Positions 1 to 64,000 of a DNA stretch of 64,000 nt are shown here, in pieces; position 1 is the stretch's first letter, and each line of letters starts with the position of its first letter. The notes under the pieces were generated by a model that made no database searches, had not been told where the DNA came from, and worked only from the letters and a program-made list of their open reading frames with translations. The stretch lies in assembly GCA_022453515.1 (NCBI GenBank), contig JAJNNY010000100.1, positions 19,241 through 83,240 of the forward strand, read 5' to 3'. Source of the DNA: Astrocystis sublimbata. Lineage: Eukaryota; Ascomycota; Sordariomycetes; Xylariales; Xylariaceae. A program made the position numbers and the translations under genes.

Positions 1-3000
1 TTGGTGCTAGTAGGGGCTTCCTTGACTGGAGGCGTGCCGGTTCTCGATGAAGCACCAGAATCATCCGCACCACGACTCAAAGCGCCTCCAGGTCCAAGGC
101 GTCTACCACTGTTGCTTCGCGAACCTAGCATCGACATGGGGGCAAGCGAGAAGTTGTTACTGGTGGGGCGGCTAGCACCACCCTTGAGACGGCGCAAGTC
201 ATCCATACCGACCTGGTTGGGGACCGGTTGAGGAAAGCCTCCACCATGTCGTGCATCCCCACGGCCAAGCGGCGCACGTCCTCCACCACCTCTTTGGTTA
301 CTTCGAGCAGCCTCGGCGGCTTTCTGGGCACTCAAAGCCTCTGCCTCGGCTCGAATCTCATCGAGTGTCTTGGGGCCCTTGTTTGCCTCCTTGGACATCC
401 AGTTGCCCTTGCGCAGGTCCACGACGTCCATGAGCATGAATTGTAGGCGACTTGCCAGTCCCGGGATTTCAATCATGGACTGTATACGTGTGAAGTAGGC
501 GTCCATCATGGGTTTGCCTTTCTCGGCGGCATCCAGGTTGCCACCGATCGTCTTTAGTAGCTTGCAGAGAGATTCAACTTCTGCATCGTCCGGAATGCCG
601 GAATAGTCGACCAGTTTTCTGACACACTCGTGCATGATGCGTTCAGTCAACATGCCAAGCTTGTACAGCTCACCAATGAACTGTACCAGGCCAAGACCTC
701 GTCGCTTTGCGGCAGCGGCCACATAATACTCATCACTTAGCAAGACTGCTTGACCGTCGGTACCTTCTTCCTTAGGAAGATCGATCTTCCAGCCACGCTC
801 AAATTCCTCCTGGCATCTATTGAGGAGATACTTTCTGAACAAAGCACCTCCGTTAACAACGTTGCCGTTTCTGTCCTTGATGTTCTCATCTCGGACTTCT
901 GGGCTCATGGTCTCCAGCATCTTCTTGCAGAACTTGGCATACATCGAGGCCCAGTGGGCTTCGTCTGTGGCCTTCTCGAACGTAAGCTGAATCACTTGGC
1001 GCAATGTCCTGCCATCCGTCTCTTCCTTTGACTGGGCCGCAATCTCCAAGATTTGATCTGAGATACGGTCGAAGTTCTCGGGCGTCATTTTGTTGAGGGC
1101 AGCCTTGACCTTACGCTGCACCATAGCGGGCTCCATCAAGGTAGGCTGGGAAGCGAGGTTGCTGGAAGCAGCCCCTTTGCCAATACTAGTAGGCTTCCAG
1201 CCTGTAGAACTTGTCTGGAGGGCATCGATCTTCAAGCCAGCGGTAAGAGGCATGGTCTTAGCTGCCTGTGCTTCCGACTTGCCGCCCATTGTATTTTGCT
1301 TGCTGGCGTTGCGCCGACTACTCTGCCGAGGCGAGTTAGGTCCCATGCTTCCCATGTTGGAAGAAGCTTGTCGGCTCATGGAGGCGCCTCCGCCGAATGC
1401 ACCGCCTGGGCGCTGGAAGCTAGCCATAGGATTGATCCCAGGCCGACCGCTCATTGCCTTGTTGCTCGCCTCGAACCGTTGCATCGAGGTCGTACCAGAA
1501 GGCAACGGTGAGCCGACACTGCCAAAGTTGCCCATGGCAGGGAAACCGGAGGCGCCACCCCTAGTGCTATTCGACCTTCCGGCGCCGCCACCTGAGCGAT
1601 TTGAGGCGGATCGTCCGCCATCGCCATCGCCGATAAGTTTTTGCACTTGGTTAACGAAATCAACGGATGGCTGCTCCGTAAATACTGGTTTGAATTGCAA
1701 CAAGAAAGCTGCGTCATACTTGAAAGAAGTGCCCTTCTTGGCCACGGCGGCGTTGAGGGCTGGGTTGGGTGAGTTAATGCCCGGCGGGTAGATGTCGGTC
1801 TTGATGACGTCCAAAAGTCGGGCCGTCTTCAAAGACTGCAGCGCAGCGCTAGGTTGAGGGGGCTCAACACTTTTAGTAGCAAGCGGCGCGAGGTTCAAAG
1901 CTTGTGGCTTGGGAGCACGACCGCTGGGACTGGACTTCGCACCGGCAGTGGTGGACTGCTTGTCGCCCAGATTGAGACTGGCAAGTTTCGCGGTTGCGTC
2001 AGTAGTAGCAGACGATTGTTCGCCGGTACTGGCATCGGCAGATTCTGAGTTCTTTTTGGCCGCAGCCTTCTCCTCCTCAGCCCTTGCTTCCTCACGTTTT
2101 CGCTCCTTCTCTTCCTCGAGACGTTCCATCTCTCGCTCTTGCTCACGCAACTTTCTATCATTCTCGGCTGCGTTAGCAACCCGGTCCTTCTCCGCGGACT
2201 CCTTCTTTGCCGCAGCCTCGGCTGCTCTCTTGGCTTGTAGCTCCTCTTCTGCCTTCTCACGCAGAGCATCAGCCTCCTCCATTTCGCGAATCATGCGTTC
2301 GATCTCATCTTCATCAGGCTCGGCAGATTCCTTGGGCGCTGGCGCCGCAGCAGCGGCATCTGCTTTGGGCTGGGCATCTGACTTCGTCTCCTCCTGAACG
2401 GCCTCTTTGTCGGATCCAGGGACCTCGGTCTTTGTGATTACGTCGTCCGCTTTGACCTGCGCGTCGGCAGGAGAGTGAACCGGCGATACCTTAGCCGTGT
2501 CATCCTCCTTACCTTTGTCGGTCGTGGCAGTCTGCTTGATCTTCTCCATAAATTCGATACGCTTCTCTTCAGCAGTCTTCGAGTTGGAGATACTGTCCGT
2601 TCGACCGTGAGCTGGAACGAACGATTTAGGGGTGGATGGCTTTGGGGGTGGCGTGGGGGTGGAGGCAATAACAGGTGGGGTTCTCGACTGCTGGCTCGTG
2701 GAAGCCGGCGACGCTGGGGGCTTCAATTTCCCAAGGTCGATGGTCTCCCCATTCTCATTCTTGATGGGTACGGCCATACTTCGTTTGACTGGGCGATTAA
2801 ACGCGGGACCATTCTTCAACTGGGCCGCTTGCTGCTGTGGTGTGCCATGTGCGACTGGCGCTTGGCTCTGGCCAGTGCTTGAGACAGGTCGCTGATCAGA
2901 TATCTGCGAGTTGCTACGCGACATCGGTTGAGGGCCAGTGTTGTAGGATGGTACAAAAACTGGTTGTTGGTACGGCGTCATGGGTGAACCATGGACAGGC

Positions 3001-4508
3001 TGTGCCGCGTGGTGGTTTGGATACTGCGGGTAACCATGGGGGGGCATTTGCATTCCATAGCCTTGGGCATATGGTGCCGGATAACCCTGCTTCACACTGG
3101 TCAGTACTTGTTCGTATTCTCGACCCTTAGGCGATGGATTTGGATGCCTAGGGTTCTCAGTCGTCGGAAGGTTCAGGGGGGAACTAGGGGGTAAAGAAAT
3201 CATTCGCGAATCAGATGCCGATGAGCCGTCAAACTTGCTAGGAACGAGCTGGCTCACAATTTGTGACTCATCGAACATGCTGGTCCGGGAGCCAAGCCGC
3301 CTACTAAGGCATCTTTGTCTCCAATCACAATCAGGTCTTAGAGCCTCGGATCGTTGGTGGGGGTTCGAGTACTTCTCGCTTTCCCGACGAAATCCCTTTT
3401 TCTTAGGCTTGGATTGTGTACGCTCAAAAGACTGCAGAAAGGGAAAAGGGAGCATTTGGCTAGGTACCTGGTGCATGTGAGGCGGGGGGTAATAGTAGCC
3501 CGGCATTGCTTGCCCGCCTGGGGGGACCATCGGGGGGCCCGGTTGAGGCATGGCAGCGGCCATGTGCGGGCTCCGGTTTTGCTGTGGCGGGGTGCCGAAG
3601 TGGTGCGATTGGCGACCGTTGCCCGCGAAATTGGCAGGCATACCACCTCGTCCCTGGTTCCCTTGCTGGCCTCGGTTATAGTTGTTGGTGGGGGGGTAGC
3701 CCATAGACGCGGCGTTGTAGCCACCACTGCTGTAGGTTCGACCGCCGCCACGGCCACCGCCTGAGTGACCACCTCGGTTCATGTTTCCGGGCTGGGGTCC
3801 GGCGTGGTTGCTAATGTCGCTAACATTAGAGCCACGGCGCATGTGCGGGGAATTTGGGCCGAGTGTATTTTGATCCTGTGAGGTTGAGGGGGTACGCGCA
3901 TGCGATCGGTCGTTGTCAAAGCTGCCAAATGCCAAGGTGGCGTTTGACTGTGCGGCGCCCGACACAGGTCGGCCACCACTTTTGGAAGGTTCAGGGATCG
4001 GCGTGGGCGAAGCCCGGGGCTCCGTGACGCCGCCGCGAGCACCAGTACCAGGGATGGCGACCTGTGCAGTCGGAGGCTGTGGGGTGCTGTGCGAGGGTGC
4101 CGGAGATTCCGTGTATCCAAATTTGATACTGCCAGGCGTCGGACCAGCAGGGGCACCGTTTGTGGAGTAGCTGTTGGGTCCGTTCGCGCTCATGGTGACA
4201 GAGCTCTTACGGCTGTGATCAGGCTGACCGTTGGGAGTGGAGGTGGCGGAGGTGCCGTGCGCAACGGTAGGCACTGCAGGCGTTATGTTCGACCGGCCGT
4301 TCATAGGCGTGATGGAAGACGACTTGGCATGGTTCGAGGCAGGCGCAGAGCCAGCCACAACAATGGGGGAATTCGACCCAGTCGCAACAACGGGCGTCGA
4401 GGACGGCTTCTTGGCTGCGCCAGCGGCAGAAGCGTAAGACGTCACTGCGGGAGCCGTAGGTTGGTTGGACGCAGGGTTTGCGGGCTGCTGATTAGCCGAA
4501 GAAGTCAT
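1..4508 (-). CDS. TIF4631: Translation initiation factor eIF4G, 3' end beyond the left edge
   Basis: Scaffold of the cap-binding complex eIF4F, joining eIF4E, eIF4A and poly(A)-binding protein in the cytoplasm. The ATG is at 4508-4506 and the frame stays open to base 1. The first ~900 codons are low-complexity (S, P, G, Q, N) with RGG-like stretches near 3780-3640. A charged, coiled-coil-like segment (E/K/R/A) lies near 2330-2050. The eIF4E-binding motif YxxxxLphi reads YDAAFLL near 1715. The MIF4G HEAT domain follows from about 1130 to 440 (KVKAALNKMTPENFDRISDQ at its start). A Gly/Arg/Ser-rich segment with a RRLKGG motif runs to the edge, so the C-terminus is missing. The stretch 3467-3087 is in frame but atypical and may be an intron: a CTGAC branch site and CAG acceptor end at 3087, with donor GTACCT at 3467 or GTGAGC at 3257. 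Family call is firm; that splice choice is open. Confidence 0.95.
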   Translation of the reverse strand, partial: MTSSANQQPANPASNQPTAPAVTSYASAAGAAKKPSSTPVVATGSNSPIVVAGSAPASNHAKSSSITPMNGRSNITPAVPTVAHGTSATSTPNGQPDHSRKSSVTMSANGPNSYSTNGAPAGPTPGSIKFGYTESPAPSHSTPQPPTAQVAIPGTGARGGVTEPRASPTPIPEPSKSGGRPVSGAAQSNATLAFGSFDNDRSHARTPSTSQDQNTLGPNSPHMRRGSNVSDISNHAGPQPGNMNRGGHSGGGRGGGRTYSSGGYNAASMGYPPTNNYNRGQQGNQGRGGMPANFAGNGRQSHHFGTPPQQNRSPHMAAAMPQPGPPMVPPGGQAMPGYYYPPPHMHQVPSQMLPFPFLQSFERTQSKPKKKGFRRESEKYSNPHQRSEALRPDCDWRQRCLSRRLGSRTSMFDESQIVSQLVPSKFDGSSASDSRMISLPPSSPLNLPTTENPRHPNPSPKGREYEQVLTSVKQGYPAPYAQGYGMQMPPHGYPQYPNHHAAQPVHGSPMTPYQQPVFVPSYNTGPQPMSRSNSQISDQRPVSSTGQSQAPVAHGTPQQQAAQLKNGPAFNRPVKRSMAVPIKNENGETIDLGKLKPPASPASTSQQSRTPPVIASTPTPPPKPSTPKSFVPAHGRTDSISNSKTAEEKRIEFMEKIKQTATTDKGKEDDTAKVSPVHSPADAQVKADDVITKTEVPGSDKEAVQEETKSDAQPKADAAAAAPAPKESAEPDEDEIERMIREMEEADALREKAEEELQAKRAAEAAAKKESAEKDRVANAAENDRKLREQEREMERLEEEKERKREEARAEEEKAAAKKNSESADASTGEQSSATTDATAKLASLNLGDKQSTTAGAKSSPSGRAPKPQALNLAPLATKSVEPPQPSAALQSLKTARLLDVIKTDIYPPGINSPNPALNAAVAKKGTSFKYDAAFLLQFKPVFTEQPSVDFVNQVQKLIGDGDGGRSASNRSGGGAGRSNSTRGGASGFPAMGNFGSVGSPLPSGTTSMQRFEASNKAMSGRPGINPMASFQRPGGAFGGGASMSRQASSNMGSMGPNSPRQSSRRNASKQNTMGGKSEAQAAKTMPLTAGLKIDALQTSSTGWKPTSIGKGAASSNLASQPTLMEPAMVQRKVKAALNKMTPENFDRISDQILEIAAQSKEETDGRTLRQVIQLTFEKATDEAHWASMYAKFCKKMLETMSPEVRDENIKDRNGNVVNGGALFRKYLLNRCQEEFERGWKIDLPKEEGTDGQAVLLSDEYYVAAAAKRRGLGLVQFIGELYKLGMLTERIMHECVRKLVDYSGIPDDAEVESLCKLLKTIGGNLDAAEKGKPMMDAYFTRIQSMIEIPGLASRLQFMLMDVVDLRKGNWMSKEANKGPKTLDEIRAEAEALSAQKAAEAARSNQRGGGGRAPLGRGDARHGGGFPQPVPNQVGMDDLRRLKGGASRPTSNNFSLAPMSMLGSRSNSGRRLGPGGALSRGADDSGASSRTGTPPVKEAPTST

Positions 4509-7500
4509 AAGTGAGAAATGGCGGGAGCGTCGGGAAGCCTAGGAATTAGGTGGTGACGATGGTGATGGTGGTGGCAATGGTGACGGTGGTGACGTCGCGT
4601 GTTTGTTGGGTATCCTCGCGGAGTGCGGGATAACGTCTGCCCGGTACCGAAGACTGGACAGGAAAGGAAGAAACGAGTCGTAACGTCGGCAGGCGGATGT
4701 CAAATCCGAGCAGGGGAAAAGAGGCAGCGCAGGGATGCTTCGAGCCGCAAATGAATGGGCGCGCAAATTAAATTAGATAGACAGGTACTGATTCAGGTAC
4801 CAATTTCCAAGCACAATGGATGCGATGGAAACAGACGGAATCAGGCCGAGACGGCGAAGAGAGAGAAAATAAGGCGGCGGCGGGACGGGCGGTAGAGGCC
4901 GTTTGTTCGTCGTCGTCGTCGTCGTCGCAGAAACGGAAGGATGCTCGTGTTGCGCGAACAGCCCGAGGATACAGATGGTCGTAGAATGTCTAGGATGAGC
5001 TGCTTTTGCTCGCAGATTCCACTTGCCGGGCGGGATGCGGCGAGGAGGAAGCAGGTAGATATGGGAGACAATATGCGCAGGGCGGGTGTCGCTCGGTCGC
5101 TGGGTCGTGTCTCAACGGGTGAGATTGTGGGGGGTGCGAGCTCTGTATAGGGAATACACAGAGATGCAGCAGATACTGTCCGTCCTAGAAGAAGATAAAA
5201 AGACTTCTATCTAGGGATATGACGAGGTAAGAAAACGACCGTCCGAAGGTGGTGTCTTCTTAGGCCGTTGTGGTTGATGATCGGAGATGATCAAAGTGGT
5301 AGGTTGTGAAAGGGTGGGAGAGAAAAATTGCCCATGGGAAATTTTTCTGGAGGGTAGTAAGGGCTGGTTGGTTGGCACTGGGCTGGCTGGGGGGGGAGTG
5401 GGAGGGTTTGCGTGAGGGTGCCCGCAGCCCGGGACGCTGGCTTGCGCTGGGCCCGGTTGTCAGTCAGGATGTCAGATCGCTGCACGACCAGGTAGTGAAT
5501 GATTGGGTACCTCCTTGCCTCCCGAGGTCCTTCGAGTAGCTAACTGTTGTTACTCGTAGGTGCGCACCTACATGAGTTTGCTTCACGTTACGCATACCTA
5601 GGTAGGTAAAGTATTAGTGAATTAAGGTTTTGGGCAATTGACGGACATTGAGTAGTGCACTGTGCGTGGCGACGGTTAGCCCTCGTCTTGCCCTCGTTGT
5701 GCCCTTGCCTTCCCTCGACTCGACGGGGAACAATCCGCCCCCTTGAATGGCCCATCCTCCACCTAAACCCATCCCCCTGCCCGACCGCCCTCGTGGGGTT
5801 TGGAATTATCTACGCTTAGTGCAGCCTACCGAGCCTACTACTACCTAGTGACGCTAGGTGCCTAAGGTTTAGCGGAATGGCCAACAGAGGAGGTAGGCGA
5901 CAGTATGGCTACATAGAATTGGCACTGTCTGCGTGGTCGTTCAGTCATTCAGTCATTTTTCTCTTTCCATGTGGCCCAATTACAAACTGCATGTGGCTCC
6001 GGGCTTTCTCTTGCCCTATTCGCATGCCCCAATTCAGCCCTCGAAAACCACAGTGTATTCTGCCTAAGGTCCCTCAATCTGCTGAGGGAAAAGACTGGCG
6101 TGACTGGGTGGGAATGCGTAGGACGCTCCAGACCGGTTCAGGTACCTTTGCGTACATATGATATATGTACATAGCACCTATGTCGGTTAGGTACCTACCT
6201 GCAATGCGAATTTAATTCTGTGCGCATCATTGTATTTCTAACTTGGGCTGCATCTTGTGCGTAGGCTCCTTACTTGCAATATAGCATCAACGAGGTACCT
6301 AGGAAGGTAATCATTAACGAGGTCTTACCCTGAAGCCCTTAGTGGGCGAATATGATGATTGAGTGGTACAAGTCTAGCAAACAAACAGCAGTTGCAGCGA
6401 AATTGTGACCCCGAGGCAAGATTGTGTCACATGTTTTCGTTCAGCAAATAACTCAAGGTGGACTGATTGACAAAACAGTTCAACTTTCTAACCTCCTAAT
6501 TCTGCTTGCAAAGAAAAGAAAAGCGGGATGCAAAAAGAGGTGGGCTCTATGCGGGCACAGCACCTACACTTTGATTGGCCTCGCCCCGAAATTCACATCC
6601 CTTTGTCAGGCACAAACAAAGCAAGAGCACGGCCTGAGCCTGAGCCTGAGCCTAAACCTGACCTAGCTTCAACGTTGTAAAGGAGACTCGACAAATAGCA
6701 ATCAATGCACGAGTATCAGACCCCTACATTGTTTGCAGCCCGTCATTGTTTGTGGAACAACAAGAAGGCTTCATTCAAGCTGCCAAATGAACTCACAATA
6801 TTAGCACTCACAACACAACAAATCATTCATTAGGTCTATGCAGATAGGTAGGCAGCCTAGCAAAATACCCTAATTGCCAATCATAAGATACTGACCTACC
6901 CATTCACTACCCACATGTAGGTAGATCTCGAGCTGTATGCAGACTATGCTAATTTTTCGTATCTAGTAATGTACATCGCTTTACACACCTTGGCATCACC
7001 ATATAAGGGTTGGGAGGCCATTGTTCAAGCCTAGGTATACCAAATAAACTTGAATTATCGCCCTGATATCAGAATCGACTCAGGTCTGCAACCCAATCGT
7101 TGCTTGAACTAGCTGCAGGAAGTCCTCAACGCCCCTTTTGCTGGTACCTATTGTTGCGCTGTCTTTCCTGGACTGCCTGACATAACCTGGCCCAACCTAA
7201 TCCAACCCTCGCAAGTCCCAAGTCAAAATGTTTCAGCCACCTATTGTTGAGCTGTGCGAAGCGTGACCGTATTGTCCGCCAAAACTCATTCACTACCCAG
7301 CCGTTAATTACCTGTACCTCTGGGATCCTTAGTGGAAGTTTCTATCAAAGAACGACATGAGCCAGAAGGCTTATTTTTTATCTCGAGCTACTTTATCAGG
7401 GTATAGCAGCTACGTACCTAAATAATTCTAGCCATCATAGTCTTATACGTAGCTGATTGCTTATATCTATAGGTATGTACACACCTACCCCTGGTGGCGC

Positions 7501-8628
7501 ACATTGCAGCATGCCATTGCATAGAACAATGGAATACGTACTTGCATGTCACCTAGGCTGTCATTTGACTCATCCTGTACAGTTCCACGTAATGCACTTT
7601 ATATGAGTTGCACCAATGTGGCAGTCAGTCAGCCACTTGTCCACCCCAGTTATCCAATCAGTCCCACGCACCTGGTCACATGCGTAACTACTCTACATAT
7701 GAATGTGTTCAATATCTACGTATATAGGCCAGTCGGGGTGCTTTTGGGCTCATCTGCACAGCAGCAACGGGAGCTTCCACCTCGGATTCTCCCAAGTTCA
7801 GAACACCGATATTGATATGCTGTGATACGGGTGCTTACCTGATGGATATGTGCCTACGTGGTAGTATTCGAATCGCGGTAGATCAGCCAAGCAGGCAAAA
7901 CCAACATTCTTGATTTCACTTAGCTGTAATCTCGGACCTTGTTTCAAGCCAAAACTACAATCCTCCAAGATATGTGTTGCTGAGATCCGAACTTCTTTTC
8001 TTATGCCCCACGACAGATTACCCAACAAAACTCCTTTTCTCTTATAGTTTCACATGAATAGGTTAATACCTGAGCATTCATCGAGGTCATAAGCCCGTGG
8101 TATGTAATTGCGTACGTCACCGCGGGACTCCCAAACGGAACACGCGAATTCAAAATGCCGCAAGCATGCAGCTCGTTGCTCACAAGCAAATACCTATATC
8201 GTAAGCCGTTACGTTACGTCTTCGCCGCTCACTTCCGTGCCTCTTGTATTGTGTATGTGTAAACTGTAAACTACTAGGTACCTACCTACATGTAGGTAGG
8301 TCGGTATTTGTCCACATACCTACAATAGGTTCCACCTGCCTGAACCCTCCAAATATGGCATACGGTGTTCATGTCATGTAAACAGAAGTGTCCGGCAGGC
8401 ACCTGGTATATCTCGTGTTCCCCAATCTCCGTGCCGACAGATGCAGGTAGGTCTGAGCTTAATACGACACACTGTACGTGTACGACACGTTTGACACTGA
8501 ACACTGAACATCAAACCATCCCACGTTGCTGCACGTGTTATGCGTGGAATGCGTGGAATGCGTGTACCTAGGCATCTAGGCAGGGTAGGCTCTGGCTTGC
8601 CAGATCGTTCAGTCAGTTAGTTAGTCCT
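4509..8628. other. Gene-poor region upstream of eIF4G
   Basis: No supported gene. The first kilobase is the probable promoter and 5' leader of eIF4G and contains a (CGT)n tract at about 4907-4927. The rest has only short non-conserved open frames. It carries several TACCTAGGTA/GGTACC-type motifs (about 5595-5608, 6189-6203, 6292-6310) and a perfect 20-bp palindrome CCTACCTACATGTAGGTAGG at about 8282-8301. I see no tRNA-like B box. Confidence 0.6.
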
Positions 8629-8972
8629 CGAGGTGGTGGACAGAAAAAACTAGACACTCCCTCTTGGCAGGCCCACTATAGTAACCTCTGTCGCCACCTT
8701 GGATTAATATAGAAGCAAAATCACGAATAGAACAGTCCTAGGTATATTTATCTTAAAAGTAGCTATTTAATATATTTAGGTATAATTAAAGCATATAAGG
8801 CATTAAGAGCTATTGAATAGCTTTAAATCAGCTTAAATATAATAATAAAAGTAGGAATAGCCTCAAAAGCAACCAAATACGGAAACATACGGAATAAAGT
8901 TTTCGAGCTCCAGATGTACTAGTGGGTCTGGTCTGCCGATCAGGTGTCTAGTTTTTTCTGTCCACCACCTCG
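8629..8972. mobile_element. MITE-like element with 29-bp terminal inverted repeats
   Basis: The ends 8629-8657 and 8944-8972 are perfect inverted repeats of each other over 29 bp; the outer part reads CGAGGTGGTGGACAG. The element is 344 bp, its core is AT-rich (about 8700-8890), and it has no coding capacity. GTCCT occurs immediately outside each end (8624-8628 and 8973-8977), which fits a 5-bp target-site duplication. This structure indicates a non-autonomous DNA transposon. The superfamily is not clear, because 5 bp matches neither TA (Tc1/mariner) nor 8 bp (hAT). Confidence 0.85.
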
Positions 8973-8978
8973 GTCCTA

Positions 8979-9385
8979 CCGTACTAGGCCACGCCTAGTT
9001 CTTTAAACTGTTGATCAACTGTCCGTATATTTCAAACCGTTTATAAACGCTTCAAAAACCTCCTACGTTGTATTCCGTAAATATTTACGATTTTAAACAG
9101 TTGGAATGGCTTAGATATCTAATATCGATAAACGTTCATAGTTAGATAAACGTTTACGCGTTTAATATAAAGCTGGTGCCTAGAAGTACATCCCTACGTA
9201 ACTTCCACTCTACCTAGGACGGGGCCTATCAACGTTTATAGGATCTCAAACGTTTATCGCGTTTAAACGTTTATCGATAGTGGTTGATTGCTCAAGAGTT
9301 CACAGCTACGTAAACGTTCATAATCTTCAGACGGTCTATAAACCGTCTATAAACGCTTTACATGATCCACCAGGGGCTAGTACGG
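8979..9385. mobile_element. Second MITE-like element, TA-flanked, rich in AAACGTTTA motifs
   Basis: The ends CCGTACTAG (8979-8987) and CTAGTACGG (9377-9385) are inverted repeats, each flanked by TA (8977-8978, 9386-9387) as in Tc1/mariner-type insertions. Including the flanks, the match is 13 bp. The roughly 400-bp interior has no coding capacity but carries many copies, in both orientations, of an AAACGTTTATAAACGTTT-like core (about 9040-9060, 9125-9165, 9230-9290, 9310-9355). It abuts the preceding element within a few bases. Confidence 0.65.
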
Positions 9386-9387
9386 TA

Positions 9388-9699
9388 GGCCTGGCTGACC
9401 GTTGTAGCACGTGCCTCCTGCATGGAATGTAATGTACATAGTGTGTATGATCGTCAATTAATCCAATATCTATCGTGGTCTTGGCAAAAGTTGACGCGTC
9501 AGAAATGTCTTACGATACGCGCAAAATATTGCAGTTGCTAGAGTATCTTTGACCGTCACTTCCTCCTCTAGTTGATGGGAGTAAAATTGTCACGGCTCAG
9601 TAGTGATTCACCCGTTCAATTGATCGACGTATGAGGGCCACGAGCCTCATCTACCGCATCACGGACCTTCCTATGAATTCAACCACAACACGAAGCAGA
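9388..9699. other. Intergenic spacer 3' of the Aquarius gene
   Basis: About 310 bp between the transposon relic and the stop codon of the helicase gene. It should hold that gene's 3' UTR and polyadenylation region. Nothing else was recognised. Confidence 0.5.
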
Positions 9700-12600
9700 T
9701 CATGACTCCTGCTTGTCCGACTCCTGCTTGTCCCCCTCCTCTTCAAAGATATCTTCTTGTTCCTCGCCGTCGCTCGCGTCCTCGACGTACTGCACTTCAT
9801 CATCTTCGCGTATAGGCTGCAGTTTCACCTCCTCCATCTCGACTGGGAGGCCTTGTTCTTCACGTAGCTGCTTGACCTTTGAGACCGTCATCTCGTAGAC
9901 AAAATTACCTAGATGCTCTACACCCTCCATAGTAGCTTCATTGGGAGCCGAAGTTCCCTCCTCTTCGGCCAAGACTCTCTTAGACGGCCACATCTCGCCC
10001 GTCGATAGCATTAGTTTGTCCGGTCGCTGGAGTAATAGCTCAAACGCAGACCGAAGCTCATAGCACGCCTCGAATACCTCTCTTCGTCCGACGATGTACA
10101 AGCCAAGGCGGGCACGGGAAAGCGCGACTGTCAGGCGCCGAATGTCACGAAGATATCCGACCCTCGACGTACGTGTTAGCGAGAGAATGATATCTAAACC
10201 TTGTTAGCGCGTGGTAATTTTAAGTACATAGCAAGTTAACTTACAGTCATTTTGTTCGCCCTGGTATTTGTCGACTGTCGTGACAATCTTCGGCATGCCG
10301 AAAATAGCCCCGTTCGAGCATCGAACGGCCAGGACGTCTTTTACAAGTGCTCTCTGGCCGGCATATGTTGTTAAAATACTAATCTTCGACGCCGGGTAAC
10401 CCAGTAGTCGCATATACTGATAAAGCGCAACGGCGTACTCAGCTTCACCCAGATTCTGAATGAAGTGCGGTGTGGGTTCCATCTCTCCCTGGCCTTTGTA
10501 ATCAGGTACGTTGATAAACTGATAGTCGTACTTGAAACCAGCGTTGGCAGTCCGAAATTCACTCAGACTTTCGACGTGTGGCAAATTCCCAAGATTCGGA
10601 TATCTCCATTGGTAGAGGGCTGCTATGGACGGTCGTGCACGACCCTGTTGGTCAAGTGTAATGACCGGTATTCCCAAGCGAACGAGACGGGAGAACAGGG
10701 ACTGTTCAAGATTCGCATAGTGTCTAAAGGCCAGACTTTGAATTACTGGCGAGTTCTGGTAGTGATCACCGCAGAGAACGACTCTCTGCAGGGCCAATTG
10801 TCCATCTTTGGGCTTTTGCATAGCCAACGGGATAAAGTTTTCAATTTCAGTAATCTGGGCGGCTTCTTCCATCACCACGTTGTCATAGTGGAATCCCAGA
10901 CCTGCAATCTCGGACCGCCGCATAGCAGCGTGTGTCGATGTCATAGCAATAATGCGAGCTTCGTTTGTAAGGAGGTAGTTGGCCTTGTCACGATCTCGTC
11001 GCAAGATTTCAAATGGCTGAACGTCCTCCAATTCCGAGAACATTTTCGATATGTGTCGGTAACATCCTTCAGCAACGTCAACCACTGCCGGTCGATCGTC
11101 TTCAGTAGGAAAAAGGGGTTGGGGTGCGTTGGAGAAGAATTGATGGAATGGGAATGCGCGTATGACATCTGCAGCGGATGAGCTCTCGTCGTTGATTATT
11201 TCTGTGAACTTTTTCCAGGTAGGCTGCACATAGACCGAATTGAAATAACCAGCCGTCTCTGCTGAGTTTCCATGAGCACCTGGCGCGCCCATGCTGGCGG
11301 CAAGTCGATTCACCTCATGCAGATACCGGTCTCTTATCTCCAAGAACGATTCCACCCGACCATGTTTACTGAAATTCCCGTCAGTGTCGAGTTCTTCCTC
11401 ACCATGGCCGAGTCGTAGAAGATGCCTCTCATCAATATCTAAAGCCACGATCTTCGCAAACAGCTGGTTGAGTGCCTGGTTAGAATGGGCTATCAAAAGC
11501 GTTCGCTGCTCAGGAAAGTTATGGTAGATATTATTGATGATCTGGGTTGCAACATCAGTTTTCCCTGTCCCAGGTGGGCCAACGATGACGGTCAAGCCTG
11601 GTTGAGTTCCAGACATGATTGCCTCGATCTGCGCCGAAGTGAACTGGACTTTGTTCAGCTTGGGGGCGTCTACTGGATAGGGCCCTAGGTTTGGTGGCTT
11701 ATACGTTGACACTTGATATGTTTCAATTTCAGCGATCATGGCAGGCTCCGCACCTCGTCTCCTCTTCTTGGATCCTTTCGAAGACAGCTCTTCCGGTGGC
11801 CTATCGACCGATTCAAGAAGGTATGGGGGACCGAAACTACTCGATACTTCAAAACCTGGTTCAATTGTCTTTCCGGGAAGACTAGCAACAAGATGCTGCC
11901 AGTCTACAAATGTGTCCCTAAAATCGACCTTGCCGACGCGATTCGGCAGATGCTTGTAAGTCGCACCGGCGGGATCCCCATAGCCAAGGAAGTTCTCATG
12001 TAGCCATGAGGCCAATGGGACTTCGGAAAGTGTCAGAGTCCGGATAGATTCGAGTACAGGTTTGAAGTTGTTTTCTCTACCGCTCCGGCGAACAAGGAGG
12101 TTGATTTGCTCGTACACGTCGGGTTTGCCTCTCGAGACACGGTCCGCATCCTCTTTATATGTTTTGGGATCCAGTCGTAGCTGCATTCGCCGGGTGGATG
12201 ATCTATTCGACCCATTGAAGTAGGCAGAGGGGTCCCTGATAGACTTTCCTTTGTCGTCTAGGATCTGAGCAACCTCAGCCGTGCGAACCGCAACAATCCC
12301 AAGCTTCTTCAACTCGGAAGTATTGTTATCGCTCCCGTTCGTTGCAGTTGTTTGCATGCTAGCATCCACAGCGACAAGGAAGACGACATCGTCGGGCCGG
12401 AGAGAATCCCACTCTCGTCGGACTCGATCCCCGAGTCGACGGAAGTCCAGTGAGATTTCCGCTCGAACAGCAGATGGTTTGTCGTCGCCGACCTGGGGCG
12501 GGACTACTTCTAAGATGGAAGGCCGGGACACGGATAGGGCCATCTTTGACGACCCAGCAAAACCGGTCTCACCCGAACGTCTCACTTCTGGTCGTAGCCG

Positions 12601-14094
12601 TCGTAGGACGTCACTGATGTCCTTCCTTATGCCGTAGAACGACTCGCACCGATAAAGGATCAGAGCCCGCCACAAGAAATCTCCCACGGACAGATACTGG
12701 AGCTTCAGCTTTGGTAGCGCAAGTGGTCGTGAGCCGTCGTAGTGATCGGTTCGTAGAATGCTCTGGTCGAACAGGCTGTCCTCGGTGGGGAATATGCTCA
12801 TCTCCCGGGCCGTTTCTTGAAATGTTTTCCGTTTCTCGAACGTCGACAGCAATACCTCCATCAGAAACCTCCTGTCAATAGCCACGCCGGTCGAGTCCGG
12901 ATAGCTTGTCCGCAACTCGAGGAGAGATGTGAGCTTCGTCAGTTCATCATCGGCTAAGATTTCAAGAAGATTTTCGAGATCACGCCGCCTATCAATAGAG
13001 GCATAATTCGAGAGGGCCAAGACAGTAAGCTTCTCTTTGAAGTGCCGTAGGGCTACCCTTTGTAGCTTTCCAAGGTCAGCGCAGTGTCGATCGTATGCTT
13101 CCATTCGGCTGTGTTGGGCCCCCGTCTGGTCGTCGATGGAGAAATGAACAAAATGGCTCAATAAAGAACATTGATCACGGAGAAGCGCATTGGCTTCGTC
13201 GTTGAACATAGGCGACAAGCTCAAGGCCGGTAATATGTGCAAATCTTGAAGCAAGGTGTTGACATATCGCCGCGTAGGGAGCTGACTCAAAAGATCCGTC
13301 AAGAACTCGACGAAGCGTTCGCAGTACAGGACCTGCTCCTGCGTACTCTTCTCTCCGTACAACAAATGCAGGAATTCTAGCGTGAGTGTGTACAGCCAAG
13401 CTCGTTCGAAGCGTAGGCGGGCCTTGGTGGCATCGTCGGCGGAGTCGTATCGCTTCCCTGCGGCTTTCCACGACTTCTTGAGCTGGGGTGTCTGTGCTAG
13501 CTTGGTCTCGCGCTTCGCATCGGACGAGAGGCTGTGCCAGATGGCGATGGACACGAGGGGTGCGCACTCCTTCCTCACGCTGTTCCAGTCCAGACTCTGG
13601 AAGGCGAAGATGGTGAAGTTGAGGAGGTGTGTGCGGACGGACCAGGACAGGGTCTGGTCGAGACTCATGGACAGGACGCGGGTGAAGAGGCTCGAGAACT
13701 CGGCGGGGCGGTCTTCGAAAATGGCCCATGTCTCGAGGCGCTCGCGGGCCTTGACGTTGGTCAACAGGGCGATCAGGAGGACGTGGAAGTTGGACGAGTC
13801 TTCGGAGTATCCGGGCCAGAGGTAGCTCTCGAGAGTCTGGAGGCCTTCGAGGACAAGCAAGGACTTATATGCGAAGGAGTCCTTCTCGAGGACGTCCCAT
13901 ATGTCCCGCTTCAAGACGTCGTTCTTGACCTTGATCTTGGCCTTGGAGGCGCGCTTGGTGATCTTCAGCCAGTGCTGGTTTGCCAGCTGGGCGAACTCGG
14001 ACTCACCCTCCAGGTCGGCAACGGTGGGCCGGGCGGGCGGTTTGTCGCGGGTCTTGGCCTTGGCCGAGCTCCTCAGACGCTTCGCGGTCGACAT
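9700..14094 (-). CDS. cwf11: Intron-binding protein Aquarius (spliceosomal SF1 helicase)
   Basis: Two exons, 14094-10245 and 10193-9700, joined across a 51-nt intron (donor GTAAGT, branch GCTAAC, acceptor TTTAG) give 1447 residues. The intron splits the helicase motif EQNDYIILSLTRT, which confirms the junction. Residues ~1-800 are the helical ARM-type scaffold of Aquarius. The helicase core has Walker A GPPGTGKT at about 840, motif II EEAAQ at about 1074, then GDHYQ and the Q-G-R-A-R-P motif. The tail is acidic and ends with a duplicated DKQES. Aquarius binds introns upstream of the branch site and helps remodel the activated spliceosome. ATG 14094 is used because the upstream in-frame start would be GTG. 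Normal length for the fungal family. Confidence 0.95.
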
Positions 14095-14953
14095 TCTCAC
14101 AGACTAGGGCCACCACGACCGGAGGCGAGGTGACGGCGAGGGTGGTGATGGTGTGTAGCTGGATGCGAACGAGGGCCGGGTCTCAGCACCAAGCTTGCGG
14201 GCGGGAAGCGCAAGACGGTTGCGAGACTGGGTGCGATTGGAGACGCATGAGACTCAGGACGTCATCACCTTTGAATGCGATGGCTGATTCTGGTGGTGGT
14301 GGACCGTGGTGGCGTGAGCTTGGAGTCTTGGAGTCTTGAAGTGAGCACGGTGCTTTTTTCGTAAGAGAAGGTTATAAGAGGCCGTGTTTTCTGGCCATGA
14401 CTGCCTCGTCGCGTTGCCCTTCCCCAGCTAAATTTACAGGTACCTAGGACCCTAGCACCCTAGCGCATGTCCGGCGCATAATGGGGCGCTAGAACAAATA
14501 TGGAATTCTGGAGTAATACCTCAGGTACTAATGGCGTATACCAATAACCACGGTTAATATTACTTTAAATATATATAATAAGGGTAGAGTTCTTTTATTA
14601 TCTCCTATTTTTTCGGTATATTTATTGTATTAAAATAAACAAGGTAGCAAACAAAGTCACTTTAGTAGACCTGCTAAAAAAGGGTATAAACTTTCTTTTG
14701 TCAATCGCCTCGCCTGGCACGATCACCGTTGCAGACGCCTACCAATCTAGGCGCGCTACCTAGATAGTAGTTTTACCTAAAGGCTTATCAGCATTGCTGT
14801 TACCATTGTAGAGAGGTAAACAAATTAATAATTATACATAATAAGTTTAAAGTAAGCTTATTACTTGATTATGTCTTTGTTTTATCAAAGAGCGTCGATG
14901 GGATTTGACTAGCAAGTACAAGATAAAGAACGTGATACCCCACGACCTTCTAT
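14095..14953. other. Intergenic region with an AT-rich island
   Basis: Promoter side of the Aquarius gene and 3' side of the chitinase gene. About 14510-14870 is markedly AT-rich (TA-rich runs at 14560-14650 and 14820-14870) next to GC-balanced flanks, which resembles a short RIP-degraded relic. No coding remnant or terminal repeat could be identified. Confidence 0.45.
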
Positions 14954-17900
14954 TCATTCCACATTGGGGTCAATCTTCCAGATCGCACAGTTTGAAGTGA
15001 CCGTGCCACCCTGCTTATACTGCGTACTAGATGTATCACACTTGTCGATCGCCTTGCGGAAGATGCGGCCACAATCATCCGAGGTGCCGGGTCCGTCAAT
15101 CGTGAAGCGGCAACCGTTAGTTACCGTGACTTGCATCGTCAGGTACTCCCAGCAGCCCGCAATACCGCCCGTGAAGAGACACTCGGCCACAGTGCCCCCC
15201 GTGACGTCGATGTTCTGCAGCCTGTACGTGAGCGTGTGCTCCGCGCCGTCGTTGCTGCCGTCGAGAATCCGGCCCTTGAAGTAGTTACAGAAGGCGTTGA
15301 CGCCATCGATCATGCTCCCTCGCGACGTCTCTGCTCCGCTGTTGTAGCAGTGGAGACTCTCGGTAGACGGGTTTGGACGGGGCGGAGTCGGGTTGGGGGA
15401 CGGAACTGATGTCGGGGGAGGCGTGGGCTTAGAAATCGTCTGTGTCCCTGACGCGCCGAAGTTGGGGTTGACGTATGTAGGCACTGGTAGCGCAAACTCC
15501 AAGGCACACTGCTCATCTTCGTCCTCCTCCTCCTCGTCGCCGGGGTCGTCCCCCTTGGTATCTGTCGGTTGGGGCTTGGCTGTCGTTGGTTTCCCCGTCG
15601 GCTTGGGCCCATCTTGTTCCGGCGGCGTGGGTCTTGGCGGCGGGCTCGGATCAATGGGGTCGGCAAAGTCGTTGCCGCCGTCTATGCAGTCGAGTAAACA
15701 CGGCTGATGACAGAAGATTAGACAGGGTTTGCCGCACCCCGACTTGCAGATGGGCCCCGGCTTTCCCGGCTTATATGTCACAACAGGGAACACCGCTGCT
15801 GCTACGGTCGTCGAAGTTGACTTGGACGTTGTGGAGCTTGTTGAGCGGGTAAAAGAATACGGGTATGGTGGAGGGGTGATTGTTCTGGTCACCGGTGGAT
15901 GTGTGACTCCTTTTGAGCTCAGTGGATTGGGGTCATCGATAATGGTGAACGGGGGAGGACGAATGCTTTCCGTGACGTAGAACGTCGACAAGACGGTGGT
16001 GGCTGTGCGAGTATCCGTGACGGTGTACTCCCATACTGGGATTGAGCTGATGACAAGCGGAGGGATCTTGAGCGTTGTTGTCTGGGTGATGCGTGTCCAG
16101 CTTCCTGAAATAGACCAAGCCACTTCCAACGACGTCGTGTAAGGGGGGAACGTGACTGTGGACGGCGTGGCGAGTGGAAGTGGAGGCAGAATAAAGGTGC
16201 AAGGAGGTTCGCAGTTGATGACGGGTGAGGGCTGCTTCCAGATCGAAGGATCTATGTACACGATCGACTCGTCTCCCTCGCCCTGGCCACCACTATTGCC
16301 ACCGCTACCTCCTGGATCCCCCGAGCTGGAGTCGCCAAGGCCATCCGGGGTGTTGCCGCTTCCCGCACCGGAAAACAGGTCGATGCTCCAAATCACCGTA
16401 CCGCCATAGCAATGGCTGCTTGTCCACGTTTTCTTCATGGCGATGGTCTGCAGATCGTCGTAGCCAACCCACTGATCGCCCCAGACAAGGTATTTCATCA
16501 TGGCCTGGGAGTCGAGGATGGGTTGGACGCCAATCTCTGGGATGATGATGGCTTGGATCTCCTGAAGAGACATGACGCCGCCGAAGTTAGTGCAGGGTGC
16601 TGGGTGACTCGTACCACTCCATTTGCAACCCACACTTGGGCATTGGACGTTGGCTACGGTATAGCCTCGACCGTAGTAGGCAAGACCCAAGTTGATCTTG
16701 CTCGGGTCCACGCCGTCGTACCATAAGGGCAGAGTCCAATTGTAAAGCTCAGGGATGTTGGTCTGCCCAAGAACGACAGGTCCAATATCCACAACAGTCT
16801 TATCCCAAGGGCCATGCAGGTCATAGGAGAGCAAGTTGAAGAAGTCGACGTAAGGTTGCATCTTGATGGGATCAAACCACCTCAAATACCAGTAGCTCGC
16901 GGGGATCGTGGCACTGATGCCGAAAGACGTGCCGTAGGCGGCTCTCATCTCTTTCAGAAGAGACACGAAGTTCTGTGTGTCGGCAGGTCTTCCGGCGCGA
17001 TCGGGTGCTCCTGGATACTCCCAGTCAATGTCGACACCCTGGAACCCGTACTGCTGCATGAACGACTTGACAGAGGCAATGAAAGTAGCTCGATTAGCGG
17101 CCGTGGAAACTATGTCACTGAATGTTGTTTGGGTCGGCCCTGGGTCATTGAAGTCCCAACCGCCAATGGAAACCCAAGTCTGGAGTTTGGAGGACTTGAG
17201 TTTCGTGAACTGGGTGTAGAGTGGTACATCGCGACTGTCCATGGGGACGACCTGAAAGCTCTTCGGGTCGATACTGACAAATGCGAGGAATAAGTGTGTG
17301 AGACCTGTCGTGTTGATCTGGGCCGGAGTTATGCGCTCGCATTGTCGAGAGTAAGAGTTTGAAACCTGGTAGTATGCCATGGTTCGGCCTAGAGCCGAGC
17401 TGCCGCCGCAGCTGGGTGCGTCGATTACCTTGCATGAGCCGAAACCTGCCTGGCACGGAGCAGAAGGCGTGGGAGATAGACAGAACTCGGCACCAGTCTG
17501 ATGAACCCTGACGTCAGCATCGATATCACTCATGGGGTTATTCGCAACGACTCACGCCACAGTATCCATAGTAGCTACAGCAAACGTTCAGGGAACAAGA
17601 AACGTTATTATTGAGACTATCGCGACCGCACAGAGCCTTCGCATCACCTGGAGGGTGGCGATCAGAAGAAGCTGAATAGAAGGGGGTATTGGCACAGATA
17701 GTACTCACATCCGTTAGTGCAATTTCCTTTCCCACAGTTCTCGGGTCCATAACCACATCCACCCTGGTTGTTACAACACGATCCGTCTGGGCAAGGACTG
17801 GTAGCACTGCATTGATTCTTCTTCTGTCGGGCAAAGACGCTATCGTTCAGGGTATAGTCCAGAGCTTTGTGATGTTGTGTACGACTTAGACTACCGGAAG

Positions 17901-19621
17901 CCGAAGTAGCACGCCGCGTATAGGTCGGCACTATGTTGGTGGGAAGACGACTCAATATCTGGTTCAGGTAAGGCACTACGTGAACTTTTGCAAGTGTCTG
18001 AATGTAGATACGCGCAATATCCACGAAAGGGAGCGGGGGACTGTCTGGCAACGTTTCAAATTGTTGGCGGACGGGCGAGACCATTGTGATGTTAGTATTT
18101 TTCTTTGATACATCGTTGCCATCGCGAGCGTTCAGGTTGAATTCGTCCCGGAACACTGCCGTCTGGAAACTTGTGTTCGTGTAAAGATTTTGCTGTATCT
18201 AGAAACTAATTAGACTGACATGATCATTACCTTGCTCTCGTGGCCGTGATACACCTTACCTCATCAGCCGTCATGGGTCTCGCATAGCTCATGACACTAC
18301 CGTTGCTGAACACCAGACCATAATTCATCAAAGGCGACTCGTTGGCCCGACCGAATATGTTGTTAACATAGGCTCCGTCAGCGTCTGACCATTCCACGTA
18401 GGCACCCGGATCATCATCGTCATCCTGCTCAATATTAGCTTTGCTCACTGCTAGGCGCAGCACCATTGAGAGAGTGATTCTGTAAGTAGTAGACGAGATT
18501 TTTGAGGCACCTACATTCCACGTTGTTTGAAATTTGAAGTTGATAAGGGTCTGTCCCGGGCTTAGCTGCATCAGAACATTTCTCAAGATGTTATGCGACA
18601 TCCCTTGGATGTCCTATAGCCCATCAAATTAGTACGGACAAGAATTATTAAGCGTTTCGGACAATATAAAGTCCCATACTTGCTCAGAGTTAACTCCTGC
18701 TCCCAGAGCTCTCAATTTGGAACTGCATTTGTAATTCTGGGGGGCACAGTAGGTATTTGCTCCACCGCCACCTTGCGTCGTCCTGTCAAGAATTGGTGAG
18801 CTGCACTTCTCATCGAGCTTGCTGGGACGTTGTTCATATGGTGATCCTACTCACGTAGCTGGCGGCCACTCGTCGCAAGACCAAAAGGTTCCGGAGGGGC
18901 CGTTGTTCGCTGCATTTGCGATGACATTGTAGCCCGGCATGCCAAAGGTCACACCATTCTAAATCAAAGGTAAGTAATCACACACATCAAGAAAACTTGG
19001 AAGGGATCTTGAACATCATATGTAACAAATGTGTTTACTGACCTGGGCATAGCGTTGGCCGACATATCCATTGCTATAAGACGAACCTGCAAGTACCACA
19101 GGCGGCTGATTGCCTCTTGGACATCCGTTTGCGGGATTAGTGTACCAGTTTCCGGGGCATGCCAAAGTTCTTCGGTTATCTTTATTGGCCGAATTGGTGT
19201 CACTGATCCCCAGAGTCAGCTCTTAGTTCGGTCTTCTAGTCTGTATTACCGCACGGCTCGACAGTCTCGGTTCAAGCTAGTGGAAAGGCATATATTATTA
19301 GGCTTTCACCCTTACTACCAAGTATTTGTGAGTGAATAGAACATTGTTGTACCAAGGGTTGTCAAGTTGTCAAGTTACCAATGTCAACGTTATGAAGTTG
19401 TTTCCCCCCGGAGTCAGTCCCGGATTTAATAATCCCAGATTACCGGCAGCAGCATTTCCAACAACCTGCAAGAGAGGGTTGACCGAATTCACATTTCGAC
19501 AGATAGACGGCAGCTTCGCGCAGTTGTATACGAGCGTTGCAGCTTGGCCATGCACTATGTCTGCAAGAAGACATAGTTGTAGAAGAATAACATAGAGGAA
19601 GGGGGATGGTGAAAACGCCAT
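14954..19621 (-). CDS. Secreted NucA/NucB-like, CBM18 and GH18 chitinase (killer-toxin-like)
   Basis: Nine predicted exons: 19621-19379, ~19219-19043, 18958-18855, 18782-18680, 18613-18515, 18424-18260, 18198-17709, 17647-17556, 17497-14954; ~1338 residues. A signal peptide (to about residue 25) is followed by a NucA/NucB-type DNase-like region (~30-230): NCAKLPSIC, NKDNRR, CDEWPPA at ~168-174, a Gly-rich turn, then N-x-x-Q...PGQTLINFKF. Residues ~260-430 are unassigned. Cys-rich chitin-binding modules (CCNNQGGCGYGPENC, VCCSYYGYCG) lie at ~440-515. GH18 follows, with the full DxxDxDxE signature (GVDIDWE, Glu ~651), as in subgroup C chitinases. Then come a Thr/Pro linker with a CxxxCGKPC patch and a C-terminal Cys-containing domain. 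Junction 1 is uncertain (acceptor GAG at 19220). All other junctions keep frame across motifs. Divergent from the LysM gene. Confidence 0.85.
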
Positions 19622-21036
19622 CTTGAGAACTAAAACCGCTGTGCGGGCTCGCGAAGAATCCCAACACACCTACAGAGTGTTTCTGAAAGACTACGGGAAT
19701 TGGGAGATAGTATTGCTTGAATTGATGTGCGGATAGATCCGCGAAGCGTGGTGGCGTGTACCGGCAACCGAGTTTCCGTTCAGCTCTGCGGTGCTCAAAA
19801 TCTCACTATACTAACAACGGGTCGTGACTGGTCTCGCAGTCTACGTTATCAAGCCAATCAAGGTCCGCTGCCCTTGGAGTAGCCCTAAAGGCTATACAGG
19901 CTGGGAAATTGCTATACTCGAAATTCGAAGTCACCGAAACCAGAGCAATCTAGAACGCCCTCATAGCCATCTCCAGCATAAGCTTACTCAATAAGACCCT
20001 GTGTAAATTAAGTCCTACAGAATAGGTGACCATTCTTCTCACACCGGTTTCAGTTAAGATCTCGTTCCAAGCCCGCTGAGTTGGAATAGCCCAAAAAGCT
20101 ATGCAGGCTGGGAAATTGCTACACTCGAAATTCGAAGTTACCCAGAGCAATCTAGAACGCCCTTATAAGTATCTCCAGCATAAGCTTACTCAATGAGACC
20201 CTGTACAAATTAAGTCCTGCAGAATAGGTGACCATTCTTTTCACACCGGCTCCGGTCAAGAACTCGTTCTAAGCCCGCTGAGTTGGGGTAGCGTAGCCTT
20301 GTCTTGCTACCGCAGATATATGTAAATATTTTTTTCGATATTTATAATTCGATAACGAAACATTCGTGTCAAACGATAATTATGGCTAGTGCTTATAGTC
20401 AAGGAGCTGGTTGAGAGACTGCTAAGTTTCCCGTCACCAACCCCGAATATAGTGATCAGCAGCATCGGCGAGTGAGGGGTGCCTAGGTGGCTTTTGGCCC
20501 CCATGCATGATGCATGGATGAATTACCTGGTAGCAAGCTCCTGCAGCCTGCAGGAGTTGCCATCAATGTTTTCTACTTGGTCAGAATACTGAAGGTGACC
20601 TCGGCTTAGTTACACTGGTCCTTAGAGTATTTCTTAGTCACCAACACCGGCAGCTCGACGGGCAATAGGCAATAAGACGCGAGGGTGGTCTGTCCAAGCT
20701 TTTACCAAGCTTTCTGAACTTCTAAAAATAGCCTTGCTTCAAGAATCGTTGGGGAAAAACACATCATTCTACGAGGCTTGCTATAATTTCAATATTTTGG
20801 AGAAATGCCTCCCCCTTCGGGTGGCATCTCGCGTTGTGATGAGACTAGCGAAAACTTGCATATGCGAATGGCGGCTTGCGTAAGGCTCTCACAGCAGGCA
20901 CACCGATATCCTTCTCATCATCTCCTTTGTGCTGTATCATTCGAGATTTTGCGCCAGAGATCGTTTACAATCCTGAATCTACACATAGACGAATGCGTCT
21001 CCCGCAGTGAGACATATTGATATCCTCATTATCAAG
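19622..21036. promoter_or_regulatory. Shared divergent promoter region of chitinase and LysM genes
   Basis: 1.4 kb between two start codons that face away from each other, so it should carry both promoters. About 29% of it is the tandem duplication listed separately. No other gene was seen. A short AT-rich patch lies at about 20320-20360. Co-regulation of the pair is inferred from layout only. Confidence 0.55.
19877..20290. repeat. 207-bp tandem duplication, two copies
   Basis: Copy 1 (about 19877-20083) and copy 2 (about 20084-20290) share long blocks, for example GGCTGGGAAATTGCT, CTCGAAATTCGAAGT, AGAGCAATCTAGAACGCCC, CTCCAGCATAAGCTTACTCA and AGAATAGGTGACCATTCTT. Differences are scattered, mostly transitions. 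The boundary phrase (CCGCTGAGTTGG...TAGCC) recurs at the junction and at the right end, with a diverged form at the left end. By eye identity is well above 80%. Confidence 0.85.
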
Positions 21037-22197
21037 ATGCTCAAGTCCATTTTCTTTCTGGTCGCCTCAGGGCCATTCGCTATTGCATCTTTGCTACATG
21101 ATATTGGGCTCGGAGACTTACACTCGCGAGCGGCGGCTATCAATACGACATGTAGAACGAACTACACCACCAACCTCTGGAGTAACTGCGCTCAAGTACT
21201 CAGCGAATTCAACCTCACGTTGACCTTATTCCAAGAGATCAATCCCAGCATCGGACAAAGCTGCGCAAACTTCATCCCAGGCAAAGTGTATTGCGTCGCA
21301 CCCGGTAACGCACCATCCTTCACCTTTTACTCGTGTTCCAAGCCTTGCTGACTTGTTAAGAAAAGTGACCGGGACTGCAACGCCAGTCTCGACAAATGGC
21401 ATGTGTGGTCAACAGCAGAACTGGACAAGCACCTGCATCGGGAGTCAATGGGGAAACTGCTGTGGCGTTGGGGGATAGTGAGTCTTGATGATATATCCAT
21501 GCGCTATTGTGGCCTGTTCTTACATCGATCGCGATGCAGCTGCGGCACAGGAGCAGACTATTGCGGGCCAGGCAATTGCCAAGAGGGCACTGTGAGTGTT
21601 CGTCACAGTTAAGTGTTTTCTCTACACGCTGTGATGCTAACAGGCGTCACATAGTGCGACGGAGCCCCGATCCCTTATAGCACCAATGGATTGTGTGGAT
21701 CTCAAAACGGCTGGCTTGAGTGTCCTGCAAAGTTCGGCGTATGCTGCAGTCAATACGGAAAGTAAGCTCTTCCCCACTCTGTCTTCAATGCTGGCATAGC
21801 ATATTCAGGAATCTCAGATGAACTGAACATGTCTTTGGGCCGTAGCTGTGGAAGCGGAACAGATTATTGCGGCTCCGGATGTCAGAGTGGTAAATGCGTC
21901 GCATCGACAACGACGTCCTCAACGGCAGTGGTAACGCCAACCCAGAAGCCAGGTTCCGTCAGCAAAGACGGAACATGTGGTTACGGGGGTGGTCTGATAT
22001 GCAGTGGATCAACTTTCGGTAATTGCTGTTCAGCAGCTGGCTATTGTGGATCGGACACATATTCGTGTCAAGATATTCTAGGTTGGTAAGTAGACTTCTC
22101 TCAACATTGACACTTGTCACGGCTCTCTTGTGCTCACGAGCCGCATAGTCAATCGGCATTTGGAACGTGTGTTGTTACTGGCTTTATGCCACATTAG
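21037..22197 (+). CDS. Secreted LysM protein with three hevein (CBM18) modules
   Basis: Six exons: 21037-21304, 21366-21477, 21540-21591, 21655-21761, 21846-22085, 22149-22197; 275 residues. An N-terminal signal peptide (MLKSIFFLVASGPFAIAS) is followed by one LysM at about residues 38-87 (NYTTNLWSNCAQVL...INPSI...GKVYCV). Three Cys-rich hevein-like modules follow (motifs NCCGVGGYCG, VCCSQYG-CGSGTDYC, NCCSAAGYCG), with a Ser/Thr linker before the last. Introns repeatedly fall inside the modules and keep frame. Intron 1 uses an AAG acceptor and removes an in-frame TGA. The protein should bind chitin or its fragments. LysM proteins beside subgroup C chitinases are known from Trichoderma (TAL6 type), where self-protection or regulation is proposed. 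The Met at 21007 is in frame, but 21037 gives the better signal peptide. Confidence 0.85.
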
Positions 22198-22485
22198 ACC
22201 ATGCAACAATAATGGGGGTACAGCCTTATTGCTTGAATTGTCGGCCTTGTGACGTGGGTGTTGAAGGGGCGAAGTGGTAGCGGTGTCTACTACGACTATA
22301 CAGTCATGGCCTGAACATTTACGATGCTTAGTGGTTACAAAGTCGTGTGTGAAAGAGCTTGCCGCAATTTCAATCAGATATCGATATCGTACTCAAGTTA
22401 GCTAGCTACCTTTTGCAATAGTGACACCGGCGATGTACGCTTGCCAATTCCGGCTGTATTAGACGTTCCGGATCACCGCTGAATA

Positions 22486-23820
22486 CTATGAACAGGTTGA
22501 GACTCTTTCAATGAATCCCAGGTTTCGTCTCTGCCAGCCTTGTGGTATGTGAAAAACAGCGGGGCGGTCTTCCAGCAGATCGCCTGACTCTCCTTCCAGT
22601 AACCTCATCCCTGTTTCATTCTCGTTCTTCCATAGAGCAGTCGATATCCCGCTACTCGCGAACCATTCATCTCTATCCTGCACGGGACAGTCCTTTTCAT
22701 GGAACCCATACGTATCCACCAGGGCTGAGGGTAGTCGTGCTCCATTTGTTGCCGTCAGCCATGCATGTCGTTCAACCAAGCATGCTGCATTGTCCCGGGT
22801 GGTAATCATGTCCTCACCCCCCCTTTCTTCTGCAGGCATGCGAATGCAGAAGCTATCAACTCTCTTGAGAGGGGCGATGTCGTTCCAAGGAAACGTGTAA
22901 CTTTTGTGTGCGAGAATATCACGGCGTACAAATGCACCGTAAGAGTATCCATCGTCGTCCACGGCTGGTAAGCAATCGTAGACCCAAGATTTCGTCATCG
23001 CGGGCGCATTCCCTGAACTCACCACGGACTCGAGGCTTTGGACTACGGCGGTCATGCCTGTGAGCAGACTGTCGGGCGTGCATGGCTTATCAAATCTCTC
23101 TGCGCGGTTTCCAAGCTTTGGAGATGCCAATACAACGATCAGTTCTCGAAGTTTTGACAGGTTGAGGGGGTTGAAAATTGGATTGCCCGTGTGCAAGTCT
23201 ACAAGGCTGCTTCCGAAGCACTCCGAGCACAAGCTAGGCAGAGCAAGACGCGCAAATTCCAGGGAAGGCATCAAACGGCGTATGGCGATACATAAGTGGG
23301 AGTCTGTGTGTTCCAGAGTAGGCGGAAACGGTCCATTTCGGACGACGAGCTCGAGGCTCAAACACGTGCTTGGTAGGTTGTCGAGGACTTTGGCGATGGC
23401 GGGATTCGGAACCCACAGCCCACGGGTCAGCTTTTTGGGGGTCGTGATGGAAAGACTCTTTAGATTAGACATTCCGTTGATGCGGTGCTCTAGCCTATCC
23501 AAGCTCTCCTGCAGGCGTTCCATTGTAGTGGCTGGGGTCTCTGGTCCCATGGCGGTCTGCACCTTAGTGATGCACATGGTCAGAGATTGGATTGTCGCGT
23601 CTAGACGAGGAGGAGCAGCGGCACTCCAGCGGGCAAGTGTGAGCGAAGTGGTGAGGGTGACATGCTTGTACAGTATTGCAGTCGCCAGACGATTCCAATT
23701 CTTGCAGGTCAGGGCGCATGCAGCGAGGGCCGCGCTTGGCAAATCGGACTCAAGAATCGACAATACGAGTTCGTTGGATAGAGGGAATTGCGAGGTTGAA
23801 GCTGGGGTGGGAGAAGTCAT
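22486..23820 (-). CDS. F-box protein of unknown target
   Basis: Single exon, 444 residues, ATG at 23820. Residues about 12-55 form an F-box-like motif (PLSNELVLSILESDLPSAAL, then AALTCKNWNRLATAILYKHV), the adaptor that normally binds Skp1 in SCF ubiquitin ligases. The rest is leucine-rich and consistent with irregular LRR-like substrate-binding repeats, but no clear repeat period is visible. The C-terminal part (after about residue 290) is not recognisable. Fungi carry many such lineage-specific F-box genes and the substrate cannot be inferred. It lies tail-to-tail with the LysM gene, with under 300 bp between them. Confidence 0.75.
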   Translation of the reverse strand: MTSPTPASTSQFPLSNELVLSILESDLPSAALAACALTCKNWNRLATAILYKHVTLTTSLTLARWSAAAPPRLDATIQSLTMCITKVQTAMGPETPATTMERLQESLDRLEHRINGMSNLKSLSITTPKKLTRGLWVPNPAIAKVLDNLPSTCLSLELVVRNGPFPPTLEHTDSHLCIAIRRLMPSLEFARLALPSLCSECFGSSLVDLHTGNPIFNPLNLSKLRELIVVLASPKLGNRAERFDKPCTPDSLLTGMTAVVQSLESVVSSGNAPAMTKSWVYDCLPAVDDDGYSYGAFVRRDILAHKSYTFPWNDIAPLKRVDSFCIRMPAEERGGEDMITTRDNAACLVERHAWLTATNGARLPSALVDTYGFHEKDCPVQDRDEWFASSGISTALWKNENETGMRLLEGESGDLLEDRPAVFHIPQGWQRRNLGFIERVSTCS

Positions 23821-25115
23821 GCTGCCGCAGATGGATGTTGTCGTTGGTGTTGAAGGGGGCAGATAACTGACGGCAACTGTCTACTGCGTTCACTTGTGTC
23901 TGTATAGATTGACGAAGGTGGTTTGATTGGTTCAAGGCACCACAGCTCCAGATACCCAGCATCGTTCCCAGCCGCTTTCTGGAAAAGGCGCCCAGGACCT
24001 ACTTGATTTATGGATTTCGCATACCTCGTTCTCCTGGTAGACGACAAAAGGCGGGACGACAGAAGGCGGCTACCAGTCCTCGTTGCAACTTCGAATCTAT
24101 GTCGATGGCTACTGGTAGCGTCTACCTGCCTGGTGACCAGGACCAATCTCCCTTGTTTCTAATTTTGTGCCTCTACTGGTAGGCCGTTTTTGCATTGATC
24201 AAAGAGAGTTGTGTTGCAGAGTGGGATAGTCTTATATGGCTCGTCGCCGTAGGACTGAATCTGGGCATCGGCAAGGCGTTGGATCAGTGACTGCGGTACG
24301 AAAATGGAATAGGACTATCGGTCGGAACAAGTAGTAGGTACTTCTTCCGTCATACGGAAGAAGGTACATACATTTCCTGTGTATAAGACCATAAGTATCT
24401 CTTCGTATGAGACTGGCCTTGGTACTTCTACAGACAGACATATAGAGACTTTGGCTGATGCCACTGGACCCCTTTCGTTATACGCACGCGTGCACCTGGG
24501 GTCCACCAACACACTAACAAGTACATGAAGCTACCTACTTCGAGATCTAATTATAAATGATCCCCACTATGACCCCACTGCTAATCAGTACAACTACCTC
24601 CAATCTTATCACAAGCTTGTCTGCAGCCAAGAGATACCAGCCCAAAGTGCACTAGGTACTACCAAACAAGAAAGCAATTAGCCCCAGTCCGGCTCAGTCC
24701 GGCCCAAGCTCACGTCTTTCCATCCACTGACTACCTACCTAGGTACCTTACCTACTTACATCCATCCATACGTTGTAAATATTCGCAACCATGTCGCGAG
24801 AGGAGCCCTGAGGAGCAGCTGGTCAAACAAAGAGAAAACCGACACTTCTGCGACTTCGCGAGCTATCACTTCCGAGCTCCTTGCCCAGCGACACACGAGA
24901 TGCATGTCTCCTGCCCGGTCTTCACCACTTCCTCTCATGCTCCCCGTCGCGAACAGGTCACAATCTAGGTCCAACGCCACATACCAGCCGGTCGCTTGGA
25001 GCCTGCCTTCTGCTGCTGCAGCGAGGGCCGACGCGAACGCCTTGTTCCAGTACACGCGTCGATAGCGCTGCTTTGAAGCTCTGAAGCTCTGAAGTCCTGA
25101 ACACCACCTGCCACC
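23821..25115. other. Divergent intergenic region, F-box and THO genes
   Basis: Promoter region for both neighbours. It contains a TACCTACCTAGGTACC-type motif cluster at about 24730-24760. Short open frames here are G/C-rich shadows without family features. No gene is supported. Confidence 0.5.
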
Positions 25116-27816
25116 ATGGCTTCGACCAGCCTCGCCGACGACGAACCGCCTCAGGTGTCGGCCGTGACCCATCTCCTCCAGGACGCATTGGTTCACGCGC
25201 AGTCCCTCAAGCCCGCCGCCACCATCGAGCCTCCGCTCACCAAATCTCACTTCGAGCCCTTCGTCGGTCGCCTACCTGCCATCCTCGCCGCCTCTCAGAC
25301 CCGAGACGCCGACAAGACCAGGCTCTATGCTGCCGTCGAGACCGCTGCCCGAAAGATATTCAGCTCCATGCTCGTAAGTCGCCTCTGCCTCGCCGTGTCC
25401 CATCGCCAGCAGCTAAACGACGACGGCTCCCCAGGCTAGCACGTCCATCGACTCCCCCGACTTCGTCCGCGTCTGGAATCTCCTCGATTTCCTCTCCGTC
25501 CTGTCCGACAATGAACAGTGCGATCCCGCCCTTCTTTTCTGGCTCGTCGAAGAGCTCCTCGACAGCCAGACTGTCGACGGCTGCCGCAAAGTCTTCGATT
25601 TTCTCGAGTCTAGGAGAGAGCGGATAACGGCTAGGAACCTGAAGCAAAAGTCTCTCGTCATTCTCCGGTCCTGCAATGACCTGCTGCGCAGACTGTCGCG
25701 TGCCGAAGACGCCGCTTTCTGTGGTCGCGTCTACATCTTCATGTTCCAGAGTATACCACCTGGCGATAGGAGCTCCGTCAACTTGCGTGGCGAATACCAC
25801 GTCGAGAATGTGACTGCATTCGACGCGCCACCTACTCCTCCCGACGAATCAGCGACCGATAAGATGGATGTCGATGCCGAAGGTGAGAACCCGCAGAACA
25901 ACGCCAAAGACGCCAAGCCCATGGCGAAGGCCGTCTCTTTCGAGTCGAAGGGCAGGGCCGAATCGGAGAAGACTCTAGACACGGACGCGCTATACCCCAT
26001 CTTCTGGTCTCTGCAGCACTTTTTCAGCCAACCTACCACGCTCTTCGACCCCTCAGACCTTACCAAGTTCCAGAGCGGTATAGAGGCTACCATGAATGCA
26101 TTCGAGGCGGTAGAACAGATTCAGAAAACTACAAAAGGTCCCGATGACCATCACAAGTTGATACCACAGAAGAGAAAAGCGGCGGCATCGAATGAAGATT
26201 TGCGCAGGACCGATAATAATCCAAAGTACCTGACAAGCAGGGAACTCTTCGAATTAGAGGTATACCCTGACTGCGACTTGTTCCCTCCACTGTGTCGCCA
26301 AGCTGACCCCCAATCAGATTAGCGATCTCTACTTCCGGCGCCACATCCTAATACAAGCCTTTATCATATTAGACTTCCTGCTGTCTCTCACGCCAAAAGC
26401 CCGAGCGAAGATCGCCAATGTCCAGCAGAACAGATCCGTAGTCTACGCGGATAAGAACCTAAGTGAAGACGATGTTTGTAACCCGTTGAAAGACCGACTT
26501 TTCATCCCCATCAGCTGACCTTGGGAAAACAGGCGAAATGGGCCAAAGGGATGAAGGATAGAATCATGTCCTACATCCAAGCCGAGTCGGATGGGTTTTT
26601 CTTCTTTCGGGTGGTCGAGAGCGTCATATCGAGGGATAAGGGCTGGGTCCGCTGGAAAGTCGAAAACTGTCCCCCTATCGAGAGACCCTCGGTGTCGCCT
26701 GCCGAATTCAATGAGGCGAAGGCGGGTGCAAAGCGTTTGGCGACCAGCCGGAGACCCAAGACAGGCTTGAACTCGCTGTCTCTCGCCTTCATGGACGACC
26801 GCGATAATGGCCAATCGCTGGAGAAATTAAAGGACCCGGCACGGTGGAAACTCCCTAATCTGGATGAATTCAGGGACAAGATCGCCACAGACGATCTGGA
26901 CCTCGACTTCGCTAACACGGAAAAGGAGAAGGCCCAACTTCTGGAGTCAAAGGCTAGTAAGACATGGAGAGCCTTGAGAATCGCAAAGCGACATAAACTT
27001 GCTGCGTTCGACAAGATTGAGGACTGGAAGAACGTCGAGGCCATCTTTCAGGAAGTTGAAGCCGAAGAAGCGAAGCAGGATGAAGACCCCCAAGAACAAC
27101 CGGACGATAGACGACCAGTCATATTGTCTGGTCCAAGCAGCGTTGGGAAAGATAACCTCGTCTCTCTGCTAGTGGAAAGACAAAAAGGGGTATTCAACAG
27201 AATTGTACGGCACACAACCCGAGACGCAAGAGATGGCGAAGTCAATGGCCAGGATTTCCATTTTGTCGACACCAAAACTTTCAACACGATGCTCGATGGC
27301 GACTACTTTCTCAACGTCCATTATGAAGGCGACGTTATGTACGGCACAAACCAGAGGCTTTTCAATGCCCCCGAAGCGGAAGACAAGGTTGCCCTCATCC
27401 GTCTTGACCAAGAGGTAAGGCTCTTTTTTTTCCTTCCCATAACTCCCTACAACACGCAATTTAGACTAAACAATCTTCTTCAGGGTACCCAAATGGCCAA
27501 AGACAACGGGTTTTCCGGGCGAGTCGTATTCATCGTTCCGCCCAGTCTAGAGGACGTAGAGAGCCGCTTGAGGGAGGACAAAAGCCTGACTGAGGGAGAA
27601 GTCCAGCGCAGGCTCAAGGCTTCTCAAGCGGAGATCGACCAGGCCGGCTCCAGCGATCTCTACGAAAAAGTCATCACCAACGACGATCTGGAATCTGCGT
27701 ACAAGGAACTAGAGAACTTCATATATACGACTACCAAGGTCAACGGTATCCACAAGGAGGAGGAGGACACGGCGATGAAGGATGAGCCTAACGGTGTGGA
27801 TGCAGGTATATCATAA
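25116..27816 (+). CDS. HPR1: THO complex subunit 1 (Hpr1) with a C-terminal guanylate-kinase-like domain
   Basis: Five exons: 25116-25373, 25435-26259, 26318-26473, 26533-27414, 27484-27816; 817 residues. Residues ~80-560 match the THOC1/Hpr1 elongation-factor domain (for example FVRVWNLLDFLS, LYPIFWSLQHFFSQP, SDLYFRRHILIQAFI, FFFFRVVESVISRDKGW). THO couples transcription to mRNP assembly and export. From about residue 604 a guanylate-kinase fold follows in the same exon as the end of the THO domain, so the fusion does not depend on splicing: PVILSGPSSVGKD, HTTRDARDGEVNGQDFHF, YGTNQRLF, FIVPPSLEDVESRL, VITNDDLESAYKELENFI. The P-loop Ser/Thr after GK is Asp and one expected acidic substrate residue reads Asn (FLNVHY), so catalysis is doubtful and a protein-binding role like MAGUK GK domains is possible. 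Intron 3 uses donor GTTTGT. Confidence 0.92.
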
Positions 27817-29260
27817 CACAACATAACATAACACAAGCATCGCGTGGAGTTAGATAGATTTTGGTAGCAGTATCGATGGCGAGGCTTGAGCCTGAGCCGC
27901 CATAGATAGGCGGCCGAAGCGAGTCAAACCCCCCCCCCTTATGCGCTCATTGTTAGCCAATACCAGAAAGACTTGATACCCCATGAGAACCAGAAGGCAT
28001 CCGCAAGATGACAGTGCAGATTATATATGATAACGTGTGATTGATTGATTGATTGATTGTCTTTGAGGACTGTCAAACCTTTTCCATGTCCGAGATCGCT
28101 AGGTACCCTTCAAGGTTGGCTTACCCTCGAGTGATACCGCCAGCATCTCCAGGGTATAAACGCACATAGGGAACAGACAGACAGGAAGACAGTAAACAAA
28201 CAAGCAGACAAGCATGCAGGCAGATGTTAGTTAGTAGACGCTCCTGACATCTAGTCATAGTACCTGTCATTTCTCTTAGTTGTCACTCATCGTTTTCAAT
28301 TCTGGTATTTGTGGTAATCCCGATAATAGAAATAGACACACACACAAGGCCAACACAATCGATAGACTTGGAACGCTTAGTTTCGTGGCCCAAAGATAAA
28401 TTATCTGTAGCCGAGTCATAATTAGCAGATTTAATCAAGTCGACGTGTGTCGAAATGCAATGCTCACGGATGAATCGATGAGCAAACCAGGTAATATCTA
28501 AACCTCGTCTATTTACTTTTCTGGCTCTTCTCATTCTATCACCTTGCGATAACAGCATTTATTAGAAACAATGCAGTTCAAAATCAAGAGACACATCTAC
28601 GAGGTGCTGATATAATGATATGTTCACGTAAAAGGGATTTTGTAGCAACAAGGCGTGCCTTAGATGATAGGTATATACATAAAACATAGAGGTATACTGC
28701 TAAATGACAACGGGACAAGCTTCCCAGAAGCTGCCATGCAATTGGACCCTGGTATTCAGCTCTAAAGGAAACGAGGAAGAGAGAAAAAAGTCAAGCATGA
28801 TGGTATCACTGGTATAATATCAAGACATGCGCGCTGCTGATGAGATAAATATGAGCAGAAACCATGCGTCCCTCCTCGAACCGGATTCCTGGAAAATCAA
28901 CGTCTAAGGATATATCCAAAACTCTTCCATCTTGTTAGTCATCGTTGTGTGTGTGTGTGTGTGTGTAAGAGCGCGCATCGCAACTCCATTAGGGTAGGAT
29001 AACAACCGAGCAAGACGGTTGAAGGAACAACATATTATGATCCCTTGACGTCGTTTTGACTCATGTAACCACACAGTTGTTAAATCGCCTGCGGTTGGTG
29101 CGAAGTCTGTCAACAGAAGTTCTTTAAGAAGCCAAAAGTAATGAACGTCAGAGCGCAGAGCCGCAGCCCGCGAAGCTGAAAATCCGTATCAACGAAGGAG
29201 CGAGCACCAGAGACTCATCTTTGGCAGGTAGAGGTGACTCGCTCGGGTGGGGCATAACGG
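27817..29260. other. Convergent intergenic region with microsatellites
   Basis: 3' regions of the THO and RING/LON genes. It holds a (TGAT)n tract at about 28039-28059 and a (GT)11-like tract at about 28945-28966. No gene is supported. Confidence 0.55.
28945..28966. repeat. (GT)n microsatellite
   Basis: An uninterrupted GT run of about 11 units in the convergent spacer between the THO and RING/LON genes. Confidence 0.9.
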
Positions 29261-31236
29261 TTAGGAGACGGTATCTACTGACCACTGATACTGCGAAGCA
29301 TCGTTAGTATGAATGTTGCAATGGCGGGGTCGGACAACAAGGTTTCTGCGCGCATGAGCGCATTGTGATGATAGGATGGGCTTACCTGTTTCACTTCCCA
29401 TTCTGCAATCCACCGGCAAGTAATTATGAGTCGTTCGCGCACGCTTAAGGTCGTCAACAACCTGTATTTTTCCGTCGTACTGACCGGGAAAACGCAAGCA
29501 AACCACCACTAGAGTATTAGAGGTTAGCTATCGTCACGTGGAGCGCATATCAAGTTTCTGGAGCAGCTTGTAGTGCAGTTCCGTCCAAAAAGAACAACTT
29601 GCACTTTGAGTAACCAGTGAAGCACGTGACAGCGGATATTACTCACGGGGAATGTGGCAGCATCCTCCGGGCATTCACCATAGGCGTTGCGAATCTGAGC
29701 CGCGAGCCAGTCGACGCTCTCAGCCTGCATTTTTCTTACAAATTCGACGCCGACATTGACCAGCTCCTGAGTTGGTATAGAATCCAGATTGGCTACTGGA
29801 ACGGTGGTGGACGGAAGTTCAACCTCCGGGGCCGAGTCTGCACCTGTAGATTCGGATGACGAAGGCCTATCCTCGATTGCAGCCGTGTCAGTCGCATGCT
29901 GGATTTCGTTTGCCTCAAGCCTTTCCTCCTCAGCCAGGCTGATATCGTCGACCTTCTCAATATTGGCTACAACATAACCATCCAACATGCCGTGTCGTGT
30001 GGTTTTGAAGCGTGAGAGACCCACAGCCTCTATGACGCTACGGCCATCGACGAGATATTCGATCTTGATTATCCGCATAAGCGTGCCAAGTTCCATGAAG
30101 GATGGTTCGTTGGGATTGAAAGTCGGGCTTGCCAGCACCATGCCGAACATTCGATCACTTTCCATAGCCCGCCGGATCATGAGACGGTATCGTGGCTCGA
30201 AGACATGAAGGAATAGCGGCATTTCCGGGAAAGCTAGTGTGCAGACAAAGAGGGGGATATCGAACCCTACTTGGTTGGCTTGCTGTTCCAGCTTATACGA
30301 TTGAGAGCGGAGATCTATTAGGTCTGCCCAAAACCCATTGATCATCGATGCGAGCCGATTGTTTGACGGCGCAGCACGCTGATGGGCTTGCGCCTGCATG
30401 GAGATTTTGCGCCTGCAAATCGGACACAGGTTGGAGTGGTCGAGGATGCGATCAACACATGTCCGACAGTATGTATGCCCACAAGTCGTCGTCATGGGGT
30501 CCAGGTAGAGAGCATAGCAAACTTGGCAGTCCATTTCGGTCCTCACGCTTTCCTTCAACTTGAGGAAGAAGTCGCCGTCAAGGTCGCTGACCTCATCCTC
30601 ACCGGCACCCACAGGCGAGTACAACACCTCTCCAGTGTAATCCAACTCACCAAGCTCAGCCAGTGCGTAGGTTGCCAGGATTCTGCCACCGCCCAGCACC
30701 CTCGACGCGGATTGCTTCTCCTCCAACGAAGGCAGCCCGGCAACTCCCCACTGGTCGCGGACGGTGACATGTGTGGAGAGTTCAGAAAGCTTCTTGGCGG
30801 ATTGATATGAAGGGAAGACTGTCTTGAAGATGGCCAGAACCTTATTCAGTGTGATATCGAGGGCGCAATCATCCGCGGCGTGCTCCTTGCCGCAATCGGG
30901 CATGGGGCAGTCAAAGCCGCGCAAGCGATCCTCTGTTGCCGGCCAGGTTATGTTCATTCGCAGGCGAGTTCGAGGCAGACAGGTCCTGCAAATGCTAGTG
31001 CCACATGGCAGAGTGGTAGCATCCTGCAGGATATTGCTGCATATCGGACACTGGACTAGGCGGATGATCTGACGAGCATCTCTGGTCGCATCAAGGAGCA
31101 AGCCCGTCGAGTCATCAGGTGGCTCTGGGCTGACGGGCTCGGACATGGCAGCGTCGTCGCCGGTCCCATCGGTGGCTATTGTGGAAGACGAGCCGTCGTT
31201 ACGCGGCTGCAACGCATCTGCTTGTGTAGAGGACAT
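29261..31236 (-). CDS. Double RING-finger and LON-domain protein (LONRF/CrgA type)
   Basis: Three exons: 31236-29647, 29508-29386, 29290-29261; 580 residues. A degenerate first RING-like cluster (CPICSNILQ...LPCGTSICRTC) starts at residue 63. A complete C3HC4 RING (CQVC...CGHTYCRTC...CPIC) spans 237-274. The LON substrate-binding domain covers about 326-575 (IPLFVCTLAFPEMPLFLHVF, FEPRYRLMIRRAM, ending PWWFACVFPV and SVRERL). It has no protease part, so it should act as an E3 ubiquitin ligase. Relatives include Mucor CrgA and Fusarium CarS, repressors of carotenoid genes, but no carotenoid gene is in this window. The PWW motif is restored only by splicing out 29646-29509, which supports that intron. 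The ATG is 31236; an upstream in-frame start is GTG. Confidence 0.9.
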
Positions 31237-33348
31237 GAAGCAGACAAATATCACACGGCACGGTAAGCAGACGGCTAAAATTGCGCAACCATGGGGAGTG
31301 TAAGTGAGAATTGGCGCTCGTCAGCGAGTTGCTTCCCGTATATCGAGCAATCCGCAGAGCAGAGCAAGGGTGCAGGGAGAGTACCGCCCAGTCGTCTGTA
31401 ACGCGCCACCCGAGCACAGACGAGACAGAATTATGTAACAAGCGGCAGCGGTTGGGGCAGAGATGCGATACTAGCAACGACAACGGCAACGACTGCAGCA
31501 ACGGCAACAGCAACAGGCCGTGATGTTAGCGTGGCGTTGACTGGACTCAATTGCTTTGTCTTGGAACAGCAAGTTGCGGCTATGATGTATGCGTATGCCG
31601 TCGCCTCTTGTACCTAATATGCAAGTTTCACACGGGCACACCACGTCAACGATATACAAGGAAGAGCGCAGCAGCCGTTCAACCTATCCTAAAACAATGC
31701 ACGCCTAATAGCGTATGGGTTTCAAGACAAAGGTAGACAGTTGGCGGAGGCAGACAGTCTGCGATAATTTAGAAGTTAGCGACAACAGCAGCAGCAGCAG
31801 CAACAGCAGAGCGAGCGTTCTTGAAGCGAGTTTTGAGCCAACGTACCTACTACGAGTAAGGTACTAAGCAGGTATTTAGGGACGGTTCGAGTAGGGCGCC
31901 ATCGAAAGATGTAGCAGTCATCACGCCAGCCCGCGCTGTGCCGCGCCAGAAGCCCAGTAGGTCGTTTTGGACCTTCTCCCGCTCGCTGGCCAGTGACACA
32001 GCGCCGAACGGTGCTGAGAGAGAAGCACGAGTGGGTCCCCCATCCCCGTCTCTTTGAGAGCGCAAAGCAAGCAGCCACGAAAAAAAAGTGTTGACGTCGA
32101 GGCCGGTCGGACGGTGCCTGTGCCAAGCCCTCCTCGGCCATCCACGCTAGCACGGGCTAGGTACTAGCAGCCCCCCCTAGGAATCAGGGTCTTGACTCAG
32201 GCCCTCAGCGAACAGCCAGCAACCTGTGATTGGCCCGTGGACATGTCATTCGTCTATGATCCGCCAGATGACGTGAGGATGTCTTCGCGAAAGAGGAAGG
32301 ATCTCGACACCCACATCAGCACAACGTCCAACTCATTACTACTTGTTACCCTTCAACCTTTGGTAAGCCCCTCTTGTTTATATCAGGACCGAAGGCCGCA
32401 GTGGCAAGATCAACGAACTCGCCCCCCATATCCGACTCTCGGTCAAGACGTCTTCCTGCGCAGGAGACGAGGGAGTTACGGGTTGGGCCTGATGAGCCGC
32501 CGTCATGGACATTGTGATCATATAGTTGAGTTGCGATCGAGATGAGTTGAATAAATGGAAGCTTCAAAAGGTTACTACGATGCCATGCATGCAGACTAAA
32601 AGATTTTGCAAAATTCCGCCCACATCCACATTTTAAATGAACCAGACTCAGGCTATCCGACTCCTGTGTTCTGTTTATCAATCTGTAACAGTTCTAAGTA
32701 TATAACCAGCTCAGTTCGGTTTCGGAGATGGTAGAGTGTTGCACACAGATGGTAAGAAACTGCCGTCATCGCTCATCCCGGGGCCGCATGAAGTAGCATA
32801 TATGACGACTACATCCACCAGCTAGCTAGGTCGCTTATTGTATATACATTTGGGCCTAACCACCAGCCACATAACTGTTCACACGTCCTACCTTGGACAA
32901 TTTAGCATGTTATCATTCAATGGCACCGAGCTGTTATACCATTCCGTTTGTTTTGTTTTGTTTGGCACCTGTGCCACCAAAATGTTTCACACGTAATGCG
33001 ACCCGAGCAACTGAATGACAAGAACATTGGATGTAGTGGATATCGCTACTTAGGTAGACGTTCGTTTCGTTGGACCAGTGCTGACATGGTCGAGTTTACA
33101 ATGTACTACAGGCATATTTTCCCAGGACTAACCTAACCTTAATGCCCTTTCCCAATGATATATGCAAATGCGAGCCTAACCGTTGCGCCCGCTCCCAATT
33201 TGAACCTCCTTTCCTTTGAACCAATGAATGTAGGCGTACCCGACCGATATTCGGGGCCAAGGTCATAAAATCGTAGCATGTAAATACTCCTTATAGTTTT
33301 CTAGTCCCCATGTAGTGTTCCCTTTTGGTAGATTTCCTCCCCGATGAT
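31237..33348. other. Intergenic region with CAG tract, no supported gene
   Basis: Upstream side of the RING/LON gene and 3' side of INSIG. A CAG/CAA-type tract lies at about 31783-31810 and a looser one at 31475-31520; these produce long but meaningless Cys-rich or Gln-rich frames. A plus-strand frame at 32192-32545 has no recognisable family. Confidence 0.5.
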
Positions 33349-34664
33349 TTATGCATGGCGTGTGCCGTATTTGTTAACAGCTAACCAGCGGCCAACGTTT
33401 CCGAACACGACGCAGCAGCAGAAAAGAACGTTCACCGTCCAGATACCCATAGCGAGAGATTGCTGGCTCGCAAGGCCGCCAAGTACCATCGGCTGAGAAT
33501 CGGTATAGTGGACTGAGTGATTTGAGTGGATTGCCCCGGCGCCGTAAAATCCACCGTGAGAAGGTACCGACAGCATCGCTGGCACAGGCACCATGTCAGG
33601 CTGCAGGCTAGTGAGCAAAGCTGAGCCCGCGAGTCCCACGGCCGACGAGACAATGAAGCCCGGCATTGAGCCGTCAACCAGGAACCACAGGGCCGGGTTG
33701 ACAAGTGAAAGGAACAGTGAAACTTGTAATGTCGAGTCCCACGGGAGTTTACGCTATAACAGGTAAATAGTTAGCATGGTTGTACTCTGCAGACCCAACG
33801 CGAAAGTTGTCGTTGAGATAAGATGATGGGAAAGGGGCAACTTACAATGGCATAAGCTATTCCAATGAAGATGCCAATCACTCGAACAGCGACTGCCCAA
33901 TCGGTGTGCCGCCGTAGATTTGTCTTGGTGTCACCTTCTGTTTCGATGGCGCACCCGCTGCTGCTGTCGTCGGTGGAACGTTCCCAGATGCCGTCAAACC
34001 ACGGCAACAGGCAGCCCAGGATGAGCCCCGACATGCCCCAGAAGGCCATGAAGCTCCAGCTGTGATTGGATGATCCCCTCATCACCTGCCCCATACGGAA
34101 GTCTTCTGTTGAGCGCCTGCCTCGCACCGTTGCCACGCCTATGCCGTATAAGACACCGAGCCCGGACAACAATAATGCTCTTAGCCCCGAGTAGAACATG
34201 GCGGTTGTGGTGGACAGAGGCTGCATAGGCGCCGGCTGCTGTGCCGATGAACGTCTTCGCGCTGGATGTTCTGGGGTTTTCTCTGGCAAGTCGTCGGGTT
34301 CGTCCATGGTCATAAATCTCGCCGGTGTCTGAGCGCCCGTCCCCCAGGGGGTACTCCAATCAAGCCCAGGTGTATATTTGTCGTTATCGTAGGTCGTGGG
34401 GTCATAGATGCCCATCAAGGTTGACGAAGTCAGGTTTATCGCCGACTGTGCGCGGCTGATGCTTGCTGACGATTCGGAGCGCATCCGGTTCCGTGGGTTT
34501 AGTAGCTTGAAGTTTAGCCAGTCGAGATTCAACGACGAGCCCGTCAGAGGCGTGTGAGGCAGTGTTTCATGATCGTCTGGTGGCAATGGCTCCCTGGGAG
34601 CGATCTTGAATGGTCGGATTGGAATTGGGCGTAATATCGGCGGCCCGTTGGGAGAATCGGTCAT
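33349..34664 (-). CDS. INSIG-family ER membrane protein
   Basis: Two exons, 34664-33846 and 33753-33349 (intron of 92 nt with GTAAGT donor, CTAAC branch, ATAG acceptor), give 407 residues. The N-terminal ~175 residues are polar and Ser/Pro-rich. Then come the hydrophobic segments of the INSIG fold: LRALLLSGLGVLYGIGV, SFMAFWGMSGLILGCLLPWF, AVAVRVIGIFIGIAYAI, VSLFLSLVNPALWFLVDG, FIVSSAVGLAGSALL and a last one near NVLFCCCVVFGNVGRWL. INSIG proteins bind sterol-pathway proteins in the ER (HMG-CoA reductase, Scap) and regulate sterol synthesis. The ATG 34664 is the first in its frame; the upstream open stretch to about 35042 has no ATG. Confidence 0.9.
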
Positions 34665-37600
34665 GATGGGCAAGAGCTGGCGAGGTGGCTGTCGTATACA
34701 AATCGTATACTCAAGGCGCGACGATACAACCTTATGAACCGAATGTGGTGTGAAGACTTGGAAACAGGCCGTCGAGGTGTAATTGAGAGGTCTGTTAGTA
34801 TGCAAAGTGGTGAGAGGAAGCTGTCCAGTAAAGCTTTCTTTGCAATCTAGATCAATCGAACTAGAGACGAGGAAAATTGGGATGGAAGTGAAGTGGCAGT
34901 TGCTGGTGTATGTATAAGTTCTGATGCGGCGACGGGTAGAATAGGATATGCAAGTCAAGTCACCCGGGGGAGGTAAGTAGTATTGAAGGGTGGTATTGTG
35001 GTAGTATTGCTGGAGGTCTGCAACCGGAGACAGGAGTTCCAAATGAATTACATATACTTATGTATATGCACCGCGGGTCGTGAGGAGGGCCAAGGCGAAG
35101 TCAGGGACGGGCCCGCCCCAGAACAGCCGCGATGACGAGACGGCGAGCCAGGTTTGTAGACAAGTACCATAGTACTTAAGAAAGTACCTCGAGTACCTTG
35201 TCACGCTTGTCTCGGCCGTCAGGGATGTGTGTACTGTGCATGCTGTCGAAGAGGAAACAGAAACACGAGTTCGGCACAGGGCCCTGCACGGACAGGCTGG
35301 ATCATCCTTTTGTCAGACTTTTCTGGTAGGTAGCGTTTCCTGTACGTAGTAGCGTTCAAGATTGTTCATGGATCCACGACCGGGCTTGTTTTTAGGCTTG
35401 TCTGGCGTGTCTGGCTGGTGTCAAGTCAGGCCCTCTGGCCAATGCCTGTCCGCGCCTGTTGAGCCTGTACATGTGACTAGGGCGAGCAAGGGTGAGTTCT
35501 GGGCGAGGTCCAGCAATCCTGCCCGCAATAAGCAGGCGGACTAGAGCGCGCCAAAGTGTCTACGTTGTACCCTAGAGATCAGCTCGCTCGAGGTTAGTGC
35601 TGGAGGGGAGGCTGCCGATGGGCGGTCGAAGAGCCGAGGCCCGCTAAACAGCTTAGAAAAATGTACAAAATCAGCCGGTCGCTCCAGTCCCCGAGATCGT
35701 CGCTCGCTGTGGGGGCGTTGTCGCACTGCCTAGTACCGCCTACGACAGGTACCTCTCGGACCTACCACTACCTAAGCCCGCTAAGGTACATGCCTACGGC
35801 CGGTACCTACACTCAACCGAGAGTCAAGATCGCTCGACAGTGACGAGATTCGGCAGAACTGAGCCCACCTCGCCCACCAGCACTCAGTCCACCAGTCCAC
35901 CCAAACGTCGGCCCAAACGGAAACGGGCAACGTCCCGACCCAAGATGCAAAATATGCACAACTGTCTACCTTCAATACAAATACAATCGCCCGAGCACGA
36001 ACGACCCATATTCTGCCCATATGTGATCGTCAGATCCAAGTTCCTGATACTACCTAAATACTACCGGTGCTACCGATTTACATATGAATAAGCTTAGCTT
36101 TTTATTTTACATTCCAGCCTGGAGGCTGCCGTAACCCCCGACAAATGTGTGCATAATTCTGATTTTGATTTGTCTCGATGAAGAATGTCGTCAGGCAACA
36201 GTTACAGTTTGCGATGCAAAAGCGAAGATCATGCCCCCAACGTGCCACGAAGCCACAAGCGACGCGTAACTACCAAGACACCTAAACGCCGAAACATACA
36301 TCATAGCTCACCCAGACTTTTGTGATTAATAAGACGCAGCCGCAGCACTTGCGCAAGCAATATCACCGCGACGTTTCTGATTCCTCATCTTCTGCCTGTG
36401 CCTCGCTATGCCTCAACGCGCCTCGAAAGCCACAGCGACGAATTCGGGCACGAAGGAACAGACCATGTCGAGTGACGTAGGTGCGTGTGTTTTGCGTGCT
36501 GTGCGTACAGGCTATTGTATGTATCTGAAATGCACGCTCCTGTACGCGCAGCATGTGCCCCTTGTCAACAACCCTGTCCAACATCCTGCCCATCCGCCGG
36601 CCACTGGACCCGGTCAAGCGGTGCGTTTTTTTTCCTCTGGGCGGCCTAGATCCGAAGGATTCAAATATCTGGCGTTCAGATCTAGAGCCCAGCTGATCAC
36701 GCGCAGCCAACAGATTGAGGATTATACTGTATCCGACCTTTGACCAGGACCTTGTGGTGTGGTGGCTGATTTGCGCAAGGTGAAAGAAGACATTCTGTAT
36801 TGGCGAGGTATCACATGCACTGCAGTTGTTCTTAGGAACTTAGCCCATGCCTAGTTCAAAGCCAGGCGAGCCAGGCACCCCCCAGGATGCCAGGCATGCC
36901 AGGGCGGAAACAATGCTGGCATCCTTGAACGTTTGAGAAATGCGACGCTGGAGATCTTCAGCACGGTTTCTTCAGATTTCGAGTTCGATTTTCCCGCTCC
37001 GTGATTCGCCCGCATCGTCCCACACGACGTTTTGCCAATCACTTTCCCAGCTTGCTTTTCCCGTCCTCCTCCTGGGCATCCGGGCATCTGGGGTAGGGTA
37101 GCATCTACCGCTACCACCTACTCCAACAACACGTATCTGTATCTAAATGCCTTGCTCGATGGTGCATTGAAACAACACACTCGTACCATATTGAATTATG
37201 TCGGCAGTAAAGTAATACCACCAGAGGTGGTATATAGTGGTTCGAGCGTCTTCATATGCCGGTTCCAGACACGGCAATCCTCGTGCTTAGTATATGAGTT
37301 ATTACAAGTATCTACCTACCTACCTACTTACTTGCACATACATAGATACGATGTGAGCTACATGAGATCAATCAGTCAGAAATAAATACAAATTCCGACC
37401 GTCAAGCCTAGATCATGACCAACAACCCCCGCATCATTGCTCACGCGCTCACGCGTGATCAACATCTAGTGTGGGTGATTAAGTAGTAGGTATGAGGGGT
37501 GCATGACCCTCTAGACGACAGAATGTCTTAAAGTGCGGGGGATCATCATGCCTGTCTGGCTGCCAGACAATACAAAAGAAAAAGAACTCCCCGTTCAGGC

Positions 37601-38132
37601 CATGTTACCGAGCTGCTGCATCCAGCGATGGCGTTGTTCTAGATCTCGATCTCCAAAATCGGCGTGCGTTGGAGAATTGTTGACAAAAGAACATTTTTAG
37701 GTTGGTCTACTGGTCTACCGACCTCATGTTGGCGATTTTCGTTCCATCTCATTGGACGTGGAACTCGCCGTATAGTATATCTGCGCCGTCCTCGTGCAGA
37801 CTCGTGCATTTCCTGGCGCCTACAATCCTTGAGGGCGCGCTGAACTACTTACCACCAATTGGACTGGCCCTTTTCCCCGTGGCACAAAACACTAATGTAT
37901 TGCGCGCTTTTGGTGTGCAGGATCAAGTATGCCACCTCACTACTAGCGTGGTTAGTATGTTCAACAAACTCAGCTTTGGTCGGGGCGAGATCTTGATCCA
38001 CATTCTTGGCAAAGCCCAGCTCTCCATCTTTCAGTTTACGGGGAAAAACCACTAGTCGTCAAGACGCAGCATTTCCCGGAGTAATTGCAAATTAGAATTA
38101 AGTACTGCAGATTGTAGTCCATAATCTACTGA
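34665..38132. other. Long intergenic region between INSIG and Mak11
   Basis: No confident gene. One candidate is a small split gene at about 36408-36743 (see findings). A minus-strand open frame at 37849-38052 reads protein-like but begins with GTG after a stop, so at best it is a remnant. A (CTAC)n-like tract lies at about 37311-37330. The rest is GC-balanced and unremarkable. Confidence 0.45.
36408..36743 (+). CDS. Possible small split gene, unknown function
   Basis: A tentative model uses ATG 36408, an intron near 36488-36550 ending in GCGCAG, and a second intron at about 36622-36706 (GTGCGT donor, CTGAT branch-like site, CGCGCAG acceptor). It yields a protein of about 60 residues ending QQIEDYTVSDL. 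The second exon reads CPLSTTLSNILPIRRPLDPV, which looks protein-like. The first donor is not resolved (GTAGGT leaves another frame; GTGTGT fits). No family was recognised. Confidence 0.3.
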   Translation: MPQRASKATATNSGTKEQTMSSDVGACVLRAVRTGYCMYLKCTLLYAQHVPLVNNPVQHPAHPPATGPGQAVRFFSSGRPRSEGFKYLAFRSRAQLITRSQQIEDYTVSDL

Positions 38133-39578
38133 CTATTCGTCATCCTCATCGTCTTCACTGTCCTCATCCTCATCGTCCAGCTGACTATCATCCACATTCT
38201 CGTCAAACTCATCGTCGCTATCCACCACGTTCTCTCCCCGGGGTATCATTGCAAATGCGCTCAGACACGTGATTCGGTTCTCTGTATCGTATGTTCCCAG
38301 TAGTTGGCCGATCTTCTTCGTGGGTGTTGTCTTCCTCGCTTCCACCAGGTCCTTTACGCTCATCTTGAAAAGCCGCACTTTCCCATCGCTACTACCTGTA
38401 GATATGACGAGGTCGTCCCCTTGCTCCCCTGTGACCTTGCAGACGGCGAAGTCTTTAATCCGACTGCTGACACCGGCTTCTTTGCCTCCCACTTGCGCAA
38501 GTAACTTGGCGACGGGCAGCTTTCCAGCTTTCTTCTCTGTTTCCGACTCTGTCGACGACAGATCTTCCGTATTCGTGGAGAAGAACAATAACCTTCCGTC
38601 CTCTGTAGATACAACAAGTAGCGAGGAATCGTCCGAGTCCAGTGTTACGTAGCAAAACTCGTGTATCTTTCTCCGTGGCTCGGGCATGACGCGGCATTTA
38701 GGCGTGCTGTCCATGCCGAACACTATGATGTCCCTGTCAAATCCCACGCTGAACTCATCGCCCTCTTCGGTTGCGCCCCATACCACTTTCCTACCCTCGC
38801 CCGGTGAATGCTTGCTTTCGCCGGCTTCTTGTATTACGTCCCGGCCGAAGTTGAGCACACCGGCCTTCTTGGCCGTCATGAGGTTCCACAGACGCATGGA
38901 CCGCTCCCCTTTACTGACGCTGATCATAAGCTTCATGCTCGGATGAACAGCAAAGTCGTTGACGCCCGAGGGTGTTCCGTCCAAGGCTGCCGTGTCGCCG
39001 CTGGGCCGCCCTTGTGGTTTCGGCTTCGGCACCTTGATGGCTGATAAGAGCGACCAGTCTCTTGTGCGCGTGACGCCTATTGAGGAGTCCTCGGACGAGG
39101 AGATGAGCTTGGAGCGGGTGGGAAAGGATAGGGCGGTGATGGTGGATGAGTGATGCAGTAGAGTGCCAAGCTCGCGGTTCTTGGGGTTTTCGAGTATCTT
39201 CCGAGGCGCAACCAGGGAGAGGGTGTCATTCTCTTTCCGCTTGGGCGGGTGGGCTGAGATTTGGTAGACGTTGATCCTCTCGTCACTGCTGCCAGACGCC
39301 AACATGACCTTCTGGATCTTCCCAGGCTCTGGTGCCGAGGGCGGGGAAACTGCTAGACATCTTATTGCGGAGCTGTGGGCGTTGAAGAGAAAGGTATCGG
39401 CGAATTCGACCTGGTTATCGGCCCCGATGGTGGCGGTCAATCCGTGAAGAACACGATCGTAGGAGCCCGTGATGATCTGGATGGTAACGGGTGTAATGGA
39501 GGAAGAGGCATCGTTCGAAGCTTTTGTCTTTTTGGTAGGGACCTCCTCTCGGGCGGCATTTCTCTTGCGTTTCGCCAT
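38133..39578 (-). CDS. MAK11: WD40 protein Mak11/PAK1IP1, 60S ribosome biogenesis
   Basis: Single exon, 481 residues. ATG 39578 (MAKRKRNAAREEV) is chosen because upstream in-frame starts are non-ATG. A basic nuclear/nucleolar-type N-terminus is followed by WD40 blades: IITGSYDRVLHGL, FNAHSSAIRCLAVS, LASGSSDERINVYQI, LHHSSTITALSF, HPSMKLMISVSKGERSMRLW, FSVGFDRDIIVFG and VISTGSSDGKVRLFKM. The protein ends in a long Asp/Glu tail. The GERSMRLWNLMTAKKAG segment is typical of Mak11/PAK1IP1. Yeast Mak11 acts in 60S subunit maturation; human PAK1IP1 also links to PAK1. No gene neighbour is functionally related. Slightly longer than human PAK1IP1, close to yeast Mak11. Confidence 0.88.
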   Translation of the reverse strand: MAKRKRNAAREEVPTKKTKASNDASSSITPVTIQIITGSYDRVLHGLTATIGADNQVEFADTFLFNAHSSAIRCLAVSPPSAPEPGKIQKVMLASGSSDERINVYQISAHPPKRKENDTLSLVAPRKILENPKNRELGTLLHHSSTITALSFPTRSKLISSSEDSSIGVTRTRDWSLLSAIKVPKPKPQGRPSGDTAALDGTPSGVNDFAVHPSMKLMISVSKGERSMRLWNLMTAKKAGVLNFGRDVIQEAGESKHSPGEGRKVVWGATEEGDEFSVGFDRDIIVFGMDSTPKCRVMPEPRRKIHEFCYVTLDSDDSSLLVVSTEDGRLLFFSTNTEDLSSTESETEKKAGKLPVAKLLAQVGGKEAGVSSRIKDFAVCKVTGEQGDDLVISTGSSDGKVRLFKMSVKDLVEARKTTPTKKIGQLLGTYDTENRITCLSAFAMIPRGENVVDSDDEFDENVDDSQLDDEDEDSEDDEDDE

Positions 39579-40624
39579 TCTGTACGCCAGGCTGCTTTGT
39601 TGACAGGAGACGTCGCAAGCGATGCCGATCAAATGCAGTGTTCGAGGTGGGAAGGTTTCGCGATAGCAGTTGAGCCGTCAGTGAGCGAATGAGCTGGGAA
39701 AAAATAAACTGGGGCTATAGTTATCGATTAGACGTAGCCAAGTTACCCGCCGAGCCCGCCAATGCACCCTGGCATCTGGCGAGAGACTAGGTATCCCCGT
39801 AATCCACCTACGACATAATAAAAACAGCCAAAGACACTTCTCACCTGTTGAAGTGCGAAACCTAGCTGCTGTGATGGCTGTCTCTTCAATCTCTGGAGCT
39901 GATATAGACGAAAACCCAAAGGAAATGCTGTACGTAAAAAGGCTCTGCTTGGTGTGGCAAACGTGCCTTATGGCGATGGGGGCCAGCGTTTCGTTAATGC
40001 AAGGCGAAACTTTCGTGGATGGTGATCCGTATGCATAGCTGTCCCCAAATCTCATCGAACAGGCATATCATTGATAGCTTCCACTATTATTTCAGTACTG
40101 GAGTTCCCAATGACTCGGGAGTGGACCATGTGTGTATTAAGCCATCATCTTATGCCTTAATTCCAATAGTGAAATTTTCGCTTACCTTTGGTAATAAATA
40201 CCATCAGTCCTAATGATCTCACCCAACCTGAGATACTACATGCAAACAGGTTCATTGCATATTACAGTCCTGCTGTACTTTGCACAACATTGTGGGATTT
40301 AACTTGTTGGGCAAAGTATTACCGGTATTATTGCTGTGTATGGGTATAGCTAATTCGTCCTGGGGTTCTCCTCCTGTTCATGCATCGTCACGTCGCATTG
40401 ACCAGCGAAAGACCAGCTAGGGCACCTCCTCAGTTACCAACTGTCGTGCCCGTCTAGGATTATATTTTGAGTCAATACCTCCCACCACCAGCGAAACAAT
40501 CAAGAACTCCACGCCATTCCCCATGACTCCCAGCCCCCCATGAAATGCCGCAAATCGATTAATAGACAGTATGGAGCACAAGCCACTTGTAAATAGGTTC
40601 ATAGCACGCGACAATTTCTCAGCT
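39579..40624. other. Intergenic region 5' of Mak11 and 3' of Eaf1
   Basis: About 1 kb holding the Mak11 promoter and the Eaf1 3' end. No gene, repeat or RNA was recognised. Confidence 0.5.
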
Positions 40625-43600
40625 CTACTTGATATTAGAGGGGGTGGGCGTTGGGGTACCACTTGAGTTTCGGATATGCTGAACGTTTTGAGTGGGACCT
40701 GATGGTGGCTGTTGGGTCTGAGCCTGAGCCTGGGCTGCTGCTACCTGGGCTGCTGCTACCTGGGCTGCTGCTGCCTGTTGTTGATGCTGCTGCTGTTGTT
40801 GATGATGCTGCTGCTGTTGATGATGCTGCTGTTGCTGTTGCTGCTGTTGCTGCTGAGCTCGCAGGAGCTGAGCATACTGGTGTGGACCATTAGCAGTAGC
40901 AGCCTGACCAGCGCTGCCGGCAGCAGCATTTAGTGCCGATTGAGTGAGACTGTTATGTCTATTCGACAGATACGTCTTTGCCATCTCCCTCACCCTATCT
41001 TGCGGTGTATCGGGGTGATTTGATCGTATTTGGTTCTCGATCGCCTGAAGCTGTGCAAGGTAGGTCTGATGCTGTGGAGGGATTATGAGATTTGGCCTTG
41101 GCGAACCTGCCTGCCCTGGCGTTACGTTAAACCCGGCAGCCGAAGGAGTCGACAACCCAGATCCATTTGCGGCACTATACGATGCCATCATGGCTTGTAC
41201 CTGAGCATTGTTCAGATAACTCTTCTGATTCATGTTGTTGATGGTGGCGGCGCGCATAGCGGGTGGCGAATGCTGAAGAGATGCATTTGTTTGCTGGTTT
41301 GGATGGGTTGGATGGGTTGGCTGCCCTTGTTGTGCTTGCGCGAGAGCTTGTTGTTGTTGGTGAGATAGCGCCTGTTGTGGGTGAGATGGCTGATGTTGAG
41401 GTTGGGGTGTTTGCTGTGGATGCTGGTGTTGTTGATGATGATGCTGTTGTTGCTGTCTCATCTGAACTGACTGTCTCTGTTGCTCAGAGATTCGCCGGGC
41501 TTGAAGCAACATGTGCATATTATGTGCCGTGCCAGGCATAGTCATTTGTGCTTGTCCATTGACAACGGGCATCTGTATTTGAGGAGTTCCGTTCATTTGC
41601 ATGGGGGGGACGAGATTGCCAGCCACGTGATTCTGATGTTCGGTTCCCGTTGGTGTTGACACCATAGGCATAGGAATTCGAGGATGAGGTTGACTATTTG
41701 CTGGAGTATGGCTTTGGTTGTTGGGACGAGCCATGGCAGCACGGGGCATTGCGGTAGCCATCTGTGGTGTGGCCTGCGGTAGCTGCCCATTGGGTTGAGC
41801 GGCCGGTGCCATTACGTGTTGGGTTTGCTGGGCTCTTTGCATCGCGGCGGCCTGTGACGGGATGTTAGCTTTGTTTGGGGCAGCAACAATGCTGGCTCGT
41901 ACTCTGCGCTGTGCTTCACGCTGTTGTTGAGCCATCCTCTCTGCTAGTCTTTCGGCCATCGCCTGGTCTCGTTCCCAGCGCATGATGCTATAGTCTCGTG
42001 GTGTCTTCCCAAGAGCCTTAATTTGAGTGGCATCGGTTGGCTTCCTGGTTGCATGTGCCTGAGCAGCCTGTTGCTGTTTCTGCACTGCCGTCTCTCGTTT
42101 CTTAGCTAATTTCCGCATACCATCTATCATGGTCAAGTGCTTTTGATTGCGCCGTCTCTCGACTTTCACAGGCAACGAGTGGCGGCGACGGGGAAGAGGC
42201 GTGCTAGGGTTGTTAGGCGTTGCTTGCGACGGTTGTTGTGCCTGCTGGGATTGTTGCTGTGTCTGTTGTTGTGCCTGTTGTTGTGCCTGATGTGCCTGCT
42301 GTTGTTGTGCCACTGCGATGTTTTGTTGGCGGATGTGATTCTGAGCTTGCTCAATTCTGCTTTGCCACAACTTGAAATACTGAGTCTTCTGCATGTCGTT
42401 CGGAAGACCTTCAAGCATGACCCAGCGTTCGAAACACTCCCAAGGGGTGCGACGATCCGAACTTGATACAAACATACACTTAGGTGACACGATGTTGGCG
42501 ATTAGACCCCAATTGTATGAGAATTCCCGCACCAGGCTCTTCAACTCATCATCCTCTGCTTGAGTCCACTGCGAGGACCCTCGGGACTCATAAAATGCTA
42601 GGAAGGGCATGTTATCGCTAGGAGGACGAAATTGGTGTCCAGCATGAAGACGGTCTTTAATACTCTTGCTCTCTGGGCGGAAAAGAGTGACATTGGGGCT
42701 TTGTGGAGGCAGCCTGGGAGGCTGAATTCCATGATGCTCAGTCACCGCAACTTCATCCTCTCCGTCTTCCTGAAGGTACCGATACCGACTCCTCTTCTTT
42801 GGCGGCTCATTGGATGTCAGTTCCATCCGGCCTTCGACGAATCTACTCAAAGGAAGCGCAGGCCTTTTCCACGAGGCATCTGGGTCAAACTCAGGTGCGG
42901 TCAAATCGTGCTTGGGCACTTTCAAAGGAGACCCATACATGGGGAGCTCCTCCAACAACCGATCAGTGGCAGCAGATGACTGCATTGGGAAGACTATGTC
43001 ATCGTCTTGAAGAGCGAAGATGGCTGATGGTACTATTGTGTTTGGAAAGCCATCATCTAGCTCGTCGTCGGGTTCCAGTGGCGAGTCAGTACCGCCGGAA
43101 GGAATAAGATCAGGCGTTGGGTGACTCTCTGCGTTCTGAGAACTAGGAATATCGGTCATCGAAATGTCCTCAGACCCATTCGATGAGGGTGGCGGTATGA
43201 CAGCATTCACTTGAAGAAATTTCCGCTCTTCTTTTGATATGGCAACCCATTCGGCACAGGCGTGTGCTAAATTCTTCGCAGCTGCCATTTTCCATTTACG
43301 CTCTTCGCGAAAATCAGTCCGCAACCATTTCATCTCTTGTAACATGACATCCCAGTGACACACTTGCCGAGTAGGCTCCGGGCAACGTTTGGGTTGACGG
43401 AGGGACCACTTGTCTGTATGTTGCAGCTGATATATGCGACGTAAAATCCGGCAAGCCTGGTTGTCAAGGAGATGTGTGTAAGAGTCCGGGGTTGAAACCG
43501 TCTTGTGGGCCTGGTGTATTAGTTGATCCAACGGCTTCATCCAGGTGTGGCCTGCTGCAAACCCGTTCACAAACAATGTCGTATAGTAATCATCGCTCGG

Positions 43601-45856
43601 AAGTTGATCAGGTTTCGGTCGGTTCTGGACTAGTGACTGAGAGGCAATGGCGGTTTGAGGCGCTTGTTTGCCAAATACGACAGTAGGCAGCTTGCCTTTC
43701 CTCGTTTCCAATCTGGGGCCCAAGGTTCGAGGATGTGCCCTAGAGGACTGCGATATAGGAGTTATGGGCATAGACCGGGTAGCTTGGGAGTCGCCTGGCG
43801 ACAAAAGGTTGGAAACTGTTTGTGGCCGTTCTCCCAGAATCTCAGCAACGGGTTTCTGAAGCGCCACCTCGGTTACGGTACCTTCAACAACTCGCTGCTG
43901 ATCATGAGTCGATACCGGCGTAGGGATTGATTCTGTTGCGGTCGTAGCAGGTTGTAGCGGATCCGGACGAATAGACAAACGTTCCCCGATGTTCTCTTCC
44001 ATGCCCCCTTCTTTTTTAGTCCCTGATTCGCTAGTCGCCGTGGCCGTTGTCTGATTCGATATCTCCTCTTGAACGATATTCTGCTGTTTTTGATGTCCGT
44101 CGCCCATTGAGCTATCGATGGTAGGTGGATCGTGAGGTGTGGTGCTCGAGGGTCTGCGCTCAGCCGACGCAGCACGCTCCTGATGAGGCTCTACAGGAGA
44201 TGCCTGCGAAGCCGGCGAACGAGATAACAAGCCTGACGCTGCTGCAGGAACTCCCATGATCTTAGCGGGATGCGATACATCTCTTGCTTTTGAAGCACTG
44301 ATAGAATCGCGCACTAATTGAGCCTCGACTTGCTCGCCGATGCTTTGCGATGCCATGGAGAGACTGGACCGTTCGTCTGACCGGGCCGGAGGGTCGTTGT
44401 GCGATAAGGACCCTAATCGTGCATCCTCTTTCGATACCACATCCCCAACGGTACTTTCTACTTTGCCTGCACGTGAGCCACTGACATGATCGACACTAGT
44501 AGCACGGTTATTTGTTGGGGCGTTGGAAACGGCCGGGGAAGCTGAAGGTTGCGTGATGGGAGTCGGCGTTGCTGGAGTGCTGGCTGGGCGCGCGAGACTG
44601 ATCGGCTGGGCAAGCTGAGCAGATTGAGGGGATATTGAGCGATTGGAGGCTGCGTGCTGCGTAGATGAGCCGACTTCGGTAGCTGAGGGGCCGGAAGGTG
44701 GTGGCTGTCGAGGGTGGTTGTCGCGCGGCTGTGGGATTGGCGTGGGCTGCAAGACTATGGGTTTGGATGACGACGGCTGAGCCAAAGGGGTTGCATGTTG
44801 CAATGGACTGCTCGAGCTCACAACCTGGTCTGTACTGGGGCCAGTAGCTGTATCGATAGTCGTGCCAGTGGGAGGTACAGTGGTCGCCTTCGGTGACAAG
44901 GACTTGGGCAGCGGAATGTCGGCGTCGTCCGGCTTGCCGATGCTGAGCGGAACCTTACCGTTAACCTTAACTGCCGTTGGGTTCCCCCCGTCCACGCCGA
45001 CATCGACCGTGGTTGGCAGTACATCAGGTCCTCGAGCCGGTCCATTGTGAGGCTGGTTGATCGGGCTGATCTGCTTCGCGGGCTGAAGAGGTCTGGGTAT
45101 CTCTGCTTCGGGCACAGGTCCTGGTCCTGGTTGCGGTTGTGGTTGTGCAGCAGCAACTGTGGCCGGGGGCTTTGGCGGCAGGAACGCTGGCTGAGTATCG
45201 GGGGTGCTGGGCAGCTCGGCCACAGGTTTCTTCAGGTCTGGTAAAGCGGTTACGGTTTGACTTCCATTTGCAGTTCCACTTGCGGCGGGAATGGCTGTCG
45301 TGTGTTGCGAAGAGATGTGTTGTGCATAGCGAGGGGGAACTCGGCGCCGCAGTGGGATGTTGAGCTCGTTCAGTGTGCGTCCCCTGCGAGAGAGCGTTAG
45401 CACTTACAACCAGCCCGTCCGACTCGCCCCTACACGCTGGCCTGCCCTGCACGAGCGAGCGCGCACGCGCGTTTGGCAGCATCCCAGAACCACGGACGAA
45501 CCCCAAACGAAAGGAAAAAAGAGAAAACAAATGAACGGTTAGCGCGAGTGTGCTGGAAACGTACTGCAGAAGATCGCAGCCGTCGAGGAACTGGCGCTCG
45601 GCGGTGGTGCATTCGTGCAAGTCGACGTTCTTGAAGCTGCGCCTGGGGAGGGCCTCAGGGCTAAGCGTGACCTCGTAAAGAATGCATAGCTTCCTCTTGC
45701 GCGACCGTGCAATTGCACTGCAGGCAGTTAGCAACCCAAAAATGGCATGTTTCGAATCGGAAAGACACGCTCTTTCGCCCAGGGACCTTCTCACCTGCAT
45801 TCTGCCCGCTTCGATTGCAGGAGCGTCGTGCGGTCGACGGGCGCAACCTCAGTCAT
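40625..45856 (-). CDS. EAF1: NuA4 scaffold subunit Eaf1/Vid21
   Basis: Three exons, 45856-45795, 45717-45565 and 45383-40625, give 1657 residues. The short first exons encode a conserved N-terminus (MTEVAPVDRTTLLQSKRAEC; RSRKRKLCILYEVT; LHECTTAERQFLDGCDLLQ). A long Pro/Ser/Thr-rich segment follows. The HSA region lies at about 710-800 (CHWDVMLQEMKWLRTDFREE, ERKWKMAAAKNLAHAC) and recruits actin/Arp4. The SANT/Myb domain is at about 1005-1065 (SQWTQAEDDELKSLVREFSY, NWGLIANIVS, RTPWECFERWVMLEG). The last ~550 residues are Gln/Ala/Pro-rich with polyQ runs. Eaf1 is the platform of the NuA4 histone H4/H2A acetyltransferase complex in the nucleus. Introns have clean GTGAGA/CAG and GTACGT/CAG ends with a CTAAC branch site. 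Confidence 0.93.
40740..40862. repeat. CAG/CAA-type repeat encoding polyglutamine in Eaf1
   Basis: Interrupted CTG/TTG/ATG triplets on the plus strand encode alternating Gln and His runs plus AQVAAAQ repeats near the Eaf1 C-terminus. A second, shorter Gln tract lies at about 42235-42315 just after the SANT domain, and a third at about 41330-41460. Length polymorphism is likely. Confidence 0.8.
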
Positions 45857-47185
45857 AGCATCGGCAGTGACAACATCCGTTATGCATCAAGACGGACACG
45901 GCCCAGGCATGAACAGGGCACCGTGAGATGGCAGCGTCTGTCCTACTTGATGGAAGGGTTGTTGTGGTCATGTGTTGATTGATTGAAGTTCGGCGTCGAT
46001 GCAGACGACGGATGGGGTGTATGAATTTTTACAGATGCGCTTCACTATGGGGAATCGGGGACAGGTGAATTTGGCTCCCATCTGCCTGCCTCAGAGACCA
46101 GACACCGGAGACAGCGCGTCGCTTAGGGGCAGGTGCACTGGAGGCTTGGTGGATCGCGGGGGGGTGTGAGCGTGGAAAGGGCTAGCGGCCAAACCACCTC
46201 TTTCCAGGTTGCCACTACATAGGATGTACTTGATTAAGTAGTGTTTACTTCAATGTTCCTATTGTAGTAGCCTGTTGCTATTACGTTTATCTGATGATGT
46301 CTTCAATTGTTTTTCTGCAATCTCTTCCTGCGTTGAAAAAAGCTACCGCGAGCATGCATCCCTCCTATCATCGAGACCCGAGATTATGTACCACCAAGGT
46401 AGAGAATGATTGATTGGTGATGAATATGCGACAACAGAGACCAAATTCTGACAGAGGTGGAAGCGCTACTATGAGCCGCCCATTAAATTACATACCTTAA
46501 AGTTTTCGCCATGTTAAGTCTACTACCTTATGTAGTTCGACAACTTTTTAAGTTCCCGCACGAATAAATGCAAGAGATTCATATTCATGATTTTCATAGT
46601 TATCTTCTTGCAAATGTTTGTATGAATCACTGTAAATAAAGTATTCTTATAATATGCCAAGTGGTACTCGTCTATTTTTGGGAGTTGGCACATCAATGCA
46701 GGTGGACGGCTCACCACTTGAATATTCAGGTAGTTTCCTGGTATGTATTGTTCATGTTTAGCTAGGTGTGTGCAAATAAGAGCGGGATCTAAGACCAGAA
46801 AACAACTGGGAATTGCCAACCCCAGGAAGGACGTTTCCATGGAAGATATCTCATATAATACCTATAGCTACGATTTGATTATGTCAATAACCTCAGGTAG
46901 AGGTACTCGATAGGTACTTTACCACTCACATACCTGGGAAGGTGAAGTCTCGTCACCTAGAGATGCCCCTCATCCAAGCAGCGAGTACGCATTACATAAG
47001 CTCTTTCGATTGAACAGGCAACAGGGGCCACAGGCTACATACATACAGCATGTGATTGTAGCAGGCTAGCAGCCAACCTTGATTCAATGTGTCATTTAAC
47101 GAAGTTGAACTGCCAGGGTGTCTTGTCGCCGCAACTCAACAACAAGCTCACAGCTGTGCCATAGCAGCATCGGGAAGGATCCAGA
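45857..47185. other. Divergent promoter region, Eaf1 and Spp2
   Basis: 1.3 kb between two outward-facing genes. Contains a weak GGTACTCGATAGGTAC motif near 46900-46917. A minus-strand frame of 105 codons at 46523-46840 has no recognisable family and AT-rich codon use. Nothing else was seen. Confidence 0.5.
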
Positions 47186-48256
47186 ATGACTGGCGCCACG
47201 CCTCATGCCCAGGCACCTCGCATAGCCATCAAATTCGCTGCGTCGTCCTCTGCAACATCCAGACCATCCAGCAATGCTACGAACCGACGAGGGCAACCCC
47301 AACCCTCATCGGCTCTGGGCAAGCGGCAGCGTCCCAATGCGCTTCAACACGACTCCGATTCCGGCGAAGACGATGATGCTATAGGAAAGCACGAGAGCGT
47401 TACGATTGTTGGCGCCGACAACGACGTATCTAATAGTCGCGATGCGTCTGATGCCAAGAGGCGCAAAGAATACGTGATAAGCAGTCAGAAAAATCGCGAC
47501 TGGAAGGCAGATGCGAAGCGCAGAAATGGAGGCAGATCCCACAACTCAGACACTTCGTCCAACAAAAACCCAACCCAGGAAACAGCGCCAGCGGACCACG
47601 ATACGGATATCAAATGGGGCTTGAACGTTACCACGAAACCCACACACGAAGACGCGCCGAAGTCTAACAACGACTCGCAAGAACAAGGAAAGCGATCGCC
47701 AGATGAGGACACTCTACGTCCACACTCGCCAGTCGATGTCGATAAGGACGCTATAGATGCACTTCTTGGGAAACGAAAACCCGCGCAGCAACTTATCATC
47801 AAAGACTCCGCCGGCAGTAACAAGCCACAGTTCTCCGAGAAGGACGCGTATCACAAAGGCGTGGAGGAGGCAGCAGACGTATCCACAATAGAAGAATACG
47901 ACGAGATACCAGAAGGAGAATTTGGCGCTGCAATGCTACGGGGCATGGGCTGGAAAGGTGAAGAAATTGGGTCGAAGCCGAAGGAAGCCACGAGAAGACC
48001 ACATCTGATGGGTTTGGGTTCTAAAGAAGACGAGGAAATCAGAAAAGGAGAGCTGGCTAGGCGCAACGGGCACCGTGAGAGACGACCACGCTTGGACGAG
48101 TATAGGAGGGAGCGGGAGAAGGAGAAGGAGAGAAAGAACGCGCGTTACGGAGACAGTCACAAGTCGGACCGTGAGCATGAGCGACGCGAAAAGGACAACG
48201 ATCGTCGACACAGGAGCCATCATCGCGAACGGGATGAGCGCGGCTATCGCCGATGA
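47186..48256 (+). CDS. SPP2: Pre-mRNA splicing factor Spp2 (G-patch protein)
   Basis: Single exon, 356 residues. The N-terminal part is low-complexity, beginning with IAIKFAASS and an RRG/PSS-rich patch. The Spp2/GPKOW G-patch lies at about 240-285: EEYDEIPEGEFGAAMLRGMG, then W-KGEEIG and RRPHLMGLG. The C-terminus is a long Arg/Glu/Lys/His RE/RD-rich tail, typical of splicing factors. Spp2 binds and stimulates the DEAH helicase Prp2, which remodels the spliceosome before the first catalytic step. Functionally it fits with the Aquarius gene in this window, although the two are 33 kb apart and unlikely to be co-regulated. The G-patch is complete. Confidence 0.9.
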   Translation: MTGATPHAQAPRIAIKFAASSSATSRPSSNATNRRGQPQPSSALGKRQRPNALQHDSDSGEDDDAIGKHESVTIVGADNDVSNSRDASDAKRRKEYVISSQKNRDWKADAKRRNGGRSHNSDTSSNKNPTQETAPADHDTDIKWGLNVTTKPTHEDAPKSNNDSQEQGKRSPDEDTLRPHSPVDVDKDAIDALLGKRKPAQQLIIKDSAGSNKPQFSEKDAYHKGVEEAADVSTIEEYDEIPEGEFGAAMLRGMGWKGEEIGSKPKEATRRPHLMGLGSKEDEEIRKGELARRNGHRERRPRLDEYRREREKEKERKNARYGDSHKSDREHERREKDNDRRHRSHHRERDERGYRR

Positions 48257-50146
48257 GACAAATCCCGACCAAGGCCTAGTAGCAAGCGACAGTGCCGCTT
48301 TCTGGGTGCATTTGAGTACGATCAGGTTTGCGTGTATGAAGCAAATTGCGATGACCTATCCGCCTCAATGTGGACACATCTAGAGCCGCGTTCGCCGATG
48401 TGAGTATAGGTAGGCAAATGGCCGAACTTCGTCAATTGCCCATGCAGTGCGCTGCGCATCCGAAATGATCAGTCCTCTCTATATCAATAACGGCTATTTG
48501 GCTATGTAATATCTTGTCGCCGATGGCCCGCGATTCGCAGTCAATTCACTTTGGCATCCAATAATATTTTGAGCGCGTTATTGATACCCAACATCAAATA
48601 TTACAAAATGAAATCGGCACTTGGAAGCCGATTATGAAATCGCTTTTATCAGAGTTCGAAACCCCAAGGCTCAAGTCACGGCCTTTGAGCTTTTGGGAGC
48701 ATAGGCGGCTCACTGGGAAAGGGAGATGTGGGGCCCAGCTTTACGCGAAGAGGCACGATAATATAAGAACCCCATCGAGGTGCTTTAGGGAGTTCAACCA
48801 TCAGAGTCGCAGAGTAACGTACAGAATATCATGACTTCCGGCCACACGTTTGACACGAGAAATAAACCGATTTGTGCTGCGATCATCACACATAGAATAC
48901 CTTGAGCAGAAGCCAAGTCGTCACAGCCGAGACATCAGACAGGTGTGTGCAGGTACGACAAAACTTAGTCCCAAGACATGCTGTTGTGGAAACTCGGCTC
49001 GAATTGCAGACCGCTCGCTGGTCGTTCCAAAGCCAATGTCTCGACTGCACAAGTCTTTTATATGTGTTTCTGCCTACTGAGGCAAGTGTACGGGTAACAC
49101 CTGGGCAGTGAATATCTCCTGATTTCCCAAGTGGGCTTGTCACTGCTCAATACTCGAAGCCACTTGCTTACGTGTTCTTTTCACCAAGAGAGCGATTTAC
49201 TAGAGGCATATGTGCAACACATGTCAGAATTCAAGTGGGCCAAGGCCCTACGATAGCAGCACTTATGAGGATGTTGATCATGATTTCCTCGTCGTTTCGA
49301 TAAATTCAACCTCGATTGTTGGGGTGTGAGGTCCGCGGAACCCGATACTTGTGTGTTTATCACTACTTGCGATGTAGATGTCTTTATGACGATTGGGCTA
49401 CGATAACTTATAAGCCCCCCCCCCAGTGGGGTAGCTTGAAGCAGCAGTTCCAGCAAACCAGGGGTCTGTGCCCGGGTGTGACTTCTCCAGGGCAGGACAA
49501 GGATGACAGGGTATAGCTGTGTGACCGACTCAAAAGAGCTCATCAAGCTTCTGCCATTACGATACATACACGTAGTAGATGATTGTCGGAATACCAGGTA
49601 CAGTAGGTAGGTGTAGGTGTGGATTGAACACTTGGAAAGGCTCCCTAATATCGAAATACTTATTATCTATGCATATGTTCTCAGTCAGTAATGGATATTC
49701 ATTTTCCAAAGTTGAAAGCACAATGAGTGTAAGAATTAATTCGAATCTAGGTGACTCAAGATGTCGGCAATCGCCCGTCTGTTGAGGAACAAGACAGGGT
49801 CTAGGTCTCAGGTCGACGGCGGCTACCTGAGCCAAGCCCAGCCCAGCGAGCCACCAACCACCGGATCGCAAACGCTAGAGCTAAGGAAATACCATACCAC
49901 TACACACGCACGCACCGTCCGGGGCGGTCTGCCATGGCCCATCTGGTCCAAAATGTGTGTGTGTGTGTGTGTGTGTGGTGCAGCAGCAGGCAGGTGGGAT
50001 AAGACGAGTCGTTCTTTCTTCTCTTCCAACCCCCCTCCCCTCCCCTTCTCCTTCCCCCTTCTCCCAACCATTGATCGAATTCAGACATACGGGAGCTTCG
50101 TGGATCTAAGACCACCACAATTGGTCGTATTCACCGAGCCGCCACC
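48257..50146. other. Intergenic region upstream of the C9-methyltransferase
   Basis: Includes a (TG)n microsatellite at about 49954-49976, about 170 bp before the start codon, followed by a C-rich pyrimidine tract at about 50010-50070 typical of strong fungal promoters. No other gene is supported. Confidence 0.55.
49954..49976. repeat. (TG)n microsatellite
   Basis: An uninterrupted TG dinucleotide run of about 11 units in the presumptive 5' leader or proximal promoter of the C9-methyltransferase gene. Confidence 0.9.
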
Positions 50147-51969
50147 ATGTCGTCGTCGAAGCCTCTGAGCGTCAACGGCAGCGAGTCCGAGTTCGAGTTC
50201 ATCGAGACTCCCAAAGCCCCCACGCCCACTTTTGAGAAATTCGAAGAGTGCGGTGTACGAACCACTTCGGTACGTCGCGCCCGGGTCCTGCTCTCCTGCC
50301 AGCTGTCCTCTGTTCTCGTACCGCAGTGACGACGAGGCACGACTGACAGGTTACTGACTGATTTACCTAAACTAACTAACCGTCGTCGATAGTACCCGTC
50401 CATCAAGAATGCCCCTCTGCCTGCCGACTCCGCCGGCGCCGACTCCTTCTCCAACACCCTCCTCTTCTCCCTGGCCATCGGTGTCCCCGTCTGGCTGTCA
50501 TGGAAGGTGGGTGGTGGTCTGAAGACCTCCATCTTCTTCGGCCTCCTCACCTTCTTCCCCATCCTGGGCGCCTTCTGGTTGACCGTCTCGTCCATGAGTC
50601 CCCGAAGGAACGAGAAGGCTAGATACCCCGGCCGCCCCGTCGAGCACTACCTCACCTTCAAGAAGCCCGAGGATCAGCAAAAGTACTCGGGCAAGAACAA
50701 GATCCCTATCGAGACCTTCTACGAAATGTACTTCGACGGCGACGTCGATTTCAACGGCGATGCCCTCGAAGTGCTGGAGTACAGACACGACTGGGCCAGC
50801 TTCCGCTTCACCGTCAGCCTCTGCAAGTACTTCATCTTCAACATGCTGCCCGAGGTTATCATGCACTCCCGAAGCCAAGGTGAGCAAAATCCTGTCCCCT
50901 GCGCGAACCACCTTTTCCCCATTCCCTAACCGAGAGCAGACGAGGAGCAGGTCCGTGGCCACTACGACCGTGGCGATGACTTCTACGGCTGGTTCCTGGG
51001 CCCGCGCATGATCTACACCTCTGGTGTCATCAGCGACATCAACAGCGAGGAGTCTCTCGAGCAGCTGCAGGACAACAAATTGGCCATTGTCTGCGAGAAG
51101 ACGGAGCTCAAGGAGGGTGAGTCCCTGCTCGATCTCGGCTGTGGTTGGGGTACCCTTGCCCGCTTCGCTAGCGTCAACTACGGCGCCCACGCCACTGGTG
51201 TCACACTCGGCCGCAACCAGACTGCCTGGGGTAACAAGGCCCTCCGTGACGTTGGTGTCCGCGAGGAGCAAAGCAAGATTCTCTGCATGGACTACCGCGA
51301 CGTTCCCGTTCCTGAGGGCGGCTACAAGAAGATCACCTGTCTCGAGATGGCCGAACACGTCGGTGTGCGCAAGCTCGGTGCTTTCTTCAAGCAGGTCCAC
51401 GACATGCTCGACGACGATGGAATCTTCTTCCTGCAGATTGCCGGTTTCCGCAAGGCATGGCAGTACGAGGATCTGATCTGGGGTCTGTTCATGAACAAAT
51501 ACGTCTTCCCCGGTGCCGATGCCTCTACCCCGATTGGATTCGTCTTGGACAGACTGGATGGTGCCGGATTCGAGCTCAAGAGCATTGACACGATCGGTGT
51601 GCACTACTCCGCGACTCTGTGGCGCTGGTACAGAAACTGGATGGCCAACCGCGACAAGGTCGAGGCCAAGTATGGCAAGCGGTGGTTCCGCGTACGTGTT
51701 TCCCAACCTCAAAATGCTTGAATGTGTGTACTGATCGTAACATCCAGATCTGGGAGTACTTCCTGTCCTCGGCCACTATTGCCTCCCGCCAAGGTAGCGC
51801 CACCTGCTGGCAGGTCGTTTTGGTGAAGAACATCAACTCCACTCACCGTATTGAGGGTATCCCAAGTCAGTACGGCCTCGAGGGGGCCCTGAAGACCGCC
51901 GCCAAGAAGATCAACCTCAAGGCCTGGGCTACGAAGAACGCAGACCTATTCCCGACCGCTGCCGCTTAA
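50147..51969 (+). CDS. MTS1: Sphingolipid C9-methyltransferase
   Basis: Four exons, 50147-50269, 50393-50879, 50940-51691, 51748-51969; 527 residues. Two N-terminal membrane segments (LLFSLAIGVPVWLSW and FFGLLTFFPILGAFWLTV) anchor it to ER-type membranes. The CFA-synthase-like SAM methyltransferase follows: DDFYGWFLGPRMIYTSG, motif I LLDLGCGWGTLARFAS, GVTLGRNQ, and CLEMAEHVG. The enzyme adds the branching methyl at C9 of the sphingoid base of fungal glucosylceramides. These lipids matter for hyphal growth and are the targets of plant defensins. The length and motif set match the family. All introns have clean GT-AG ends (GTACGT, GTGAGC, GTACGT) and preserve frame. Confidence 0.95.
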
Positions 51970-53044
51970 GTGGCCTGGCCGTTTTAGAATAAGGTCCAAA
52001 AGAAACCGGGGAAGCGGTGGAATGGGCGAAATCCTACTTTACCCTTCTTAATGGTATCATGATGATCTCCATACAAGCTTGTTCGATAAGCTTGGAATGG
52101 CGAACAAACTAGTGAGCTGCACAGTCAGTCATCTGAGTGCGCAACTACGTATAGAACGAACGAACGAACGAAATCAAGGAACGACAGTGAATGGGGGAAA
52201 ATGACCGGATGGATGACTGGGACACCTAAAAGGAATGATGACAAACATAATAGATTAATATGGACGCAAAAGCCTACCATATGGCCTTGAATTGTAGAGG
52301 GGAAAAAGCATCGTGGCTGCTGAGATACTATAGAATATCTAACCTAACTGTCTAAAAGCACTTTCCCGATTTGGGAATTCTTTCTGTGAAGGCTTGAGCT
52401 ATTACCTGCCCATCTCGCCAGACTGATGAATATGCTTGTCGTAGATATAGACTCAAACGGGGAAGTGGGCATCCATCCCATGGTTGGTTGCGTATGGTGT
52501 TAGTGAGATTCTTATTATCACGTCTACCTACCAATTAAGCAGTGCAGATGAATGGCGAGACAATGTACGACAAGGAAAGGGGCACAGGATTCGTGTTTAT
52601 GTCTGCTGTAAGAGTGCCGAATCCTTCGAAGCATGCTTCATTCCCTAAAGTTTTCATTGATGGCGCTTCTCGGTGGCTTTACATGCACAGGTCGTTGACA
52701 ACGATTTCCAAGAGTTGAACACAGTATACTTCTAGTGTAGCAATGTGCCAAGCTAGCTATATGAAAGTAGGTAGGCTCAGAAAACTCACTTTGTACAATT
52801 AATACCCTCTCGATTGTAGAGAACCCAGGCGGTACAAGATAGAAATGTACCATCCCATGGCCCAAGCACCTGATATATATAAATGTGTGTGTGCTCCTTG
52901 CCTTGCCAAAGCTTGACCTTGATCCGCCAGCCGTTCCAAATCATATTGCAATTACGATACAGTCAACCGAGTTCCATTGTCCACGGTACGCCGAAAATAC
53001 CCCCCATGACAGGCAAATGAAAGAAGAAGAAAAAAAAACAACGC
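51970..53044. other. Convergent intergenic region
   Basis: 3' regions of the C9-methyltransferase and LCHN-like genes. A GAACGAACGAACGAAC-type tract lies at about 52156-52171. No gene is supported. Confidence 0.5.
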
Positions 53045-55024
53045 TCAGCACACTCGGACGCCACAGACCTCCACACCCTTGCCTTCGACATAGGCCTGGC
53101 GACCGAAATACGTCTCCAGCAGCTCCTTGACGAAATGGGCGTCGGCGGCGCTCCATATGTCGAGGCCCATCCTCTTGACGACCTCGGAGTCGATCGGCAC
53201 GCCGTGGCCCTGTAAAGCCTCGTCGGCCTCCTCGTCGGCGTCGATGAGGGCTTCGTCGTCTTCGTCCGTCTGGGTATCACCCTCCTCGACCTCGCTATCG
53301 CTGATATTATCAACCGCATCCGCTAGGGTGGTCAGGAGCTGCGTCGTCAACCTGTGGAAATACGAGATGATCGTGAGCTCGAGACGGGCCTCGTTAACTT
53401 CAAGTGGCGCCGAGATTGCCGCCGCTGCCGCCCCGGATGCCCGCCTCGGGGTGAGCGACGACAGCGAGGCGGCGATATCTGTGGTCGAGCGCGGCATGTT
53501 CAAGCCTGCGGATTGTGCGGCCAGGTCGTTGACGAGGGCCGCGTCCTGGGCGGCTTCCTCGGCCTCGTCGGACCGCGGCTTCTCGCCTGCCGAGGCCCAC
53601 CACATGAAGCCGCTGTAGGCGAGGGCCGTCCAGCTTGTGGGCTCGACCACCTGCTCCGCGTCGTCGATGAGCGTGTCGTCTTCCTTGTACGCGGCCGCGG
53701 TCGAGGGCGTCGTCGGCGAGGAGAGCACGACGTTTCCTTCTACGCGGGCGATGCCGGCTTTGAGAGAGCGCCAGCGGCGCATGTCGCGCTGTGTGGCCTT
53801 CACGAGCACCCCGTTGCTGAATTGCACGGTGGGCCAGATGTGTTTGGTTGCGGCGGAGGCGTGGGAGGGGGGCAGGGTGATGAGCATGTCCCACAACGTA
53901 TCCTTCTTAGAGAGTATGCTGTCAGTCGTGCAGGCTACCCAGCCGGTTCCCGCTTCCGAATCGCCAACTGGTGAAGCAGTTTCCGAATCTCTGTACGCCT
54001 TCGCATCCTCCGCCAAGAAAGGGATGTCGTGAACACCGATGGAGAAGAGAGGTCGCAGACGATGCGACGCAGAGCCGGATGACAAAACCTCTGATGCCGC
54101 TAATGGTATGTTGGAGAGTATGGAAATGTTGTAGACTACGTCACATGTTAGCCCTCCCACATATGAGTGAGAAGATGAGGTGCTTGCACGCACCAAAGTT
54201 GCAAGCTTGCTCGACGGGCGCGTGGCCAGAAATCAAGATTCGCTGGCGAAGCAGGGCGGCGCGGTGTATGGGAAAGATGAGGGGCCCCAAGGTATCTAAG
54301 AGCTTCGTCAAGCTCCAGGCCGGGTGGAAAGGCGATAAGCGGTGGCCGGGCAGCATCAAGGCATTTCCATCGGAGGCCGAACGTTTCCTAGCGTGGCTTC
54401 GAGATGTGGTCGGGCCTTTGGCTGCGGCGGCTGGGGACTCGGGGTCATCTTTGGGTGTGGCGTCGTCGGCGGTCGGGTCGCGCATTTGGTTGTTCTTCCA
54501 GTACTCTTCCAAGATGGCGACATCTTTGTTGTCCGACACCAGCTTCCTAAGCAGAGCGTCTCGTCAGCAGGTGCTGTAGTATACCCATAGCTTCACATAG
54601 CATGACTGGATGAGACGTACGATGCGATGGCCTTCAAGCTCTCGGCGTGTTTCCAGGCTCTGCCCAGGCGGCCGTAGCTGAGCGGGACCAGAACACCGAC
54701 TGCCAGCATGCGCGCATTGCGGGCGGCGGTATCGTCGACGGGCGCATTGACGAAGGCGCTCAGCCCCGCGTAGCCGGCATGGACGAAGTAGATGAGGTCT
54801 TCGGGGACGGTGTGCAGGCCGGAGGGCAGCGACTTGTACTCGACGACGTCGTCCAGCTCGACGCCGGGGCTCGCGGCCTTCCAGGAGATGGTGTAGCCGG
54901 CCTTGACATCGAAGTCGATGAGGAAAAGAGCAGCGATGGGCGGCAGGTCGGGCAGGGCGACGACACTCGGGCTGGAAGGTAGTCGCACATGGAGCTCGGG
55001 CTGGCCGCGGCGGGAGGCGGCCAT
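53045..55024 (-). CDS. DENN-domain protein of the LCHN/Anr2 type
   Basis: Three exons, 55024-54621, 54546-54194 and 54135-53045, give 615 residues. The N-terminus matches the LCHN (DENND11) uDENN-like region: AALFLIDFDVKAGYTISW, VEYKSLPSGLHTVPEDLIYF, ARMLAVGVLVPLSYGRLGRA. The second exon carries the core (LLDTLGPLIFPIHRAALLRQ, RILISGHAPVE). The third has FSIGVHDIPFL, a stretch like WVACTTDSILSKKDTLWDML, and an Asp/Glu-rich insert near the C-terminus. DENN proteins are usually Rab exchange factors in membrane traffic; yeast Anr2 is uncharacterised. Exon junctions split codons (Ser, Val) but rejoin conserved text. GC-rich third positions are shared with most neighbours. Confidence 0.85.
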
Positions 55025-57175
55025 GTTGGCCAGTGGTAGCGGGCGACGGCGACGACGGGTGTTGGTTCGGCGGTGTTCGGGGACGGTGGCGGTGCGTAAG
55101 ATCCAAGAAAGCGCAAGGAAAGGATGGGCTGGGCTGGGTCGGGATCGGGATGGCGGCCGTTTCAGTAATTACATCGTACGTTATCCGCTACCCTGCCCTA
55201 CGATCCACGGAAGGTGTAGATTCGGCCCAGGTACCCGGTCGGGTAGGTATTATCCTAGCAGTCGGAATAAGTCATTTGCTCGCCACCGAGTGTCGCCGGC
55301 AATTTGACGAATGACCTTAGGTGACATTTGTCCATTGATATAACTACCTACTATTAAATACCACCAAAGGCGACCGTGATGCGCGTCCAGCTGTAAGGCG
55401 CTATCAGACCTACCTACATAGGCACCTTTAGGGACACTCGACACTTACGTAGTTAGGTGGGGGCTAGCGGTTCGGTGACCGAAACCGGCAATCAGTGGGG
55501 GGCATCTATAAGCCAATCGGCAAATTTCAAGCCATGCAGTGAGTTCAAGATGCTGAGCTGAAGTTTGATGAACCGCCACAGTCTGTCTACAAGAAGCCTG
55601 TGTTATCGAGTTGCAGTTCCCTAGGAGTCTTTGACTTGGGGGTCGTTCGAGCTCACCACTTACTTGCCTGGTTATTAAACGAAGTTGGTGATATCTTCCT
55701 CACAATCATTATATGATGAGCGACTTCGATTGCTCGAAAACTGCTGATACGCTTTCATCTAGAAATCTGATTTTGAGCATAAAACACTGTTCAATATTGG
55801 GGCAACGAAACAAGGGATTTAAAAAAAAAAAAAAAAAAAAAAAGGGTTATGTAACTTAAGAAGCTAATTTTACATCAGTTGTATAGCTCTCGTGGTCTCT
55901 GTTGATATCTCAATCTCCCGTATTCCCCCAAGACCGATACATACAAACTCGTATCAGATGCCACATCTGTGTAGGTCCTGACAATCCGGGCATTGGTAAC
56001 AGACAAAGCACAGCGCTTTCTCATTGCAATCACTGTATTTGGGTGTCTATTGAAGCAATGTAGATGATTATGCAACAAAAACATGTTGTGGTTGAAGACA
56101 AAGTTGCCCTGTTCAGATCGCAATCGCAAGCTTCGCATTAGGCCAGGGCCTGAGATGGGCGTTGATAGTCCATCGTCTGCCAACATCCAGTTACCTGAGT
56201 TCGATGAAGTGACATTGAAATCCAACGTTCCCTCGGGCAACCTATCATATCTCACAAGTTGAGCTAACAGCGAAATCATATAGCTACAAACCAGGAAGCG
56301 ACTTCGGCCAAGGTGTAAACCGCTTGGGTTTCATTATCGCCGCGTGCTCGATTTCGGTTGTATTTGAAGAAAACAATATGCCTTTCGTGTATCCCAGTTT
56401 GAGAAAGTATATGTCACTTCAAGAATTGGACGGTGAACTTGTGAGTAGTGGCCAATAGTATCACTATTGTAGATGAACATCCTGTTGCACCAGCATATCA
56501 GGGGACATCATGTGCAATGAAATTTTCATTCATACAAAGATGTGAAATAGCCCTATTTATGTACCGTAGTTTGGTGATTCGTGCCATCATGATCTCGTGA
56601 CTCGCATCCCCTACCTCAACGATTGCATACTCCCAAGTTGTAGTACGTCCTAACCTTGAATCGTTAAGAACTCAATACGTATTATCTGCTAAGCAAGTAC
56701 CTATGTGAATATTCACTATGAAATAGCCTCCGATGGGGTACGGGTTTTGCAGTATCTGTGGATCAGGGTACTGCGAGCCCGACGATCTCAAAGCTTAGTG
56801 CTGGCCGAAAACTGCCTCAAATCAGCGCATTACCAATCGGGACCACCGCCAATTGAGCCAGAAGCCCATCAACAATCAACTTTCTATAGTATAATGGGCG
56901 CAATGGCTCCGGAAGTGAGTCCACTTATGTCCGAGAAGGGCAGGAGAATTCAAGTAAGCAAGCAGCAGACTCTTCGATATGCCAATGAGAGTTGCCAAGA
57001 CGATGGCAAGAATATACATATTGTGCGCGATTCGCCATGGATCATGGCTATCTTAGATGACTTTTATTGCTGCTCAACGGGATTTCTCATTCATATTTGC
57101 TTCTATTGCTGAAGTCTTCGAACCGAGTCCAGATCTCGACGATTCAGGAGGGATTGATCAAAACGTTCTGTAGCA
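55025..57175. other. Intergenic region with poly-A tract and possible gene remnant
   Basis: Contains an uninterrupted run of 23 A at about 55821-55843. Between about 55875 and 56460 both strands carry longer open stretches than the surrounding DNA (minus frame 56279-55875; plus-strand text such as PGSDFGQGVNRLGFI near 56290-56340), but no family or consistent exon model emerged. The last few hundred bases are the Atg22 promoter and leader. Confidence 0.4.
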
Positions 57176-58966
57176 ATGAACAATGCTACATCCAACCAGT
57201 ATGACTCGAAACCTGAATACGGGACTGTCGTAAGACAGGCGACGGCTCCCAGCGACTCAGCTAGCGATCTTGAACGCTCTCAGCTCGAAGTCATCCCTCA
57301 GAACCCCCTAAAGTCGAAAAAGGCACTGTGGGCGTGGTTGCTGGTGTGCTTTTCTGTAAGCTACTTTCGTCGCCTCTAAGATGCCTATTATGTTCTGACC
57401 AACGCTATAGACCGGACCGACAAGTGGTGTAGCTGGCAGATACATTCCTGCCGTATTGCAGTCTGTCGCAAACGCTGTTGGCCACGTACCGGGAACGAAT
57501 GAACAGTGTGCGACGCGTGGCAAGATTGTCTGTGTGGTCCCTTTCGGTGGTCACGAGGTCGACTATAACAGCTATGTCCTGTACCTCCAAGCCATCAGTA
57601 GATCCATCGAGGGTGTCCTCACGCTGTTGATTGCGGGAGTAGCCGACTATGGCCGTAAGTTTACCAATCTTGGTTCGCTCTTCCATCAGGATAGCTGAGG
57701 AACGCTCTCTTTAGATTACCGGAAACACCTCATGATTATCAGTATCATTCTCTTTGGAGCCTTTGCACTACCCTTCGCATCGTTCACGGGAAAGACTCAA
57801 AGCAATCTTGTCACATATGCGGCGCTATGGCTTACGATGGCCGTCGTCTCCGCTGCCTATGGCACAATTGAATCCTCTTACCTACCTCTGTTCATGAGAG
57901 AGTCAGGTTGGTTCGACAGAACACCTGCTGCGGAATCTGGTTTAGCTGTGCCATTGGAAAACGAAGTACGCCACAAGCCGCAGCTGAATATTGGCACCAA
58001 GGCCAGTGTGCTTTCTCTCGTGGCTGGGAATCTCGGGTCCATCACCTCGCTCTTGATCGGCGTGATCATTGCAAATACCAGTCGTTCAGGGGCCACTGAC
58101 GGTTATAGTTCTTTCCTCATCTCCATCACCGCCGGCGGTGCAATTACCATCGTGCTTGGAGCCATTGGTTGGTTTTTCGTACCCTCTGTCCAAGGACCGA
58201 AGGCACCTTCGAAGAATTTGGCATTCCTGGCCCTCAAGAATCGTACGTGTGTGCCTCAGTGATTATCACACTCCGTTTCGTTAACACATCCGCAGAACTG
58301 AGCCTCCTCAAATCATTCCGGAGATACCCAGAGCCTTTCAAGCTCTGCATTGGCTGGGTCCTCTGGAACACGGCTAGCAGCAACTTCCAGTCAGTTTTGG
58401 GCCTGGCTTTCCGCGAGGTGAGCGGCCTAGGAATGGGAGACCGGCTTTACACCGTGTACTCCTTTTTAGGAATTGCAATCGCAAGCATCGGCTCTCTCAC
58501 TTGGATGTTTCTTTATCCGGTCCTGACATGGAAGCTCAAAAGTTACGCCTACTTCTTTTTCATCCTCCATGTGGCATGGTGTCTCTGGGGCACACTAGGC
58601 ATCAGCGACAACGTGCCAATTGGTTTCAAGCACACCGCTGAGTTTTGGGTTGAGTTGGCGGTACTGAATCCGGCGACGAGTGCGCTACGCGCTTGCAATA
58701 GGGTTATCTACGCGAGTATGATCCCCAAGGGCAAGGAGGCGCATTTTACAGGCCTCGAAATCACACTCGGCCTTGCGACTGGCTGGATCAATCCACTCGT
58801 GCAATCCGTGATTCAAGACGCAACTCATGATCTACGGTACCCCATGCTTCCAAATCTGTTTCTTTTCTTAGTCTCAGGCGGCTTTTATCTCTGGTTTGAT
58901 ATCGATAAAGGGATTGAAGACTCGATGAAGCCATGGGAGGACAATGCTATCGACGAGGAACATTAG
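57176..58966 (+). CDS. ATG22: Atg22-like vacuolar amino-acid permease
   Basis: Four exons, 57176-57355, 57411-57654, 57715-58242, 58296-58966; 540 residues. A polar N-terminus is followed by the MFS-like Atg22 fold: WAWLLVCFSTGPTSGVAGRY, the loop with YLQAISRSIEGVLTLLIAGV, ADYG-YRKHLMI, TYAALWLTMAVVSAAYGTIE, LSLVAGNLGSITSLLIGVII, AGGAITIVLGAIGWFFVP, KSFRRYPEPFKLCIGW, and late segments near ANLFLFLVSG-like text and FDIDKGIEDS. Atg22 exports amino acids from the vacuole after autophagic breakdown. Filamentous ascomycetes often have several Atg22 paralogues, so this could be a divergent one with another substrate. Intron 2 splits the DYG-HYRKH junction and restores frame. Confidence 0.9.
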
Positions 58967-60714
58967 GTACCTACCTACCTAGGTAGGCAACTTGAACAAA
59001 GAAGGACGCGTGTTTGAAAGAGTATACAGTGTAAAGGAGTCGCGAGTCAGCTTTGCCCCTGCCTGATTGAGAAGAGGGAGGAGCACTGTAACACCTCGGC
59101 CGTCTATAATACGAAAAGGTCAGAATCATCTTCTCGGGGCCGACCACTTCCGTTAAGTGTAGCATGATGACCTGTCACGGTTCCGTCTGGTATAATTCTA
59201 AGCAACTGTAAGCGGTCAAGTCTCTAGCTCATACCGCTCTATTTTCTGAAAGTGTGGTGATATAATGCTGTAGTTCGGTTCCATGATAGGAGCATCTTAT
59301 GTTCCGTATTACAGCCTCGTCGTTATGATGTAACTATTGATGATGTCGCAGAGGCCTTGAATCTCACGTGGGATGAGTAGAAGCGGTGTGGAGAGTCCTC
59401 ATACGCGCGTCATAAGTACTATAAATGGCCATGTTTTAACCTTTGGTAGTAAGTAAAACACAGATACTATTATACGGGTCACTTCCGGGCTACATAAATA
59501 GGAAGCCTACGCGCCCTAGCTACTAAATATAAACAAGTTTAATTATCTTAATTCCAATGCCTACGGGATAGACTGAAAAATGTTCTTATTAAGAAAGCAG
59601 ACAAGGCGAACATCCCATAGTGGCTTTTATAGGGATGCCACACTTTTCATCCTTAGAGTTTAGCAAATATAGCATAATAACCAACAACAAGGGTTTAACT
59701 ACGGCGCCGGCCAATGCAACACGTTCCTAGTAGACCATTGTTTGATGGATGTGATGATTGTAGAGCCTTTCGAATCCTCTGTTGGTCAGCCAGTTTGAGG
59801 CAAATTTTTAGAAGAGGCAGTGTGTCAGGCAGGGGGTGATTGGTAACCTTGTATTTCAACACCAAGAAGTCTAGACTATTATCGTCTGTACTTCTCTTCC
59901 CTTGTTTCTCGAAACCCATGTGCCTAAGATTAAAGAGTCCATCAGCTTGCATAAGAGATTGTTAAATGGAAATGGGACATGATAGTTGCGCTATTATGGG
60001 CGGAAGTATCAATGGATGGTCCGACATGAGGAAATCCGTCTTCTAGTTGTGAACCCTAGCTTATGAGAGAGACATCTCAACGTGAATTTGCCTTCGACTG
60101 TCGGGGGGGGGCTATTGGGCGTCTGTAGACCCATTTGGTACGCATATCTGCCCATATCAGCAAAGGTTGCTGAAAAGGGCGTCTCGTATGTAACCATATC
60201 TGCCTATGCTGAGCTTTGATTTCGCTTCGAGCATTGCATGGTCTCGTCTAATAATGCGAAGATGCGAAGATGCAAACGGTAGAAGGCGATGGTATGTCTA
60301 TATTTGGGTCGTCTGGTCCACACAGGCGCTCTAGCTATTGACTACATCATCATGATGAAAGATAATGTGAGTTAAATTATTTTTAGCCTAGCGCACCCTC
60401 TTATGCTAGGCGTCGCTTCCAAACTTTATTTTGCGCAAGCTAGGATTGGCCTGCAAGGTTGAACAAGATGTTCATTAGAAACACCTCATAGGTCAGGTAG
60501 ATATTACATAAGCGGCGGTGAATTGACGATATCAAGTACTAGACTTAGACATTCGAAGTTTCTTGATAGGATCTATCTGAGTCTATAAAAGATAGGAGAG
60601 TCCCCGGGACAGCTTGATGAATATTCCTTAACTCCTCATCCTCTCTCGTGACTACTTTCAGCTACAAACATCTCATCACTTCATCAACCGTCAACCGTCA
60701 ACCATCAGCCCAAC
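58967..60714. other. Intergenic region, AT-rich patches
   Basis: Starts with a GGTACCTACCTACCTAGG motif right after the Atg22 stop codon. The DNA at about 59440-59700 is AT-rich. A minus-strand frame at 59952-59695 has protein-like text (DFLVLKYKVTNHPLPD) but no family; it may be a relic. The final ~100 bp, with repeated TCATCA/ACCGTCAACC, is the leader of the small secreted gene. Confidence 0.4.
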
Positions 60715-61235
60715 ATGCATTCCATCTATTCCGCTATCATCCTTCTCAGCGGCGCTTCGGCCCTTGACATCCGTTTTTGGACCGGCCCCAATTGCGGCGG
60801 AACTGCCATGATCTGCGGAGGTTTCAACCCCGACGCCTGCTGTGGCCAGGGATTTACTCAATCTGGCAGTGTCGGATTCTATGGCATTCCTCCCAGCTGG
60901 GATATCACTTGCACCACCTTCCAAGGAGATGGTTGTCAGTTCCAAAAGGATTCGACCCGGATTCGAGGGCAGAACTTTGCATGCCAAAGCAGTGGTAGCT
61001 ACAGCGGGGCAAAATATACTTTCAACAACAACAAGATCGCAGCTAGGGGTGCCCAGGGAGCGTGCAAGAGAACCCAGAAACCGGACACTTTGATGCTTGA
61101 GGATGGCACTCGGTACAACCTCCAGGAGCTCCACGACGACCAGATTCATAAAATGGTACGTCGAACCCTTTACCACTCACTATTAAAGTAAACCATCAAC
61201 TGACATGAAATATGTAGTATGTGAAAGTGTCGTGA
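60715..61235 (+). CDS. Small secreted cysteine-rich protein, unknown function
   Basis: Two exons, 60715-61155 and 61218-61235, give 152 residues; the second exon adds only YVKVS before the stop. A short signal peptide (MHSIYSAIILLSGASA, cleavage near Leu17/Asp18) is followed by a compact domain with eight cysteines (NCGG, ICGG, DACC, ITC, DGC, FAC, GAC), including a CC pair, which suggests four disulfides. The C-terminal 40 residues are charged and lack Cys. Codon use is GC-rich, unlike the AT-rich transposon DNA that begins ~600 bp downstream. No family was recognised. Small secreted Cys-rich proteins beside transposons are often effectors or antimicrobial factors, but this is inference. If intron 1 is not removed, the frame ends at 61191 with 158 residues. 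Confidence 0.75.
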
Positions 61236-61849
61236 CTTAGCAGTTGTTGCTTGCGTATTGGACTAACCAGAGCGGGATGTTTAGCATCGGCGCTACCGTG
61301 AATGCTACCACGGCTGCAGATGTTCCATCCGAGTTCAACCACCTGAAGATGTAACAGTAGCGCATCTGAGTTCGAAGCAGTGGACATTACAAGTAAGTGT
61401 ATTTTGCAAACTCCGAACGACAAGAGAAAACGAATACCTGTGGTCGCCAGGGTTTCAGGCCTTTAACTAATATTATATTCCATCTTTCTTCAGGTCTTTT
61501 TATTATTGGGAGCCGACATAATGTCATTTTCCTGCTTGGAAACACTGTGACTAGGAAAGTATCTAGGGGAGATGTATTTTCTTTATTATATATAGTAGCT
61601 TTTTCAACAAAGGGTGCTAGCTATATATTCTTAGGTAGTATTTATTAAATATATATATAAGTATTATACTTATAGATTCTAAGGCCAAGTGTAACTATAT
61701 AATTATGTATAAGTGAGTAATATTAAACACAAGCCATTGTTGCACCCAAGCTATTATTGCACTTTTTAACCACTTTAAACTTTCTATATTAACTTACAAA
61801 TATCTTACTAATTATAATATAATATATAAATCTAGTAAAGCTAATCTAT
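61236..61849. other. Spacer grading into AT-rich repeat DNA
   Basis: GC-balanced to about 61480, then increasingly TA-rich with no coding signal. Probably the decayed left flank of the transposon cluster. Confidence 0.45.
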
Positions 61850-62478
61850 AGCTAGTGATCCAAACTAAACATCGCGACCCTTATCTTTCTTTTCGGAAGC
61901 TTGCTAAGATCTTCTACGTTTGCGACCGTACCCTTAAGCGACGTTTCGAAAGCCACCAACCAAGGCATATTATAAACTAAAAATCACAAAAACTCGATAT
62001 ATCTAAAGAGGACACGATTGCCAGACGTATACTCGAGCTAGATTCGCGAGCGTTTCTACCCCGGTTTCGATACGTTGAAGAAATAGCTAATATCCTTTAA
62101 CGCGTCTAATACGCGATACCCGTGGGTAAGAACTAGGCTTCGAACTTTATATAACAACGACCTAACCTCCGGACACGTTTAAATCGTTAAATTAATAATT
62201 AGCGAGCCTTTAATAAAAATCCTATAAGTTATTACGCGTGGTTTACGCTTATAACTAATATAATCGCGAAGCATGGTATTATAGTTAAGGATATCTATAA
62301 TTTTAACAAATCGGGGTTTCTAATGGGTATAATTATAACCGGAATGGTTGTAACAAGCTTAAAAAGATATGGAAGACCTAGGCAGGCCTAGTAAGGAGGC
62401 AGAGAATGGGTTATAGTGGTTTAAGCTATCAATTTTTAAGGCTGGGCAGTACCGCTATATATTATCTTCGCGGGCGCG
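61850..62478 (+). mobile_element. RIP-degraded Fot1/pogo-type transposase remnant
   Basis: Conceptual plus-strand translation, allowing stops, reads as the N-terminal half of a fungal Fot1/pogo (Tc1/mariner superfamily) transposase: a helix-turn-helix-like part near 61870-61960 (KLAKIFYVCDRTLKRRF), EDTIARRILELDSRAFLPRF near 62010-62070, EEIANIL, and later WFTLI, AKHGIIVKDIYNFNKSGF and LMGIIITGMVVTS up to GREWVI and AVPLYIIFAGA. In that family the DETGF acidic motif is expected where NKSGF stands; D-to-N and E-to-K are G-to-A changes typical of RIP. The coding part stops abruptly at the LTR-like start at 62479. It is non-functional. Confidence 0.8.
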
Positions 62479-64000
62479 TGTTACGAACCAACTGCAGGAT
62501 AGGCCAGTTGGGAAGGCCCAGCGCAGCCACATGACGAGGGGTCATGCAAGGCAAGTACGGATACGTGAATATCGGATACAAGGGTATTCGATATTACGTG
62601 ACATGTCTCTGTAACGTGACAGAGAATCTCTGTAGTCTCTAAGAAACAATAGAGACGGGTCTCTACGGTCTCTAAGAGACAATAGAGATAAGTAATTGTG
62701 TGAAGGAAAGAAATGCTATATAGCTTTGACGGTATTCCTATATATCTAGTCTTTTTTTATTTTACTATTTAATTTAAGTATACTAATGGTTTTTAGAATA
62801 GGAGTAACCTCCTAACGATTTAATAAATAATACTTTATATTGTTTAGCGATCCTTTATTATAAGCTTAGCCTTTATTTTTAGGAATATAAACCTATTAAA
62901 ACCCCTATTCTACCTTATATTTAGTATTATAAATAAAACAATCGTTATATTTTAAATAGTTTTGTTTAATTAAGCTATAAAATAAGCTAAGTAATAGGAT
63001 ATAATAGCTACGCAAGCTTAAATACCTAATATAACTTAGGAACAAATCCTAAGAATTAATTAGTTAAATAAAACTAATAAATAGTTTAAAAACTAACTAT
63101 TTATAATATTTAAACTAAAGTATTATAAACTAATTCAATTAACTATATTTAATAAAAAACAAGACTAATTAAAGGGATTTTTAACCTAAGCTAAGGCCTA
63201 TATATAGTATTTTTAAAAAAACTTTCTTTTAAAAAAAGAAAAGATCCTTTGTATTATAGGATTCCTTACTAGAGAAGTACTAAAATAGTTCGAGCTAAAA
63301 ATAAAAGAATTTATCGAAAATAAGAAAAAAGATTGGTTAGAAAATACTAAAAAAGTATTCGCTAATATAAAAGGATTTAAAAAAGCTTTTATAGATATAT
63401 ATAATAATCTAAAAGCCGAAAAACGAGTAGAATAAAAACTACTAGACCTATAATAAACTAGGTTAGCTAGTAAGTATACTACCGAGTTTAAAAAAATACT
63501 TATACTTATAATTTAAAATAATAATAATAACCTAATATCTATATTCTATAAAAGATTAAAAAACGAAATCTAAAACAAATTATTCTAAATCAAACAACTA
63601 AAAAAACTATATAACTATATTACATTAGTAATTAAAATCGATAATTATCTGTATAAAAAACACATATAAAAACGAGAAAAAGGAGCCACATATATAGCCA
63701 ATACCAAGAAGGCATAAAAAAATTAATCCACAGCCACAGGAACACACCCAGGCCCAATAAAGGTTAACGCCGTAGAAAAAGACCTTAAGCAAGTTAAATA
63801 TTATAATTACCAACAAATAGGACATTATATACAAAAATGCCCTAAACCCTAAAGGGAACATAAGAACAAAAGAGTACCTAAGGGAAGACAAGCGTTAGTA
63901 GCCGAAAACAGTACGCAATAGATCGCAATAATATATATAAATAGTATACTAATAGTTAAAAATAGTTAAAAATAGGGACTAGCCAAAAGGCGAGTTATAT
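62479..64000 (+). mobile_element. Degraded Ty3/gypsy-type LTR retrotransposon, 5' part
   Basis: An LTR-like start TGTTACGAACC at 62479 follows the broken transposase. A GC-normal 5' stretch (62479-62720) precedes very AT-rich DNA. From about 63180 the plus strand, with stops, reads as a gypsy Gag: FELKIKEFIENKKKDWLENT, FANIKGFKKAFIDIYNN, ASKYTTEFKKILILII, IFYKRLKNEI, NYITLVIKIDNYLYKK. A zinc-knuckle-like KYYNYQQIGHYIQKCPK lies near 63790-63850, where Tyr replaces two expected Cys (TGT to TAT). Many CAA/CAG/TGG-to-stop changes fit RIP. The element runs off the right edge and is inactive. Confidence 0.8.
62628..62693 (+). repeat. Two 33-bp tandem units within the presumed LTR
   Basis: Units 62628-62660 and 62661-62693 share GTCTCTAAG and ACAATAGAGA at the same spacing and differ at a few positions. 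Likely part of the LTR transcript-regulating region. The function is unknown. Confidence 0.75.

Follow-up and report, generated by a model that had tools for sequence, protein, structure and literature searches.

A predicted secreted protein of Astrocystis sublimbata joining a NucA/NucB-like nuclease domain to a GH18 chitinase, a candidate wall-breaching precursor

Does one gene of Astrocystis sublimbata join a nuclease to a chitinase, and what would such a pairing be for? The question is raised by a locus in the window, the whole 64,000-nucleotide stretch of DNA analysed here, for which one secreted chain had been predicted to contain both a NucA/NucB-like region and an entire GH18 active site. 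The coding region is laid out as follows.

14954..19621, (-): whole coding region, model M1, 9 exons, 1329 aa
19621-19389, 19202-19043, 18958-18855, 18782-18680, 18613-18515, (-): exons 1-5
18424-18260, 18198-17709, 17647-17556, 17497-14954, (-): exons 6-9
17709..18198, (-): exon 7, open throughout, linking the nuclease segment's end with the first chitin-binding-like module

The 9-exon chain forms a single open frame of 1329 aa, in which all 8 introns are GT...AG and every phase is consistent. The original prediction had matched phases everywhere except at junction 1. At the other junctions this holds, and at junction 1 the phase is kept by either of two solutions, GTTGAC/CAG, the one adopted in this analysis (1329 aa), or GTAACT/AAGAG (1338 aa), so the reported exception is no defect. 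The two lie 9 aa apart near residue 78, within the nuclease domain and ahead of its PF14040 match, and homologue P0005 is closer to the GTAACT/AAGAG form. Residues coded by intron 5 are absent from homologue P0001, which argues that this intron is spliced and rules out its retention. Exon 7 crosses the junction between the nuclease and chitinase halves without a stop, and residues 296-520 contain a single Met (residue 327) which, by eye, is followed by no signal-peptide-like stretch. For these reasons the halves are, as had been proposed, very probably one gene and not two adjacent ones. The encoded protein has the following parts.

19547..19621, (-): signal peptide, residues 1-25, by eye, a hydrophobic run ending ...DIVHG
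18284..19540 (introns included), (-): NucA/NucB-like nuclease domain, residues ~28-280, by PF14040, profiles and homologue fold
18728..18910 (intron inside), (-): PF14040 match, residues 148-184
18869..18874, (-): Asp160-Glu161, counterparts of NucB Asp93-Glu94
18680..18688, (-): SEQ (198-200), probable counterpart of the NucB Asn117 region, by the helix start in a homologue model
17916-17911, (-): RR (383-384)
17824..17835, (-): FARQ (410-413), predicted Kex2-type processing site between R and Q
17709..17811, (-): first chitin-binding-like module, from residue 418, by Cys pattern only
17453..17630, (-): chitin-binding module 2, PF00187, residues 458-497
16379..17386, (-): GH18 catalytic domain, residues 520-855, with DIDWE at 638-642
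14957..16267, (-): Pro/Thr-rich tail and terminal Cys domain, residues 893-1329, homologous to the tail of a GH55-like fusion on contig C175

PF14040 is matched above its cut-off (27.7 against 23.8 bits), as the original prediction expected of the N-terminal region, over profile positions 39-75 of 100, a span that is under half the profile by 7 positions. An NCBIfam scan of the N-terminal part gave no match. The nuclease does lie where it had been placed, but it reaches residue ~280 rather than ending at 230. GH18 (PF00704) scores 202 bits and its DxDxE motif is intact, so the active site is complete, as claimed. For the predicted tandem chitin-binding modules, the second is sound (PF00187, 30.1 bits, cut-off 27.8), while the first, at 10.4 bits, is below cut-off and is named from its cysteines. 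A Pfam scan of the protein, which carries a CBM18-type module, gave no LysM match.

With the entire protein as query, 50 proteins were found at E <= 0.001, and in 11 of them the match spans 92% or more of its length. The two nearest are both from Xylariaceae, and the best, from Xylariaceae sp. FL1651, is 84% identical over 94%, its model being devoid of a signal peptide. The N-terminal 417 aa, in a search that admits proteins of ~229-730 aa only, found just 3 proteins (240-312 aa), all on contigs of <3 kb, and the ChtBD1-GH18 part found 663, 120 of them among the matches listed. GH18 was present in 149 of the 152 distinct proteins retrieved (among the matches listed). According to our own HMMs, and among the matches listed, the same nuclease (N-type) is present in 29/149 retrieved GH18 proteins, ahead of GH18 in 29/29, and a second NucB-like type in 13/149, after GH18 in 13/13, giving a NucB-like domain at one end of 42/149. 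P0088 is a weak N-type member (E 0.013 with an earlier HMM). The architecture sought in other fungi thus recurs, and the position of the same nuclease in the 29 proteins places the fusion beyond chance. Other appendages, tallied by hand from Pfam lists among the matches listed, are subtilase (14), M35 protease (3), GDSL (1) and LysM (2), with 87 scored as none; these counts, like those for the nuclease, describe the retrieved matches and not fungi at large, and some of the models scored as none are truncated. In P0019, P0022 and P0033, the subtilase or M35 domain is C-terminal to GH18 (3/3 scanned). A further C-terminal domain, shared by P0137 and a gene on contig C1, is below the PF14040 cut-off and is linked to NucB by motif and our own profiles. 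On a FastTree tree of 147 rows, made up of relatives, the labels change 30 times against a shuffled mean of 55.9, a contrast inflated by truncated models scored as none.

NucB loses activity when counterparts of His53, Asp93, Glu94 and Asn117 are changed, according to the available text (PMC5758888). The Asp-Glu pair corresponds to D160-E161, and the Asn117 region to SEQ, whose Glu and Gln are invariant in a seven-sequence alignment (A2) and which stands at the start of the bba-motif helix in a homologue model. A bba fold like that of NucB was seen by structure search with the model of homologue P0051 made from 27 rows; a first model from 21 rows (pLDDT 56, residues 111-202 <50) was remade, and only the remade one was searched. 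A PDB search with a single sequence gave no match. With the N-type profile two ribosomal chains (E 0.25 and 0.29) outrank NucB (E 1.1-1.3), a weak result alone, and the C-type profile retrieves NucB entries only (E 0.044-0.47). The two types align in hhalign with probability 99.6 over 57 columns, both inputs having been picked around the shared motif. CDE is present in 24/29 N-type members (21 by the first pattern, with P0058, P0070 and P0088 by eye) and CEE in P0018, and the models of P0013, P0016, P0036 and P0118 lack the stretch. In the clade of the window protein, the Glu of the family motif EGG is Gln or Asn (QGG/NGG). Since the Asn117 position is apparently Glu or Gln and this second Glu is replaced, nuclease activity may be reduced or lost in that clade.

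The same genome (42.6 Mb, 189 contigs) holds further genes of this kind. On C175 (L012), 9 exons as placed here encode 1582 aa with a signal peptide (by eye), an N-type nuclease with the motif AEQNWQ...AH..LR that keeps CDE and EQ (PF14040 over one exon, 19.0 bits, under cut-off), a double PF12708 and a tail that has its homologue in the window protein. From PF12708 and motifs, we read the enzyme as a GH55-like beta-1,3-glucanase. Four other loci are each predicted as one gene. On C136 (L011), GH18 is followed by a C-terminal PF14040 domain (35.8 bits). On C1 (L037), GH18 is followed by a domain that shares 45% identity with its P0139 counterpart (E 4.1e-43), in which PF14040 found no match, and C13 (L038) is similar but weaker (E 0.001 and 0.04). 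C57 (L029, G000:C57:75000-84500) has the unusual combination of a GDSL-like domain (16.6 bits, under cut-off), FG-GAP repeats, the shared tail and, last, a NucB-like domain (E 4.8e-8 with the left-out profile; PF14040 13.5 bits, under cut-off). An Aspergillus-type C-terminal nuclease query (from P0143) found no match in this genome and missed C57 too, so it is uninformative, and weak tail matches at C57:297845 and C152:59045 looked spurious. The exchange of chitinase for a beta-1,3-glucanase-like enzyme, with nuclease and tail kept, is the best clue to the target and suggests the wall of a fungus; between attack and digestion it does not discriminate.

The original prediction spoke of a single polypeptide with both parts. 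This describes the precursor, but the mature form is probably cut, because a Kex2-like site stands just before the first chitin-binding module in 24/25 scorable N-type members (16 dibasic, 8 single Arg). Scoring covered the 15 aa before the first chitin-binding Cys in 25 N-type proteins, the window's included, and left out 5/30 rows without a recognisable module start; sites are called Kex2-like by the known specificity of Kex2. [KR]R occurs in 16/25 of these proteins vs 965/8193 upstream windows. In our own reading, 8 of the other 9 have a lone Arg before Gln, among them the monobasic FARQ of the window protein, and P0017 has none. A dibasic site is also found in 32/41 scorable relatives without this nuclease (41/123 being scorable), so it is probably ancestral and need not have evolved for release. 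Among the paralogues, KR precedes GH55 in C175, and in C136, C57 and C1 the C-terminal nuclease is preceded by KR or RR (all by eye). The two halves are probably separated during secretion. The window protein has 7 cysteines before the site and 39 after it. Among 11 models with 7 or 8 before the site, 7 (the window's included) show 7 and an odd number after, the others being P0141 (7/42), P0007 (8/41), P0014 (8/33) and P0008 (8/38); the remaining models have fewer, many through missing exons. These counts may allow an interchain disulfide between the halves.

The surroundings of the gene add the following.

21037..22086, (+): divergent neighbour with a LysM-like stretch (by eye) and chitin-binding modules (PF00187 21.2 bits, sub-cut-off)

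The LysM-like exon of this neighbour gave no Pfam match. Genome-wide, PF01476 gives 14 matches in 10 clusters; by eye, 7/10 lie <=4 kb from, and divergent to, a GH18 gene or the nuclease-GH55 gene, 2/10 share the strand of a GH18 domain, lie immediately before it and probably belong to its gene, and 1/10 is elsewhere. Such pairs are on record: Trichoderma tal6/tac6, for which a protective effect was not found (PMC4392113), and Clonostachys lysm2/chiC1, where LYSM2 was proposed as a wall shield against the fungus's own chitinases (PMC7176902). The intergenic stretch that separates the fusion gene from the LysM-like gene contains a two-copy tandem repeat (19874-20286, period 202 bp, 87% matches). 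On the other side, a large ORF (10204-14103, minus strand) matches the N-terminal domain of spliceosomal Aquarius (531.5 bits) and AAA helicase domains. GC drops to 0.30 over 62001-64000, at the window end, which is also the end of the 83,240-bp contig.

Taken as a weapon, the protein would be a zymocin-like, wall-breaching nuclease precursor for antagonism of other fungi, a proposal that we rank first among the readings and consider evenly balanced between right and wrong. The secreted precursor made from the gene would combine two tools. Cleavage within FARQ, probably by a Kex2-type protease of the Golgi, would yield a metal-dependent nuclease of NucB fold that keeps its prosequence, and a long-tailed GH18 chitinase that binds chitin; an unpaired Cys on each side may tether the two. 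Outside, the chitinase part would dock on and open chitin in the wall of another fungus, while the nuclease would degrade nucleic acid at or inside the target cell, with uptake and killing as presumed steps. Overall this would be a zymocin-like division of labour from one gene. What the analysis itself establishes is the structure of the gene, its domains, a homologue's similarity in fold, conservation and recurrence with a beta-1,3-glucanase-like enzyme. Against a killer stand the apparent Glu/Gln (SEQ) in place of Asn117, the replaced Glu of EGG and the monobasic junction; a dedicated immunity gene was not identified, and the yeast-plasmid analogue described below had no plasmid-linked killer effect in the available text (PMC8472843).

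The strongest rival, a genuine though somewhat doubtful possibility, is digestion, in which a chitinase or beta-1,3-glucanase and a DNase delivered in matched amounts would release nitrogen and phosphorus from dead hyphae, no living target being entered. The fungi with such fusions differ in lifestyle and, by record names, include lichens and saprotrophs, which agrees with this; fusions to protease and esterase domains fit too, and a Kex2 cut requires no joint action. Yet enzymes for digestion need not be fused, nor fused again and again to different wall enzymes, and the divergent LysM neighbours fit self-protection in attack, though also growth on chitin. An inert nuclease fold, kept as a folding or targeting prodomain after catalysis was lost in this clade, appears improbable: the apparent E/Q at the Asn117 position and the QGG/NGG change would accord with it, and a domain upstream of the prosequence would be removed along with it, but the Asp-Glu pair is retained in 24/29 members (25 counting CEE) and the C175 paralogue, with another partner, retains CDE and EQ. 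That two neighbouring genes were merged by prediction is very improbable indeed, for although merged predictions exist in protein databases and the fusion gene is known here from DNA alone, one open exon spans the junction, a chitinase begun there would have no signal peptide (by eye) and fusions are found again in other genomes.

Beyond the zymocin-like precursor, a broader reading is put forward tentatively, as rather short of probable: killer toxin-like chitinases and the corresponding glucanases would be a fungal analogue of polymorphic toxins, with a secreted chassis on which both the wall-opener, a chitinase or a beta-1,3-glucanase, and the payload can be exchanged. The payload would be a subtilase, an M35 protease or, at either end, a NucB-type nuclease, set free by Kex2-type cutting, while a divergent LysM gene would protect the wall of the producer. 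Bacterial polymorphic toxins likewise combine variable toxic domains with a shared chassis, in the accessible text (PMC3482391), whereas the present system is fungal, places its appendage at either end and has a LysM-like neighbour, a dedicated immunity gene not having been found. Bacillus NucA/NucB share PF14040, the bba fold (in a homologue's model) and the Asp-Glu pair, but are described there as free enzymes of ~110 aa with Asn117 (PMC5758888); the nuclease in the window is larger, contains Cys, has SEQ at that region and is fused to a chitinase.

A GH18-NucA/NucB chain as such is already known from a yeast linear plasmid. ORF2 of Debaryomyces hansenii pDH5A joins ChtBD1, GH18 and a NucA/NucB fragment in one secreted chain, with Kex2 motifs before its DNase part, as far as the accessible text goes (PMC8472843). 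It differs in lying on a cytoplasmic plasmid, in having its nuclease, a fragment only, after the chitinase, and in a LysM/autolysin part (PMC8472843), whereas the gene described here is spliced, apparently chromosomal and has its nuclease N-terminal. In the filamentous fungi, no NucB-chitinase or NucB-GH55 fusion was found in mostly open-access literature, at the level of titles and abstract openings, with passages of PMC8472843, PMC6960344, PMC11433127 and PMC6131884 also covered; a table in a Diaporthe paper, in the part available, has a NucA/NucB entry. The likeness to zymocin-type killer toxins, drawn in the original prediction, is apt in that Kluyveromyces lactis zymocin and the VLE killer toxins also pair GH18 and chitin binding with a nuclease, but in zymocin this is a separate gamma subunit, a tRNase (PMC8715425, PMC8472843, in their available text). 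Here the nuclease is fused and PF14040-type, and the gene is spliced, on an 83-kb contig and beside a spliceosomal gene. The gamma nuclease of zymocin is not known to be related to NucB. Subgroup C killer toxin-like chitinases share GH18 with a CBM18-type module, a long protein and an adjoining LysM-like gene. They are said to open walls for other antifungal molecules, the cargo not being named in the accessible text (PMC8715425), and a term search of the main text of two chitinase surveys, as available, found neither 'nuclease' nor 'peptidase'. The NucB-like domain in 42/149 retrieved relatives (among the matches listed), together with the nuclease and tail on a glucanase-like enzyme, offers a concrete candidate for that cargo. 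A nuclease joined to another fungal-wall enzyme suggests built-in cargo for attacking or digesting fungi; if the former is true, zymocin-type warfare would be a matter not of yeast plasmids alone but also of ordinary chromosomal genes in filamentous ascomycetes.
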